From NCBI GenBank assembly GCA_025677835.1, contig JAIXMR010000080.1:60780-124779 (forward strand): DNA of 64,000 bases, read 5' to 3'. Below are positions 1-64,000 of the stretch, in pieces; the first letter of the stretch is position 1, and every line of letters begins with the position of its first letter. Source of the stretch: Sporodiniella umbellata. Its lineage: Eukaryota; Mucoromycota; Mucoromycetes; Mucorales; Rhizopodaceae. Below the pieces are notes generated by a model. That model worked only from the letters and a program-made list of their open reading frames with translations. It searched no databases and was not told the origin of the DNA. Both the position numbers and the translations under genes were made by a program.

Positions 1-629
1 GCAACAGCCGAAGACGTTCAATATGGTACGTTTCTAAGTATACATGTGTATAGAGGGAAAGTTTACTAATTTCAGACAAAAATAGAGGTGGTTGATGATA
101 GAGAAATAGAAATGGAACATGAGTCAGATACGGCAATACAAGAAATTGATATTGATGATAGCGCGGATGAAAGCGAGAGTGACGAGGACTTGGCTGCTGC
201 TATTGATCGCGATTTAGAAGAAATGGAAGACGAAGACGACGATGATGATGACGACGAAGAAGAAGATGGAGACGAATCGGAGGAAGAAGATGAAGAAGAT
301 CCTAGTCAGACAGGAGAAATCGGTAAGGCAGTTTATTTTCCTATAATGATCTCTAAACTTTTTTAAAAGAACAAAAACGACAAGAGATAGCTGAAATCAA
401 ACAAGCCATTCAACGAAAAACTAGAGATTTATTAACAGCCCCCAACGCAATGCTAAAGGTAATATAAAAAAACATATCGCTTTGGTTTTCTGAATAGTAA
501 TTGATACTTTTAATATAGAATCGATTTGAAACCGATATAAACAACTTGAAAAAATCACTAACTCTAAAAGAAGCCCATTTGGCTGAGATGAACGAAAAAG
601 AAAAACAAAACGAAAACTCGCTGCAGTAA
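1..629 (+). CDS. TAF7: TAF7-like TFIID subunit, C-terminal part (5' truncated)
   Basis: Seen: four exon pieces (2..25, 76..322, 370..458, 519..629) join in one frame across three introns with GT donors and AG acceptors; the 5' part lies outside the window. The visible product starts in QQPKTF, runs through a long Asp/Glu-rich stretch (about 60 acidic residues) and ends in a charged helix containing RFETDINNLKK and KEAHLAEM before a stop. Known: TAF7 (TAFII55) subunits of TFIID end in an acidic stretch followed by a coiled-coil helix with an RF(E/Q)..I..L pattern. Inference: this is the tail of TAF7, acting in Pol II pre-initiation complexes. The diagnostic N-terminal domain is not in the window, so the name rests on the C-terminal helix only. 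Confidence 0.6.
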
Positions 630-990
630 TATCTATTTTTTTTTTTTAAAAAAAAAGATTGATAAAATACACCAGCTTTCTTTTGTCGAAATAATTTTTT
701 AACTGTAGTACGTTCATTCAACGTATAAGAACAGCATCGTTACACAAATGACTCGTATTTATAAAAGTCACAATTCTCGAGAATAATTTCTTTCTTTGTA
801 TGTGGGTTGCTGCGCATCACTGCCCATCACTATTTGCTTTAACACTTTAAAAAGAAAAATGGTCTTTGTATCTTTCTGTTGGATTGCAGATTCTTCTCCT
901 GTACCTCCCTTTTTATATCTCTGGCCGTAACTCCCGCCAATCACGTAATCACTTTCGAAATCTCATTTATCGGACATTAAATGTAAAAAG

Positions 991-999
991 TATAAAAAG
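991..999 (+). promoter_or_regulatory. TATA box of the U4 snRNA gene
   Basis: TATAAAAAG lies about 40 to 32 bases before the inferred U4 start at 1031, the right distance for a Pol II snRNA promoter. The upstream stretch 630-990 holds no convincing gene; a weak open frame across 866-1141 overlaps the U4 RNA and is not credible. Confidence 0.6.
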
Positions 1000-1030
1000 A
1001 GCTCAAAAACTTGAAATCTCTTTTTTCCTC

Positions 1031-1171
1031 ATTCTTGTGCTAGGGCAAAACCATGAAAGTGAGGTTTCTACTGATTCTGGTTTATTGCTGGTTGAAAACT
1101 ACTACCAATACCCGTCTGCGGTGCTCTTCGGGGCGCAGTAGCAATTTTTTGAAAGCTCAAAAGAGCTTTGT
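1031..1171 (+). ncRNA. U4: U4 spliceosomal snRNA
   Basis: U4 pairs with U6 in the tri-snRNP and is released during spliceosome activation. Seen in order: a 5' segment (1031-1046) complementary, with G-U wobbles, to the conserved U6 stem II strand; a 5' stem-loop (about 1050-1083) closed by AACC/GGTT and carrying the ATGA and CTGA halves of a kink-turn, the 15.5K/Snu13 site; TTGCTGGTTGAAAAC (stem I strand, about 1084-1098); then ACCAATACCCG; a central hairpin; an Sm site (CAATTTTTTG, 1142-1151); and a 3' hairpin AAGCTC/GAGCTT with an AAAA loop. The order and spacing match metazoan and yeast U4. The 5' end is placed by alignment and the 3' end at the terminal hairpin, so each may be off by a few bases. 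The gene converges on the RdRP gene. Confidence 0.92.
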
Positions 1172-1372
1172 AATCTTAAACAAAATCAAATGAAAAATTT
1201 TTCTTTTTTTTGCTCAGAGGTCGTGATCATTGACCGCTGGCTTTTATTGACCAATCACATTTTTACACCGCATATGCCTTGGTCTTTCGGGACTGCATTT
1301 AGTTGATGCTTTAGTCTTTAAGGGATGAATGTATGCTTTTATTTAAAGGATATGAATAATAATGGATATGTT

Positions 1373-4300
1373 TTATGAAAGTGATAAAGCTGACTCTTTA
1401 ATTTTCTTGAGCCATTTCTTGTCTATGTTCAATGACTGGTACATCGCAGGCGAGATGGTTTCGGCTAAGCCATTTTCCTTAGTCAGGCAAGCTATTGCGT
1501 CAGACTTGATGCGTCTTAGAGCGTTGAATGCCACAACATAAGGAAATTTTGTATACTTCCTTGATGCAACACAGGCCTTGTAAGCACAGCTTGCCTTAAG
1601 AGTTTGCAATAGTTGGCCGTTATTTGTCTGGAGATCGTATTCAATCAACTTGGAACGATATAGGCTTCGTAGGGGTTCTTCCATAAAGTCTTTCGCTGTG
1701 TACTCTTCCAGTTCAAAAAAAGAAGTAAACGAAGCATATAGCTCAAGTACCTCCCCCTCTACATACTTTTGAGGATTATAGACGTTGTCCAACAAATGCT
1801 GTCGTTGTGAATAATATTGTGTGCTTTGTTTGAAAAAGCTTTTAAGAGAAGCTTCTATCGTTTTCTCAATTAAATCCAAATCATGTTCTAAATCTTTATC
1901 ATTGCGTTGAGTAGCGTACTGGTAGGTTTTAAACCAAGGCGAAATCAAATCTGGGTCTTTAACGTGTACATCTTCTTCAGAGAAAAGGCTTTTAGAGTAC
2001 TTTGTAAAGCGTTTGGTTTCTTTTATCAACGTCTTGTAAAGACAATCCATTGTTGTAACGCATGGCGACTTCTCCAATAAAATATATACATCATTAACCT
2101 CTTTGTAAGCACGCCTATGGCTTTCTCGCTGCTTGTTTTTTTTATCCATAAACCATATAGGATGGGGTATATGGCTGTATTTTTCACGATCAAGTACCAC
2201 AATCTCTTGTTTGAGGCGTAAGCCTTGTTTGGCTGCATCTACCAGCCGAGCACACATCTGAGCCAAGTAGGAGACATTTGGATCGTCAACTGAGGTCCTC
2301 TCGGCTTGGACAGTTCTCCAGTTTTCGTACATGCCTAGTGAGCCATCTGGCATTTGCACACTGATGAAACTTTCTTGCAAAGCTTTTTCCGTATTAGCAG
2401 ATACACCAACTAATTGGCCTACAGTGGCTGTATCTTGCTCAAAAGCGTTTTTTACTTGATCCAACTCTGCAATGACTGGGCAGGGCTCAAACGGCTGTAC
2501 TATACTCTGGTCCCAGCAGCAAAAAATCTATTGTCGACATAATATAAGTTTTTTTTCCACAAACAAGAGTCTTACAAGATCACCGTCATAGTCACCACCA
2601 CTAAGTTTGCTCGCCAAAGAAAAATCCCCTTTTACTGGGAATACAATAACGTCTGTATACATTCTCAGTGCAGGGCAATCAATAGCCTTTACTTTTTGAA
2701 TGTCGCTTTTAAGTCCACAGGGATTACGAGTAACAATAACATCGCCAGTGATCAAGCCGGCACTCACACCAGTGATTTCGTCCACACGGCGCGAAGACAG
2801 CTGCAAGAACACTTCGCCGGGTTCTAGAGTATTTGTAGGGTCAGGTATACATGTTATTGTACAGGATTGTGCCACTTCAATTTTGTACTTTGTGGTGATT
2901 GACTTCATAACTTGGCGAAAAATGGCAGTAACACGAGCAGCTATAAACGCATTAGACAAGTCGAATCCGCTGTCAAGTAAACGAATCACAGACTCAAAGA
3001 TACTTCCAGGAAATCCTGAATATTTGTTGACCTGGTCGAATGTTCTAGCAGAATTCAGGGTGTTTGCGTATTCTTGGGGTTCATCTTCATGATCCCCGTC
3101 ATGTCCTTCATTATCTGCGCTAGTCATATCAAACTCCATATCATTTTCTGCAGTCAGGTTCTTCCAAATACCCTTCTCTCCATGCTCTTCATTTTCCCAG
3201 CGCCGGCCCATGACATTGCCGGTTTTAGCTACCCAGTTACGTAGTACCTTAACACTTCGATTTTTGGTCAGCACTGTTGCCATACGACGGATATAGTCAA
3301 TCAAAAGTGCATCAAAAACTTGAGTTGGGACACCTCCTGAAGCTAACACTTGAATAAATTGTGTGTTGAGATTGGAAGGATATATACATAAACTGTTCTT
3401 GACGAGATCAAAAGTATAATGATGCGGGTCGATCCCCATATTGGCTTGGGGTAGTCCTGTCTTGAACTTAAGTTGGCTGGCTCTAATTTGAATGCGTTTC
3501 CCAGAGTTAAAGTCGAGATCAGGAGAGATGATCCAAATACCCTTGGCACCACCAATACGACCTTGAACAGCACATGGTAGCTGATCTGTCGTTTGGCAAC
3601 CCATGATATCTTTCATAGCTGCACAAGAGATGATACCACAGCCGTCGGTCATACAACCAGAAACCTCACGAGCACCAGCTGAATAAATATCGTCAATGTA
3701 TTCTATTTCAGAAGGTTTGAACTGAACAGTTGGAATACTGCTACTGTACCCAAGTGTCATACGGCTGGAATACTTGCTCATCGACATGTCCCAGTTTTCA
3801 AGGATTGGTAAATGCCAGTCGATTACTTGCTGTATTGAGATAGGCTCTAAGTCCACTCCTTCCGTGGCAAAAAACACAAGCGTGGTGTCCTTGATGAACA
3901 AAAATCGAAAGGTACGCTGCATCAATATAATTGGTTTCAGAAAATAATCTTTAAAGTGTCGGGTCATAGAAGGGTTGCTAGAGGTACTGACAGTGAGTTC
4001 AAAGAAGCGATCTTGCCCATATTTGCGAAAAAGGCGATTAGAAGCCGCAATTTTAGGTGCTCGAATTGAGATTCGGGGTGTTATAGAACTTGTTTTATAG
4101 TAGACTATGGCGCCATATCGTACCATACGATTTTTGAGTAGCTTGTGTCGGATATTGTTTTGAATTGGGCGATCGTCTTTGTTTATATTGACATATTTTG
4201 GTGATATAGGAGAAGAGGAAACTAGATCGTTGCTACCCTGAGTAGTAACAGATGGCTTTTCGGATTGAATATAAGACCAGACGCTGTCAGGACACTTACT

Positions 4301-5089
4301 CATGCGAGAGTAACCCATGCCTGTCAGACTCTGGCCCAATCTCTTCTCCATGTTCCAGCGCATCATAACTTCAAATAGCTTTTTCGGGTCTGAGGTAGCT
4401 GTATTTAGGAAGGTGTGGAAGGCATCAAAAGGCACCTCGTTCCATGGCACTTTGCACTGTTGCATAAAACGTCCAATCTCATAGAGAATGATCCAACTAA
4501 TTCCACTAAACAACCTCGTATTTTTTGCAGGGCTACACAATACGTTGAAATCGTCCGATTGCACTCCATCACTAGAGAAAAACATACTAGGTGAAGAAGG
4601 CGGAGTGTCTGGTTTTGTGCTGATGGCGGTAGTTGGCTTTGATTTTTTGTTTACTTTCTTTTCTTCCATTTCTTGAGCGGGCCTTTTCCCGCTCTCTGTT
4701 TTCTCATTGATTTGAACAAATGCATTGTCGTCAATGTCCTCAAATAAATCCTCAACAGTGCTATTTGCAGCTCTATCTGCAACTCAAAGACTGGTGTTAA
4801 AACACATCGTTCGGACTTGGGCACTCTTACTTGTTTGCGATAGCTCTTGATTTATTTGAGCAATAAAGTCACCGATTGTTTTTTTTCGTTGGCGAGGTGG
4901 AGACCAACGAAAAAAGCCTTTTACAGTTTCGTCTAGAACAGATGAGCCTGCGGCAGCTAACAATTCCTTCATTTTCTTAATTTCAGCAAACGCGACATTT
5001 GGTTTTGAAAGCTCAGACACACGCTCTTTTAGTCCCAAATGATAATATACATGTTTGGCACCTCGCAAAATATTTGGATCCAATGACAT
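1373..5089 (-). CDS. RNA-dependent RNA polymerase (RNA silencing, QDE-1/RDR family)
   Basis: Makes double-stranded RNA from single-stranded templates to feed Dicer and amplify small RNAs. Three exons, 5089-4831, 4776-2576 and 2527-1373, join in frame to about 1204 aa, within the range of fungal RdRPs. Seen: MTDGCG near residue 461 and the catalytic DYDGD near residue 815, whose exon ends at DYDGDL and continues across a 48-nt intron into IFCCWDQ, the usual layout after the catalytic loop. The N-terminal 120 residues are charged and poorly conserved. The start at 5089 (MSLDPN) was chosen because the upstream frame is only a Phe-rich translation of a poly-purine tract. Known: Mucor RdRPs act in quelling-type silencing, a non-canonical RNA-decay route and drug-resistance epimutation. 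Which paralogue this is cannot be told from sequence alone. Confidence 0.93.
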
Positions 5090-6992
5090 TGGAAGAGAAT
5101 GATTATAAAGCCGAAAGAAAAAAAAAAAGAAAAAACGAAAATGTTTAATAATATATTCAACTTGGGGCGGGGTGTTAATCAACCAGCGAGGCGATCAACA
5201 AGTAGTAGACAACGCATATACGTCCTGAGAACTACTTTCTCTATTTTTTTTTTTTGCATGTTTTGATATATATGTACTCATTCAGTAAATGGCTGGCCTA
5301 AAAAAGTTCTCGAGCGCTTTGTTTTCTACATAAACACATCTGTTTTAATAATTCTTTGATACAGTCTTTTATATTTGACTTTTGTTTATTTAAAAAAACA
5401 GGCGATTGTTGCAAGTGTATAGCAATCCGAGGCCGCTCTACACGGCCTTTGCAAAATGCGTAGTAATAAAGAGTTTTAAAGAAGCGACCCTACTTCAAGT
5501 CACTAAATATGCCATTGTCGTGTAAGACAGTTCATATTAAGCGACAAAATTTCAGAATGACAAGGCTCTACAGAGAGTAAGGAATGATTGTGCGATGATC
5601 AATTGGAAAAAGAGTCAGCAAAACCAATCACTCAGGTCTGTAAACATGTGCTAGCTACAAGATGATACACTTTGCAATAACAGTTGGGAAAAAACAAGTA
5701 GTGGATTATACAATTAAAGAGGAAATTTTCCAGACATCTACAGGTCAAAAACAAATAAAAAGCTACTTTACAACTACTTTAAAATACACTAAGCCGTGCT
5801 GGTTGTTGTTTCGAGAATAAAAATAATAACTGTCAATACGTGAGTTTTGGGCTTTGATTTATGGAAGTACTCAAAATACAGAAAACAGGGTCACCCTCTC
5901 AATACACTAAGTGTACACCATGCAATTAAAGATCAATTTAAGCAGTTTTGCGTTATCGATAAGCCCTGACGGACTTGTCTGTTTATATCAAAGCTAGATA
6001 ATGTGTGTGCATATCAATGGCTAGTAAATATGTACATTTAGATAGAAAATAACTCAAATATTAGTCAAAGACATCCCTTACAAGTTTGTCTTATCCCGTA
6101 GGATTGATAAGCCAAAACCAAATCAAATCAATGTATCTTGTTTCTAAGAACAAAACAGGAACAATCACAATTTGAAATGTTCGTCCCCTCACGAAAAAAA
6201 ATATAAAATGCAGAAGCTTAAGACAAAAAGCGTAGATTGATCCGGAATGTGAAGTACTAGCCAAAAACTAATATGCATCTATCTCAACAAATAGATCGAA
6301 ATATACTGATCGCCCCGTTGTGTAAAAAAAAAAAAAAAGTAGAATCAGGTAGACGGTTTTAGCAAGTGTTGCTAGTAGAAAAAGAATGTAATTATACGAC
6401 CTATGGAATGTCTCCTAGACACATAAATAATCATGTGAAATTACAAAAATAATGAGTTATCTTGAAGCTTGTCTCTAGATTACCATTCATCGCTACGAAA
6501 CCGCTTTGTTATACCTGCTGAGGTCTTTTTTTTTTTTATTTTTTATTGTGCATAATTTTTGAACGGCAGTAAGCACAGACACAAAGCTCGATAAGGAGTG
6601 GTTTTTTTTGCTGGATGCTGTCCATAAAGGGTTTCCGCGCGGTTTCAGGTCAAAATGTCTGTTGAATGAGACATAGGTTTAGATTTTATAGCGAGTCATT
6701 GATTTCAAGTAAAGATGCATGTTAAAAGCTTTGCCAAGCCCCATAAGCCCAATAAAACCTACCAGTGGTTTTCGAGGCATTTTTGTTTATATATTCAGCA
6801 AGTTTGCATAGTTTGTGTTGCGTTTTTCTCAAGGCTGCCATTAAAGCATATCATTTCCCAAAAAAGTATTGGTTTTAACCCTCACTTTTAAGCCAATCAA
6901 TGGCTACTCGTTTCTAATTTTTTTTTTTTTTTTTGCTATTTTTGTACAACCTTTCGCTCTTTCTTTTTATTGTATATACAAGTATTGGAGAC
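5090..6992. other. Intergenic, 1.9 kb, no gene seen
   Basis: AT-rich DNA between the divergent RdRP and PPP4R1 genes, with several poly(A)/poly(T) runs (for example near 6325, 6524 and 6918). No open frame with splice support, no tRNA-like internal promoter boxes and no obvious repeat family were found. It should contain both promoters. Confidence 0.6.
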
Positions 6993-9823
6993 ATGGCTGG
7001 TAAAAACAAAAACAAAACAATAAGAGTTTCATCAAGAACATACGGCTCAATTTTTTAAAAAAGATCTCGGTTTTGATTTTCCTGATGATGGTTTCGAACA
7101 AGAAACAAGTATTGAAGATGTTATTGTCGAAAGCATCCCCCCACTTAAAGACGAAACACATGAAGGTTTCATTTCTTTTGTTGAAAAAAGGAAAATGCAC
7201 ACAGACAATACTTATAAATTTCTTATGTTTATTTAGTTGCCCAAACCGAAGACAAGCCGATTTTAGAGACCATGCCAGAGGACGAAACTGAGGACCATTT
7301 ACTAGCGGGTGAAAAGTGGACACCAATGGAGCGTGTTTATGCTTTTAAAGAAAATGATGTCATCATTCACAGGTAAAATGCCAAAGTATCTGTTATGTTT
7401 ATAAACCGACTTTTTTTCTGTATAAATTTCTGCATGGAAACAGACTTCTTTTAGCTAAAGAACTGCCCATTGCTTTGGAAGAAATGAGCATAGCTGAAGC
7501 TGTGAAGCACGTTTTGCCTATTATGGACAAATTGGCGTATGATATGGATGATGCAGTACGAGAGACATTTTCGAGCGAACTGGATCAAATGTTACTTTAT
7601 TTCTACAAGGTAGATTGTATAAATAACCCGCTGTTGTTAACTCTATCCAGAATGCACCTGAGCTATTTATACGCAAAGAGGGCGTACAGGAAAAGACATT
7701 TGTTCCATTGATGATCAGTATATTGCTGGACCAACATTCGAGTGTAGCATCTTTAGGTCAGCAGGCTATTATTGCTGTTGTGGGGGTGTTACGTGAAGAC
7801 GAACAGTTGATTCAAGTGATAGATTCAGAAGTATACAAAGGTTTAGTTGAAGGCCTGATGTCTATTGTCGATGGTAAAACGAAACGAACAGATATAAATG
7901 AGACAGAAGGACGTAGATCGTCTATATCGTCAGAAGGACTGGAAGCACAAACAGAAGACGATATTCATCAAGGAGAAATGAATCTAGCAAAAATTACGTG
8001 TATTTCAGTAAGCTGTTCTATATAGAATCGAGTGAAGAATAACAGTTTGCAAGTTAGTTGCATCTATAGCAAATATCCTAGGAAAGGAGAGATGCATTGA
8101 CACATTTTTACCAATTATCGAGCAGCTTTCAACAGACAGCATGTTTTATGTAAGAAAAGAGGCAGCAGCCGCTATTGGTAGTCTAGCGCTTGTGCTAGAC
8201 GCTGATGTTGTGGAAGAACGCTTGGTAAATATTCTACTTTTACAGCGCCTTTAATAGTAGGCTTACTTTTGGTTTAGCTTCCATTGTACCAGCTATTTTC
8301 AGAAGACCAAATCTGGCATGTACGAAGATCATGCATACTTGCACTCCCACCTTTATGCAGCGTGCTTTCTGAAGCGAAAAAAACACAACTGACCATTACA
8401 TCTGTCGAAACTTTTCGAATTGACGTCTCACGTAGCGTACGTAACACTCTAGCAGACATTGTAGGCGAACTTATCGCTCGATTTTTACCTGTTGACTGGG
8501 AGCAAACACATCAGCCTGGTCAGATCCCAGGACCTCTTCTTTCCTATTTTCTTTCTTTGGGAGCACACACCAACAACAGTAATACAGGAATGCTTAAGCT
8601 TGAAGTGGATCGACCTTTTATTTGCGCTTACAATTTTCCTGCAGTCGTTTTGACAGCTGGTGCCGAGCTTTGGGATTCACATCTACGGGAAACATATCTC
8701 AATTTAACAAAAGACTACCAAATCAAGGTACGATGTACCTTTGCTCATTCATTACACGACATAGCCCGCATCATTGGGCCTGAGCGTACTGAACGCGATC
8801 TTGTTCAAATTTTTGCTTTATACCTGATGGACCTAGACGATGTCAAACAGGGCGTGTTGGAACATTTAGCAGACTTCTTGGGCACATTGGCTGTAAGCTC
8901 ACGAAATGAATACATTCCTATTCTAGCTGAAGTTTGGGATGGTGTCGCTACCAACTGGCATTTACGTAATATTTTGGCAGGCCAGTTGCGCGAAATCTCT
9001 CTTTTATTCGATGCATCGCGCGTGGTTGAACACGTATTGCCGCTAGTTGTACGTGCCTGTCATGACGAATTTGCAGCTGTACGACAGACAGGTGTTCAGG
9101 TGTTCCCAGTGGTACTAGATGTGGTGAAACATGCAGTCGAAGAAGACGGTGACTCGCTGTCCCAAGCTGACGGATATGGCGACGATGTAGTAGAAAACAA
9201 AAAGAATTTTGCATTGGCTTTATTAAGTCACGTTATGGAGCGCCTAGATGAATTTGCTCGCTCCGATCATTATCGAGGACGTCTTGTGTAAATGTTTTAA
9301 TGTTATTTTTGAGATAACTTACTGACCCAAAATGTCATTAGATTTGCTCACATTTGCCAAGCGCTCATTGAAGCAGGAATAGGTGCTTCTGATTTTGCAT
9401 CATTCTTTTTACCCAGGCTTGCACCACTGGCTCATGACCCAGTAGTCAATGTGCGTATTGCAGCCTCTCGTACGATTGGTACGATTTATACCAATGGTAA
9501 GACACACAAATAAACACAGAAAATTACTAAAATACTTAGAACCCTTTTGCCGAGAACTAAGTGAAATTGCGGCACCTTCAAGGACAGCACATGAAGAGTC
9601 AGGGCATGCTTTAGACCAGATGACCTATCGATTCGCGTTGGATAAAGACGGCGACGTTCGATCGTTTGTTATGAGCTTTGTGAGTAGTGAGATATTAGAA
9701 AAACAAAGAGAAAAAGATAGCCAAGCAGCTGCAGAAAGAACTAAAGAAGAGACGATGGAAACAACGCCTAATGCTAAAGACGGTGAAGATGATATTATGT
9801 CTGATGTAGAAGAACGCAAATAA
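6993..9823 (+). CDS. PPP4R1: Protein phosphatase 4 regulatory subunit 1-like HEAT-repeat protein
   Basis: Scaffold subunit expected to bind the PP4 catalytic subunit and direct its substrates. Nine exons (6993..6999, 7064..7165, 7237..7372, 7444..7609, 7651..8007, 8054..8224, 8278..9287, 9342..9496, 9540..9823) give 795 aa with all phases consistent. The first exon is only 7 nt (ATGGCTG); splicing gives MADLGFDF, close to the MADL start of animal PPP4R1. HEAT repeats run from about residue 60 to 720; recognisable pieces are FYVRKEAAAAIG, IWHVRRSC, VRNTLADIVGEL and DPVVNVRIAASRTI, which match PPP4R1 repeats better than the PP2A A subunit. The C-terminus is charged and probably disordered. It ends 128 bp from the convergent NDUFA4-like gene. 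Confident family call; the PP4 partnership is inferred from homology. Confidence 0.88.
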
Positions 9824-9951
9824 CTCTTAATATATATATCTCATTAATAATCTACTGTGTATTTTTTCTCCTCCCCTCCATCTCTTTTTTATATATAAAT
9901 TCTGATTTATTCTATAACTACTTGGTTTTTATATTGAACCAAAAAGAGCAT

Positions 9952-10315
9952 TTAGAAACGATCACGAGAGTAACTATAAACAATAAAGTTAGATTTGAAA
10001 ACAAAACAAAACAAAAACTTTAAACTTACGTCTTGTCAAACTTTTGGTTGACAGTCATGAGTTTGACTTGGGTGTCTTGATCAATGTTTTGCCAAGGGTA
10101 AGGGTTGTTGGTACGGTCCCAGACAACTTCAGGACCGCTGTAAAACCGTTAACACGTTGTTGCTTTTCTTCCAAACTAAATATTTACCGAGCAAGACGAG
10201 TAAGGTACCAACCAGCCAAACCACAGGCACCGCCTACAACAGCGTAAATGGGGATGATTTCGTGTTTGTACCAGATGGACCAGAGTGTCTTTTTGGCGGC
10301 GTTGGCTGCAGTCAT
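9952..10315 (-). CDS. NDUFA4: NDUFA4/MLRQ-type small mitochondrial inner-membrane protein
   Basis: Three exons (10315-10188, 10137-10030, 9973-9952) encode 85 aa. Seen: a short N-terminus (MTAANAAKK), one hydrophobic segment at about residues 18-38 (IIPIYAVVGGACGLAGWYL), then R-GPEVVWDR and NPYPWQ, the pattern of the NADH-ubiquinone reductase complex I MLRQ subunit / B12D family. Known: NDUFA4 was first assigned to complex I and is now regarded as a cytochrome c oxidase-associated subunit. The last exon is 22 nt and supplies only the final few residues (YSRDRF). The start is 171 bp from the divergent NOT3 gene. Confidence 0.85.
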
Positions 10316-10486
10316 TTTTTATGTAGGGGAAAGAGAGAGAGGGTACCCCCTAACCCCTTCTCTTTGAATTGTAAAAATTTTTCAATAACAGCTATAATTC
10401 GATTGGTACGCCTTACGCTCATATCGGTATATCAAATTGTTTTTACGTCATTCTCAAAAAAAGCATTTTTCTTTCCTATTTACAGC
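10316..10486. promoter_or_regulatory. Shared bidirectional promoter, NDUFA4-like / NOT3
   Basis: The 171 bp between two divergent start codons must hold both promoters. It is purine-rich next to the NDUFA4-like start and T-rich next to NOT3; no TATA box is clear for either gene. Confidence 0.45.
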
Positions 10487-12254
10487 ATGTCTATGAAAAA
10501 ATTACAAGGTAACAAAGTTGGTTTATAGGACGCGCTAACGTTAAAGTTGAGATCGACAGAGTGTTGAAAAAAGTGAGTGAGGGTGTGGAGACTTTCGATA
10601 ACATCCATACCAAATTTCAATTGACGAATCATCAAAGTCAAAAAGAAAAATATGAACAAGACTTGAAAAAAGAAATCAAAAAACTCCAACGACTAAGAGA
10701 CCAGATTAAAACCTGGCAGACAATGAACGAAATCAAAGACAAAACAAGTCTAGTTGACAACCGAAAATTAATTGAAAGCGAAATGGAGCGTTTTAAGACC
10801 GTGGAAAGGGAGATGAAAACAAAGGCGTTTTCCAAAGAGGGGCTGCTTCAACGCGAAAAAATGGACCCAAAAGAAAAAGAAAAAGCGGATACGGTTGACT
10901 GGATTTCAAATACAGTTGATGAATTATCAAGGCAGATTGAGATGGCTGAAGCCCAAGTTGAAACAATGCAAGGAACTAAACGAGGAAAGAAGGACCAGTC
11001 TAAAGCAGAGATGATTGAATCACTGGAGCACTTTATGGAGAGGAATCGTTGGCACATTAACCGCCTTGAGCTGATTTTGCGTCTGCTAGAAAATGACCAA
11101 CTAGCTGCTGAAAAAGTAACGATAAATTTTACGACAATGTTTAACAGCTGTTTTTTTTTTTTTTTTTTAGATTGTAGACATAAAGGAAGACGTACAGTAT
11201 TATCTAGAGTGTAATCAGGTAATAAATTAAATGATAACAAACAGGAACACGAACTCAATACATTATTTGTACAGGAACCTGACTTTGAAGAAGACGAGTT
11301 TATATACGATGACCTGAATTTAGAAGAAGAAGAAGAGTTGTATAATATTGGTACAGAAGACCATACCGCAAGCGCAACAGAGCAGGAAAATAAGCCTTCT
11401 GTTGAAGGTAATTTGTAAGCATACTTCAGAATTTTTTCTTAACAGAAGATTGTTGTATTTTCCTAGAAGTTGAGCCAGTTACAAAAGTATCAGAGGTTGA
11501 GCCACCCAAGCCAAAAAAGCAAGAGGTAGAGCCTCCTACACCCAGTGTAGAGACTCCTGCCAAAGCTGTCAAAAAAGATTCCCCAGTACAGGTTGCCTCT
11601 GCCTGGACTGAGCCTATCAAGATTTCTGAAGCAAAGCCTGCACAAGCACTTGCGCCTGGCGCGCAACAGACCAAAAATGTAAAGAATAAAAAAAACAAAA
11701 CAAAACAAAACAAAAGACAATACGCTCACGCTAATAATATCTAGCACTGTACAAATCCCACACTACCTTCTTCCCTGGCTGATTTAGGTCCCTCCTTTGA
11801 AGCTATAAAAAAGAAAGTAACCAATCCGCATTATGCGAATCATTTGCTGGAATCAAGTTTACAATATGTACCCGATTTGATAGACTCTGAAAGACCTAAG
11901 CAGTACCAGCCTCAAAATCCACATCGAACACCATCCTATTATCCACAACAGCCTTTAGCGATTTTTGAAAATCCCAACTTATACGATAAATTTGATACAG
12001 ATGCTCTTTTTTTCATATTTTACTACCAACAAGGTACTTATCAGCAGTACTTAGCAGCCCGAGAACTCAAAAGACAATCCTGGAGATTCCATAAGAAATA
12101 TCTTACATGGTTTCAACGCCACGAAGAGCCCAGGACAATTACAAACGACTATGAACAAGGAACCTATATCTATTTCGATTATGAGAATGCTTGGTGCCAA
12201 CGTAAAAAGACCGAATTTAGATTCGAATATTGTTATTTAGAAGATGCCCAATAA
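10487..12254 (+). CDS. NOT3: CCR4-NOT complex subunit NOT3/NOT5
   Basis: Subunit of the CCR4-NOT deadenylase complex, which controls mRNA decay and translation. Six exons (10487..10508, 10547..11115, 11171..11218, 11275..11407, 11467..11678, 11745..12254) give 497 aa. Seen: the N-terminal Not3 coiled-coil domain (residues 1-235), with KLQ.EIDRVLKKVSEGVE, KKEIKKLQRLRDQIKTW and NEIKDK; an acidic and Pro/Glu-rich linker; and a C-terminal NOT-box domain from about residue 355 (HYANHLLESSLQ...FYYQQGTYQQYLAAREL...YLEDAQ). The first exon encodes seven residues and the first intron is 38 nt with a CTAAC branch site, which restores the conserved MSMKKLQ-VEIDR junction. The linker is shorter than in animal CNOT3. 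The gene ends 32 bp from the convergent methylase gene. Confidence 0.95.
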
Positions 12255-12286
12255 TGACAATAAAAAAAGCGCTTCTATTAATTTAT

Positions 12287-15200
12287 TCACAAACGTTGAA
12301 ATATTAAATAAACAGCGTGCACAATCGGCACGAAATCGTCTATAGTCTCAATGTCAATCACCTCCTCATCTTCTGTCAACTGTTGCTGTTGTCTGTCTTT
12401 CGAATATCCGTCGGGAACAGTGACAACTAGCTCCTTCAATCGGATCTTTTCCCGACCCAGCTTGTTTTCAATGTCTTCTAAAACAAGCATAGTCATTGGC
12501 CAAAGCTTACCATTTGGTTCCCGGATGTCTTGAGTTCCAATAATTAACATTCCTTTAGGTGCCAACCGTTCTGTGGCATCTTGAGCAATATCTACCAACG
12601 ATTGACGATAGGAGTTGATTGATTCAGGCTCTATTCGCTGGTGACCGATAATCATTAAAACCAAATCCGACCCTGGATAGTATGACTTGCTCATCATATT
12701 TTCATAATGGATGACATCGTCTGACTTTTCACTAAGCTCTGATATCAAACCCTAACAAAAAAAAAAGGCTTTTAGCGTATTTTCTCAAGATTTGTAAATC
12801 CAACCAGTTTCAAAAGCATGTTATTGTTTTCTTCGATTCTTTTCAACCTTTCTCTTTCGTACTCTGATATTTCGTTTTCTTCTTCACACTCGCTTTCTAA
12901 AGTTGCTGAACACAGGATTAGTCTTTGAATTCAGCTAGATAGCACGTACTTGTTTTACTAATGGATGGTTCGTTTTGATGCTGAGGAACTAAATCCAACT
13001 CGATATGCTCCCAGTTTCCGTCGTCTTTTCCAAACCTTTCTACCATACGTGATATACATAATTGATCAAAACGAAAAGATTCTGTTGGTTTGAACACCCA
13101 AACAGTGCCCATTACTACGCTTTTTCTCATGATAGCAGACGAGGGTACCGCTCTCATGGTGCGTTTGACAGGTAATGCTGGGCCTTCTTTTATCAACATA
13201 CGGTCAATATTTTCCTTGGGTATCTTTCGGAATGTAGTAATGAATTCATGCGTAAAAACTAAAAAGTCAAATTGAACGCACAAATATGTACCCAGACCAA
13301 AGGCTGAGCAATAACGTTGTCGTTTTATAACCTTTTTTTTTTTTTTTTTTTTTTTTTTTAGGAATTGAACATTACTATATATACATGTATATCAAAAAGA
13401 AAACAAAACCTACAAGCTCCTCCATTTCAAAGCCTTGATCAATATATATTCTAAACATGTGATAACCGACGGGTATATAGAAGCAGTGCTCACGGTTATC
13501 ACCAATTCCCAAAGTTAATCTCCGGCCCATCTTTAACAACCTGCTTGTTAGTATAACACACTGTTCAGTATATTTTTATTTTACCTCCAGCTTTCTTTAA
13601 CTACATTTGTGTACTCCTTATTGAATTCTTCAACAGTAGTAAATCTGTTGTGTATCGCTATTTAAGAGCAATTCTATCTTTATTGAATTTACCTGGATAG
13701 ATCGCCTTCCAAATGAGTTGAGTACGTTACACAGTCTTTATATGGTGGATGCGAAAGAATGTGATGAAACGATTCATCAATGAATAAAGCACCTGTCAGT
13801 TTTCTTGAATCTGCCTGAGCAATAATTGGTCTGTATTCAGCAGACGTTAGACCAGGAGGTACTTCGAAACAACAATTACGTTGCGACAAAGAGATAGCAG
13901 CCTAGATATTAATTAAATGTTTTTAAATGATAAGTTCTTACTGGATTGATATCTACGCCAATGCACCTAGTGTAAGGGCGTAACATAAGTTTAGATCTTT
14001 TTTTTATTCAAGTTTTTGCTTTTTTTTTGATTTTTTTCGTCTATACCTTCTCTGTAACAAAAAACACTCAATAGCGTCGGTCCCTCTTCCCAAAAAATTG
14101 GATAAAACCCTTTCATCTTTACTCGTATGTTTTAGTATGGCGCTGACACTACGCGTAAGTATACATTCTGGAAAAATCGCGTGTTTATATGTATGCATAT
14201 ATACAAACTTACCGACGTACAGTCTGAGGAAGCCACGTTCCTAAAAAAAAATATAGAATGAGTTATTGTTATATTTTCTTTGCTTACCGTGGTAGTCTGT
14301 GCCAGAGTGCGTGGCCCATCGTGGTGCGCGTCCAGGAATATCGAAATAAGTAGATTCAAAACTTAATGAAAAAAGCTGATTTGGCTGTGGTTCATAAGAA
14401 GCTAGCCTTTGTACTACCATATCATTATTGACTTTAGTTGCTGTATCTCTTGTAAAGTAAGGCTTATGCGAATAGTCTTCTATTGAAGTCATATATTGTT
14501 GCTCAGCATTATGAATGACTAGAGGCATATCACTTGATGGTCTCTCATCGTTATCAACCATCAAAGCCAACTCAAAACATGGGTTACACATCATTACACC
14601 TCCATCGTACCCCTTTCGCCAGCTTTCGGCCTCTGTTGTACCACAGTAGCAGCAAGACACCGGTGTAGATCCATCTGGAAGTTTGCGTTTACGCGGGAAT
14701 AAAGACTTCTTTTTCTTTTTAGCATCTAGGAAAAGGGTTATAAGTCGTATTTTTTCTTTGCTGGCTAATCTTACTCGCTTCTCGCGTTTCTGCTTTTTTT
14801 CTAGCTATTTCTCTTGCTTTTTGCGCTTCCATCTCTTTAAGTATTGCCAAAGCTAGTCGTATTACAATAAGTTTAGGTAATAGCTTTTAATTTTTTTTAC
14901 ATGTTTCTTCAAATTCATCTTTGTTGTGTGTATGTGAAGGGAATTGTTCGTAGCACTGTTAAAAAATTAGTGATTAAAGTGTCCTGAAGTTTAGTGTACA
15001 GCTTACCTCAGTACATAGATCGAATGAAGAAAAGTAATCAGAAGTAGAGCATGGTACACATGTAAGCCAAGATTCGCCTTCCATCTTTTTGCCACACCCA
15101 TCACAATTAAACACATTCACGTAGGCATCTAAGTATATTAGCGAACATTCAAGCCGCTCATTTTACCTTTTTTGTTATATTTGGCCTCATGCACCCCACA

Positions 15201-18200
15201 CCAGAATATGACACCACTTTTAAAGTAGCTGACTGGCTTCTTTGAACAAGGTAGATGAAAGCTCTTGGAACATTTCGATTCAAAACAACCGATTGTCGCT
15301 CCTTTTTCTTTACACCCATGACAACGCTAAAAAATTAGCATTGAAAGCAAAAACTATAAATGTTTACCATTCCTCTACCACGCCTTAAGGCTAACGTAAC
15401 ATTATACCATTTTCCTTCAGGTGTACAAAACACTTCAGGCGAATATCTAGCACATGAGTCGTGAGCCCAGAAAGAACGTTTTTTCTCTACACCGTTCTTA
15501 TTGTATGTTGCAATTACAAAAGGCCCGATGAATTGACCCAAATCTTTTGAAGTATCGTCATCATCATTACAAAATGCACACACTTTTCTGCGCTTCCAGC
15601 GTTTGAGAAATTTGTACCCTTGATCACTGTCAATTGGCACTTCTCCTGTAAAGATGCTACTTGCGCTAACCTCTTCCTGTTGTTGCTCTTCTTCTAGTAC
15701 ATCTTCTTCCCAAACAGTGACTAATTCCCCTTTAATAGGCCTTGGTCCGCTTTCAGCGTCAATCACAGCTTGAATAGCAAAACTTGAGCGAGGATGCTCA
15801 TGCCAAAAAGGGAAGTTTTGGTCAAAGCATCTGATATAAATATTAGCCTTTTTTTTTGGAACACAAAGAGCTAAAACCTACCTCAAACAAAGTTCAAAGC
15901 TTCTGTAGTCGTACCCGGATGAAGGGTTTTCACAGTAAGTGCAGTAGTACCGAAACTGTTTAATAACGATGTTGCATTGGTTACAATACACTTTCCAAGA
16001 CTCCATTTCTACAACTAATAAAGACTTAGGTAAACAAGCCACTTACTGATTCAAGGTATATTTACCCTCAATCTCCTCTTCCTCTTCTTCCTTATGATAT
16101 TCGCTCTCATTTGTTTCTTCTTGTTCAACGTCTTCCAGTGTTAAGCGTTTTCTGTTCACCTTTTTGGGTACTGGTGTGTGCTGGCATGTTTCGATATGCC
16201 CTTGTGTTTCGTATCGCTCACGGTAACCCTTTTCAATACATTCCACTTGGTGGTCGTTCTCTATAGGCTGTATACGCCTGCTTCCTACAGTTATCTCCTC
16301 GTCAAAAGAGTCTGGCCAACCGCAGTAGTGAATTTTGACTTTATTTTTATGCATTGATATAAGCCGCCCTTCGTACAGCTTTTTGTCCAAATGAAGTACA
16401 GTAATATGCTGCATATAATCATATCCATATACATTCGCTACAAACTCGTAGTTTTCTGATGCCTTTGCTTGAGCTACCCGAAGTGATATAATTTGCTTTT
16501 CTTCGGTGTTTTTCTCTTCGTTCACAAGTGCATTCTCTTTTTGCTCATACTCTGTAATAGCTACTTTTTTCTTTTTGTATTGTATTAGCTTTTTACATTT
16601 GGTCTCCTCTAATAAGCCTAGCCTCTGGTAATCTTCAGGTCGAACTACATGATGCTTTCGTTTGCGTTTATCTTGAAGTTCTGGGTTGGATTCAATTGCC
16701 AGTAGATTGTCTGTGTTTGAATCAGATAAAAGCCTTATGCGGCGACTTCCAAGCATAATCCACTCATCATAAGCTATATCCCATCCATCATAATGCACTT
16801 TTACTTGACCTTGTCGCATAGCAACCAACCGACCGCATTCCCAAAAATGAGTTTTTCCTGAACGAGTGTTAAGGATTTCAACATTTTGGTTGTACGTGTA
16901 ATTGTACGGGTTTGGTACAAACCCGTTTTCGTCTTGCAGTTGACGCATTGCCCGGCGTGTAGTAAATGCGCCAGTAGTGAGATAAGACGTAGGCTGAGGG
17001 CTTTTAGGTTCTGATGCAATCTTTTTTTTCGACTGTTTAGATTTTTGCTGAGTCAGAACTTCCCTTTCCAGCCCAACAGACTCGTCTTCGGAAACTAGAG
17101 CCTCTTTCTCTTCAACCACAATAGGTTGCTTTATTTTCTTTGGTCTACCTCTTTCTTTTTTGGTATGAGTCTCTTTTTTTCTAGTTTTTTTATCGTCTTT
17201 CTTTTCAACAGTTTTGACTTTTTCAATTGCAGCAACTTTGTCTTCTTTCTCGATGTCTTTGATCTCTTCTGTGTACATTGCTTCTTCTTCCGGTGTCAAT
17301 AGTCTCAATCGCCGGCTACCCATAACAATCCACTCAGTTTGATCTAAGCTTGGGTACCAGACAGATACACTGTTTTTTTTCATTTCTCGTAGATATCCTA
17401 TGCACTCTCGGTCTTTTGCATTAAAAGTCACTGCTACTGGTCGATTACGTCGATATCCATATGAATTAGGACAAAAACCGTACTGGTCAACCATGGCACG
17501 GGCCATACGACGAGTCATAAACACCTCACTATCATTGAATAGCTGCTGTGGGTCTTTGTCTAGTGTGGAGCTTACATAATCGTCTTTTTTGTTAGGTTTT
17601 ACGCGAGGAATAAGTATTGGCATCTTTTGCTGTTTTTCTTCTAAATGTCAAACGGTAAATAAAAACCAAAAATCTCTAAATCAAATACTGAGTGTACCGC
17701 TTTTCTCTTGGGCAACTATTTCGCTTGAAACAATACGTAGTCTTCGACTTCCCATTATGACCCATTCTTCTTGATGATCGTTATATTTTACCAAAACTTT
17801 ACCCTTTTGCATCTTTTCCAAACGACCCCGACAATATATGCCGCTGATGTTAAGTACCTCAACCACCTGTTGATAAACATGTCCTTGGCTATTTGGATAA
17901 AATCCTTGAGGGTCTGCTAGCCTTTCCGCTGTTTTTCGAGTCATAAATGCACCAGTTGAAACAAAGGGGATGTCTTTTTTGGCTTTTTTCCTTGGGTGTA
18001 TTTGTAGTTTTTTTGTCATGTCTTCTATAAGACTTCCCCACTGATTTGCACAAGCCGAGCAAGCGCCTATAGCTTCCAAAGGCGATCTATTTTCTGTTCT
18101 TTCAATGCATCTATTACACTCTATCATGCCCAACTCAATCCAAGGCCCTAGTACGTCGTCGTCCGATTGAAGTGAGCCAAGCGAAGATGTATCATCGGAT

Positions 18201-18476
18201 TTGTTCTCAACGTCCCATCGAGTCTTTCGACCATTCAATAGACGATAGTTCTTTTGAACCATAGATTCTAACGTGTTAGGATTTGTATCCTATACAAACT
18301 GGTTTAACTGATAGATCAACTCTTAGTTTTTTATATATGTGTTTTGTTTTTATGCTAACTTGATCATTTCCAGGTGAAGGCTCTGACAATATAAAGCTTC
18401 AGTATTAAACTATATTCAAAAGACAAATACCTTGATTTGAATTAAATGCTGTCCAAGAAAAAGGTTCTTCTGACAT
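12287..18476 (-). CDS. Tudor-like/ZZ/ePHD/GATA-like protein fused to an N4/N6-type DNA methylase domain
   Basis: Nineteen exons (18476-18431, 18267-17698, 17640-16066, 16008-15882, 15830-15368, 15326-15167, 15128-15007, 14955-14901, 14852-14775, 14725-14288, 14240-14213, 14148-14047, 13966-13942, 13901-13693, 13644-13585, 13540-13414, 13331-12950, 12905-12805, 12751-12287) join without a frame break into 1710 aa. Order seen: four Tudor-like barrels (about residues 118-198, 244-320, 427-511, 586-665), each ending in W(I/V)(M)xGSRR(L/I)R or a variant; ZZ finger (731-790); extended PHD (857-980); second ZZ (990-1038); GATA-like CX2C-X18-CX2C (1090-1115); methylase with SAM motif FLGRGTDAIE (1239-1248), GVDINP, and SHPPY (1313-1317) in the DPPY/SPPY position, then a GIGDNRE strand; and a second methylase-like lobe (1557-1710) without these motifs. 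Expected role: reading histone or DNA state and methylating DNA, base unknown (N4-C or N6-A). The fusion is directly supported by phase; the activity is inferred. Confidence 0.85.
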
Positions 18477-19356
18477 ACCCTCTCTTTATCGACAAAAGAA
18501 ACAATAAAAGAAAAAGTGAGAAAAAAAAAAAGTAACTTGAAAAAAATCTTACTTGTCCCACCTCACACAATCGGGGTCTTCGACCAAAAAGAAAAGAAAC
18601 CTGAAAAACTCTAGTTTTTTATCCGTTACAAGAGTTGTTCTAAGCTCTAAATATTAAAATATGTGCAGGTAGTTACAGTATAAATTTACTGGCTTGTTGT
18701 GTAGAAACACAACCTGTAAACATAAAAAGGGCGTTGTCGGAGATTGAATAGCAGACAGAGTGATAAAAAAATAAAAATTGTATCTGTTACTGTTTTCTAG
18801 CCACTCAAGTCGAATTAATATTCTAGAAAGAAAGGGGAAAAGCTGTAACGACGAACAGTTTTATAAAATGGCTGGAGTCTTTTTTTTTTTTTTTTTTATT
18901 ATTTTTTTTTTATATTCATTTCTTTATTCTGTTGCTTGATATGCAATTGCTTTTAGCGGATTGCCTTAAGTGTTTGAATTCTGTATCTTGATAAATACTC
19001 GCCTTCATTGTTTTTTACAGCCGTACTACGATGATGTCACCTAGTAGCCAATTCTACAATGGTCCTCTTTAGGCGGAGACTTAACACTTATTAGAAGGTA
19101 GGTAAAAGGAATCCAATTGTGAGGGAAATGTAGTTGTAAGCTCAAACTGACAAGCGTATTTTGCGACTAAAAGAAAACATCATTGGTCTGAATGTATAAG
19201 CTTTAAAATTGAAAAAAAGTATAACGTTTTCTTGCTTTGATTACAAAATACAAAAGAGAAACATGCAAGGGTGTGACATCTTTTCTGAAGGCTTTCTGCT
19301 TTTTCTTATTTGAGCTCGGCGCGGTAATTGTTTTTTGCTTCTTTTTTCTACTAAAA
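18477..19356. promoter_or_regulatory. Divergent intergenic region between the methylase fusion and SMYD genes
   Basis: 880 bp between two divergent chromatin-type genes. It holds poly(A)/poly(T) runs (for example 18880-18910) and a short palindromic stem (TTGTGT/ACACAA, about 18694-18712). No open reading frame or RNA gene was recognised. It must include both promoters. Confidence 0.45.
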
Positions 19357-20992
19357 ATGACTTCTGAAACAACTACAGTCGATAAGAAAAAAAAGACAAC
19401 AACAGAAATACCTGCATTTTACACACAGGCTTTTAAAAACTACCCGGTTCAACTCAAACAGACTAAAGCAAAAGGGCGACATGCTGTAGCTTCTGAAGCT
19501 CTATCAGAAGGCATTACAGTTAGCATGGAAACTGCAGCTGCTTTTGTCGTTCGATCTGAATTTTTGGATCAACACTGTCATTCTTGTCTGACAGATTTGG
19601 ACGACTCCAAAAAAGGTTGTGAATGTGGTACAGCCTTTTATTGCTCCAACAATTGCTTAAAAAAGGACACCTTACACGACACGGTTTGTAGTGCTATGAA
19701 GCAAGTAAAAGCAATAGCAAATTCAACAGACGTGGATGTAGACTTGTTGCGCTTAATGCTCTTGTTACTGAGCAGACGATCATTGGGTGATCAAACTTCT
19801 GCTCCGTTTTGGTGTGTTGAGGACCTATTGAGTCATGTAGAAGAAGCGTCCAGCGATTTTAAACAAGCCGTAGGTTCTGCATGTAAGTCAACGCAATAAG
19901 AAAAGAAAATCAGGATCTCTTTAGATAACAGATATGTTTACTGAATATTTTTTTTATATAGCAGAAAGAATTTTAAGCGAGCTACCAGAATCGCTTCAAA
20001 TTCCAAAGTGCGACATGATAGCACTAGCTTGCAGAATTAACAATAACGCGCATGGACTAGGCGATCAACACGGACGAAATACAGATATTGCTTTTGGCTT
20101 GTTTCCTTTAGGTGCTCTTTTCTTTAATCATAGTTGCAATCCGAACACAGCTTTTGTTGGGCTTCCCAACGGTCAATTAGCATTCAGAACTATTCGGCCT
20201 GTCAAAAAGGATGAGGAGCTGGTTGTGAGCTACATTGATGTATATTCATGCCGGGACGAGCGTCGCCAAGAGCTTCTAACTACAAAGCACTTTTGGTGTA
20301 AATGTAAACGGTGTACTGAGACTATGGAAAAATCCGTCGATCGTTTTCTTCAGGGCGTGGTTTGTCACAAATGCGAAAAAGATGTTTATCTAGTGCCAGC
20401 CACAAATATAGACCACCTGATTAGAGGAAAAACCAGTGTGATACTTGAGAAATCTTTCAAGTGTGCCTCTTGTGGATATGAAATCAATCAGGAAGAATTA
20501 AAAACTGCCTTGGAAGCAATCAATGAAACATATGCCAAGGGTATAACTCATATTCAGCAACACGGCGACTATGCTAAGGCAAGACAGCAGCTAGAAAAAG
20601 CGGCAAAGCAGCCCGAAAAAGGTGGAAATGCTTGTTCGATACACTCTGTGCGCTTCAACTCACTTATTCCTTTGATGAATTGTTTACGCCATGGCGGCGA
20701 TTTGAAAAATGCAATTCAAGTGAACAAGTCCATCTTATTTTTAATCGAGCAGTATGCTGATATCGGTGGTCTCCCAAAAAACACACAAGAGTATTCAGAT
20801 TTCGCTCAAAATTTGGGCGAACTTTGCGAAAAAGTAGCAAACCAGAGCGGAAATTCTATACTAAAAAAGAAATGGATGAAAGAAGCGCATAAGGCTTACT
20901 CACAGGCACTGGCTTCCCGGTCTGTGACTTTTGGAAAAGCACATCACAAAACGCTGATTATCGAACAAGCACTGAGGAAAGTAAAAATTTGA
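19357..20992 (+). CDS. SMYD-type SET and MYND domain protein
   Basis: Probable protein-lysine methyltransferase. Two exons (19357..19882, 19962..20992) give 518 aa. Seen: an N-terminal SET half (KAKGRHAVASEAL), an inserted MYND zinc finger at about residues 76-114 (CHSCL...CECGTAFYCSNNCLKKDTLHDTVC), the SET core with NNNAHGL, FPLGALFFNHSCNPNTAF and the VSYID strand (about 190-280), a post-SET Cys cluster (FWCKCKRC), and a C-terminal helical region. NHSC and the downstream Tyr are the SAM- and lysine-channel residues of active SET domains, so the enzyme looks intact. The start at 19357 was preferred over an upstream in-frame ATG (19237) that would add a hydrophobic Phe-rich leader. It may be cytosolic or nuclear. 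It is divergent from the chromatin-reader methylase. Confidence 0.88.
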
Positions 20993-21356
20993 ACAAAGTG
21001 ATAGCTAGAAAGAAAGCAAAGTTGGCTTCAAAATAAACAGACAGTAATATATCATTAGCGGAAAAATGGCTCCATTGAGCTATTTCTTCTTTCGTGAGGA
21101 GAGAAAGTTACGCTTAGTACTATGAGAGTTATTTGGGACTTTTTAGTACATGTATATGGGATGCGTGTGGATATGTGTGCGTTCTATCGTTTTGGTTGAA
21201 AAACAGATCGATTGTTGCTTTTATCAGAAAGATGTCTGATTAATGAGCTTCAGTGTGTCTAAATAATGATAGTGCAAACATGTTACACACTAACACATTG
21301 AATGTAGAAATGTAACTGGGATTGAAATGATGTGTGAATAAAGCTACATTTTATGC

Positions 21357-21389
<33 letters not shown>

Positions 21390-21832
21390 GCGCTTAGGAA
21401 TTTGTTTTATTTGATTTTTGGACGGATAGAAGACTTATAAGCTCTTTGCTAGCTTCGAAAAGAAGACCAAAGCCAAAGTAAGATGAGGAACAGAACGTTT
21501 CGGTAGTTGAATACCGGTCCGACTACACAATGCTTCTTGACCAACGAATTTGCTCGCGTGTTAGACATTCACGCACCACAGTGGACCCTCATTCTACACG
21601 TTTGGCACAGTCACTCTTTTTTTAACTACCTATTTGAGTAACTTCCATTTTATATTAGTCTTTCTATCTTTTTTTTTATATATATTTATATATTTTTTTT
21701 ATTCCCAATACATATCGCTTGTACTTTTTTTTTTTTTTTTTGTGCTGACATATTTTCTCTCTCTCTCTCTCAAGAAAAGCCTGCATTAACATATACATAC
21801 GCACATAAACCCATCAATAAACACTAACGTCA
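20993..21832. other. Intergenic, 0.84 kb, SMYD 3' flank and PHO81-like promoter
   Basis: No coding capacity seen. It contains the SMYD 3' untranslated region, a perfect AATAAA at 21337-21342 just before a long A run, and a T-rich, CT-repeat-rich promoter (about 21725-21770) ahead of the PHO81-like gene. Confidence 0.5.
21358..21388 (+). repeat. 31-nt genomic poly(A) tract after an AATAAA
   Basis: An uninterrupted run of 31 A, 15 nt downstream of AATAAA. This resembles the end of a reverse-transcribed message or a simple A-tract. No target-site duplication could be defined. Confidence 0.8.
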
Positions 21833-24800
21833 ATGAAGGTGAATCGCCTATTGGAAAAAGCTAAAGTGATATAAACTAACTCATTAGTTAGTTTGGTAAA
21901 CAAATCCAAAGCCAGCAATTCACGGAATGGAGCCCATACTACTTGGACTACAAGGGCCTAAAAAAATTTATTAGCTCTTTACTAAACGCGCCTTCCGACA
22001 GTTTAAAGGCTTTGGGGCTTCCACCTGTTGACGATGAAGAAGACCGTGCAAAATTGCTTCAATCGCAAAAGGCTGCTTTTTTTTTTAAGCTTGAGCGAGA
22101 ACTGGAAAAGGTAATAATAAACATAGGGTTTTCTGTTGCTCTGATTAGTAAACTGTTCTCATGCTGCGACCTAGATCAACAGTTTTTACCTTCAAAAAGA
22201 AAACGAATTGAAAGTACGACTGAGAACACTGGTTGATAAAAAGAAAGTATTACAGTCAGATATTAGACGACTTAAGCATGCTTCTACTTTATTTAAATCG
22301 ATTCAAGAGGCCTTCACACAATTCGAACAGGAGCTAACCAAGATACAGGTACAAGCCAAGAAAAAAAAAAAAACAGTACAAGTGTCGAACCTGTTGATAA
22401 CTTTTCTGAATAGAAATATGTTGAGCTAAACAATGAAGGGTTTCGAAAGATATTGAAAAAATGGGACAAACGAAGCAAATCATCCACAAAAGAACTTTAT
22501 CTCTCGCGCCAAATTGATATCCAGCCCTGTTTCAACACTCAAGTACTCTGTGAATTGTCTGATCTAGCCTCGGCCAATCGTATTGAGCTTACCAATATTC
22601 AGGAGGGAATTCCGATCAGCTCTGCAAATCAAACAGAGTCAACAAATCTGGGTGGAGGGGCTGGTGCGGTTGACGAAATGGACGATATTGAGCTAGACCT
22701 CGTCAAGGCAGTCTCTGGTGGCCAGGCCTCAGTCGTCAAAGAGATTTTGGAGCGTATACAGCAACCTACAGCAGAAGATCAGGGAAGGATTACACGTGTG
22801 TTTTGGCATGCGTGTTCAGAAGCCACTCAAGAGATCACAGATATGCTTATTGAGACTGGTTTGATAAATTTTGGCTATGTGGATGACATTATTGAGCGTT
22901 CATGTTTGCACGTGGCGGCTATGAATGGTCGACGTGACTTGTTGGAAGCCTGTATTGAGCACAATGCAAAAGTAGAAGCCACAGACGCCTATGGGCGAAC
23001 GGCGCTTCATTATGCAACTATGAACGGTTTTACGGATTGCATAGAATACTTGATAAAGCGAAATACAGACATTGAATGTAGGGACCATGACGGCTTTAGT
23101 CCTCTAATTTATGCTGTGATGAATGGCCATACAAGCGCAGTCCAAATACTTATTCAGGCCGAAGCCAATGTTGAGCCTAGACATACCGGGGATCCCATTC
23201 CTCTTTCCCTTGCTTGTCACTTTGGACATACCGATATCGCACTCATGCTGTATAACCAAGGGGCAAAGAACCTTCCCAACGCAGAATCTTTATATCCATT
23301 ACACCTCGCTGCTCGTCAAGGCCATGCTGAGCTTTGTCGGGTACTGTCACAGAATGCTCAAGACATGGATATGCCAGATAAGTATAACACATGGACACCT
23401 CTTTTTTGGGCCGCCAATGATGGTCATGTTGAATGTGTACGGGTGTTGATCAAGGCTGGGTGTAATGTGAACGCAAAAGATGAGAATGGTAAAACAGCGC
23501 TGTACTACGCTGCATGGGAAGGTCATATGGATTGCGTTCAGCTATTGATCGACACAGGCTGCGAAACTGAATCGATTCAAGAAAAAGCAGTACCTGAAGC
23601 CTCTGAGCTTGATGTTATCCCATCTCTATCGCTCCCACCTCCCATCATCCCCTTCCGCATCTATGGTCATAGTTATCTCGACAAGAAATACCAAGTTCAA
23701 ATCAGCCTTCGTGAGCCGCCTGTTCGTCTCTATGACAACTCACAGATTTCGTCTTTACGTCTCATTATATCCTCTAAACCCGATACAGGCATGATCCCAC
23801 ATAGTGTCATTTTGCCCTTGGTAGATTGCGATGTTTTCAATTTCCAGGTGGATAAGCTGGACGACTTTCTACTGGAATTTGATATACTCGCCACTTTTGG
23901 TTCAAAAGTACTGGGTCGTGCTGTGGCTCTTACACATTCGTTTTCTCGTGTGGACTTTAACCTGGCCGAAGGGCATTGTACCATCCCGCTTTTAGATGGC
24001 CATCTGAAGGTGATTGGCGAGCTCTCTTACGATTATTCGGTTATCAATCCTTTCCAAGGAGTCCAGCTTGAAATCGGCGGCCGGATTGAAACCTATTGGA
24101 AATCAACGCACACGGTAGCTGATGCTCAGCCCACTTCCATTGTACCCTCTTTCATCACTGCTTCTTCGCTTTCAGGCGACTATATCTTGGTTGTCGTTCA
24201 ACTTACAAAAGATTTTGTACCCATTGTATTTGCTAACTGGATGGTTTCTTTTGAAGGTCTTGAACTGGCAGTTTCTGACTTGACGTTTGCTCAATTTGTT
24301 CATATTGGTCAAAAGCTTCTTAAAGAGCAAGCCTTAACGGTCGACCAAGAGGTTTGCCCTATCACAGGAAATAGTATGATGATTCAAAAACTGAGTAACA
24401 ACCTTAGTTTTCTATCGCTAGCGAGCGTACTCGAGGTATCTATTTTTTTTTTTCCCCCTCTTTTTTTAAAAACCCAGTATTGATGATCACTTTGATTAGA
24501 AACTCCCGATTGATATGGGCCTTCATCTTGAGTTGAAATACCCCTCTCCTAGCGACCAAGCGATTTATTCTTTCCCTAACATTTGTGGGAGGAATAAGTT
24601 TGTGGATACAACTCTCGAATGCATTTACAGCCATGTACGCTCACTTCCTTTGAATACTGACAGCCGGAGTCTGTTTTTCTCTTCTTACAACCCTGCCATA
24701 TGTATGGTAGTCAATTGGAAGCAGCCGAATTGTAAGTTTTGTTTTTTAAAACAAGAACTCAAAGTAACTCCTGTTTAGACGCTGTGTTTTTTGGTACATA

Positions 24801-25187
24801 TTGCGGGCTCAATGTGAACCGTGGCATGAAGCGTAGAAACTCGGGGGATGAAATCAAAAGGCCTCAAGACGTTCGATGCTCTTCACTCAAAGAGGCTGTC
24901 AAATTTGCCAAACAAAATAATCTACTGGGTGTGATTTGTGGTGCTCAGACACTCGTAAGTTTTGTTTTTTTAATTGGTTATGACACTCATTTGGATGATG
25001 ATGATGATAGGTTCAAGTGCCTTCTCTAATAAAAACCGTGAAAGAAAGTGGCCTTCTGATTCTGACTTCAGGGGACGTCAACTCAGACATAAAATGTCGC
25101 CAAATACAGGAAAGATGTGGTGTGGACGCCATGATCGTTCAACAAGTAGTTCATTTCAATACCTCCATGGCGGGTGCCGGCTTTTAA
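21833..25187 (+). CDS. PHO81: Pho81/Nuc-2-like SPX-ankyrin-degenerate GDPD protein
   Basis: Phosphate-signalling regulator; fungal Pho81/Nuc-2 bind inositol pyrophosphates and inhibit a cyclin-CDK when phosphate is low. Seven exons (21833..21838, 21892..22110, 22175..22348, 22414..24435, 24500..24731, 24779..24954, 25011..25187) encode 1001 aa; the first exon is just ATG AAG. Domains: SPX (1-165; MKFGKQIQSQQ, YLDYKGLKKFI, KEN motif), ankyrin repeats (about 230-530), a beta-rich stretch (about 540-690), then a GDPD fold (about 705-1000). The GDPD still has VVVQLTKDFVPIVFANW and FVDTTLECIYS, but the HRG motif and the E-x-D metal ligands of active enzymes are absent. This points to Pho81 rather than the active relative Gde1. 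GDE1-type function cannot be fully excluded. Confidence 0.9.
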
Positions 25188-25360
25188 ATAAACCGTGCGG
25201 TCCGGACATCTGGCCGATTTTTTCTTTTTTTTTTTTTTTTTTATTCAGAAAATTCTCTTAACAGTGGTGGTGGGGGGGAGCATGTGAGTGTGTGTGAAAA
25301 GAAACGGACCTGAACATCTTCCGACTTCTCTCTCTCTCTCTTCCCTTATATCAGTAGAAA

Positions 25361-26195
25361 ATGCCTAAGGGTAATGTATCCTAACTTTTTTTTTTTATTA
25401 TTTGTTTTTGGATTGTGAACTGTTTTCTGTACCAGATGGAATGTGTATGTATGTATGTGCGTGTGTATATAGATATGGATGGATGAACGAAGAAAGGATG
25501 GAAAAGATACGACAATCAACTTGTTCAACATCAACTCACTAAACCATCTAGCTATAATGGATTCAACACGATCTAAAAGGATAGATGGATCAAGATAGAC
25601 TCGATTGAAGTCATCATTTGTTACACTCTCGGTCGTTGCAGTTCCACTACCCCTCAACCGAATTCAACTTTGGAAATGACTAAAGTCCTATAGAAAGCAC
25701 GCTCATGCATACATAGACTATTGTTTGGGAGAGAAAAGTGTTTGGGAGGGTGGCGAGAATGCAAAGGTCTAACATGGGTTCATTCTTGTAGTTAGCGTTT
25801 CCGGAACTAAATACCGCATGACTCTCGGTTTGCCTGTGGGTGCCGTCATGAACTGTGCCGATAACTCTGGTGCCAAGAACTTGTATGTTATTGCTGTCCG
25901 TAACATCAAGGGTCGTTTGAACAGACTTCCCGCTGCTGGTTGTGGTGACATGGTCATCGCCAGTGTCAAGAAGGGTAAGCCCGAATTAAGAAAGAAGGTT
26001 ATGGCCGCTGTTGTTGTCCGTCAACGTAAGGCCTGGAGACGTAGAGATGGTGTCTTCCTTTACTTTGAAGATAACGCCGGTGTCATTGTCAACCCCAAGG
26101 GTGAAATGAAGGGTTCCGCCATCACTGGTCCTGTCGCTAAGGAATGTGCTGACTTGTGGCCCCGTATTGCCTCTGCCTCTGGTACTGTCGTTTAA
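25361..26195 (+). CDS. RPL23: Ribosomal protein uL14 (RPL23)
   Basis: Structural protein of the large cytosolic ribosomal subunit near the subunit interface. Two exons, 25361..25370 and 25792..26195, give 137 aa. The short first exon encodes MPK and jo ins to [18 protein letters not shown], restoring the normal uL14 N-terminus. [23 protein letters not shown] and [18 protein letters not shown] are diagnostic. The 421-nt first intron is by far the longest in the window, a common pattern in ribosomal protein genes. Pyrimidine-rich DNA (CT repeats, 25328-25345) precedes the start. Codon use is strongly biased, as expected for high expression. Confidence 0.98.
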
Positions 26196-26539
26196 TTCGT
26201 AATAAAAAAAGAAATATTTTTATTAGGGCAATCTTGGATTTATTTATTCTTTTTCGATTGGTGTTGTGTGTTTTAAGGAGGGGGGGTAGAGGTTAGCCTT
26301 TCTTTTCCGTATGAATAGCGCGTACTCTGGTGTCTGTCTCGTATGCGTTCATCATTTTTTAAAAGTCAATGGTTGATGAAAGTTTATGTTTTAAAGTCAA
26401 TGGTTGGGTATTGTGAAAAGATTCTGGTATGGATTTTGTGCAAAAGTGGGATGATTGACTTTCAAAAGCATACAACGTTTATTTTACGGTTTTTTCAAAT
26501 ATTTTTCTTCTTTTTTCCGTGATTTATTTATTTTTTTTA
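26196..26539. other. Intergenic with a short direct repeat
   Basis: 344 bp between uL14 and the glutaredoxin. The 14-mer AAAGTCAATGGTTG occurs at 26362-26375 and again at 26393-26406, 31 bp apart. No gene is seen; the repeat may be a paired regulatory site or chance. Confidence 0.5.
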
Positions 26540-27197
26540 ATGAAGAGTGCACTTCCATTAACAATTCAAGACGACATTGAAGCTAAAGAAAAGCTTGTAC
26601 ACAAACAGAGGGTGAATTGTAGCTCACGCCGGTTTCGACTATGGTTTCTTTTGATATTTGTTTTTGTGTTTTCAGTGGGACTTGTAAAATACAGTGGATT
26701 CAATTACAATCGTGCTACATCTATTGCGCTGACAGAAAATCAGATCATTAAAAACAACCAAAAGACTCCTCAGTTATTATTAAGAGAAGAATTGATTCAA
26801 GATACCACAGACCATCCATTGGTGGTTTATTCGAAAACCTATTGCCCGTAGGATAGAAACAAGCGAAAGTGATTGCTCTGTTAATGTTCTATCAATAGAT
26901 ACTCTCAAAAAGCCAAAAAGATCCTCAAGAGTTATGGTCTTAAGCCATTCAAGGTTGTTGAAGTGGATCTGAGAAGTAAAAAAAAAAAAAAAGAAAAGAA
27001 AACAGAAAAACTTAGCAGTTATCACAGAGGATGACTATGAAGTAAAGATGGCATTACAAGAAATATCTGGCCGAGCAACGTTCCCCAACATCTTTTTACA
27101 AGGCAAGACTATTGGCGGATGCGATGATCTGGAAATATTACATGAATCGGGCAGACTCAGGAATATGTTGATGCAGGCAAATCTTTTGGAACAATGA
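26540..27197 (+). CDS. Membrane-anchored glutaredoxin (Grx6/Grx7-like)
   Basis: Thiol oxidoreductase probably facing the secretory-pathway lumen. Three exons, 26540..26847, 26899..26975 and about 27019..27197, give about 187 aa. Seen: a basic N-terminus, one transmembrane segment (about residues 35-58, LWFLLIFVFVFSVGLVKY), a spacer, then the glutaredoxin fold with VVYSKTYCP-YSQKAKK (active-site CPYS, split by an intron), TFPNIFLQGKTIGG and the GCDDL end. Known: yeast Grx6 and Grx7 are type II membrane proteins of the ER and Golgi with this layout. The third-exon acceptor is ambiguous (27016, 27019 and 27028 all keep phase), shifting the protein by up to four residues. It is followed in tandem by a Rho gene. 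Confidence 0.87.
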
Positions 27198-27434
27198 AGA
27201 ATCTATAGTCAGACAGCTTCATCGTTATTATTATTACTATCTCGACAAGGAGAGTTGGTTATAAAGAAAACAATCGAATTACCCTTTAAAAAAAAAAAAA
27301 AGAAAAGGGAAAACCATAATAAGCCTTTTGTATCCAGGAGTCTTATTAAAAACAAACCTAGCTTTTTTATCTTGTAAAATAAAAACGTGTTGCAAGTTTT
27401 TCCTTTTTCTTTTTCTTTTTTTCTTTGTAACACG

Positions 27435-28280
27435 ATGAGCTGTTTTACATCAGAAGATACGATTAAAAGAAAAATTGTAGTGATTGGAGATGGGGCCTGT
27501 GGTAAAACATGTCTATTACGCGTGTTTTGTAAAGGAGTGTTTCCAACGGTAGCTCTTAAAAAACAAGAAGAAAACATTTAAATTGAACTTTTTTTTTTTT
27601 TGTCTATACAGACACAATATATCCCCACAATATTTGAAACAGCCGCCAAAGAGATGATGGTTGAATCGCGAAACGTTGTTGCCGAACTTTGGGATACTGC
27701 AGGTATACACGCAAAAAAAAAAAAAAAAAAAAAAAAAAGAAAAGCAAAAAGGCAATGCCTAATAGCCAAGATCCATTAAAAATAAATGGCCTCTATCTAA
27801 ATCTAGGTCAGGAGGACTATGATCGACTAAGAACCCTAAGCTATCCAGACTCTGATGTGATTATTATTGCCTACTCTATTGATCTACCAGAGTCTTTAGA
27901 GAACGTGATTGAAAAGGTAAAAAACAAAAAAAAACAAAAAAAAAAGAAGGGAGGGGAAGATCCTATAGAGATAAGACGCGCTCTCAATACACTTTTTGAT
28001 CTTTGACGCTCCTATAATTTTGTAGTGGGTTCCTGAAGTGCGTAGATATTGTGCTGGATTGCCTATGATACTCGCTGCATGTAAAGTAGATTTAAGACAA
28101 GAAGAAAATCCAAAGCAATCAGAACCGCTAGTTACTTATCAGCAAGGCATGGATGTTGCTAGACAAGTGGGTGCTTATCGGTATGTTGAATGCTCAGCAA
28201 AGTTAGGACAAGGGGTACAACAAGTGTTTGAAACGGCTGTAAAAAGTACAATGGCGACTTCAGGTTGTGTTGTCATGTAA
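27435..28280 (+). CDS. Rho-family small GTPase (CVVM prenyl box)
   Basis: Switch GTPase for actin and cell-wall control. Four exons (27435..27548, 27612..27702, 27807..27916, 28026..28280) give 189 aa. Seen: P-loop GDGACGKT, effector region YIPTIFE, switch [15 protein letters not shown], the Rho insert region after CKVDLR, SAK in the G5 box, and C-terminal CVVM. The GDG P-loop, the WV-EV sequence and the insert fit Rho rather than Ras or Rab. The exon 1/2 join gives FPT-TQYIPT, one residue longer than usual before the effector loop, so that junction could be slightly wrong. NKxD-type recognition appears as CKVD, as in the Rho family (usually TKxD). It converges on the ribosomal P1 gene. Confidence 0.92.
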
Positions 28281-28341
28281 AAAAAAAAAAAAAAAAAACA
28301 AGATTTTATTCTCTTTTTTTTTTTTTTTTTTTTTAGACCGT

Positions 28342-28836
28342 TTAATCAAAGAGACCTATATTATAAAAAGAAAATGGGAGAAGATTAGACTCTCTGATTC
28401 TAAAACAAAGCCTTCTAATAAAGAATCATTCACACTTACCGAAACCCATATCGTCATCTGATTCTTCCTTTTCTTCTTCCTTGGCTTCAGCAGCAGGAGC
28501 ATCAGAAGCAGCGGCAGCAGCACCACCAGCAGCAGCGCCAGTAGCGGCACCGGCACCAGGAGCACCAACGTTCAAAAGGAGAGCCTTGAGATCTTGACCG
28601 GCGAGAGCCTTAGCATAGAGGTTGAACCAGATAGGTTCTACTTCAACACCGGCAGCAGCCACCAAAGTTTGGAGTTTGTCAGCCTAAGAATCCAAAAACA
28701 AAAGGGTCAATCCATCCATCAAAAAACAGCCTCCCAACTAAAAATAAAAATGAAATCTGCCTTTTCTTACAGTGATCTCAATGTTGTCATCCTCAAGGAT
28801 AAGAGCAGCGTAAACGACGGCAAGTTCGGCAGACAT
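28342..28836 (-). CDS. RPLP1: 60S acidic ribosomal protein P1
   Basis: Stalk protein that recruits translation factors. Three exons (28836-28771, 28683-28440, 28355-28342) give 107 aa. Seen: [43 protein letters not shown], an Ala-rich hinge, an acidic tail and a final [11 protein letters not shown], the universal P-stalk end. The start [13 protein letters not shown] distinguishes P1 from P2. The 14-nt last exon encodes only the end of GLFD and the stop. Its Ala codon choice is strongly biased. Confidence 0.96.
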
Positions 28837-28988
28837 GATTGATTGTTCGCAAGTAACGATTTAACCCGAGGGATACAAGACGATTGAAAAAGAAAAAGAA
28901 AGAGAGGGGAGGACGACTCTTTTACTCCTACCCCTCCGCTCTCGAAATAATCCGGACCGGACTTGATTGGCATTTTTTTTTCTTTTTT

Positions 28989-30095
28989 TTATTGTGGAAA
29001 TCGAAGACAGGTCGGTTCGGTATGATGGATACGCGAGACAGGATCCAACGAACCTTGTTGAGCGTTGAATCTGAAGACAACGATTGTGTTGCTGTCCTAG
29101 GAAAAGACATGAGACAAAGAGAAAGAGAGAGAGAGAGGCTTACTTACTTTATTAGCCACCAAGAGGAAATTCCCAGTGGGATCCAAGGTAAAGTAACGAG
29201 GATGTTGACCTGCGGTAGGTAAATGGGCCAACAAAGAGAGCTTCCCGGTTCTCTCGTTGACCTCGTAGACTGTCAAGATATCCTGACCGCGAATGGAAAC
29301 CCACAGGAACTTGCCATTAGGAGAGAATTCGATTTCAGCACCCAGAGAATCGCCTTGGGCACCCTCGGGTAAGGCAGGGATACGTTGGATTTCGTTGAGC
29401 TTGCCTTGATCAAAATCAAACTCGAGCATAAATAGTTCGTTGGAGAGTTCGCCCAGCACATAGACAAAATGGTTGTGGTTGGGAGCAAAGGCAAGATGGC
29501 GAGGTCCAGTGCCTTTGGGGAAAGTAAAGTGAGAATGTGGGTGGAGCAAGCCTTGGTCGAACCGATGGATCGCCAGTAGATCACATCCCAAATCATTCAC
29601 AAACGCATAATGGCCTGCCAAAGGGTCCACATTGATCGAATGGCAGTGGGCTTTTTCTTGACGATCCGGGATACCCAATGTGTGTTTGAAAAGCGTGTCA
29701 TGATGCACCACAGAGACTGCTTGTCCAAGTGAAGGTTTGAGCGGAAGTACCGCTACAGATCCACCGCTATAGTTACTCACCAGCAGATAGCTGCCTGTCC
29801 TGTCCACTGTGGCGTGACAGGGTTCGCTGCCTTCACTCGCCTGCTGGCCCGTGACTTCCAGTTGACCTTGTTCCCCTATACGGTACGCAGTAACATACCC
29901 TGTGCCTTCTCTCCCCTCAAAACTATCCACCTCGTTGATAGCATACAGATGGCCTTGGTGGTAAGAAAGCCAAGAGGGTGCTTGACTTTCGGCTGCTAAT
30001 CCTTGAGAGCATAGAGTGCCACTCTCCGTATCGAATGTGTAGAGATAAATTCCCTGGCTGTTATATCCTGACACGTAAAGTGGAATTTGGCTCAT
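28989..30095 (-). CDS. Seven-bladed beta-propeller lactonase (6-phosphogluconolactonase type)
   Basis: Likely hydrolyses a sugar lactone in the cytosol; the family includes bacterial YbhE-type 6-phosphogluconolactonases and fungal muconate cycloisomerase relatives, so the substrate is uncertain. Two exons (30095-29148 and 29096-28989) give 351 aa. Seen: repeated blade motifs such as PLYVSGYNSQGIYLY, PCHATVDRTGSYLLVSNYSGGSVAV, AHCHSINVDP, GTGPRHLAFAPN, ANKDSNTIVVFRF, with conserved His and Glu/Asp residues of the propeller centre (GSEPCH, KAHCHS). No signal peptide. The 5' side faces the divergent SPOUT1-like gene 216 bp away. Confidence 0.88.
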
Positions 30096-30311
30096 CTCTT
30101 TTTTTTTTTTGGAAAAGGCTGGAAAAAAAAATAATAAAAAATCTCACCCAGAGTGATAATTTATACTAAGCGGGTAAATATACGTCATGATAGAGTTTCA
30201 CAAGCAGGCGAAAGAATTTCTTCTAACCACTGCCTAAAAATAATTCAATATCCGATCACAAGCAAAAAGAGGGTCTAGAAAAACTTTTTTTTTTTTTTTT
30301 TTGACAAGTCG

Positions 30312-31566
30312 ATGATTGATGTAAGACAAAAAGAAAGGAACGACAGGGAGGGAGAGATCGCTTATAGATCTTTTTGTTGCATTAGAAAAAGAAACGAGCG
30401 TACGAAAACAAGGATCTTTCAGGTCCTGATTATGGAAAAGAACGAGCGGTGAAAAGACAGGATGTCAAGAAAAGTTTGATTCCTGACAAAGCACGAAAAT
30501 ACACTGTGACCATGGCGATTCCCAGTAGTGTGATTGACAGCGCGCCTACTCTAGAACTCAAAACGTTATTAGCCGGCCAAGTAACTAGAATCGATCATAA
30601 TACTAAAAAGGCTGACCTGCATAACAGATTGCCAGAGCGCTTGCTTTGTTTTGTGTGGATGAAGTTGTGATTTACGAAGATAAAGTCCCTCAATCCAAGG
30701 TGAATGCCAGTTTATTTTTAGCCCGGCTATTTCAATATATGGAAACCCCACCCTATCTTCGAAAAGCGCTCGTTCCTATCAGCCCTGACCTGAAATTTGC
30801 CGGTTTGTTAGCTCCTTTGGACGTTCCCCACCACCCGACCAAGGACGAGATGACGCTGTACCGAGAAGGCGTCACGCTGGATAAAGCCGATGATCAATCC
30901 ACCCTCGTAGACGTCGGCCTCTTTCGTCGGGCACGCATCGACCGACCGATCCAGCCCAACGTACGTGTGACCGTCGAACTTCAACAGGTCGTAGCAGCTG
31001 CAGATACCAAGAAAGGTCAAAAACCGATTCAGGCTCGTGTGGTAAGTCCAAAAGTGCCACGCGAAATGAACGGCATCTATTGGGGCTACCAGATCCGTTT
31101 AGCATCCTCATTCTCAAAGGTGATGACTGAAGCTGTCTATGAATACGACTTTTCTATAGGCGTTAGCGATCGTAAGGGGGACTCCATCTACCAATCCCTA
31201 ATCACAGATAAAGTAAAACCCTTCAGGTAAACCTCCCTTTCTCTCTACATAAACCCATTGGCTTGCTTATATCCACTCTTTTTTTTTTGCTAGCCATCTT
31301 TTGATTGCTTTCGGAGCGCCGAATGGTGGGCTGGAAGAGGCTATTGAAGCTGATGAAGATCTAAAAGTTGGAGGCGAGGATGCAGAAGAACTATTCGACT
31401 TATTTATTCAGCCTACTACCAGCGGCTCACGCTCTATTCGATTAGAGGTAACTCTTTAAAACAAGCAAAGCAAAACGCTCAGCTTTTATTATAGGAATCG
31501 ATCATGATGACCATGTCTGCTTTTAAATCCACGATTTCAAACAAAGGAAAATCATCATCAAAATAA
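30312..31566 (+). CDS. SPOUT1: SPOUT1-like (C9orf114/CENP-32) RNA methyltransferase
   Basis: Putative SPOUT-class SAM-dependent RNA methyltransferase, nuclear or nucleolar. Five exons (30312..30320, 30386..30580, 30628..31226, 31294..31447, 31495..31566) give 342 aa. The first exon is three codons; the next begins with a Lys/Arg-rich nuclear-type stretch (KKKRAYENK). Family signatures: LKTLLAGQ-IARALALFCVDEVVIYED, FQYMETPPYLRKALVPISPDLKFAGLLAPLDVPHH, GIYWGYQIRLASSFS, SDRKGD, and the knotted C-terminal SHLLIAFGAPNGGLEEAI...GSRSIRLEES. Human SPOUT1 shows the same order. It is followed in tandem, 74 bp away, by an EngB GTPase. Confidence 0.92.
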
Positions 31567-31640
31567 TCATCATCATCATAATAAAAGTCAGAAAATGAAA
31601 CTGTAATTTTTTTTTTTTTTTTTTTTTTTTTATATAGAAA

Positions 31641-32513
31641 ATGAGAAAAAGTTTAAGCTTGCTTACTCAAAAAGGGTTAAACAGTTTTCCCAAAGTATTA
31701 CCTTTGACCCCTTTGCAGCTCAACCTTTGCAGAAAACATTTCAGTAAGCCAGTTAGCTTTATAAAGAGCATCTCGGCCCTCGATCAAGCACCTGAGCTGG
31801 ATCGACCCGAAGTGGCATTTGTTGGCCGAAGTAATGTTGGGGTAAAATAAAGAAAAAAGAGTGGTTGACTGTTGATTGATAAAGTTAGAAATCGACCTTG
31901 ATCAACACATTAGTGAATCATTCCCGACTGGTGAGAACTTCAAGTAAGCCTGTAACTAGTTTTTTATTGTTATTATTATGATTATTATTATCGATCGATA
32001 GACAGCTAATAAAAACAAAGGGTCATACACGTCTTTTGAATTTCTTTAATATTGGAGATCAAATCACGTTGGTGGACATGCCAGGGTATGGGTATCGCTC
32101 AAAGACAGAATGGGGGGAACTTATCCTAAACTACCTATCGCAACGTCGACAGTAAGAGAGAGATCCAAAGTCTAGACAGAACCACTCACCCCCTAAACAT
32201 TAGGCTCAAGCGACTGTTTTTACTGGTGGACCCGACTGCGGGCTTAAAGGAAACCGATAAAGCACTGATGCAACATTTAGATGAACAGGCCGTCTCTTAT
32301 CAAATCGTGTTGACAAAACGAGACAAGCTATCCGAAAATGAATTTGAAGCATCCAAAGAGAGCATCTGTCGTTATGTGTTAGAACACGGCATCTCTTGTT
32401 TCCCTCAGCTGTTGATCAGCGGGAAAAAGAGAAAGAACAATCAGACAATGATAGAGCAAGAACTGATGCGGGTTCGATATGCTGTTTTGTATGCCACCAA
32501 TAAAAGTAACTGA
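31641..32513 (+). CDS. EngB/YihA-type (GTPBP8) mitochondrial GTPase
   Basis: Ribosome-assembly GTPase, probably mitochondrial. Four exons (31641..31841, 31889..31951, 32006..32151, 32204..32513) give 239 aa. Seen: a basic, Ser/Leu-rich N-terminus suited to mitochondrial import, G1 GRSNVG-KSTLIN split by an intron, NFFNIGDQITLVDMPGYGYRSKTEW (G3 DMPGYG), LFLLVDPTAGL, and G4 TKRD. The intron after RLVRTSS is awkward: the strongest donor (GTAAGC at 31944) breaks the frame, while GTAACT at 31952 keeps it but inserts about four residues before KTKGHTRLLNFF. The gene is either spliced at the weaker site or the read has an indel. Family assignment is secure. Confidence 0.9.
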
Positions 32514-32607
32514 TTCCAAAGTAAAAAACAAAATAGAAAACAGAATGGACTATGAGTAGGGTTATTATTATTATTGTTATTATTATTATTGGCGTGATGA
32601 AGATGGG

Positions 32608-34019
32608 TTATTTATGGGTAGCACTAAAATGACTTTGTCTTCTGGGCCGGGATGGAGGATGAAGATAAGGTTGGGGTGTGGAGAGACTGAGGGTAGGTAT
32701 AGGATGATGGCGTGCTGGGTCTTCGTGATAGATCATTGTGCTTGGAGGCCTAGGCTGTCTGGAAGAACGTTTATAGGCTTGCTGGTGTTGAACGTTTAAC
32801 GTATGGGGCTGTCTTTGCGCATTGATCTTGCCCATCAATCCTTCTTCAAGCGAGGCTTTGGAAGGGTTTGGGTAGTTCTTTTTTTTCGGTTGGCCTAGAC
32901 GGCCTAGTTTCTCCTGTTCTTTTTGGATCATCAGGTCCATACCGGACACACTTTGACGACGTCTAGCCTTTGTGTTGGCCTGCATGTACTGATGTTGATA
33001 ATGCGCCAGTTGTTGAGCCATCTGCTGATGATAGTAGTATTGTTGATGATGGGCCATCTGGATCATCTGTTGTTGCATCTGCAGTGTGTAAGCCAACTGC
33101 TGCTGCTGTTGAAAGTAAGAGTGATACATGTCCAGTTCGCTCATCGATCTTGCATCGTTGGGAGCTATCCGCAAGATGGGCTCTTCGATCAGATCTTCCG
33201 AAACGCTACTGCTGATGGTAGATGTGGTGTCTTGGGTGGGTGTCGTACGCCAGGAGATGGTCTCTTTCTCGCCCACACTATTGATCTCAAGCTGTCTCAA
33301 GGTAGACATCCGTCTGGCGTACAATTCTTCATCTAACAAGGGCCTGTTTAGCAAAAATAAAACACGTTTTTGTATCTGAACGTGTATTACCTTCTTCTCT
33401 TTGCTGTTTTTCAATTTTGGATAGAGGATCATCTGTATTTGGTATGCTACTGCGTGTAGGTGACTTTGTCTTGAGCTCAGGAAAATCAAAGTGGCCAGTC
33501 TCTATCGCCGGCAAAGACAGACTTGTGGTTTTTAAGGCAGAAGGTCGGGAGAAAGCTGATTGGGCTTGCTTTGGATCGTCGCTTTCTTCATCCTCTTCTT
33601 CTTCAGACTCCACTTCAGACTCATCGTCACTAGGTACAGGACAACGCTTATTTTTAGTACCAACACCTAAATAAAGACAATAAGAAATCTTGCTTCTCTA
33701 TTTTTTTATGGTTACCTTGCTGTTGAGAAGAAGAGAAAGAGCTGGCAATGCTCTGAGGTTTGGAGCGTACGGTCGACCGAGACTGTTGAGGGGGATGCGG
33801 TTGATGGGATAAGACTTGCGTAGTCTTGGAAGGATAAATACGCTGTTTAGGCACTGGACGTTGTTGAGGATGAAGAATTGAGTTTCTCATATGAGGGGTG
33901 ATATGCGATTGATGAAAAATGATACTCTTTGACCAAGCGTCTTCGCCACCTTCGGACGATTTGATTGCCTTGGCTAGAGCCAGACGGGAAAGACTAACGG
34001 TCACATCCTCTAAAGACAT
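32608..34019 (-). CDS. Gln/Ser-rich low-complexity protein, unknown function
   Basis: Not recognised. Three exons (34019-33716, 33666-33391, 33332-32608) join in phase to 434 aa. Seen: an N-terminal 35-residue conserved-looking helix (LEDVTVSLSRLALAKAIKSSEGGEDAWSK in pieces), Gln/Pro/Ser-rich linker, acidic Ser-rich patch (ESEEEEDEESDD), a helical segment YARRMSTLRQLEIN, a Gln/Tyr/His-rich stretch (about 255-330), a basic RRRQSVSG site, and a Pro/His/Arg-rich tail. No transmembrane segment or enzyme motif. It could be a scaffold or RNA- or chromatin-associated protein; no function should be assigned. The third-exon acceptor (AG at 33333-33334) was chosen because the nearer AG breaks phase. 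Confidence 0.75.
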
Positions 34020-34607
34020 TGTTCAAAAACAAGTAGCTATAGTTTTTGTTTTGTTTATGTTTTTGTTTTTTATTGGCTATTGTTCTTTTAAAAGAAAAAG
34101 AAAAAGAAAAAAGAGAAAAGAAGCACAAGCTTTTCTTTTCTTTTTTTTTTTTTTTTTTTTTTTAATTGTCTGAGATTGTAATAAGAGATTTTCACCATTT
34201 CTTTTAGACTTTCTAAAGCAAAAGAGCTTTCAGGTATGTTTTGGAACCAACCCTACAATAGGAAGAGTAAAAAGCACGTGGATAAATGCACGAGTCTTTT
34301 GAGTAAGTCTTTTGTCTTTTTTTCTTGTGGTTGTTTTCAAGAAGAGCCAATGTAAAATGAAAATTTAGACTTTTTTTTGATGTTGGATAAAAAGGTTTTT
34401 GTATTCTTTTGTTTTCAAAGGGACTTTTTCATATGTAAATAGAGTATTCAAAAGTGTATTTTTAGACTGGGTTGCACCAAACATGATGAAACACACGCAT
34501 CATCGCCGTTCTATTACAAACAAGACCTTTTATTTTTTTTTTAAAAAAGAAAAAAAAAATTATATATATAAAATTTTCTTAGACAACAGTAAGAGGTACA
34601 GAAAGAG

Positions 34608-34652
<45 letters not shown>

Positions 34653-34781
34653 GATAGATAGGAGAGATAGATAGATGATACAAGAAAAGAATAAATATGT
34701 GGGTGTGGGTGTATGGTATATGTAAAGCGTGAGTGTATATATACGTATATATATGTACATAAGGATATGCGCAAGAGAGAG
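34020..34781. repeat. AT-rich spacer with TG/TA/GATA microsatellites
   Basis: 762 bp between two minus-strand genes. It holds poly(T) runs, GAAAAA repeats near 34085-34125, (TG)n then (TA)n at about 34610-34640, GATA/TAGA units to about 34676, and TA-rich repeats to 34755. No gene seen; open frames here are repeat artefacts. Confidence 0.7.
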
Positions 34782-36538
34782 TTAAGAATGAACCAGACTT
34801 TGAATGCCTAATCTTTTCATACGACGACGTTCTTGTACCATTGCCAATACTTTTCTAGCAGATTCTTTTACTTTTTCGCCTTGATCTGACTTTTCTAAAG
34901 GTTTTTCTTGATAAGAATGTCTCTTCTTGATGTCTTCCAACGACTGATGTTCATGGTTTCGATAAGAGAAACGACGGCTGTAGAGTCCAGCTTCTTCTTC
35001 TGGTCTTCTGGGCTGCAATGAGACCGGGCGATGACGTTGGGCGATCGAGCGAGGGTAGGTAGGTTCATTAGATGATTTTCGGGGCTGGATGGGTGGGTCT
35101 GTTTTGGATTCATCTGTATTTCGACGTGGACGGCGCAAGAGACTGTCTACCTTGGCCTTGGTCTCTTCTACGCTACGTCGGTGAGGACGACGCTCTTCGA
35201 TGTGGGTGAGATCGATACTGCGTCTAGCTTCTTCCGAGCTGCGGCGAAGATGGCTGCGAGGCAAGAACGTCGTTTCTTCTATACTCTTGCGAGGAATCCC
35301 ACTGGGTGGGAGAAACCCAGTCTTGTCTGCAAATGGACGGCGTGCTGAATAGTCCAAACTACGTCGGGGTGGACTTGGTTTGTTGCGGGCACTTTCCTCT
35401 CGACGTTCTTCCTCTACACGTCTTTTTTCTTCTTCCTCAGTACGTCTTTTCTGCCTTTCTTCTTCGGTGCGTCTTTTCTGTCTTTCTTCTTGGCTGGCAG
35501 ATCGCATCAGGTGTTGTTGCGCCTGATACTGTTTTTTAGAAAGATGCTTGGCTTCGTTTTGAGCCAAGGGTTCGTTGGAGCTACTGATAGAGTCCTGAGG
35601 ATAGACCTCTTGATGCTTGGGCTTCGATTCGACAGGAGGGTCGTAGTCGCCGTCGTTCGAATGGGACGATGTGCTGGTAGTTGAATTACTGCCGGACTTT
35701 TGAGGTTCGCCCACCTTTCGAAAGTGTTGCAAGAGCAAAGAGAGTCGTTTGAGCTGACGTTCGATATCGCGTTGACATTGCTCGTAGGCTTTGGGATCCA
35801 GCTCTTTGAGTTGTTCAATCAGACCGAGTTCAAAAGAAACGTTTGTTTTGGGTTCTGCATAACATTTCTCAATAGCTGATAGTAACTGACTCTTCTTATC
35901 CATTTTGGAAGGTGGCATGTAAGATCGGCGTTGTTGAAGAATAGACGAAGGCACTCTTCTTAGTTCATTTAATCGTGGGCTATGTTGGTTATATTAGAAT
36001 CCTGGAGAAGGAAAAAAAAAAAAAAAAGAGGCTTTTTTTATCTTTTTTTTTTTTTCTATTTACTTTTCAATTCTCGTTGGTGCTTTACTGGCTAAATCAT
36101 CCATATCGTAATGACCCATAAAGTCTTTCAGGTCACTTTCCACCAAATCAATTGTAGTTCTGTCTGTTAGGAAAATATATATGTATATATAGGGGGAGAG
36201 AGGAGGAATGGTAACGATTAGCCTTGTTTCATTCAATCTGATAGAGATAACTTGCCATGTTTTAAGTCTCTGAATAATAAGACGCTCTCTGGGTAATGGT
36301 GTGTATTGGTGGCTGTATGATGATGGTGATGATGATGATGCTGCTGCTGCTGTTGCTGCTGACCGTGGTATCTGCTATTGGGAGTGGGTGTAACGAGTGC
36401 ACGAGTAAGTTCGTTTAGTTGCTGATCATCGATACTAGAGAGACTGATGACTTGGGAGGAGCCTTCGTTAAGGACACCATCCAAATCAATAATATCATCT
36501 GGATTGTAGGCATAAATTGATTTGCTAAACAGAGACAT
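34782..36538 (-). CDS. Arg/Ser/Glu-rich protein with repeated RRxS sites, unknown function
   Basis: Not recognised. Three exons (36538-36256, 36163-36064, 35979-34782) give 526 aa. Seen: N-terminus MSLFSKSIYAYNPDDIIDLDG, a polyglutamine-polyhistidine run (about residues 60-74), a small exon with DLVESDLKDFMGHYDMDDLA, a helical segment at about 155-200, a long charged coiled region rich in EERQKRR, then at least seven basic sites of the RR(K)xS(x)E type (RRSLD, RKSIEE, RRSSEE, RRSIDL, RRSVEE, RRNTDE, RKSSNE). Such sites suit PKA-like kinases. The first intron seems to use a GC donor (G|GCAAGT), since no GT donor keeps the frame. No catalytic motif. Confidence 0.72.
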
Positions 36539-37141
36539 TTCGTTCAGAGTGCAAAAATAAATAAATAGAGAAAAAGCTGTTATAAATAAAAGAGAAAAAA
36601 AACGAAAATGAAAAAGAAAATATATTTCTCTTCTTTTGCCTCTCCTTTTTTTTTGCTAGCAGTTTTCATCAGATGCACGTCGGAAATTAAATCAGGCCAT
36701 ATCCAGTTTTTTTATTATTTTTATATATAAATTGGAAGCACAAAGATATATTATCTGTTTTGTTTTTGTTTTTGGCGTACGCTGTGTTGATGAGATTATT
36801 ACGAAAAAAGGCTATATAGACTTACTCTTTTACCGGATTTACAAGACGCATATTTAGAAAGGTATGTGCCCTTTATTATTTGTGATGAAACATGTTTGAG
36901 GGTAAACCAAGGCACTTTTTCGTTTCGTTCATACATACTTTGTCTGTGATACTCGAACTTATTAGGTTGTCCCACAATTAAGACAAAATGGTGTGTGTTC
37001 TAAGGATTGTCCTCCCCTCTCTTTTTTTTTTTTCTGTCAAAAGAACGTTTGGCTATTGTTCAGTACCCAATCAGAGATTATGTCCACAGTAATTCCTCCC
37101 TCCCCCTTAATCTTGTCCGCCACCCTTTATTAGCCTCTCTC

Positions 37142-37172
<31 letters not shown>

Positions 37173-37602
37173 TTTTTTGGCTTGTTGTTGTTTTGTATAT
37201 GCGTACTCTTCTAATAAGAACCAGGCCAACATTATTTAAGAGACACAGATAAGGAGACTAGAAAGATCGACAAACCTGAAGCCTATCTTATGGACGTGCC
37301 ATTAAACTCCACTCCTAACGATACACTAACCTGCAAGGGCTCTCTTTGGATACACCTTTTTTTTTTTGCGGGTGTCCCCTCATAAGGTTGCATTTGTCAT
37401 TCACCTAATGCAATGAAAACAGAGCAGCGTGTGAAAGACCATGGCTGGCCCGCGTGATCCTTTGTGTCGTTTAAATTGAAAAAATTATTGTTATTTATTC
37501 GAGGCATATTTGGCTACCTCAACGTCATACAACCCAAAGTAGAAGGATGACAACAATAACAATGCGTGTGCTGTTGTCATACAATCCTTAATTCTAGAGC
37601 TC

Positions 37603-37671
37603 TGTGTGTGTGCGTGTGTGTGTGTGTATGTGTGTGTGTGTGTATGTGTGTGTGTGTGTATGTGTGTGTGT

Positions 37672-37734
<63 letters not shown>
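37603..37734 (+). repeat. (TG)n microsatellite, about 130 bp
   Basis: Nearly pure TG dinucleotides with periodic TATG interruptions (about every 20 bp in the first half) and one CG. It can form Z-DNA and is expected to be highly polymorphic. Confidence 0.97.
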
Positions 37735-38135
37735 CCAAAATATTATTTATTATTTACGCCACCCTTCAGGAGCTCCTTTTCTAAAAGGGAAATTGCAGAC
37801 CTGAGCAATCCAAAAACTTTGTTTGCTCGATCTCTTTGTTTCTCCTGAAATAAAGGGAAACAGTCTAACAAAACGAGGAAACCAAAAGCAGGTACAAGCA
37901 TCAACACAAGCCTCATTCCTCATTACTTTCTTTACAAAAGACCCTTGCTCCTTTCTTGGAACACTACAGTATATTTCCTATTTCTTAAAACCCTGTCTTT
38001 TTTGAGCTGCCGAACAACAAATTCAAATTAGCCGAACAGAATTGGGTAAAAAAAAAAGCACCGGCAATTACATAACAGAAAATAATAAACCGTTGTATTC
38101 AAAAAGACTTTTATAAATGAACTTTGGATTATTTG

Positions 38136-38144
38136 TATAAAAAG
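38136..38144 (+). promoter_or_regulatory. TATA box of the acyl-CoA synthetase gene
   Basis: TATAAAAAG 72 bp before the ATG at 38208, identical in core to the U4 TATA element; a T-rich stretch fills the gap. Confidence 0.5.
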
Positions 38145-38207
38145 GCTTTGGGTTTGTCTTTTTTCATTTTCATTTTTATTTTTACTTTTCTCTCCTAGCT
38201 AGGTAGA

Positions 38208-40125
38208 ATGGTGTGTTATTCAACTTATGAAACTCTAGAAGAGCCCAAGACAAGTGTTATTGAATACCTCTTTAGCAATCCCTACAATACACCCAAAGAT
38301 AGACCTCTTTTGATTGATGCTTTGGATCCAAAAAAATTCATTACTTTTGAACAACTCAGAGATCTTGTTTTGCAATTTGCTGCTGCTCTTCAAGATTTAT
38401 ATGACTTTCAGACAGATGATGTGTTGGCACTTTATGCCATTAACCATTACAACTACTCTATTCCCTTATTCGGTGCTATAGCTGCAGGTAAACTTTTCTC
38501 TCTTCAAGAAAAAGCCTGATTTAGTATTGGGCGATTCTAATTTGTATCTTTATAGGTGGCGCTGTATCTCCTGCCAACCCAAATTACAATGTGGAAGAGC
38601 TGGCCTATCAACTGAAACAATCCAATGCAAAGGTTTTGGTCTGCGATGGTACCAACATCGACAATGCTCTATTGGCTGCTAAGAAAGTGGGTATTCTACG
38701 AGAAAACATTTTTCTTTTCGGTGACCAAACCATCCAAGGCATCCCACCTTTCACCCAAGCTCTCTTGCAGCACACACGTCGCGCTCCTATCATTCGCCTG
38801 TCTTATAAAGAGGCTCAACAAAAAGTAGCCTACCTCTGCTTTTCTTCTGGAACCACTGGCAAAAGCAAAGGCGTCATGACTACGTAAAGCTTTTTTTTTT
38901 TTAAAGAAAAAGAAAAAAACAAAGCTGGCATCTATAGACTGATCACTCTTTTATCTTAGTCATGCCAATGCAACTGCCACAAATTTGCATTATATTCATA
39001 CAGAGAAGCCCGGTTTTAAAGAAAATGATGAGAGGATAATTAACGTTCTTCCACTGTTTCATATCTTTGGTCTGATGTCTTCCCTTCATTCAGCTTTTAT
39101 CTTAGGAATCCCAGTCTATTTCTTACCTCGATTTGACTTGACCTTGTTTTGTAAGACGATAGAACATTTCAAAATCACCTATGCCTTTTTGATTCCCGCC
39201 ATCTATCTGGCGATGATCAAAAACCCTTTGGTAAGCAAATATGATCTGAGCAGTCTCCGTTTGACACTTTCCGGTGCTGCTCCTCTCAGTTCAGATCTTG
39301 TGCAAGCCACCAAAGCGCGTTTTCCTCATATGCTGATCAAACAAGCCTATGGTTTAACCGAAACATCTCCTTGTGTTATGATCGAACCGACAGAACGTAT
39401 CAAAATGGGCTCTGTCGGTCTCTTGTTACCTAATCTAGTTGCTAAAGTAATCGATGATGATGGTCAAGGTACATATATATATATATATAAATGAATTTTC
39501 TTTCAATCTCTAAATCAACCTTCTTTAGAGGTACCCCAGGGAGAACGAGGGGAACTATGTATCAAAGGCTCAAATATCATGAAAGGCTATATTCATAATC
39601 AACAAGCAACGGATCAATGTATCGATGCCGAAGGTTATTTCCATACCGGTGACATTGTCACAGTCGATGAAGATCAGCACTTTTTTATTGTCGATCGTAA
39701 AAAAGAACTGATAAAGTATAAGGGTTTCCAAGTTCCTCCTGCTGAACTTGAAGGTATCTTGGTAAGAAAAACCGTCTCTCTCTCTCTCTCTTTCTCTCTT
39801 ATCTTCCCACCTACAAAAACTGATCTCCCTGTATATATAGGTTCGATTACCCATGGTAAACGATTGTGCTGTTATTGGTGTCTATGATGAGACACAGGCA
39901 ACGGAAATTCCAAGAGCCTATATTGCTTTAAAAGCAGACACCGCACCTACTCAAAAACTAGCTAATGAAATTACAAAATACGTAGCAGATCAAGTCGTAG
40001 CCCACAAACAAATTCGGAGTCTTCGTTTTGTCAATTCGATTCCTAGAAGTTCTTCTGGAAAAATCTTGCGTAGAGTTCTTCGGGATCAATCCATTGATGA
40101 AAACAGAATCAGGAATAGGCTGTAA
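38208..40125 (+). CDS. 4-coumarate-CoA ligase-like acyl-CoA synthetase
   Basis: AMP-forming ligase that activates a carboxylic acid and transfers it to CoA. Five exons (38208..38487, 38556..38883, 38960..39468, 39529..39761, 39841..40125) give 544 aa. Seen: P-loop-like A3 motif [24 protein letters not shown]5 [10 protein letters not shown]7 YFHTGD, A8 [20 protein letters not shown], and A10 [11 protein letters not shown]. These are the 4CL/firefly-luciferase subgroup signatures. The C-terminus is NRL, only loosely like a PTS1 peroxisomal signal, so location is uncertain. The substrate could be a medium-chain or aromatic acid. It ends 86 bp from a convergent MFS transporter. Confidence 0.93.
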
Positions 40126-40211
40126 TTAATTTTTTTTTATTATTGTCAAGTAAGGTTTATGATATATGAATAATAAAATATACAATAAAGAAAAGTGGTT
40201 CTTTTTTTTTC

Positions 40212-42403
40212 TTATGGTCTTTTGGTAACGTCTGCTACAGGCTCTTCGGGTACGATTTCTACCACACTGTCTCCTGAACCATCATGCTTTTGTGGGACGG
40301 CGGTTTCTTTTGGATCTTTTGATTGATCCTTCTTGATATGTTTACGAACTGAATGATGCTTGACAAAGAAAGAGGCAACAAGACCCAGACCGGCCATAGC
40401 AATCAAAACATACCAGATCAAACGAATACCTTCCACATAAATATGAAGTGTGATGGCCTTATAGGCCTCGGGTAGGCCATGGTTGACATATTCAGAAGAA
40501 TCTAAAATCCTGGCTGCCTCCTCAGCTGGCAGCACTTTAAACAATTCTTGGGTCAGGTGAGAATTCAAAATAGCAGAGGAAATAGCCACTCCCAGAGCAC
40601 CTCCTAAAATACGTGCAAAGTTACCAAGACCTGTTACAACTGCAATATCTCTTATTTCTACAGAGGCTTGAAGCGCCATAAATGTAGAGGCAAATAAACA
40701 GCCAAGAGATCCAGCTCCAAGCATGGTGATACCATAGATTTCTAAGAATAAAAAAAAAAAGAATAATTTTTTTTTTAAAAAACAGCTCAGTGATAGGTTT
40801 GAAGTCAATTTCTTACCAGAGAAAGGGGTTGTTTCATCATATAAGCTTGTTAATCCAATCCAGAGAGTCAAGAGAAGCATACCGGTACAGATCATAGGTC
40901 GATAGACACCTGTCTTTGAAATTGTAAGGCCTATACAGGTAGAAATAGTACAGAGCACGAGTTGCATGGGAATAAGTCGAATACCAGACCACATGGCACT
41001 ATCATTCCGTACGACTTGGAAATAAACTGGCAAATAATAAACAGCAGCAAAGAAACACATTCCAAACAGCCAGTTAACAGTCAGAACACTAACCACTGAT
41101 CGATTTCTGAATAGTCTGGGCGGCATCAAGGGCTCCTTGGCAAACTTCTTTTCAACCCACACCAACACGCCTACCAAAAGAATGGAAAGCACCAAAGGTA
41201 CAATGACCGCGGCAGACTTCCAAGGAAACGTCTGGCCACCAAAATTAAGCGCCAATAAAAACAAGGTCGAGAAAGCCAACACAATGACAGTACCCAGATA
41301 ATCCACACGCTTTAACTTTTCAGATAGCTTACCATGAGGCGTAGGCAGTCTCAAATAATAAAGCAGAATAGGTACAGCAATAGCCCCAATAGGGAGACTA
41401 GATGTGGGAAAACAGGATGAAAAACTGTTTGCTGTCAAGTATGGGGTTTTTGTCTTACTTGATATAAAAGTTCCATCGCCAGGTTACATAATCAGTGAAA
41501 GAACCCTAGAGAGAAAAAGTTTTAGACACAGTTGTATACAAAACACACAAGAAAACTTTACACCAATCAAAGGGCCAAATACACTCGATAAGGCAAATAC
41601 AGCATTGATCACTCTATCAGATTAAACCGTTCAGATTAGCGTATTACATACAAACAAATACAAAGAGTACCCTTGATAACTTCCTCTTTTTTCCAATGGG
41701 ATAATGTCAGAAATAATGATAAACACCTAGCTCTCTATCAATACGCATGCGCTTTTTAAACCCATTCTTACCATGGATTGAATACCGGCAGCACCAATTC
41801 CCGCAATAGCTCTTGCTACAATCAACATAATAATAGACTACCAACAAATCGGGTTAACTTTATCCCCTTTTTTCTTGTATATATATTATTTGTTACATTG
41901 GCTGCACCACATAATACAGATCCAAACAAAAATATGCCAATGCCAAACATAAGAATCCATTTACGGCCGAAAATATCTGAGAATTTGGCGAATAGAGGTT
42001 CTAGTGTAAAAAAAAAAAAAATAGATATATACATAAGCGATAGGTAAACTATATCACAATCCTATTTACGAAATGCATCGAATGTCAAAATGTAAGCTGT
42101 AGCTACCCAGGATACAATAGAGACCTGGTTGAATTCTGATCCAATCTTAGGTAAAGCAGTGGCTATAATTGTACTAAGAGAGCATAAATATCCAAAACTT
42201 CTCTCTCTACTCTCTTACCTATCCAAAGCTGCTAAAAACAAAGAGACCTGAAGACCAATAAAAGTCATTACAAGACGTGTTTTGTTGTTTTTGTAGTTTT
42301 CCATTGCTGTTTCATGATCACCCGATTTTTCGGAGATAGGAGTAGGATCTACCGTTGAATCAGATATCGATGATACATTGGTGCTGGATGAGGTTTTGGT
42401 CAT
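40212..42403 (-). CDS. MFS drug:H+ antiporter, DHA2 (14-TMS) family
   Basis: Plasma-membrane or vacuolar exporter of drugs or metabolites. Nine exons (42403-42219, 42173-42070, 42000-41897, 41837-41772, 41726-41671, 41613-41562, 41505-41459, 41397-40817, 40741-40212) give 574 aa with phases consistent. Seen: hydrophilic N-terminus, LAALD-STIIATALPKIGSEFN (DHA2 motif D1), motif A-like FAKFSDIFGRKWI, RAIAGIGAAGIQSM (motif B), [37 protein letters not shown] (motif C region), about 14 hydrophobic helices and a charged cytosolic tail. DHA2 members include azole and basic-amino-acid exporters; the substrate is unknown. Confidence 0.92.
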
Positions 42404-43046
42404 ATTCTGCTTTCTGCTTTCTTTTTAGAGCCTTGAAAATCAACAAAAAAAAAAAAAGAGAAAGGAACAAAACACAAAGAGGAAGAAAAAAGCTCACAGG
42501 GAACAGTCAATTCACTTTTATAGCAAAATACATCTCCGCCCAGTTCTACAAACGATCTCAGTTTGTGTCATCTGTAGTCAAATGTTAACGCAACTCGAAA
42601 AACGCTTTATTGAAAAGTGAATTACAAGAGAGGAGCAAAATTAGATGAGAATCAATTGATTTCTTTCTGCTTTAGTTTCATGAAGAGTACCTGATTTACT
42701 TTCTTTTTTTTTTTTTTTTTTTGCCCCAAAAACTACTGGCAAACAATTGGCTTGCTGGTTTTCTTTTACCCAAAAAAAAAAAATTTCTAGGCTGAGCTCC
42801 AAAAAAATTTACCCATTTTAGATAAAAAAGCATAGTCGAGACCTTATAAAAAGCACAAAATAACTTTAAATATTCAGCATCGGCCAATGACCCGCGCTCA
42901 ATAAAGGTGACTTTTTCCTGTGTATTTACGTCTTTCTTTTTATCTGAATGTATCATTTGCAGAAACAGTTTATCAAAAAATACGCTATACCTTCTCTTTC
43001 TTTTTTTTTCTGTTGACTTTTTTTTTTGTTTTGAAGTGTATATACA
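42404..43046. promoter_or_regulatory. Divergent spacer between MFS and KCTD genes
   Basis: 643 bp with several A and T runs (42442-42455, 42701-42722). No gene seen. Both promoters lie here. Confidence 0.45.
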
Positions 43047-43652
43047 ATGCAAGATATTTCTTATAAGCTTAACGTTGGTGGAACCTCCTTTAGAACATTT
43101 AAATCCACATTATCTTCTTCAGGATTCTTCTCAAGCCTATTGGTTAGAGACGACTTGGTACTCAACGAACAAGGAGAAGTGTTTGTCGACAGAAACGGCG
43201 CACTTTTTGAGCCTATACTTGATTTCTTGAGAACAGACCAAATTACTGTAACCGACAGCGTACATTGTCTTCGACTAAAAAAAGAGGCTGAATTCTACGC
43301 TATTCCTGCACTCATAACCAGGCTTGACAATGCTGTACATCCTGAAAACTTTCCGTATTCCCTGATAGAGCTATCCAAACTCGAGGCTTATTTCTCTGTT
43401 GATTATGAAGAAAAAGCCTTTTATATAAAACCTGTTCAGTGCGAAGTCATTGCAATGCTAAAGTATGTAAAAAAGGTCTATGTATGCCCTCGCAATATTT
43501 GTATTCATAACAATGCAAACCAATGTGGCCAAAAGTGTAGAAGAAGACATGATCCCAATGCTCACGGACCAAGGTTCATAGACGTCACTATGGTCTTGGT
43601 AGCAACTAAACACTTTGCTGGAACTTTTAGCCCTCTGAGCTATATTATGTGA
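43047..43652 (+). CDS. BTB/POZ (T1/KCTD-type) domain protein
   Basis: A single exon encodes 201 aa. Seen: KLNVGGTSFRTFKSTL, LLVRDDLVLNEQGEVFVDRNGALFEPILDFLRT and LRLKKEAEFYAIPAL, the potassium-channel-tetramerisation BTB fold (residues 5-105). The second half carries a short Cys/His set (CPRNICIHNNANQCGQKCRRRH) that could bind metal, then a hydrophobic end. Known: KCTD proteins are often Cullin3 adaptors or oligomerisation modules, with no channel in the protein. Partner unknown. Confidence 0.88.
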   Translation: MQDISYKLNVGGTSFRTFKSTLSSSGFFSSLLVRDDLVLNEQGEVFVDRNGALFEPILDFLRTDQITVTDSVHCLRLKKEAEFYAIPALITRLDNAVHPENFPYSLIELSKLEAYFSVDYEEKAFYIKPVQCEVIAMLKYVKKVYVCPRNICIHNNANQCGQKCRRRHDPNAHGPRFIDVTMVLVATKHFAGTFSPLSYIM

Positions 43653-43780
43653 GCCCATCTGTTTTATCAATCAATAAATCTGCTCTTTAATCAACTAGTT
43701 TTCACTGATACAATTGTGTTTGTTTATCAAACAAGAAATTGGTATACATATATATATATATACACCAGAGACCAGACTAT

Positions 43781-44692
43781 TTATTTTTTCTTTTTGTTTT
43801 GATTGGCCTTTTGTTTGACAAAACCTTGCTCTTCTAAAGCAGTACGCGCTATATTGTTGATGTCCTTGAAGCGGTCAGGGCCCAAGTGAATGCCGCCGAA
43901 CCATCGACTTACAACCACCACTACATTTTCGACCTGTAATATTTGCATCAAGTGTAACAATCGGCCGCCTGCAGCCGTTTCTCCATCGTCGTCGTTGTCT
44001 TGTAACACCGCCCCATCTGTCAGAGCAATACGATAGGCCATGATGTTATGCGTCGCTTTGGCAATTTTTTTGTTCTGTAGCAACTGGCCCAATACAGCAT
44101 TCACTTGGGCAACCGATACTACCTTAGCCACGTGGGCCACAAAAACAGACTTGCGATCCAATAAAGGCTCGCTTGAAAAAATCTCAGGTACCTCTTCCGC
44201 CATAGGTCCCTTTAGCCCGTTGACTTTGGGCCGATCATATATTTCGCTGCTGATCTCTATGGCTTCAGTTTGTGTGCTCAACACTTCTATTTCTTCATCA
44301 CTCTTTTGCTCTTCCTCTTTTTGGTTTTCAGCCAATGGGATATGCTCCTCCACATAATCTTTTAACCAGTCTATCCATTCAAACAAAACCACTTGTCCAG
44401 GTGTAAACAGGGAATGAAACCCTTGGTCAATACTTTCCAGAAGCTCTTTGTCGATTTTTTTCGCTCCACAGTAAACAGAATGAACTTGATAGACGGGCAT
44501 TGTCTGGGGATAGTTCGGCGGTAAATAAAAGGTCAATGTCAACGTCCTGGGTGATTTGACATCCTGATCAGTATCCAAATTAAGTGTAAAAGTATAGGCA
44601 TTAGCCGATAGTGAGTCCTGTTTAAAATCATCTGTAAAAATAGCTTCAAGTGCTTCTAACTCCTCTTGTTGTTGTGCTAAATCACTTTCCAT
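43781..44692 (-). CDS. YIH1: IMPACT/YIH1 family (RWD + UPF0029)
   Basis: Translation-stress regulator that competes with Gcn2 for Gcn1 and so restrains the amino-acid-starvation response. A single exon, 303 aa, full length for fungal Yih1. Seen: RWD domain at residues 1-115 (QEELEALEAIFTDDF, TLTFYLPPNYPQTMPVYQV), an acidic linker, and the ancient IMPACT domain at about 180-290 (DRKSVFVAHVAKV, THNIMAYRIA, DNDDDGETAAGGRLLHLMQ, VVVVVSRWFGGIHLGPDRFKDI). Ends in a Lys-rich tail. Confidence 0.95.
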   Translation of the reverse strand: MESDLAQQQEELEALEAIFTDDFKQDSLSANAYTFTLNLDTDQDVKSPRTLTLTFYLPPNYPQTMPVYQVHSVYCGAKKIDKELLESIDQGFHSLFTPGQVVLFEWIDWLKDYVEEHIPLAENQKEEEQKSDEEIEVLSTQTEAIEISSEIYDRPKVNGLKGPMAEEVPEIFSSEPLLDRKSVFVAHVAKVVSVAQVNAVLGQLLQNKKIAKATHNIMAYRIALTDGAVLQDNDDDGETAAGGRLLHLMQILQVENVVVVVSRWFGGIHLGPDRFKDINNIARTALEEQGFVKQKANQNKKKK

Positions 44693-44956
44693 TATAAAAA
44701 GTATATATTAAAAAAAAAAGGCAGAAAAATGAAAAGTCACCTGACTTGTTTGTAACCTTTTTTTTTTTTTTTTTGAAAAAAACACAAAACAAAAAAATCA
44801 ACAGTAGCGTTTTTATGGATAAAATGCGAAATGAAGTAGTATATATGTCAGTTTACAGAAAACAAAGGCAAAAAAAAAAAAAGAGGGGAAAAGCACAATA
44901 ATGATTACACACGCGCGCGTGTGTGTGTGTGCAGAACAAGAAAACTCTTATATTCT

Positions 44957-45960
44957 TTATGGTTTCCTAGTGATCAATAAAACAAGAAATAAAATTATAA
45001 ATAAATGTAAAATACCTTTTAGCTTGAGACCCAATGTTTGTATGGATCGGGCTCATTGGATAAAACTCGGGAAAAAAAGTAGAAGGTGAAGGCAGATTTT
45101 GGGCATAAAGAGAAGGCAGCTATAAACAAAGGTAAATACTTTTTTTCTGAAAGGAAAAGCAAAGATTCAATAAGAATTACTATCTGCTGTTCCTCATGTG
45201 GAATCGACACATTCAATCGTGGTCTCTTATCTGGTTCTGACTTTGGAGAATGATCTGAAGAGGAGTTGTCCAGCGGTGGTGTTTTTTGGTCGTACAAAAC
45301 CTCATGCATGATTGATGTGGCTGGATTACCTTGTCTGTGCCCATGTGAGTTCTAGATTATGCAATTGTAGTGTTTTTTTTTTTTTAGTCTTCTGCAATTT
45401 CTTTCATGGCTCTCTTACTTGAAAATATACCAGCGGCTGGCAAACTTCAAGTAAAGGAGGATAGTAAGGTTGGGTCGGGACTAGAATAGGTTGAGTTAAG
45501 CCGGGAGCGCTTTCTGGCTCTTGGCTAGTTTCCTCTTTCTTGATCTTTATAAACTATCAAAAATATTGAAAGAAAAAATGAGCATTCTGCTACCTAAAAA
45601 ACAAACCCACGTCTTTATTTGTTATCTCTTCTTTTGTCTCGCTCGTCTAAATTACGATAAAATAAAATAGGAGAGGGGCTGAGTAATTAAGTACACACCA
45701 TTATTATTATTATTATTATTGTTATTGTTATTATTACTGTTATTATTTACTCTATATCTAGCCAGTAGTGAGTCCATATCAGAACTAGAATATTGAATAG
45801 ATTTACCCTTTGGTGGCATTATCACTAAAGCTACTTCACAATTGCATAACACGCTTAATTCATATGCTTTTTTCATCAGGCCTTGTTTCCTTTTAAGAAA
45901 TGTCACCTGTCGGTTGCGGCCGTCTTTAATAGGTTGTATCTGAATTTTTTTGCGGCCCAT
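44957..45960 (-). CDS. MADS-box transcription factor, MEF2/Rlm1 type
   Basis: DNA-binding regulator of the SRF/MEF2 class. Exons 45960-45697, 45646-45611, 45553-45419, 45351-45181 and 45119-about 44967 join in frame to about 250 aa. Seen: [48 protein letters not shown] broken here only for description, i.e. a full type-II MADS box in residues 1-57, then a MEF2-like extension ([12 protein letters not shown]). A polyasparagine run of about 12 residues follows. Downstream is Pro/Gln-rich, as in activation domains. In Rlm1 this class is driven by the cell-wall integrity MAP kinase. The C-terminus is uncertain: reading straight on stops at 44967, while a small extra intron would stop at 44957. Confidence 0.85.
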
Positions 45961-46188
45961 ATTAGATTGTTGGCGAAGATGAAAATTAAAGTAAAAAAAA
46001 ATAACAAAAGGGTCTTTGGGTGTTATTTTTAGAAGAGAGAGAAAAAGGGAGAGAAAAAGGAAAAGATCGCTCCCTTTTCTTGTTCGCCCTTGGCTTGATT
46101 AAACATCAACCACGAAACAAACGAAATTCTAAGGTGTTCCGTACAAATATTTTGTATCTCATTTATTGAAGGATTCTAGAACTCCGTT

Positions 46189-49100
46189 CTATTGCGGATG
46201 AACTCTATAATTTACCGATTCACTAACAACAGATGAAGCAGTACGTCCAGGGGCCATAATATATTCGTCTAAGCCTGGTAAGTCGGGTTCAAATGATATG
46301 ATAATTCGAATGGATATCGCATTGACGCTTTGCCACGACGATAATGAAAGCTCAACATGAGTTGAAAGCGTATAGTCGAGTGGTTTGTTGGGTCGGAAAT
46401 CGTCAGGAGATGGCCAGAACACATGAGAAGATTGGTCTGGTAACACAATCTAATAAACAGGTACATTAAAAAAATATTTCTGTTTTCAACTTCTTACCTC
46501 CACGGCAATAGAATTCACATCGTCTATATTAAATACATCTGCCTCAACATCCAGTTTTAAAGGATATGCTGAGATATAGCTATATGGCTTATCTGGGTTT
46601 GCTAATGGAGAAGTGATCACAGCTGATGATTGCTTCACCAGGTTTTTCAAAGGGATAGGTAAAGGTAGAAAAGTCTAATACAAAACACATCAGTACCACA
46701 CACCTGCCAAAAAATCAAGCACTTACAGTAATAAAAGAGTAGAGAGCTGATATGCTTGATGTGTTGGGCGATTCTATGGCTTTCTCTAGATCACTGTAAA
46801 GCGGGTCTAGTGAGCTCTGTTGAAATCTCCTAAGGAAATACCGTTTCTTTTTTTTTAGTAAACAATCAACAATGTCGTTTTTTTTTTTTAATATTTACTT
46901 TTGCACAAGTTCTACGCGCTTCAGAGTGGCTTTCAACATATTTTTTATGTCAAATGAGTTTGACATATGCTTCAATACACTAAATAACCAAACCATGTTA
47001 CCCAGTAGTCTAAACTGGGCTGCTGCATGTAAGGTATCTGTAGGCAATCCCAGAAACGTATACTCAATTGTATAGGCGTACTTAAAAAGCAAAGCAGCCT
47101 CTTTTTGTACTGCAGAGGAAAAGTTTCCAGAAAGATGGCTTTGTTTCATTCTGATCATAATCTTATAACATTCAATATATAGTTGGGCTAGCTCTGACTT
47201 TCCAGAATCCACAGGTTTTAAGCTCGCCACATATTTGAAATTTCTACTCAATTAATACACCTGTATTCAACTGTATTGACTCCTCTTTCTCCTTTCCGTA
47301 AAAAACTCACCTTGCGGCTGCGTCCAGGGTAACCAATGATACATCGTACTGACTTTTCTTATGTAGTGTAATTTGAAGAGTCTCAAGCATATTTTCGGTA
47401 GCCTTCATATAAATTTCTGCATCGCTTGATACCCTTTTCTTTTCAGACTCACTAAACGTCATAGGAAGACAATCTACATCTCCTTCGAGCTGAATGCCAG
47501 CTGTTTTATATAACTTTCTCAGGTTTGGAAGGCACTCTGGATATTTGCTTTTGAAATACGCAAAATGTCGAAAGATATACTTTGGTAAAGTTCTCAGTAG
47601 TTTGTGGTTAGAGACACAGGCATTTGCAATCAATATTACATATGCTGTATACATCAAATCATCCACGTTAGCTTCTCTTGGTAGATAGCGCTTGTCCAGC
47701 TTGAGTAATGAAGGGGTCAAATCCTCCATATAATCATCATGACGTTTACCAATTTTCCCTAGCGACCTGTAAATTGACAAAATATCCTGAGGGTATCGTT
47801 TCATGTTAGCTTCCAGAGCTTCCAAGAGTGTAGCTAATGTATTTTTTTGGGTAAGGCGAACGACTGTCAGGAGATCGTGCGAAGCGTGTCGAGCCACAGG
47901 GTCACTATCTTCAAAGGCCCCAACAGCAATCTCTAATTGCTCTTCGTCTAATTGAACCAAAGATCTCGTGCCTATCTTTCGTAAACTTTGTATTGCATTT
48001 ACTCGAATTTTATCAATTTCGTCGTTAAACATATCTACCAAGTTCTCTACAGCCTTTTTTGTCAACTCTTCGTTATACATACATAGTTCGCAAATTGAGT
48101 CTAAAAATGTTTAGTTTTTTCTTTTCTTATCAACATAGATATACATATAGAAGTTTGATATACGCATATATATAATCGAGTACCTATAGATGCATATCTC
48201 ACTTCTTGGTATTCGTCTTCAAGTCCGTGAATAAATGCACCGCATGCACCTGAATCAAGTATATGAAACTCATCTGACTCAACGTCAAAATCACCTTCAG
48301 CTACTGGTATCACGCCGTTGGTGTACTTTGTTGTATAAAAGTTGATCAATTATCGGTTATCTTTTCTTCTTTTGCTTGTCCAGAGTATGTACCTTTTTTT
48401 GTTGTTGTTTGTATCGAGGAATGTTTCTTTTGAGGTGAGACATGATTTGTTTGCTGAAAGTCTGCTGAAGCATATCAGAACCTACGTTCTGGTAGGATGC
48501 CATCATTACACAAGCCTTAGTCCGAATAACAACAGTAGCGTCGTTGACCAGATCGCATACTTTGTTGAATGCATCATCTATTAGCCGGACAGTCTCGTCC
48601 AACTGCTCGTGGTCTAATTTCATTCGGTGCTCCGGGTAAAGTGAACTTAAGACGCTAACAAACATATAACTGAATTAAAGAGAGAGCATAGAAGCACTAT
48701 TTACCCCATAAGATTAAGCCCTCCCATCCGCACTTCTTCATAGTCGTCTCTTAAAGCTGATACTGATAGTTGATAGATCGATAGGTCCAGCGGGCATCCT
48801 CTTAAATGCATCTGTACAAGCGAATCCAGAGCGCTCTGTTTACAAGCCAATTAGTAATATTACTCTTCCAAAGTTTTATCACCTACCTTTCTCACTCTTG
48901 GCTCATGATCTTGGGCATAGTGGCTCACCATCCTTTGTATTTCCATGGGAGACATGCTATTCCTTTTAAAAGCAGATGGCATCAGTGATAAAAGTGGTAT
49001 TGCTCCCGCTCGAACTTTGTGATGTGTATTGGATAGATCGGCGATCAGATGGTTAAATAGAGTTTCTGCTTCCTTTTCAGTATTGATATATCGTCTCTAA

Positions 49101-49826
49101 TAATAGTGTTCAGCTTTTTGATCTACCAAGTGTGAATAGACATAAACATTACTTTAAGTATATTCCCCATGCAATTGTATATTAAATATTTCACTTTGGT
49201 TGACTCTGTCTCGAGCTAAATAACATTAAGAAAAAAACCAAAATCCAAGCTATAGACTACTCTCTTACTTGAGATAATAAACGTTGAAAGATGCATTGGG
49301 CATTGACGTTTGGAAAGTGACAGCATTTCTCTAAAAGCAGAATAGTCATGGCCTATTGAAAAGTCAGTCGATAGCCGTATGGTTGTTGTTCCACTCCCTC
49401 TGTTTTTCTTTTTTTCTTTTCTTTTTTACTTTAGTATCTGTATCGGCTTCAATATCGAGTCGATGAGTGAGCGCTTGAACAACAAGTTGTTGCTGTTCTA
49501 TAGATGCAAAAAAAATGTACCGAGATATGATTAACAAACTCTACTTGGACAAACCATCAGTTATCAAAATCAAAGAAGGTATATATACTTGCTTTGATGC
49601 GCTCCTCTATTATAGTTGAATCTAGCCCTTCCAAGCTAAACTAAAGGGTTTGTTAGACAGTAAAAAACAAGTAAAGGGGTACCTTTGGCCATTGATGGGT
49701 TGCAAGATCTGGAATAAGGACACTCAATGCACACCTAAGAAGCGTGTCAATTAATGATCCGCAAGTTTTAAAGTTACTCTACTCCTGTTGATCTGTCAAC
49801 TCTGGCTTTTCTAATGCACGTTTCAT
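46189..49826 (-). CDS. INTS4: Integrator complex subunit 4 (INTS4) homologue
   Basis: HEAT-repeat scaffold that in animals binds the INTS9-INTS11 endonuclease, processing snRNA 3' ends and attenuating Pol II. About 15 exons, phases matched at each join, give roughly 950 aa. Seen: N-terminal HEAT arrays (HHKVRAGAIPLLSLMP, DDYEEVRMGGLNLMG), then a stretch close to animal INTS4: GACGAFIHGLEDEYQEVRYASI-DSICELC, AVENLVDMFNDEIDKIRVNAIQSLRKIG, AFEDSDPVARHASHDLL, and DDLMYTAYVILIANAC...YIFRHFAYFKSKYPE. The C-terminus (about 46189-46800) is beta-rich. INTS4 is not known from model yeasts, so this retention is notable. The first exon encodes only about 14 residues and its donor (GA|GTAGAG) is weak, so the extreme N-terminus may be wrong. 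Confidence 0.9.
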
Positions 49827-49954
49827 TGATGCTTTTTTTTTTTTTTTTGCAAAAACAAAATAAAATATTCGGCACGTGAGGCTGCAGAAAGTGAATAACG
49901 ATACTAGAAAAAATGACTCTTTAAGGAGTTTCTTTTTTTTTTTGGTCATTTTAA
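49827..49954. promoter_or_regulatory. Bidirectional promoter, INTS4 / Trp-rich protein
   Basis: Only 128 bp separates two divergent ATGs. It holds T and A runs flanking a GC-containing centre with CACGTG at 49873-49878, a perfect E-box palindrome that could bind a bHLH factor. Confidence 0.5.
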
Positions 49955-51391
49955 ATGTCACCTTTTGGATTTATATTTTCAATTCAAGGCTTTTTATCAA
50001 TTTTACTATTTTTGCTATTTTTTTTTACTGTTCGAGATTACCCTCAATGGAAAACTGGTAGCCGCCCTGAAAAACCGTCTGTTCAAACACTACCCCAAAA
50101 TGCATCGCTCGCTCAATATATCCTTGTTACACCGTTTGCTGCGATTTATGTCATTGGTCGACTCATTTTGGATACCATTCGCTATAGCATTTATTACAGT
50201 ATATGGTGCATGGAAAAGTCTTGGCCTCATATAGACGATTGGCTTTTTGAAACTATGACTGTTCGTTTACCTCGAAAGCTCCACCAACTTCAGCAATGGT
50301 GGACTGAAACTGGTCAACCTAAACTTAAAGCTCACCAAACTCATTTTGTGAAGCACACAGGCCCTCGTATTTTAGAAGCTATTGAGGCAGGCGGACTGAT
50401 GGTTTATCAATTCGGGTGTGTCTTACAGTCTATTGCTCAAAGGTTCATAGTTGTGTGGAGACGATTTGCAGCGTCACATAATTGGAAACAGCTAGCAGAA
50501 GATTTATGCGAGGCCATATTTGGAGTAGTAGCAGCTTTATGGCGTCTGGCTGAGCTAGGCTATCGTGGGTGCTATCAAGCTACTATATCGATCAAAGAGG
50601 ATATAATATGGTTAGGCACATGGGTACCTCCAATTTTGGATCGACTATTCTCAGCGTTACATTGGATGGCTGTTCGACTACAGATCTTGGTAGGGCCGAT
50701 GGTTTGGATCAAAGAAAATTTGGTTTCTCCTACCTTAGGGCGCGTATTGATTCTGTGTATAAAAGGCATTGACCATTTACTTCTGCTAATTCAGAATAAT
50801 TCACATCGACTGGAAAAGATCTACCGATTTTTGTTACCTCAACTAGTCTGGTTACTTACAGATACAGTACAGACTGGATCGTACTCGGCAGCTGTGATTG
50901 AACGAGTTTACCAAGAAACTAAACCTGTATTTGTACTGTTTGTAAAGTATGTCTTGCCACGTCTTTCGGCCGGATACAGAAAGCTAAGGAACAACACACT
51001 GCTTTGGCTCTCTCCGGTCTGGTCTTACGTGATACCTTATATCCAAAGTATTGCAGACCCTATAGTTTTAGGGATTCAAATAGGATATAACAAGTTAACA
51101 GATAGTCTATGGCTTCTTCTTCCCTTTGTACGATCAGCACTTACACATTGCATTTCGTGGGCTGCAGCTTGCACTAATCAAATGTATCTCGGAGCTCAAC
51201 AATGGCTTGCTAGACAAGCACCTGTGTTGTCGCTCTACCTACAGAAAATATATGACTATAACTGGGAGGGATGGAGCCAAGCTATAATACAGACCAGTAC
51301 AGAAATTTACCAATGGACTTCTGAGCAATCACAATCATTGTATGCATCCCTTGAGCGATCTCTGACTACATGGGCAGACGAAAAAAAATAA
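49955..51391 (+). CDS. Trp-rich membrane-associated protein, unknown function
   Basis: Not recognised. A single exon, 478 aa, intronless among intron-rich neighbours. Seen: an N-terminal hydrophobic segment (residues 5-24, FGFIFSIQGFLSILLFLLFF), a Pro-containing link, a second hydrophobic stretch (about 55-80), then about 400 residues of amphipathic helices unusually rich in Trp, Tyr and Leu (repeated patterns such as LHWMAVRLQILVGPMVW, LLPQLVWLL, PVWSYVIPYI), with few charged clusters, and an acidic-basic end. The pattern suggests peripheral packing against membrane or lipid droplets through wide amphipathic helices; no enzyme motif is visible. ATG at 49955 is the first in frame. Confidence 0.8.
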   Translation: MSPFGFIFSIQGFLSILLFLLFFFTVRDYPQWKTGSRPEKPSVQTLPQNASLAQYILVTPFAAIYVIGRLILDTIRYSIYYSIWCMEKSWPHIDDWLFETMTVRLPRKLHQLQQWWTETGQPKLKAHQTHFVKHTGPRILEAIEAGGLMVYQFGCVLQSIAQRFIVVWRRFAASHNWKQLAEDLCEAIFGVVAALWRLAELGYRGCYQATISIKEDIIWLGTWVPPILDRLFSALHWMAVRLQILVGPMVWIKENLVSPTLGRVLILCIKGIDHLLLLIQNNSHRLEKIYRFLLPQLVWLLTDTVQTGSYSAAVIERVYQETKPVFVLFVKYVLPRLSAGYRKLRNNTLLWLSPVWSYVIPYIQSIADPIVLGIQIGYNKLTDSLWLLLPFVRSALTHCISWAAACTNQMYLGAQQWLARQAPVLSLYLQKIYDYNWEGWSQAIIQTSTEIYQWTSEQSQSLYASLERSLTTWADEKK

Positions 51392-52930
51392 ACAACTGGT
51401 TATTGTATATTTCTATTTTGTAAAACATGTTGAGATTGAAAGCCTAAAGCGATATAAAATAATGCGTCAAGCGTAGGTTCAGGAAGATCTAATTATAGAA
51501 CCTTTTGAAAAAAATTGATTTTTGTACAATGCAGTCTACATAACAGACTGAACTAGGACAAGACCAACCTTTTGAAAATAAGTTTTGTAAACTGTCTAGT
51601 GTTCTTAGACGATAGATGCTTGAAATAGCGCCAATATTGAATACAGTTGTAAAACAAAGAATACAGAGACCAAGTAAGTGTAACCAACTGTGGCTCGGTT
51701 TGTTTATTTTAGTCGATGAAACATTGCTTCTGTTTTATTAAGACGAAAATATCTATGGCATGAATGTGCGACCTGTTGACTCAATTATTTACGGAGACCG
51801 GCTTTTGTTTTTTTATTCATAGAGAGCAATTTATATATATAATATGGCATAGAAACACAAAGGAGCTTACAGTACGATGCTTTTGGATCAACCATTGGCT
51901 TTTCTTTATTGAATCAAACTCTATAGAAAAAGAAAAATTGTAATTATTAGTTCTTGAGAATTTGATTGTCACCAGTATTCTTGCCTATCTACTACTTACT
52001 AAAAAAAGAAACAAAAAATACTCAGATTCTTTACCTATAATGGGCCAGGCGATATTTGTATGAGCGATTTGCTGACTCACCAACCAACTAATACCTCTAT
52101 CCTAACTTTGTAATTTGTTTCTTATATTTATTGTTTAGCTACAAGAAAAAAAAAACAGCCGTAGGCCTGCTTATACAAAACAAAAGCCGACAAGGATATT
52201 CTTATTGATGGACGAATAATAGATAAGCCAAGGATCCCCATTGTTTTACTAGCGGTAGGTACTTCTGTATAAAAAACGATTCGAGTTTTTCATTGTCTTA
52301 CTTTTTTTTTATATCACCTAAACTATAAACATAAGGCTTAACGAGGAAGAGGCAATGAAATAGATTAGTTTTGCAAAAAAAAAAAAAAAAAAAAAAAGCT
52401 TTAGAATGCCTTAGACATTCTCTAAATTATTTGGTTACTCATTCAGAAAGCTCCTCAATATGCTTTACAATGCTGCGCTTCATAGAGTTCTGTAATTTTC
52501 AAATAGAATGCTTGAATACAATGTATGAACAACTGTTTTTGTTTGAAAGACAATCGATGGACATTCTTTTTTAGGCAAACCAGTGTCAAACATCAATAAA
52601 CTTCTTCCCAAAGTCCGACTTTGCTTTCAAATGTATATCTATATACATATCCGCTCAATTGGTAGTAAAATCACTATCGTTACGCCTACTAACAAAAAAA
52701 GAAAAAGAGAAGAAATCGCTAGTCGATCAACTTTTCTAGCCGTTTTTATCGTTTTCTTGTTATGCATGCACTCATTCCTTTACTGTCATTATAGTCATTG
52801 GAGAGTTTGAATTTCCCGCCACATTTATATTTGATGCGCAGAGCAATCGGAGATTACTGGCTTGTCTTTTCTTTTTTCTTTTTTCATTATTATTGCTATT
52901 TTCATTTTTTTTTTTACTTTTCTTTTTAAT
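51392..52930. other. Intergenic, 1.5 kb, no gene seen
   Basis: Follows the Trp-rich gene and precedes a Rho gene in tandem. AT-rich with an 18-20 nt A run near 52375. Short frames at 52371-52810 lack splice support and codon bias. No tRNA or snRNA signature noticed. Confidence 0.55.
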
Positions 52931-53712
52931 ATGAGCTTTTGTTGCGGTAAAAACGAGGAACGAGGAACTGTGAGCAGAAAACTAGTTGTATGCGGTGATG
53001 GTGCTTGTGGGAAAACGTCCCTATTAAGCGTATTTACAAGAGGTTATTTTCCTCAGGTACAGTTTCCTTACTCAACATTTCAAGGTTGCTCACAAACAAG
53101 CACAACTTAGGCATATGAGCCAACAGTATTCGAAAACTATGTGAAGGATATAACGGTTGGGGACCAAACAATACAACTCTCTTTATGGGATACAGCAGGA
53201 CAGGAAGAGTTTGATCGAATACGGCTATTGTCTTACGCAGATACACATCTATATGTTCTATGCTTCTCTGTTGAAAACCGAGATTCTTTAGAAAACATCA
53301 GAGAGAAATGGCTAGAGGAAGTGACTGACCATAGTCCATATGCGAAAATAATTTTGGTTGCTTTGAAGTGTGATTTAAGAGAAGAAAAACAAGATTGTAT
53401 ATCGTATGAAGAGGTAAGCTTCTATTGTTCCTTATTTTCTTTTTTTTTAGAGAAAGAAATACACTTATTGACATTCAATGATAGGGACTAGAAATGGCTA
53501 ACAGTATAAACGCCGCAAGATATCTTGAATGCTCCTCAAAACATAATCGCGGAGTAAAAGAATGCTTTGAGCAAGCTGCCAAGATAGCACTTTTAGGTAC
53601 ATCGTGACATCATAATGATCACAAAACAATTTATTTATAACCTCTTTTTTATTTATATATAGTAAAACCCAGAGGGTCGGACAGATCAAAATCCAGCTGC
53701 GTCATTCTTTAA
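52931..53712 (+). CDS. Rho-family GTPase (Rho3-like, CVIL prenyl box)
   Basis: Four exons (52931..53056, 53111..53413, 53485..53596, 53663..53712) give 196 aa. Seen: a Cys-containing N-terminus (MSFCCGKNEERG) that could be palmitoylated, P-loop GDGACGKT, effector YEPTVFENYVKDI, switch II WDTAGQEEFDRIR, insert region after LKCDLREEK, ECSSKHNRGV, and C-terminal CVIL, predicted geranylgeranyl site. N-terminal cysteines and the YEPTVFENYV core fit Rho3, a polarity and exocytosis regulator. Differs from the Rho at 27435 in effector loop and prenyl box, so the two are old paralogues rather than a recent duplication. Confidence 0.93.
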
Positions 53713-53919
53713 AGTCATTAATAACCCAATGTCTCTCGGCCTCTATCTATTCATATTATCTCTATAAACGAAAATACCAAAACCTTTATTAGTAAACCCC
53801 TGTGTATATTATGTCTAATTAGCATATCCAATAATAATAATAAAAAAACATGCAATTTGTTGGAAAACATAACTTTAGTCATACGTTGTCTTGGCAATGC
53901 CTGCAGTGCGTTTTATTGT

Positions 53920-56063
53920 TTATTCACCATGGCAACAAGACGAAGCAGTCACTGTATCCAGCGTAGACGTTGCAGCCATAGGCTGCGGTGTACTAAGAAA
54001 AGTAGTCAGCGCAACATGATTAGGAGAACGCATCGTTTTGGTGGGCAAGTGGGTTGAAGAGGAAGGAGAAAACACAGTAACAACATCACCATTCTGTTTA
54101 GGCTGTAAGCGGTGACAGCCATGGTGTTCAGGCTCTTCGTCGTCTGACTTTGGTTTCAAGCTGCCTCCGCCACCATTGGCAAAAGAAGAGATCGACAACA
54201 TAGAAATCGATTTAGGCCCACAGTTGACAGAGGTGGTAAGTATGGCCTGAATAAAATAATGAATATTAGGCAAGGTGTGCCTAAGATCCATAACAATAAG
54301 TCCATATGCATTCATAAGCTGTATACGGTCATTGTATATAATGTGTAATAAGTCGTTAGATATGTAAAGGGACTAAATACCAGTTACCTGCTCAATATTT
54401 TTGTTCAATAGAAACACGCCAAACTCATATCTATATGGATCAACACCTTTTGCATAAAGTGGAAATCTATACCAGGCGTTACAAAATAAATATATACACT
54501 TTGTTTCTTACTCTCTGTATCCTGATATCAAAGATATTAAATCTTTGATGGTTGCTCTTGATCCCATATACTTTGTGGGGTATCTTAGGGGAATCTCTAG
54601 GTAGAAAGCCAGCAGGGAGACCAAGTGTACAGTAAACCCTAAAGCGGTTGCGATTGACTCATTATTCTTGCCGTCATGGCCTGAGTTAGGTAAACACACA
54701 CCGCGTATAGAAAACTGTTGCGAGTCATCGTAGGACTTATTTTGATATCAAAAAACAATTTTTTTTCTTTACAGATAGGGTATTATGAATTTTACCTGCT
54801 CTATAGGGTATATACAAAATAAGTCAGCTACAAGCTCTTTCCTTCTTTTGTTCAAAGCTTGAAACTTGTTGTGCCTCATTTTCATGTTGCTATCTAACGT
54901 TCTGTGGTTATCCTCTAAGCCTTTAAAACTTGATTTACACGAGCCCATAGATAGCTTTAGTTGGTTTTTTCTTGATTCTATGCTTTCTCTCACACTTTTC
55001 AGTTTTTCTTTCAGGGTATGGTTTCTCTTTTTTTGTAGTATCACTTTCGATTCCAGCTCTACCAGACTACATTTATGGTGATCTATTGTTCGGTTTAGCC
55101 GTAGGCCATCGTCGCTCTTTTTAAGCATGTCCTCAGCACTATCTCGAACCTCAGCTGATGATCGTTTGGTATCAAATATACAGTCCTTCAAAGTATTCAG
55201 CCTTGTATATGATATAAGTACGTGTTTACATATATATATATATACATGTATACATATTTTCATGTTTGACTCTACTTGATTATATGGCTATATGTGTACG
55301 ATCTCTTAAGCTAAATTAAAACCGGGTTAATTGTAAACTTCTTTGATACCTATAAAATTTATCAAGCTAACCTTGGATGTATCTGTCTTTTTTTCTAAAG
55401 AGCCTGGCCTTCTGTTGGCAATATCTTCAGAGCAATAGAAACCGTCTGCCAACTCCAACACAACGGTGTTTTCTGGAAATTTGTAATAGATAAGATCAGA
55501 AAACTAATAGGAACTGTATAAGTAAAACCATACAAAGCATGGTATGAACCAAATATCATATTTTACTTGCCGAATTCCCTATTTTTGAAAGCAGACCCAA
55601 ATCTAAATGCCATTCTACAATCAGTCTCAACTCTTTATCGTGCTCCATAGCTCTTTTTCCCCATAGCCGAACAACCACTTTACTAAGAGAAAAATCAAAC
55701 CAGTCAATTAAATGAGGTTGGATTATCAAACGAAAGGCCGGGTTTTTTGTATTGGCAACTGTCTCGCTTGTGTAAAATGCTGGTGCTGTAGCATTTAAGT
55801 GAAGGGTAAAATGAGCCTGAAGTAACAAGGAGTTCTCGTTCGCTTCAGGCTTTTCACCTTTTTCTGATTCAAGAGTGTTCTTTTTGTGTTTCTCTATTGG
55901 TTCTTTATGGAATTGACTTTTCCATACAATGTTTCTACCGTAAATGGAGTGGATGTGTCGTATCCTTTGCTAAATAAAGAATCCTGTTGATATACGATTC
56001 ATATAAAGACGTTTTCTTTAGACATACTAGTCCTGAATCACTGAAAGATCTGTTTTCTAGCAT
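53920..56063 (-). CDS. VPS38: UVRAG/Vps38-like PI3-kinase complex II subunit
   Basis: Regulatory subunit of the Vps34 PI3-kinase complex in endosome and vacuole traffic. Starts with a 36-nt exon (56063-56028, MLENRSFSDSGL), then 55969 onward. Seen: QRIRHIHSIYGRNIVW, a C2-like beta domain (FTLHLNATAPAFYTSET, FRLIIQPHLIDWFDFSLSKVVVRLWG, NTVVLELADGFYCSED), a long coiled coil with RRKELVADLFCIYPI, then FSIRGVCLPNS, ATALGFTVHLVSLLAFYLEIPLRYP, FPLYAKGVDPYRYEFGVFLLNKNIEQ and a Ser/Thr/Pro-rich tail. These are the UVRAG landmarks in order. One stretch around 55210-55370 could not be spliced unambiguously and may hold an extra small exon. Atg14 is less likely because the C2-like N-terminus is present. 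Confidence 0.87.
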
Positions 56064-56454
56064 TTTTAGATAGCTATGATAAATAAATAATAAAGAAAAG
56101 ATAGAATGGTTTTTCTGTAGGTTTCCTTTTTAGCGTTTTAGACTACCACTGTTTGCTTTTAAAAGTCAACACCATTCGTCTCTAGTTTGACTTCCGACGA
56201 GTATGTACAAACGCTTTTGCTAGAAAATATGACATTTGATCTAAAGCAGATAGCTGAATAAGTTTACGGAAAGCTCTTTGCGTTTTTGTATGTATGTATG
56301 TCTATTTTTTTTTTTTACCGTGCTCTAGCTTTGAGTATAAAAAAAAAAAAAAATATAGATTAAGAAAAGGTATCGCGCAACTAAAACAGTATGAAGGTGT
56401 ATTTATTATAAACAAGAGTTTTTTATGAGTAAGTATGAGAATGCCTCTATCTAT

Positions 56455-59423
56455 TTATAACTGCCAACTAGCTCCGCCCGCATTGCTTTGGCTCCACTCG
56501 TTCCATTCTGTCCAATCCATTGAGGTAGGTATACCAAAAAACGGGTTGTCCGGATTGTTTCTGAAAATCCTTTCGTTGCTTTCGTTTCCTGTATTTCTAT
56601 AGACAGGTGCCACTTGAACAGGCATAGGAATAGGTGATGTGCGACTAAAAGGCTGGAACTGGTTGTATATGTGAGGGTTAATTACAGGCATTTCAGACAG
56701 CTGCTGCATTTCGTACTCGCTAAGAGGTTTTTGAAATCCAAACTGCTTTAAACTAAACGCCTCCGCCATAGACGATGTTGGAGAAACACCAGGAGATGCT
56801 AATAGAAATTTGTGTTGGCAACATCATATAAAACGTTTCAAAAGTATAATTTACCTGAGTTGTCCATACTAGGTGGTGCCATCACATCTGATAAGATAAA
56901 CGAATATTGCCCTGGGTAGCTCGATGCAGAGCTGCTGATCTGAGAAGGCCCTATATCTAAGGATACTTGCCCAATAGCCTGATGAAAAGGGGTACCTACA
57001 TGTATTGCTGAATCAGAATCCAATGGAGAATGTGAGTGGTTTCCTCGGCCAACATCCGATATACGAGAAGGTATTGTAGAGCTTTCGGTATCGCTACCTT
57101 GTGACAGCCTTTTGGTTTGCTCTAAATTTGATGTTGTAGAGAGTTCAATGTTTTTATGGCTCATAACAGTTTTCAGCAGAACATAAAGCCTCTGTGCTGT
57201 ATTGGACATAGTACGCAGTTTTGAAATCAAGCTGATGCCTTTAGCAAGATCTGTTTTAGCAGGTGTAGATATTTTGGTATCAGAAAGTTTTGTATTGTAC
57301 ATAAGAATCAGGCAGCACTGTAGCACCGGATAAAGACTAAATGAGTAAGGAAACATCAAAAAGTCGCGAAGCGTCATTTGCGAAGCAATACGAATACCCC
57401 TGGTAGCTGCGCTAGTACCAATACTGAAAGAAGAGTATGTCGATCTTGCCTTTTTTTTTCCGTTAGGACGTGCCTCGATAAAGGGTCGATGTAGCAAGAT
57501 TAGCAAACTGAAGTAGCATAAGAGAACAGAAGCTTAAGGCAGAGACAAAATAAGAAAAGAAAGCATGGTAAGAAGAACGTTTATAAACTAATATTCTATT
57601 TTACCAGTAGCAGGTGCAAGATAGCCCTTTCTTTCGTCAAAGTCTTCAAAAGCAGCATCCTTGAGAGCTGCAGGGAATGCAAATCTCCATTTTGTTAGCT
57701 CGTCATCCAATTGCTTTACGATTAGGTCGCTTCCTTGCTCCAAACCTGCTTTTTTAGCCTTAGGTGTATACATACCCTGTAAAATTCTTCCTAGGATTTC
57801 AGACAGCTTTATTAGCTCCACAAACAGCTGAAATATCCCCACCCTTCCATCACACTGGCTTGGTTTAGACATTGCAGAGGGGAACCGCGGCAAAGACTTG
57901 TCCTCGTTTTCTTCCGGCAAATCAAGAACTTCTTTCCAACTAGCGGTTGAGTCCGGGTAGGCGACATCATTGTCCTACGGCAACAAAAAAATTTTTAGCC
58001 CCTTCAATGGGTTTTATCACCAACTCTTACCTCATCACGTATACTAAGCGGCCTTCCTAAAGAGGCCGAGTGAAATCGATCAGCAATGTATAAAGACCAC
58101 CATATTCTTTTTCTTGTTTGTTTTTCGCTTTCTGGTATGTCCCACTCTTCACAATCTCTGTTTAATCCTAGACTTTGCGCTACTCGTATCGCGATACCAC
58201 CCAGCATCCAACAAGCAGAAGATTTTGAATCTAAATTTCCCCGATGGTTGTGGATTAGAATGATAGACTGAACCTTAGAAATAGTAGGCGCTGATGTTGA
58301 TTGCGTGATACATTTCTCTGAATGCTCAAAAAATATATCGGACCATCCTATGGGTACCTCCCATGTACCATCCTTTGGTCTTGTGCTAGACTCTCCAAGC
58401 GCCTCACACTCCGCAAACCTTGCTGCTGCACCAAGCATGGCATTAAGTAAATCAGGAGGCGGATATGTTTCAGCTTGATCTCTATACTGCTCTAAGAACC
58501 TTGCCTTGTTGACTACAGGAAGTACTGGGTGAATATTTGAAAAATATCTAAATAAACAGAACACATCAGACACAAAACCGTATTATAAAGGATCACTATA
58601 CATTTTGATGAGCCTATCGCTTGTATATTTGTCTGCTCCAGTAACTGAATAAACATAATGATAGATTGGGTCGATGTGAGGAATTACTTGTTTTTGTTGT
58701 TCCTGTTCTTCCTCATCTCCTTTAACGTCTTCCACTAAAACTATTTGCTTGCCAAAACGGCGTATGTGGCGACCGGTAAACGTCTTTTTTTCGTCTAAAG
58801 GAATTTTATTCGAAAAAAACTGTAGCGTAGAGAGATCTCCAAGATAAAGAACTCTGTCTGTCAAAGCTCCTTGTGGTTGTTTTCCCTGAAATTGTGTATT
58901 TTGATAGTGATCAAATGAGCCGGGCTGGGAGGTTGGAGTTGCCGTAGATAAGTCAGACACTTGCAATTTTTCCTCTACTAGTCGAATTCTTTTTTCTAAA
59001 GCGTCTATATAGCTTGTATAATAAACTAAAGCATTCAATAAGGCCATACCAAGCTTTTTTTTTCAATTGGCTGCACTCACCCTTTAGGAGGCCCTCGCTT
59101 TTTCGTACTATATCGCATAATATTAGCTTTAAAAAATGACAAGATCCATTAATTACCTGTCATTAAATTCGCAGATCGCCCCGTTTGCTATACAATTATT
59201 ACAGGGCTTTCCAGGCGTGAAGTGGCATTTGACTTTTTTTTTTCTACAGTAATCACTAACCGAGTTTTTTTTTTTTTTTTTTTGTCTTAGTAGTTCAACA
59301 AAAAGTATGACAAAGAAAGATAGGTTACCAGGCTCTAGTGATTCTGCTTCGTTTCTTATCTGAGCAAGTGGAATCGGGCTCAGAAGATGCATCCTCGGAT
59401 CGATTCTCATAAGCATATTTCAT
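56455..59423 (-). CDS. Zn2Cys6 fungal transcription factor with fungal_trans domain
   Basis: Probable DNA-binding metabolic regulator. Exons begin 59423-59329, 59255-59157, 59107-59081, 59012 onward; later ones run to 56455. The start at 59423 restores RITRAC-DYCRKKKVKCHF, whose first zinc-cluster Cys spans a splice junction. Seen: Zn2Cys6 at about residues 32-60 (C-x2-C-x6-C...C-x2-C-x6-C), a KKRGPPKGYIDALEKRIRLVEEKL linker-coil, the middle-homology domain from about residue 225 (IKIYFSNIHPVLPVVNKARFLEQY, WWSLYIADRFHSASLGRPLSIRDE), FSLLILLHRPFI, and a Ser/Pro-rich tail. Target genes unknown; the neighbours give no pathway clue. Confidence 0.92.
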
Positions 59424-60759
59424 ATCGAAAAATAAAGTTGCGAAAAAAAAAGGACAATTGGAGTAAGTGTTTTTCCGGGGACAGAACAATCGATTCCAGA
59501 ATTTATACTTTTAAAGGATTTTAATTTACCCGGACGTAAGCATGTTTCAAAAAAAAGCTTAGCGATCGCAAGGGAATTAAAAATACAATATGTTGCTACG
59601 ATAGCTCAAAAACTTGTCCTCAAGCTTTTTTTCTGAGGCTATTGGGCTTTGGATCATGAAATTGATAGTGTGTAGAGTCTTAGAAACTCCTTTGGATTTA
59701 TGATTTGTAAGTTAGCCCCAATAAAAGAGCACACCCTTACATTGCTAAGCTGCCTTTTAAACACTTTGCTGACTACTTGTTGCGCATCTTTTGGGCTTAC
59801 ACCTAGAGCCGATTATTCGCTTATTAGCAATTATCTTTGAGCATTTGAATTTTATGTTCAAACACTTATTTTCACCAAGCTCCAAGATAAACGATTGGTC
59901 CTCACTGGAATATGATAGTATCTACAATACCAATCTAAAGGCCAACGATGCTATTTCGGAACCAGCTTGCTGTATGTTTTAACGACTATACATATCCTCA
60001 GTTACCGCAACCAAGCGAAGTATACAATTGAGCTTTATTTGCGCCTTCTTTTTTCGAAAGCAAAACAAAAAGTCAAGATTGACGATACACGTATGTCATG
60101 CGTTTGACACCATACAAACCAACGAAAGTATACAAGGAACAGATGCAATAGACCCATTTTAGACTTCAGAAATTAAACGTGAAGTCTATCATATTAATAG
60201 CATCAAAACTTTCAACTTGGCCTTGTCTTCTTTATTTCATAAACACAAGTTTTAAAGCTAGTATCCAAAACAAACCACAGAAGACTTTATGAGACTATTT
60301 AGGAAGGAGCCCATCTTAAAAAGTCTCCAAAACCATATATACTCCACATATACCTTATTTTTGCTCCTTATCGACGATTTAAAAGTGATTTTTAAAAATA
60401 GCGTATTTTTATCACAGACCAGCATGCTGTTTATTGTTTTTTTATTCTTCTAAAACGCCTTTAAGGCCGACCTGTTGAGTACTATTTTCATTTTATATTT
60501 ACGTATCTTGAAATACAAAAAAAAAGTAGACATAATCCAAGAACCAAAACAAAAAACAGGATTTTGCTGTATCGCACATTGTTTTACCATTAAACTGTTT
60601 TATAGATAAGAGCAATGTAAAACGTTTTGTAAACAATATTAAAAAAGCTTAAAGTTTTCAATAGTTTTCTCGTTACTGACATAAAAAGTTTGGTTTATTT
60701 ATGGTAAAAAAAAAAAGTGCACATTATGAGTAATTCATGTGTGCATATGTATCCTCTTA
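59424..60759. other. Intergenic, 1.3 kb, no gene seen
   Basis: AT-rich, upstream of the zinc-cluster factor and downstream of the DUF2235 gene. A 63-codon frame at 59791-59982 lacks any recognisable feature and is not called. Confidence 0.5.
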
Positions 60760-62064
60760 TTATGGCTTGTCTTGCCAAAAATTGCTGTAGAAGCTGTTTA
60801 AAGATTTTGATCTATATTTCCGTACATCGTCTTTTGTTAAAAATGACAAGAAGTTGCCTTGACGATATAGTTGCATCTTTGGGTTATAGGAGCATGTTAA
60901 TTCATCTTTTTCTATAACCCTATCTTCTCTAGGCACAATTTTGTATACAAAAGCGCTCAGGTAGCTATCCTCATAAAAGAATTTGCAGTTAATGTAATCA
61001 AGCTCTTGAATGATTTTATCTTTTTTGAAAACTAAGCCTAAGTTCATTGATTTTTGCAACATCCAGTTTAGCGAATGACGAGATATGATATTTTCGTGAC
61101 CTTTACAAGACTGCTGACCTCCAACATCCGCATGCATACCAGGAAACCAAACCTGCTCTAGCACTTGAGACTTAGCGAGGTGTTTGTATTCAGATAGCTT
61201 CATTAGCGTTGGCTGAAACCAGACACGTTGTTCGTGAATAGATAACGCGTGATAGGCATGTTTTACAGTTGGTACAAGGTTTAGATCATGAAAACTGTGC
61301 AGGCCATAAAATATATAGTAAACTATCAAGTCATCAATTAGACTAAACAAAGTATTTGTGGTTGGCATTTGTTTGAATTTTACATATGGATCCGCCGAAA
61401 TACCATGGTAGTTTTGGTACACCAAGAGCTCCGACAGTATCAAAGCAACCCAAAAAATTGATACAGGGAATTGAGCAGTAATTTTCTTTTCGAAACTTGC
61501 TTGGACAAATACTACTTGATCTTTTGTATTTCTGTCTATTCTTATACACGGTGTACGCTTGCTCGATTTTTGATATTCGAGCTTTGGGTAAAACACCAAC
61601 GCTATTTAACATTCCTGTTAAACTTCTGACAGCAAAAGCTACGTTAAGACTCAGCATGTCATGTACACCCATATCTTTTATATGAATGTATATACCCCCC
61701 CTGCTAAATCCTAGTACCCATATCTCGTCTCTGGAGCTTTTGTAAGTCTTACATATGTACTCATAAGCCAAAAGTATTTGATTGCTTATTCCATAGCCAA
61801 ACACGCCACCAAGTATTCGGTATTTGTTAGTACCAACTCCAGAATAATATGCATGAAGCTGTTCCCAGCGGTCGCCATTGTGGTCAATTACTTCGCCATC
61901 AATTATTAATTGAGAAAATTTATAAACGTTTGATTTCTCTGCATATTTACAAGATGAGTAAAAATAAACTACAGGAGGCCTCTGCATTATATACCTGATG
62001 GTGTATCCCATGTTCCATCAAGACAGACAACAATTCTTCGAGGTTTTACTACTTCTTTTTGCAT
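60760..62064 (-). CDS. DUF2235-family alpha/beta hydrolase
   Basis: Predicted hydrolase, substrate unknown; bacterial relatives include type VI secreted phospholipases and fungal ones are uncharacterised. Four exons (62064-61995, 61938-61696, 61638-61384, 61322-60760) give 376 aa. Seen: RRIVVCLDGTWDTPSEKSNVYKFSQLI, YYSGVGTNKYRILGGVFGYGISNQILLAYEYI, nucleophile elbow GFSRGAFAVRSLTGML, FLGCFDTVGALGVP, VKHAYHALSIHEQRVWFQPTL, and VWFPGMHADVGGQQ with the conserved Asp. The catalytic Ser, Asp and following Gly residues are present, so activity is plausible. The second intron is also open in frame; splicing was chosen because it restores GFSRGA. No signal peptide. Confidence 0.85.
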
Positions 62065-64000
62065 CTCAATTTGTTTTGATTGTCTTATTTCCTTTTCTTA
62101 AAAAATACATACATGCACTTTTGAACAACTATATGTATATATAGTATTGTCAAAGTTACACACATTGGGTCTGTGTGTAGGTCATAAATATGACCTGCGC
62201 TTAATTTAACAACCGTTGATAACGATTACTGCAAGATAATCACAAACAGCTTACAGCATAATGTTTTTTATTAAAAAAAGGCGATCAAAGGGAAGAGGAA
62301 TGCACTGTCAGCCCTGTAAACCCTGTTCCAATGAGTTATGCGCTTTTTTTGGTTATTTATTCATTATACCTTTCTTGATATTTACATATGCTAAATGGAA
62401 CACCATTCACATTTTAGTGTAAATTCATGTTTTTGGTTCGTTGCTCAACGTTTATATATTTTTGCTTGCGTATTTACATGTGCACTTCAGAATCTATAAG
62501 CTTCTGGTATACAAATGTTATTTGATGGGCTTTTGTCTGTTGTTGGAATTACAGTCATACTTTTTTTTTTACAACGCCTTCATGCTCTTAGAAATACATT
62601 AGTGTTCTCAGGTATATCAGCCTACTAGTTTTTAAAAAGTATGTGATTGCTCTAGAATCATTTGATAACCCTTGGTCAAAATTCTGTATAAAGCTAGGCT
62701 AAACTTTAAAATCGATAAGAAACCATTGCTTTCATTAAAAAAAAAGGGGGGAGACAAACAACCACCCGGCTTTTTTGTTTGCTCGATTTCAAAAGTTAAT
62801 TAATTATAGATGTTTTGTGAAAAACGACTGGTTTGCTTGTTTTCGAGTTTTATCATTTCATGCTTTCAGTTTTTTTTTAAATGAAGGTTTTTTCCGATTT
62901 CTAATTTTAAACGAAGATCAAATAGTATGTTTGGGGTACGCAATATCATGTCATATTCATCTTGAAAACACCTAGATAATACAAAGCTGAAGCATGTGAC
63001 GATAGAACAGTATGCCGCACTCTTCGATACATATTACAAGACTTTGAACTACTTGTAACTAATTTTGTAGAGAGCATGCAATTAAAGCATGTGGACTTGA
63101 GGCAGGTTAAGGTACGTGTTGTGTTGGCCATATGAGATTAGAACAATATTTGCCTCTCCAAATCTCAAAATGTGTCCAAACTCAACTGATTCAGTTAGCT
63201 AGTCTCTGTCTTGGATTTTTCTTTTATTAACTACCCGTTTCAACAAATGTCCGCCGTAAAAGGCTTGTTTATCAAGGGCAAACAGCACGCTAGATAATAT
63301 ATGGTTTATCCAAAAGGGGACAGGACCATGCTCACCAATAAACATCTTGTTCTTAATAAGCTGTAAAAGTAGTCCGATCGTGACTTGGATAATCGCACAA
63401 ACCACTAAAGTCTGCTTAATTTAATCGCAAGTACAAGCAACGTTTATACCGTCTTCACCCATGATGTCTACGCTTTATCACTGGAGCCTTGAACATTCAA
63501 AGCATGAATGGTAGAGCGCTACCGTCTTTCAGTAAGTGAACAGAAATTACAACCAGGGCCTCCATATATCTTCCTTGTAATTGATAGTCCAAGAGTAGTT
63601 TTAGACGAAGGAAAAGAGCGACCGTTTTTCGTATTATTCTAATGAATTAGTATTATCGTTATTTAAAAATTTTCATTGATATTGCTATCTCATTCTTCAA
63701 TATCTGTGGACAGTTCTTTTCTTTGACTTATGCCAATTTTTAGAAAAAAATATTTGCACCGGCATACGCCTTTAAGCTAAAAAAAAAAAAAAACAGTCTG
63801 AAAACGATTGTGTTCTATTATTCCTAAAGAGTTGATATCCTAAAATATAACATTATACTGATACAGTGCTTTCACACTCAATTTATCAACTTTTTGAAAA
63901 TTATTTAACAATAAATTGGCTAGTTTTTGGTCAGATGATAGAGTTTTTTTGGGTTGATAAGAAAAGCGAGTGATCCTTGTCCAGATCCACCAATAATATT
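62065..64000. other. Intergenic to window end, no intact gene seen
   Basis: AT-rich. Short open stretches at 62980-63230 (+) and 63199-63405 (-) look faintly coding but cannot be joined into a gene; the first is listed separately. No tRNA or repeat family was identified. A gene starting beyond the window might extend in. Confidence 0.5.
62980..63230 (+). pseudogene. Coding-like fragment with a possible frameshift
   Basis: Plus-strand frame 62980-63132 reads as a helical, normal-looking peptide (DDRTVCRTLRYILQDFELL, LKHVDLRQVK) and stops at 63133. A frame one base away, from ATG at 63132, continues with another plausible helix (LEQYLPLQISKCVQTQLIQLA) to a stop near 63230. This could be a gene fragment with a one-base shift, or two exons whose junction I cannot place, or chance. 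Confidence 0.25.

Follow-up and report, generated by a model that had tools for sequence, protein, structure and literature searches.

A restriction-type methylase joined to predicted chromatin-reader modules is widespread in early-diverging fungi

Introduction

What would a fungus do with a DNA methylase that carries an array of chromatin-reader-like domains, where would such a protein have come from, and which base would it modify? These questions are raised by one gene of Sporodiniella umbellata, found in a stretch of 64,000 nucleotides of contig JAIXMR010000080.1 that was analysed here as a whole (the window). According to the available text of a June 2026 review, the fungal 6mA writers are MTA1c and MetB (PMC13297926). 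The protein described here would be a third, reader-fused candidate, which the genetic model species M. lusitanicus also has, and with it the placement of DNA marks relative to histone marks in early-diverging fungi becomes directly testable. If our reading is true, this is a rare restriction-type methylase turned chromatin protein, kept across much of a kingdom and with an unusual HPPY site.

Gene model

The gene is confirmed as real and open in a single frame (Table 1). An initial annotation, made from the sequence alone, had placed it at 12287-18476 on the minus strand, and these coordinates are borne out by splicing and by the deposited protein. As that annotation held, the exons join in one frame, giving a 5178-nt CDS for 1725 aa with one terminal stop only; its count of 19 exons must be corrected, since splicing gives 20 exons and 19 introns. 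All 19 introns are GT-AG and measure 38-82 nt. The NCBI counterpart is BY458DRAFT_520176 of S. umbellata (P0094; 1693 aa), with 100% identity over the 648 residues queried. The exon 12/13 splice was taken from P0094, where it was judged better. P0094 begins at Met33 of the 1725-aa model. The protein of Rhizopus delemar (P0096) is 79.5% identical to the model over residues 1-1725; because it aligns from residue 1 on, the originally proposed start at 18476 is better than the deposited one. Exons 1-2 (18476-18360) are absent from the deposited gene model. The acceptor of intron 17 (13332-13358) is an odd 3′ splice site, with an A run before the AG and no pyrimidine tract; it was accepted because it preserves the frame and agrees with the deposited protein. 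We also rejected the idea that the exons had been strung together by chance, since homologues keep the same module order. The Pfam and protein homology searches used as query a 1727-aa splice version with one less good acceptor.

Table 1. Features of the methylase gene and its product (positions in the window; aa, residues of the 1725-aa model)
Feature	Position	Strand	Extent	Basis
Whole gene	12287..18476	-	20 exons, 1725 aa	Splicing, deposited P0094, Rhizopus P0096; predicted model
Exons 1-5	18476-18431, 18382-18360, 18289-17698, 17640-16066, 16014-15882	-		
Exons 6-10	15830-15368, 15326-15167, 15128-15007, 14955-14901, 14852-14775	-		
Exons 11-15	14725-14288, 14240-14213, 14142-14047, 13966-13942, 13901-13693	-		
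Exons 16-20	13644-13585, 13540-13414, 13331-12950, 12905-12805, 12751-12287	-		
Tudor/MBT-like repeat 1	17729..17974	-	aa 129-210	Repeat-to-repeat BLASTP, E 1e-9 to 8e-21
Tudor-like repeat 2	17297..17545	-	aa 253-335	Tudor_4 below cut-off; repeat similarity
Tudor/MBT-like repeat 3, HYDGWDIAYDEWI	16727..16990	-	aa 438-525	MBT PF02820 over cut-off
Tudor-like repeat 4	16256..16501	-	aa 601-682	Repeat similarity, E 1e-6 to 8e-17
ZZ-type finger 1	15770..15997	-	aa 752-810, across intron 5	CxxC/CxxC/CxxC/HxH pattern
Extended PHD finger	15183..15592	-	aa 870-992, across intron 6	PF13771, PF13832
ZZ-type finger 2	14905..15120	-	aa 1001-1055, across intron 8	CxxC-CxxC-CxxC-HxH pattern; PF00569 E=0.008 in Paramicrosporidium P0269
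GATA-like finger	14565..14666	-	aa 1103-1136	PF00320 below cut-off; homologue conservation
Amino-methyltransferase domain	13224..14360	-	aa 1205-1446	Motif I then motif IV; PF01555
Motif I FLGRGTD	14076..14096	-	aa 1254-1260	Exact in 114/120 listed homologues
Motif IV SHPPY	13740..13754	-	aa 1328-1332	Exact in 118/120 listed homologues
Degenerate second methylase module	12290..13133	-	aa 1477-1725	Without motifs I and IV

The genome was searched as 25.9 Mb in 198 contigs, the window lying on contig C178. A PF01555 profile search of these contigs gave no match at E<=0.001, which is no evidence of absence because introns split the gene. Elsewhere the genome has MT-A70, N6_Mtase and 5mC-methylase matches. 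Matches to the MT-A70 family lie on the same contig as the window but outside it (G000:C178:9836-10434).

Reader-like modules

The modules first named all hold; what that list overlooked is the C-terminal degenerate half-methylase. The four Tudor-like domains are backed by mutual repeat matches (E 1e-6 to 8e-21, each from a single pairwise BLASTP comparison). Pfam recognizes MBT (PF02820) at 24.9 bits (cut-off 22), while Tudor_4, at 21.4 bits, falls under its cut-off of 25.8. Among solved structures repeat 3 matches L3MBTL3, L3MBTL1 and PHF20L1. The extended PHD finger (ePHD) rests on two families above cut-off, PF13771 (32.7 bits; cut-off 29.1) and PF13832 (29.1 bits; cut-off 27), and its matches among solved structures are KMT2D, PHF6 and BRPF1. 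The ZZ fingers have no Pfam match at E<=1 in the Sporodiniella protein, and both are called because of their Cys/His pattern, the PF00569 match in the relative P0269 and their conservation in homologues. The GATA-like finger scores 18.9 bits with PF00320 (under the cut-off of 26.8) and recurs in nearly all the homologues counted below.

Conservation was counted in 120 listed of the 160 homologues found, with this protein counted in and some entries being partial or overlapping gene models. The ZZ finger before the ePHD is present in 117/120, the ePHD in 119/120, the ZZ finger after it in 111/120, the GATA-like finger in 118/120, and the methylase and the C-terminal module each in 120/120. All six C-terminal modules occur together in 108/120, and in identical order in 108/108; a plain single-sequence search without iteration finds the six in 96/120. 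From their sequence the modules would be histone-reader-like, and they might let the protein write methyl marks according to histone or DNA state.

Catalytic domain and C-terminal module

The methylase had been set apart from the MT-A70 enzymes and placed nearer the N4/N6 type. Pfam agrees, giving PF01555 at 34.3 bits (cut-off 26.7) and no match to MT-A70 (PF05063) at E<=1 in the protein. The Rossmann fold proposed at the same time is supported in the AF2 model of the Phycomyces orthologue, where the catalytic region is mostly at pLDDT >80. The PADLOC Type II MTase profile PDLC03376 matches P0094 over its whole length (positions 1-249 of 249, E 2e-36); all four fungal proteins that were scanned match it, with E values from 2e-36 to 4e-21.

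FLGRGTD and SHPPY are both exact in 112/120 listed homologues. P0204 and P0213 are without the SHPPY stretch, perhaps through gene-model errors. The SHPPY motif is present as annotated, but the catalytic tetrapeptide is HPPY with a Ser before it, not SPPY: the TSPPY of a solved Thermus methylase (2zie) aligns with the tHPPY of the family. An SPPY, and hence N4-cytosine, reading was rejected since the residue before PPY is His, and no N4-cytosine inference is drawn from the Ser because it precedes the tetrapeptide. Motif IV in PF01555 is usually (D/N/S)PP(Y/F/W); the fungal family departs from this with His in first place. HPPY is invariant in 15/15 aligned prokaryotic relatives and in 34/34 prokaryotic tandem rows. 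Variants of PF01555 motif IV are listed in the available text of PMC8885841. As first stated, the choice between m6A and m4C is not decidable from sequence.

The degenerate half-module is common to the fungal proteins and the prokaryotic tandem relatives (466-592 aa). Compared with the single-domain family by hhalign, 27 fungal C-termini match at E 2.5e-6 (probability 89, 117 columns), and among the prokaryotic tandem rows the C-terminal part hits the family profile in 13/14, at 6-42 bits.

Phylogenetic distribution

The protein is widespread in early-diverging fungi. A phyletic survey, proposed at the outset, finds homologues across these fungi, in chytrids and in one rozellid. Among the matches listed, named homologues come from Mucorales, Umbelopsis, Mortierellomycota, Glomeromycotina, Geosiphon, Calcarisporiella and Jimgerdemannia, and from Basidiobolus, Neoconidiobolus, Massospora, Coemansia and kin, Dimargaris and Dispira. 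Shorter gene models are found in Smittium, in the chytrids Geranomyces, Borealophlyctis and Rhizophlyctis and in the rozellid Paramicrosporidium, whose 798-aa protein (P0269) has ZZ, ePHD, ZZ and methylase; no C-terminal module was found in it by search. The chytrid models P0253 and P0264 are without the reader part, which may be annotation or real. No named match from Dikarya is among the matches listed (120 of 160 in one search; another scored 8000 candidates). Other matches of the protein searches are named prokaryotes and metagenome rows, and the 'euk' label of metagenome rows (P0005-P0007, P0009, P0013, P0256, P0257 and others) comes from sequence features.

Of 60 rows selected, 59 went into an unrooted tree; Rhizophlyctis P0271 was too short and was dropped. 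All eukaryotic rows fall together (100/100), and the subdivisions of this group match fungal taxonomy. The branch between eukaryotes and prokaryotes is long (2.55) and its attachment is not settled in this tree. P0031, labelled 'single', groups among the tandem rows. One acquisition followed by vertical descent would be the simplest reading, because there is a single eukaryotic group with the inner order of fungal taxonomy; we infer the direction and number of transfers.

Prokaryotic relatives

Among prokaryotes, the closest families are Type II restriction-modification (R-M) methylases, often DpnII-linked. They have the whole catalytic domain in common with the fungal protein (roughly 34-44% identity), with the same motif order, the HPPY and the WATHSG..Y.G.W.P start. 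Unlike the fungal protein they are without chromatin modules, and many have, by sequence reading, a Zn-finger/HTH-like N-terminus. NCBI names them 'TRM11 family SAM-dependent methyltransferase' or 'DNA methyltransferase'.

Single-domain loci were taken as the best 80 of 583 confirmed in a contig scan, a set that leans to Clostridia. Within these 80, a Dam-like gene is found in 75 and a DpnII nuclease in 65, lying at most 400 bp upstream of the methylase in 59; PF02086 and PF04556 were confirmed by Pfam on representative neighbours. Fifteen of the 80 are without one or both partner genes, some of them on short contigs. At one locus (L022) the methylase ORF was missed by the ORF caller. A 400-460-aa neighbour of HPPY methylases recurs (L113:6049-7428, L089:7059-8267, L042:4801-6138; the likeness of the first two to the third was judged by eye). 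It has no significant Pfam or PADLOC family, and is perhaps an unrecognised partner where the DpnII nuclease is absent.

The tandem form occurs in 4/395, 0/398 and 3/198 genomes in three genome searches. In three of the seven a single DpnII match was found, adjoining the methylase or one short gene apart: 48 bp upstream in G042, the next gene in G816 and the next but one in G078. The other four gave no match to a DpnII-family nuclease, so the tandem form also occurs without it. In G042, where the methylase contig is 2.54 Mb and the genome is given as 2.5 Mb, there is also no Dam-family match at E<=0.001. The tandem enzyme is therefore a candidate protector against the nuclease 48 bp away, though protection may come from other, non-Dam methylases. 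No nuclease domain was found in the fungal protein or in the four flanking ORFs scanned.

Discussion

On balance, and with moderate confidence, we read the protein as a methylase from a DpnII-type R-M system that was acquired once and early, was fused to histone-reader-like modules and most likely makes N6-methyladenine. The donor would have been a prokaryotic Type II methylase (DpnII-type, presumably GATC), and what was taken up, at an early stage of fungal evolution, would have been a tandem unit of an active HPPY methylase and a degenerate half. This unit would then have been fused to the ZZ-ePHD-ZZ-GATA and Tudor/MBT-like modules. The ePHD, ZZ and Tudor/MBT-like modules may bind modified nucleosomes, and DNA may be held in part by the GATA-like finger and the pseudo-methylase. 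With SAM as donor, the active half would methylate an exocyclic amino group at local sites, most likely adenine N6. A wider account, which we put forward tentatively and would not call probable, is that of an overlooked ancestral fungal writer: a DpnII-derived single-chain pair that would predate the rozellid/chytrid/zygomycete split, place 6mA (or 4mC) where Tudor, ZZ and ePHD find a histone state, and have been lost in Dikarya.

For C. thermocellum ATCC 27405, the available text of PMC6791906 gives, from SMRT and bisulfite data, m6A at GATC and at two further motifs, m5C at two motifs, and no m4C motif. It names Cthe_2470 and Cthe_1511 as Dam-annotated, places Cthe_1511 and an MboI-type nuclease together in a putative operon and lists the system as Cthe_1511-1513. 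Among the named relatives of the HPPY enzyme is one from this species (P0029), and its gene would be Cthe_1513, the third of the operon; the Dam genes alone may explain all the GATC m6A. The DpnII-linked relatives together with this methylome tilt the reading towards N6-adenine. In M. lusitanicus, whose copy (P0125) retains FLGRGTD and SHPPY, mta1 and p1 mutants showed no detected symmetric 6mA, according to the available text of PMC11258239, which argues against abundant symmetric G6mATC made by this protein in the growth tested. The Mucor genes tested there by Lax et al. were metA (PF05175), metB (PF02384), metC and mta1 (MT-A70). That lack of symmetric 6mA would fit N4-methylcytosine as the product, an alternative that we consider unlikely. 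PF01555 covers both activities, and a precedent is the bdelloid N4CMT, an SPPY enzyme that was acquired and carries a chromodomain (PMC8885841, available text). However, the motif here is HPPY, motif I (residue 1254) stands before it (1329) whereas N4CMT is permuted, the relatives have DpnII nucleases and Dam as partners, and C. thermocellum has no m4C motif.

That the fungal enzyme is active on DNA at all has also to be weighed. The solved folds nearest to the orthologue model are tRNA m2G10 enzymes, which we count against a DNA-methylase reading. A Trm11-like amino-group RNA methylase tethered to chromatin is nevertheless very improbable. The THUMP domain defines the Trm11 tRNA m2G10 methylase, and none is among the Pfam matches at E<=1; the prokaryotic relatives sit in restriction-system neighbourhoods; permuted DNA methylases, none of which is among the top rows listed in the fold comparisons, would be expected to fare badly in alignments that keep order; and the fold list also contains, at rank 24, the adenine DNA methylase M.TaqI. 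Distinctly improbable, too, is a catalytically dead chromatin adaptor in which the methylase fold serves to contact DNA or protein. Its motif IV is unusual, and pseudo-methylases are common as partners (MTA9, METTL14). The available text of PMC11258239, moreover, attributes the 6mA that it describes in Mucor to MetB and to the MTA1 complex. Against a dead enzyme stand the joint exactness of the SAM and HPPY motifs in most listed homologues and the invariance of HPPY in aligned prokaryotic relatives, many of them beside a nuclease.

Several known systems resemble the DpnII-derived, reader-fused enzyme that we favour. In the DpnII system of S. pneumoniae (DpnM/DpnA) the operon holds a second methylase gene, and DpnA is a permuted DPPY enzyme. 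The 4mC methylase of Marchantia is a bacterial amino-methylase acquired by a eukaryote, as would be the case here. The MTA1 complex (MT-A70, PF05063) likewise combines an active and an inactive methylase in early-diverging fungi, but it belongs to another family and has separate subunits, whereas the present protein has the pair in one chain. The Marchantia enzyme is named in the available text of PMC12344493. MetB, too, is a methylase acquired from prokaryotes and kept across the early-diverging fungi; it differs in being PF02384, likened to the Type IIL MmeI and needed for asymmetric 6mA, and no reader modules are described for it in the available text (PMC11258239). N4CMT likewise joins an acquired bacterial PF01555 amino-methylase to a histone reader, but is permuted, has SPPY and one chromodomain and showed 4mC activity in E. 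coli; its authors state that it has no eukaryotic homologues (PMC8885841, available text). Rotifers thus already provide an example of the kind, a prokaryotic DNA methylase that was acquired and linked to a chromatin reader. As far as the open-licence PMC literature searched was available as text, the family, its HPPY site, the active/degenerate pair in one chain and the fungal depth are not described there. The available text of PMC13297926, PMC8298701 and PMC7862722 makes no mention of PF01555 or N6_N4, nor does that of the first mention 4mC; PF01555 is absent from the available main text of PMC11258239 and N6_N4 from that of PMC12695648.

Neighbouring genes

The divergent neighbour at 19360-20992 (plus strand), read as two ORFs, matches SET (PF00856) at 35.7 bits and, below cut-off, a MYND-like finger (PF01753); by these matches it is a predicted SMYD-like lysine methyltransferase. 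About 7.5 kb from the methylase gene, at 2528-4783 on the minus strand, lies a gene for an RNA-dependent RNA polymerase (PF05183, E 6e-103), a component of RNA silencing.
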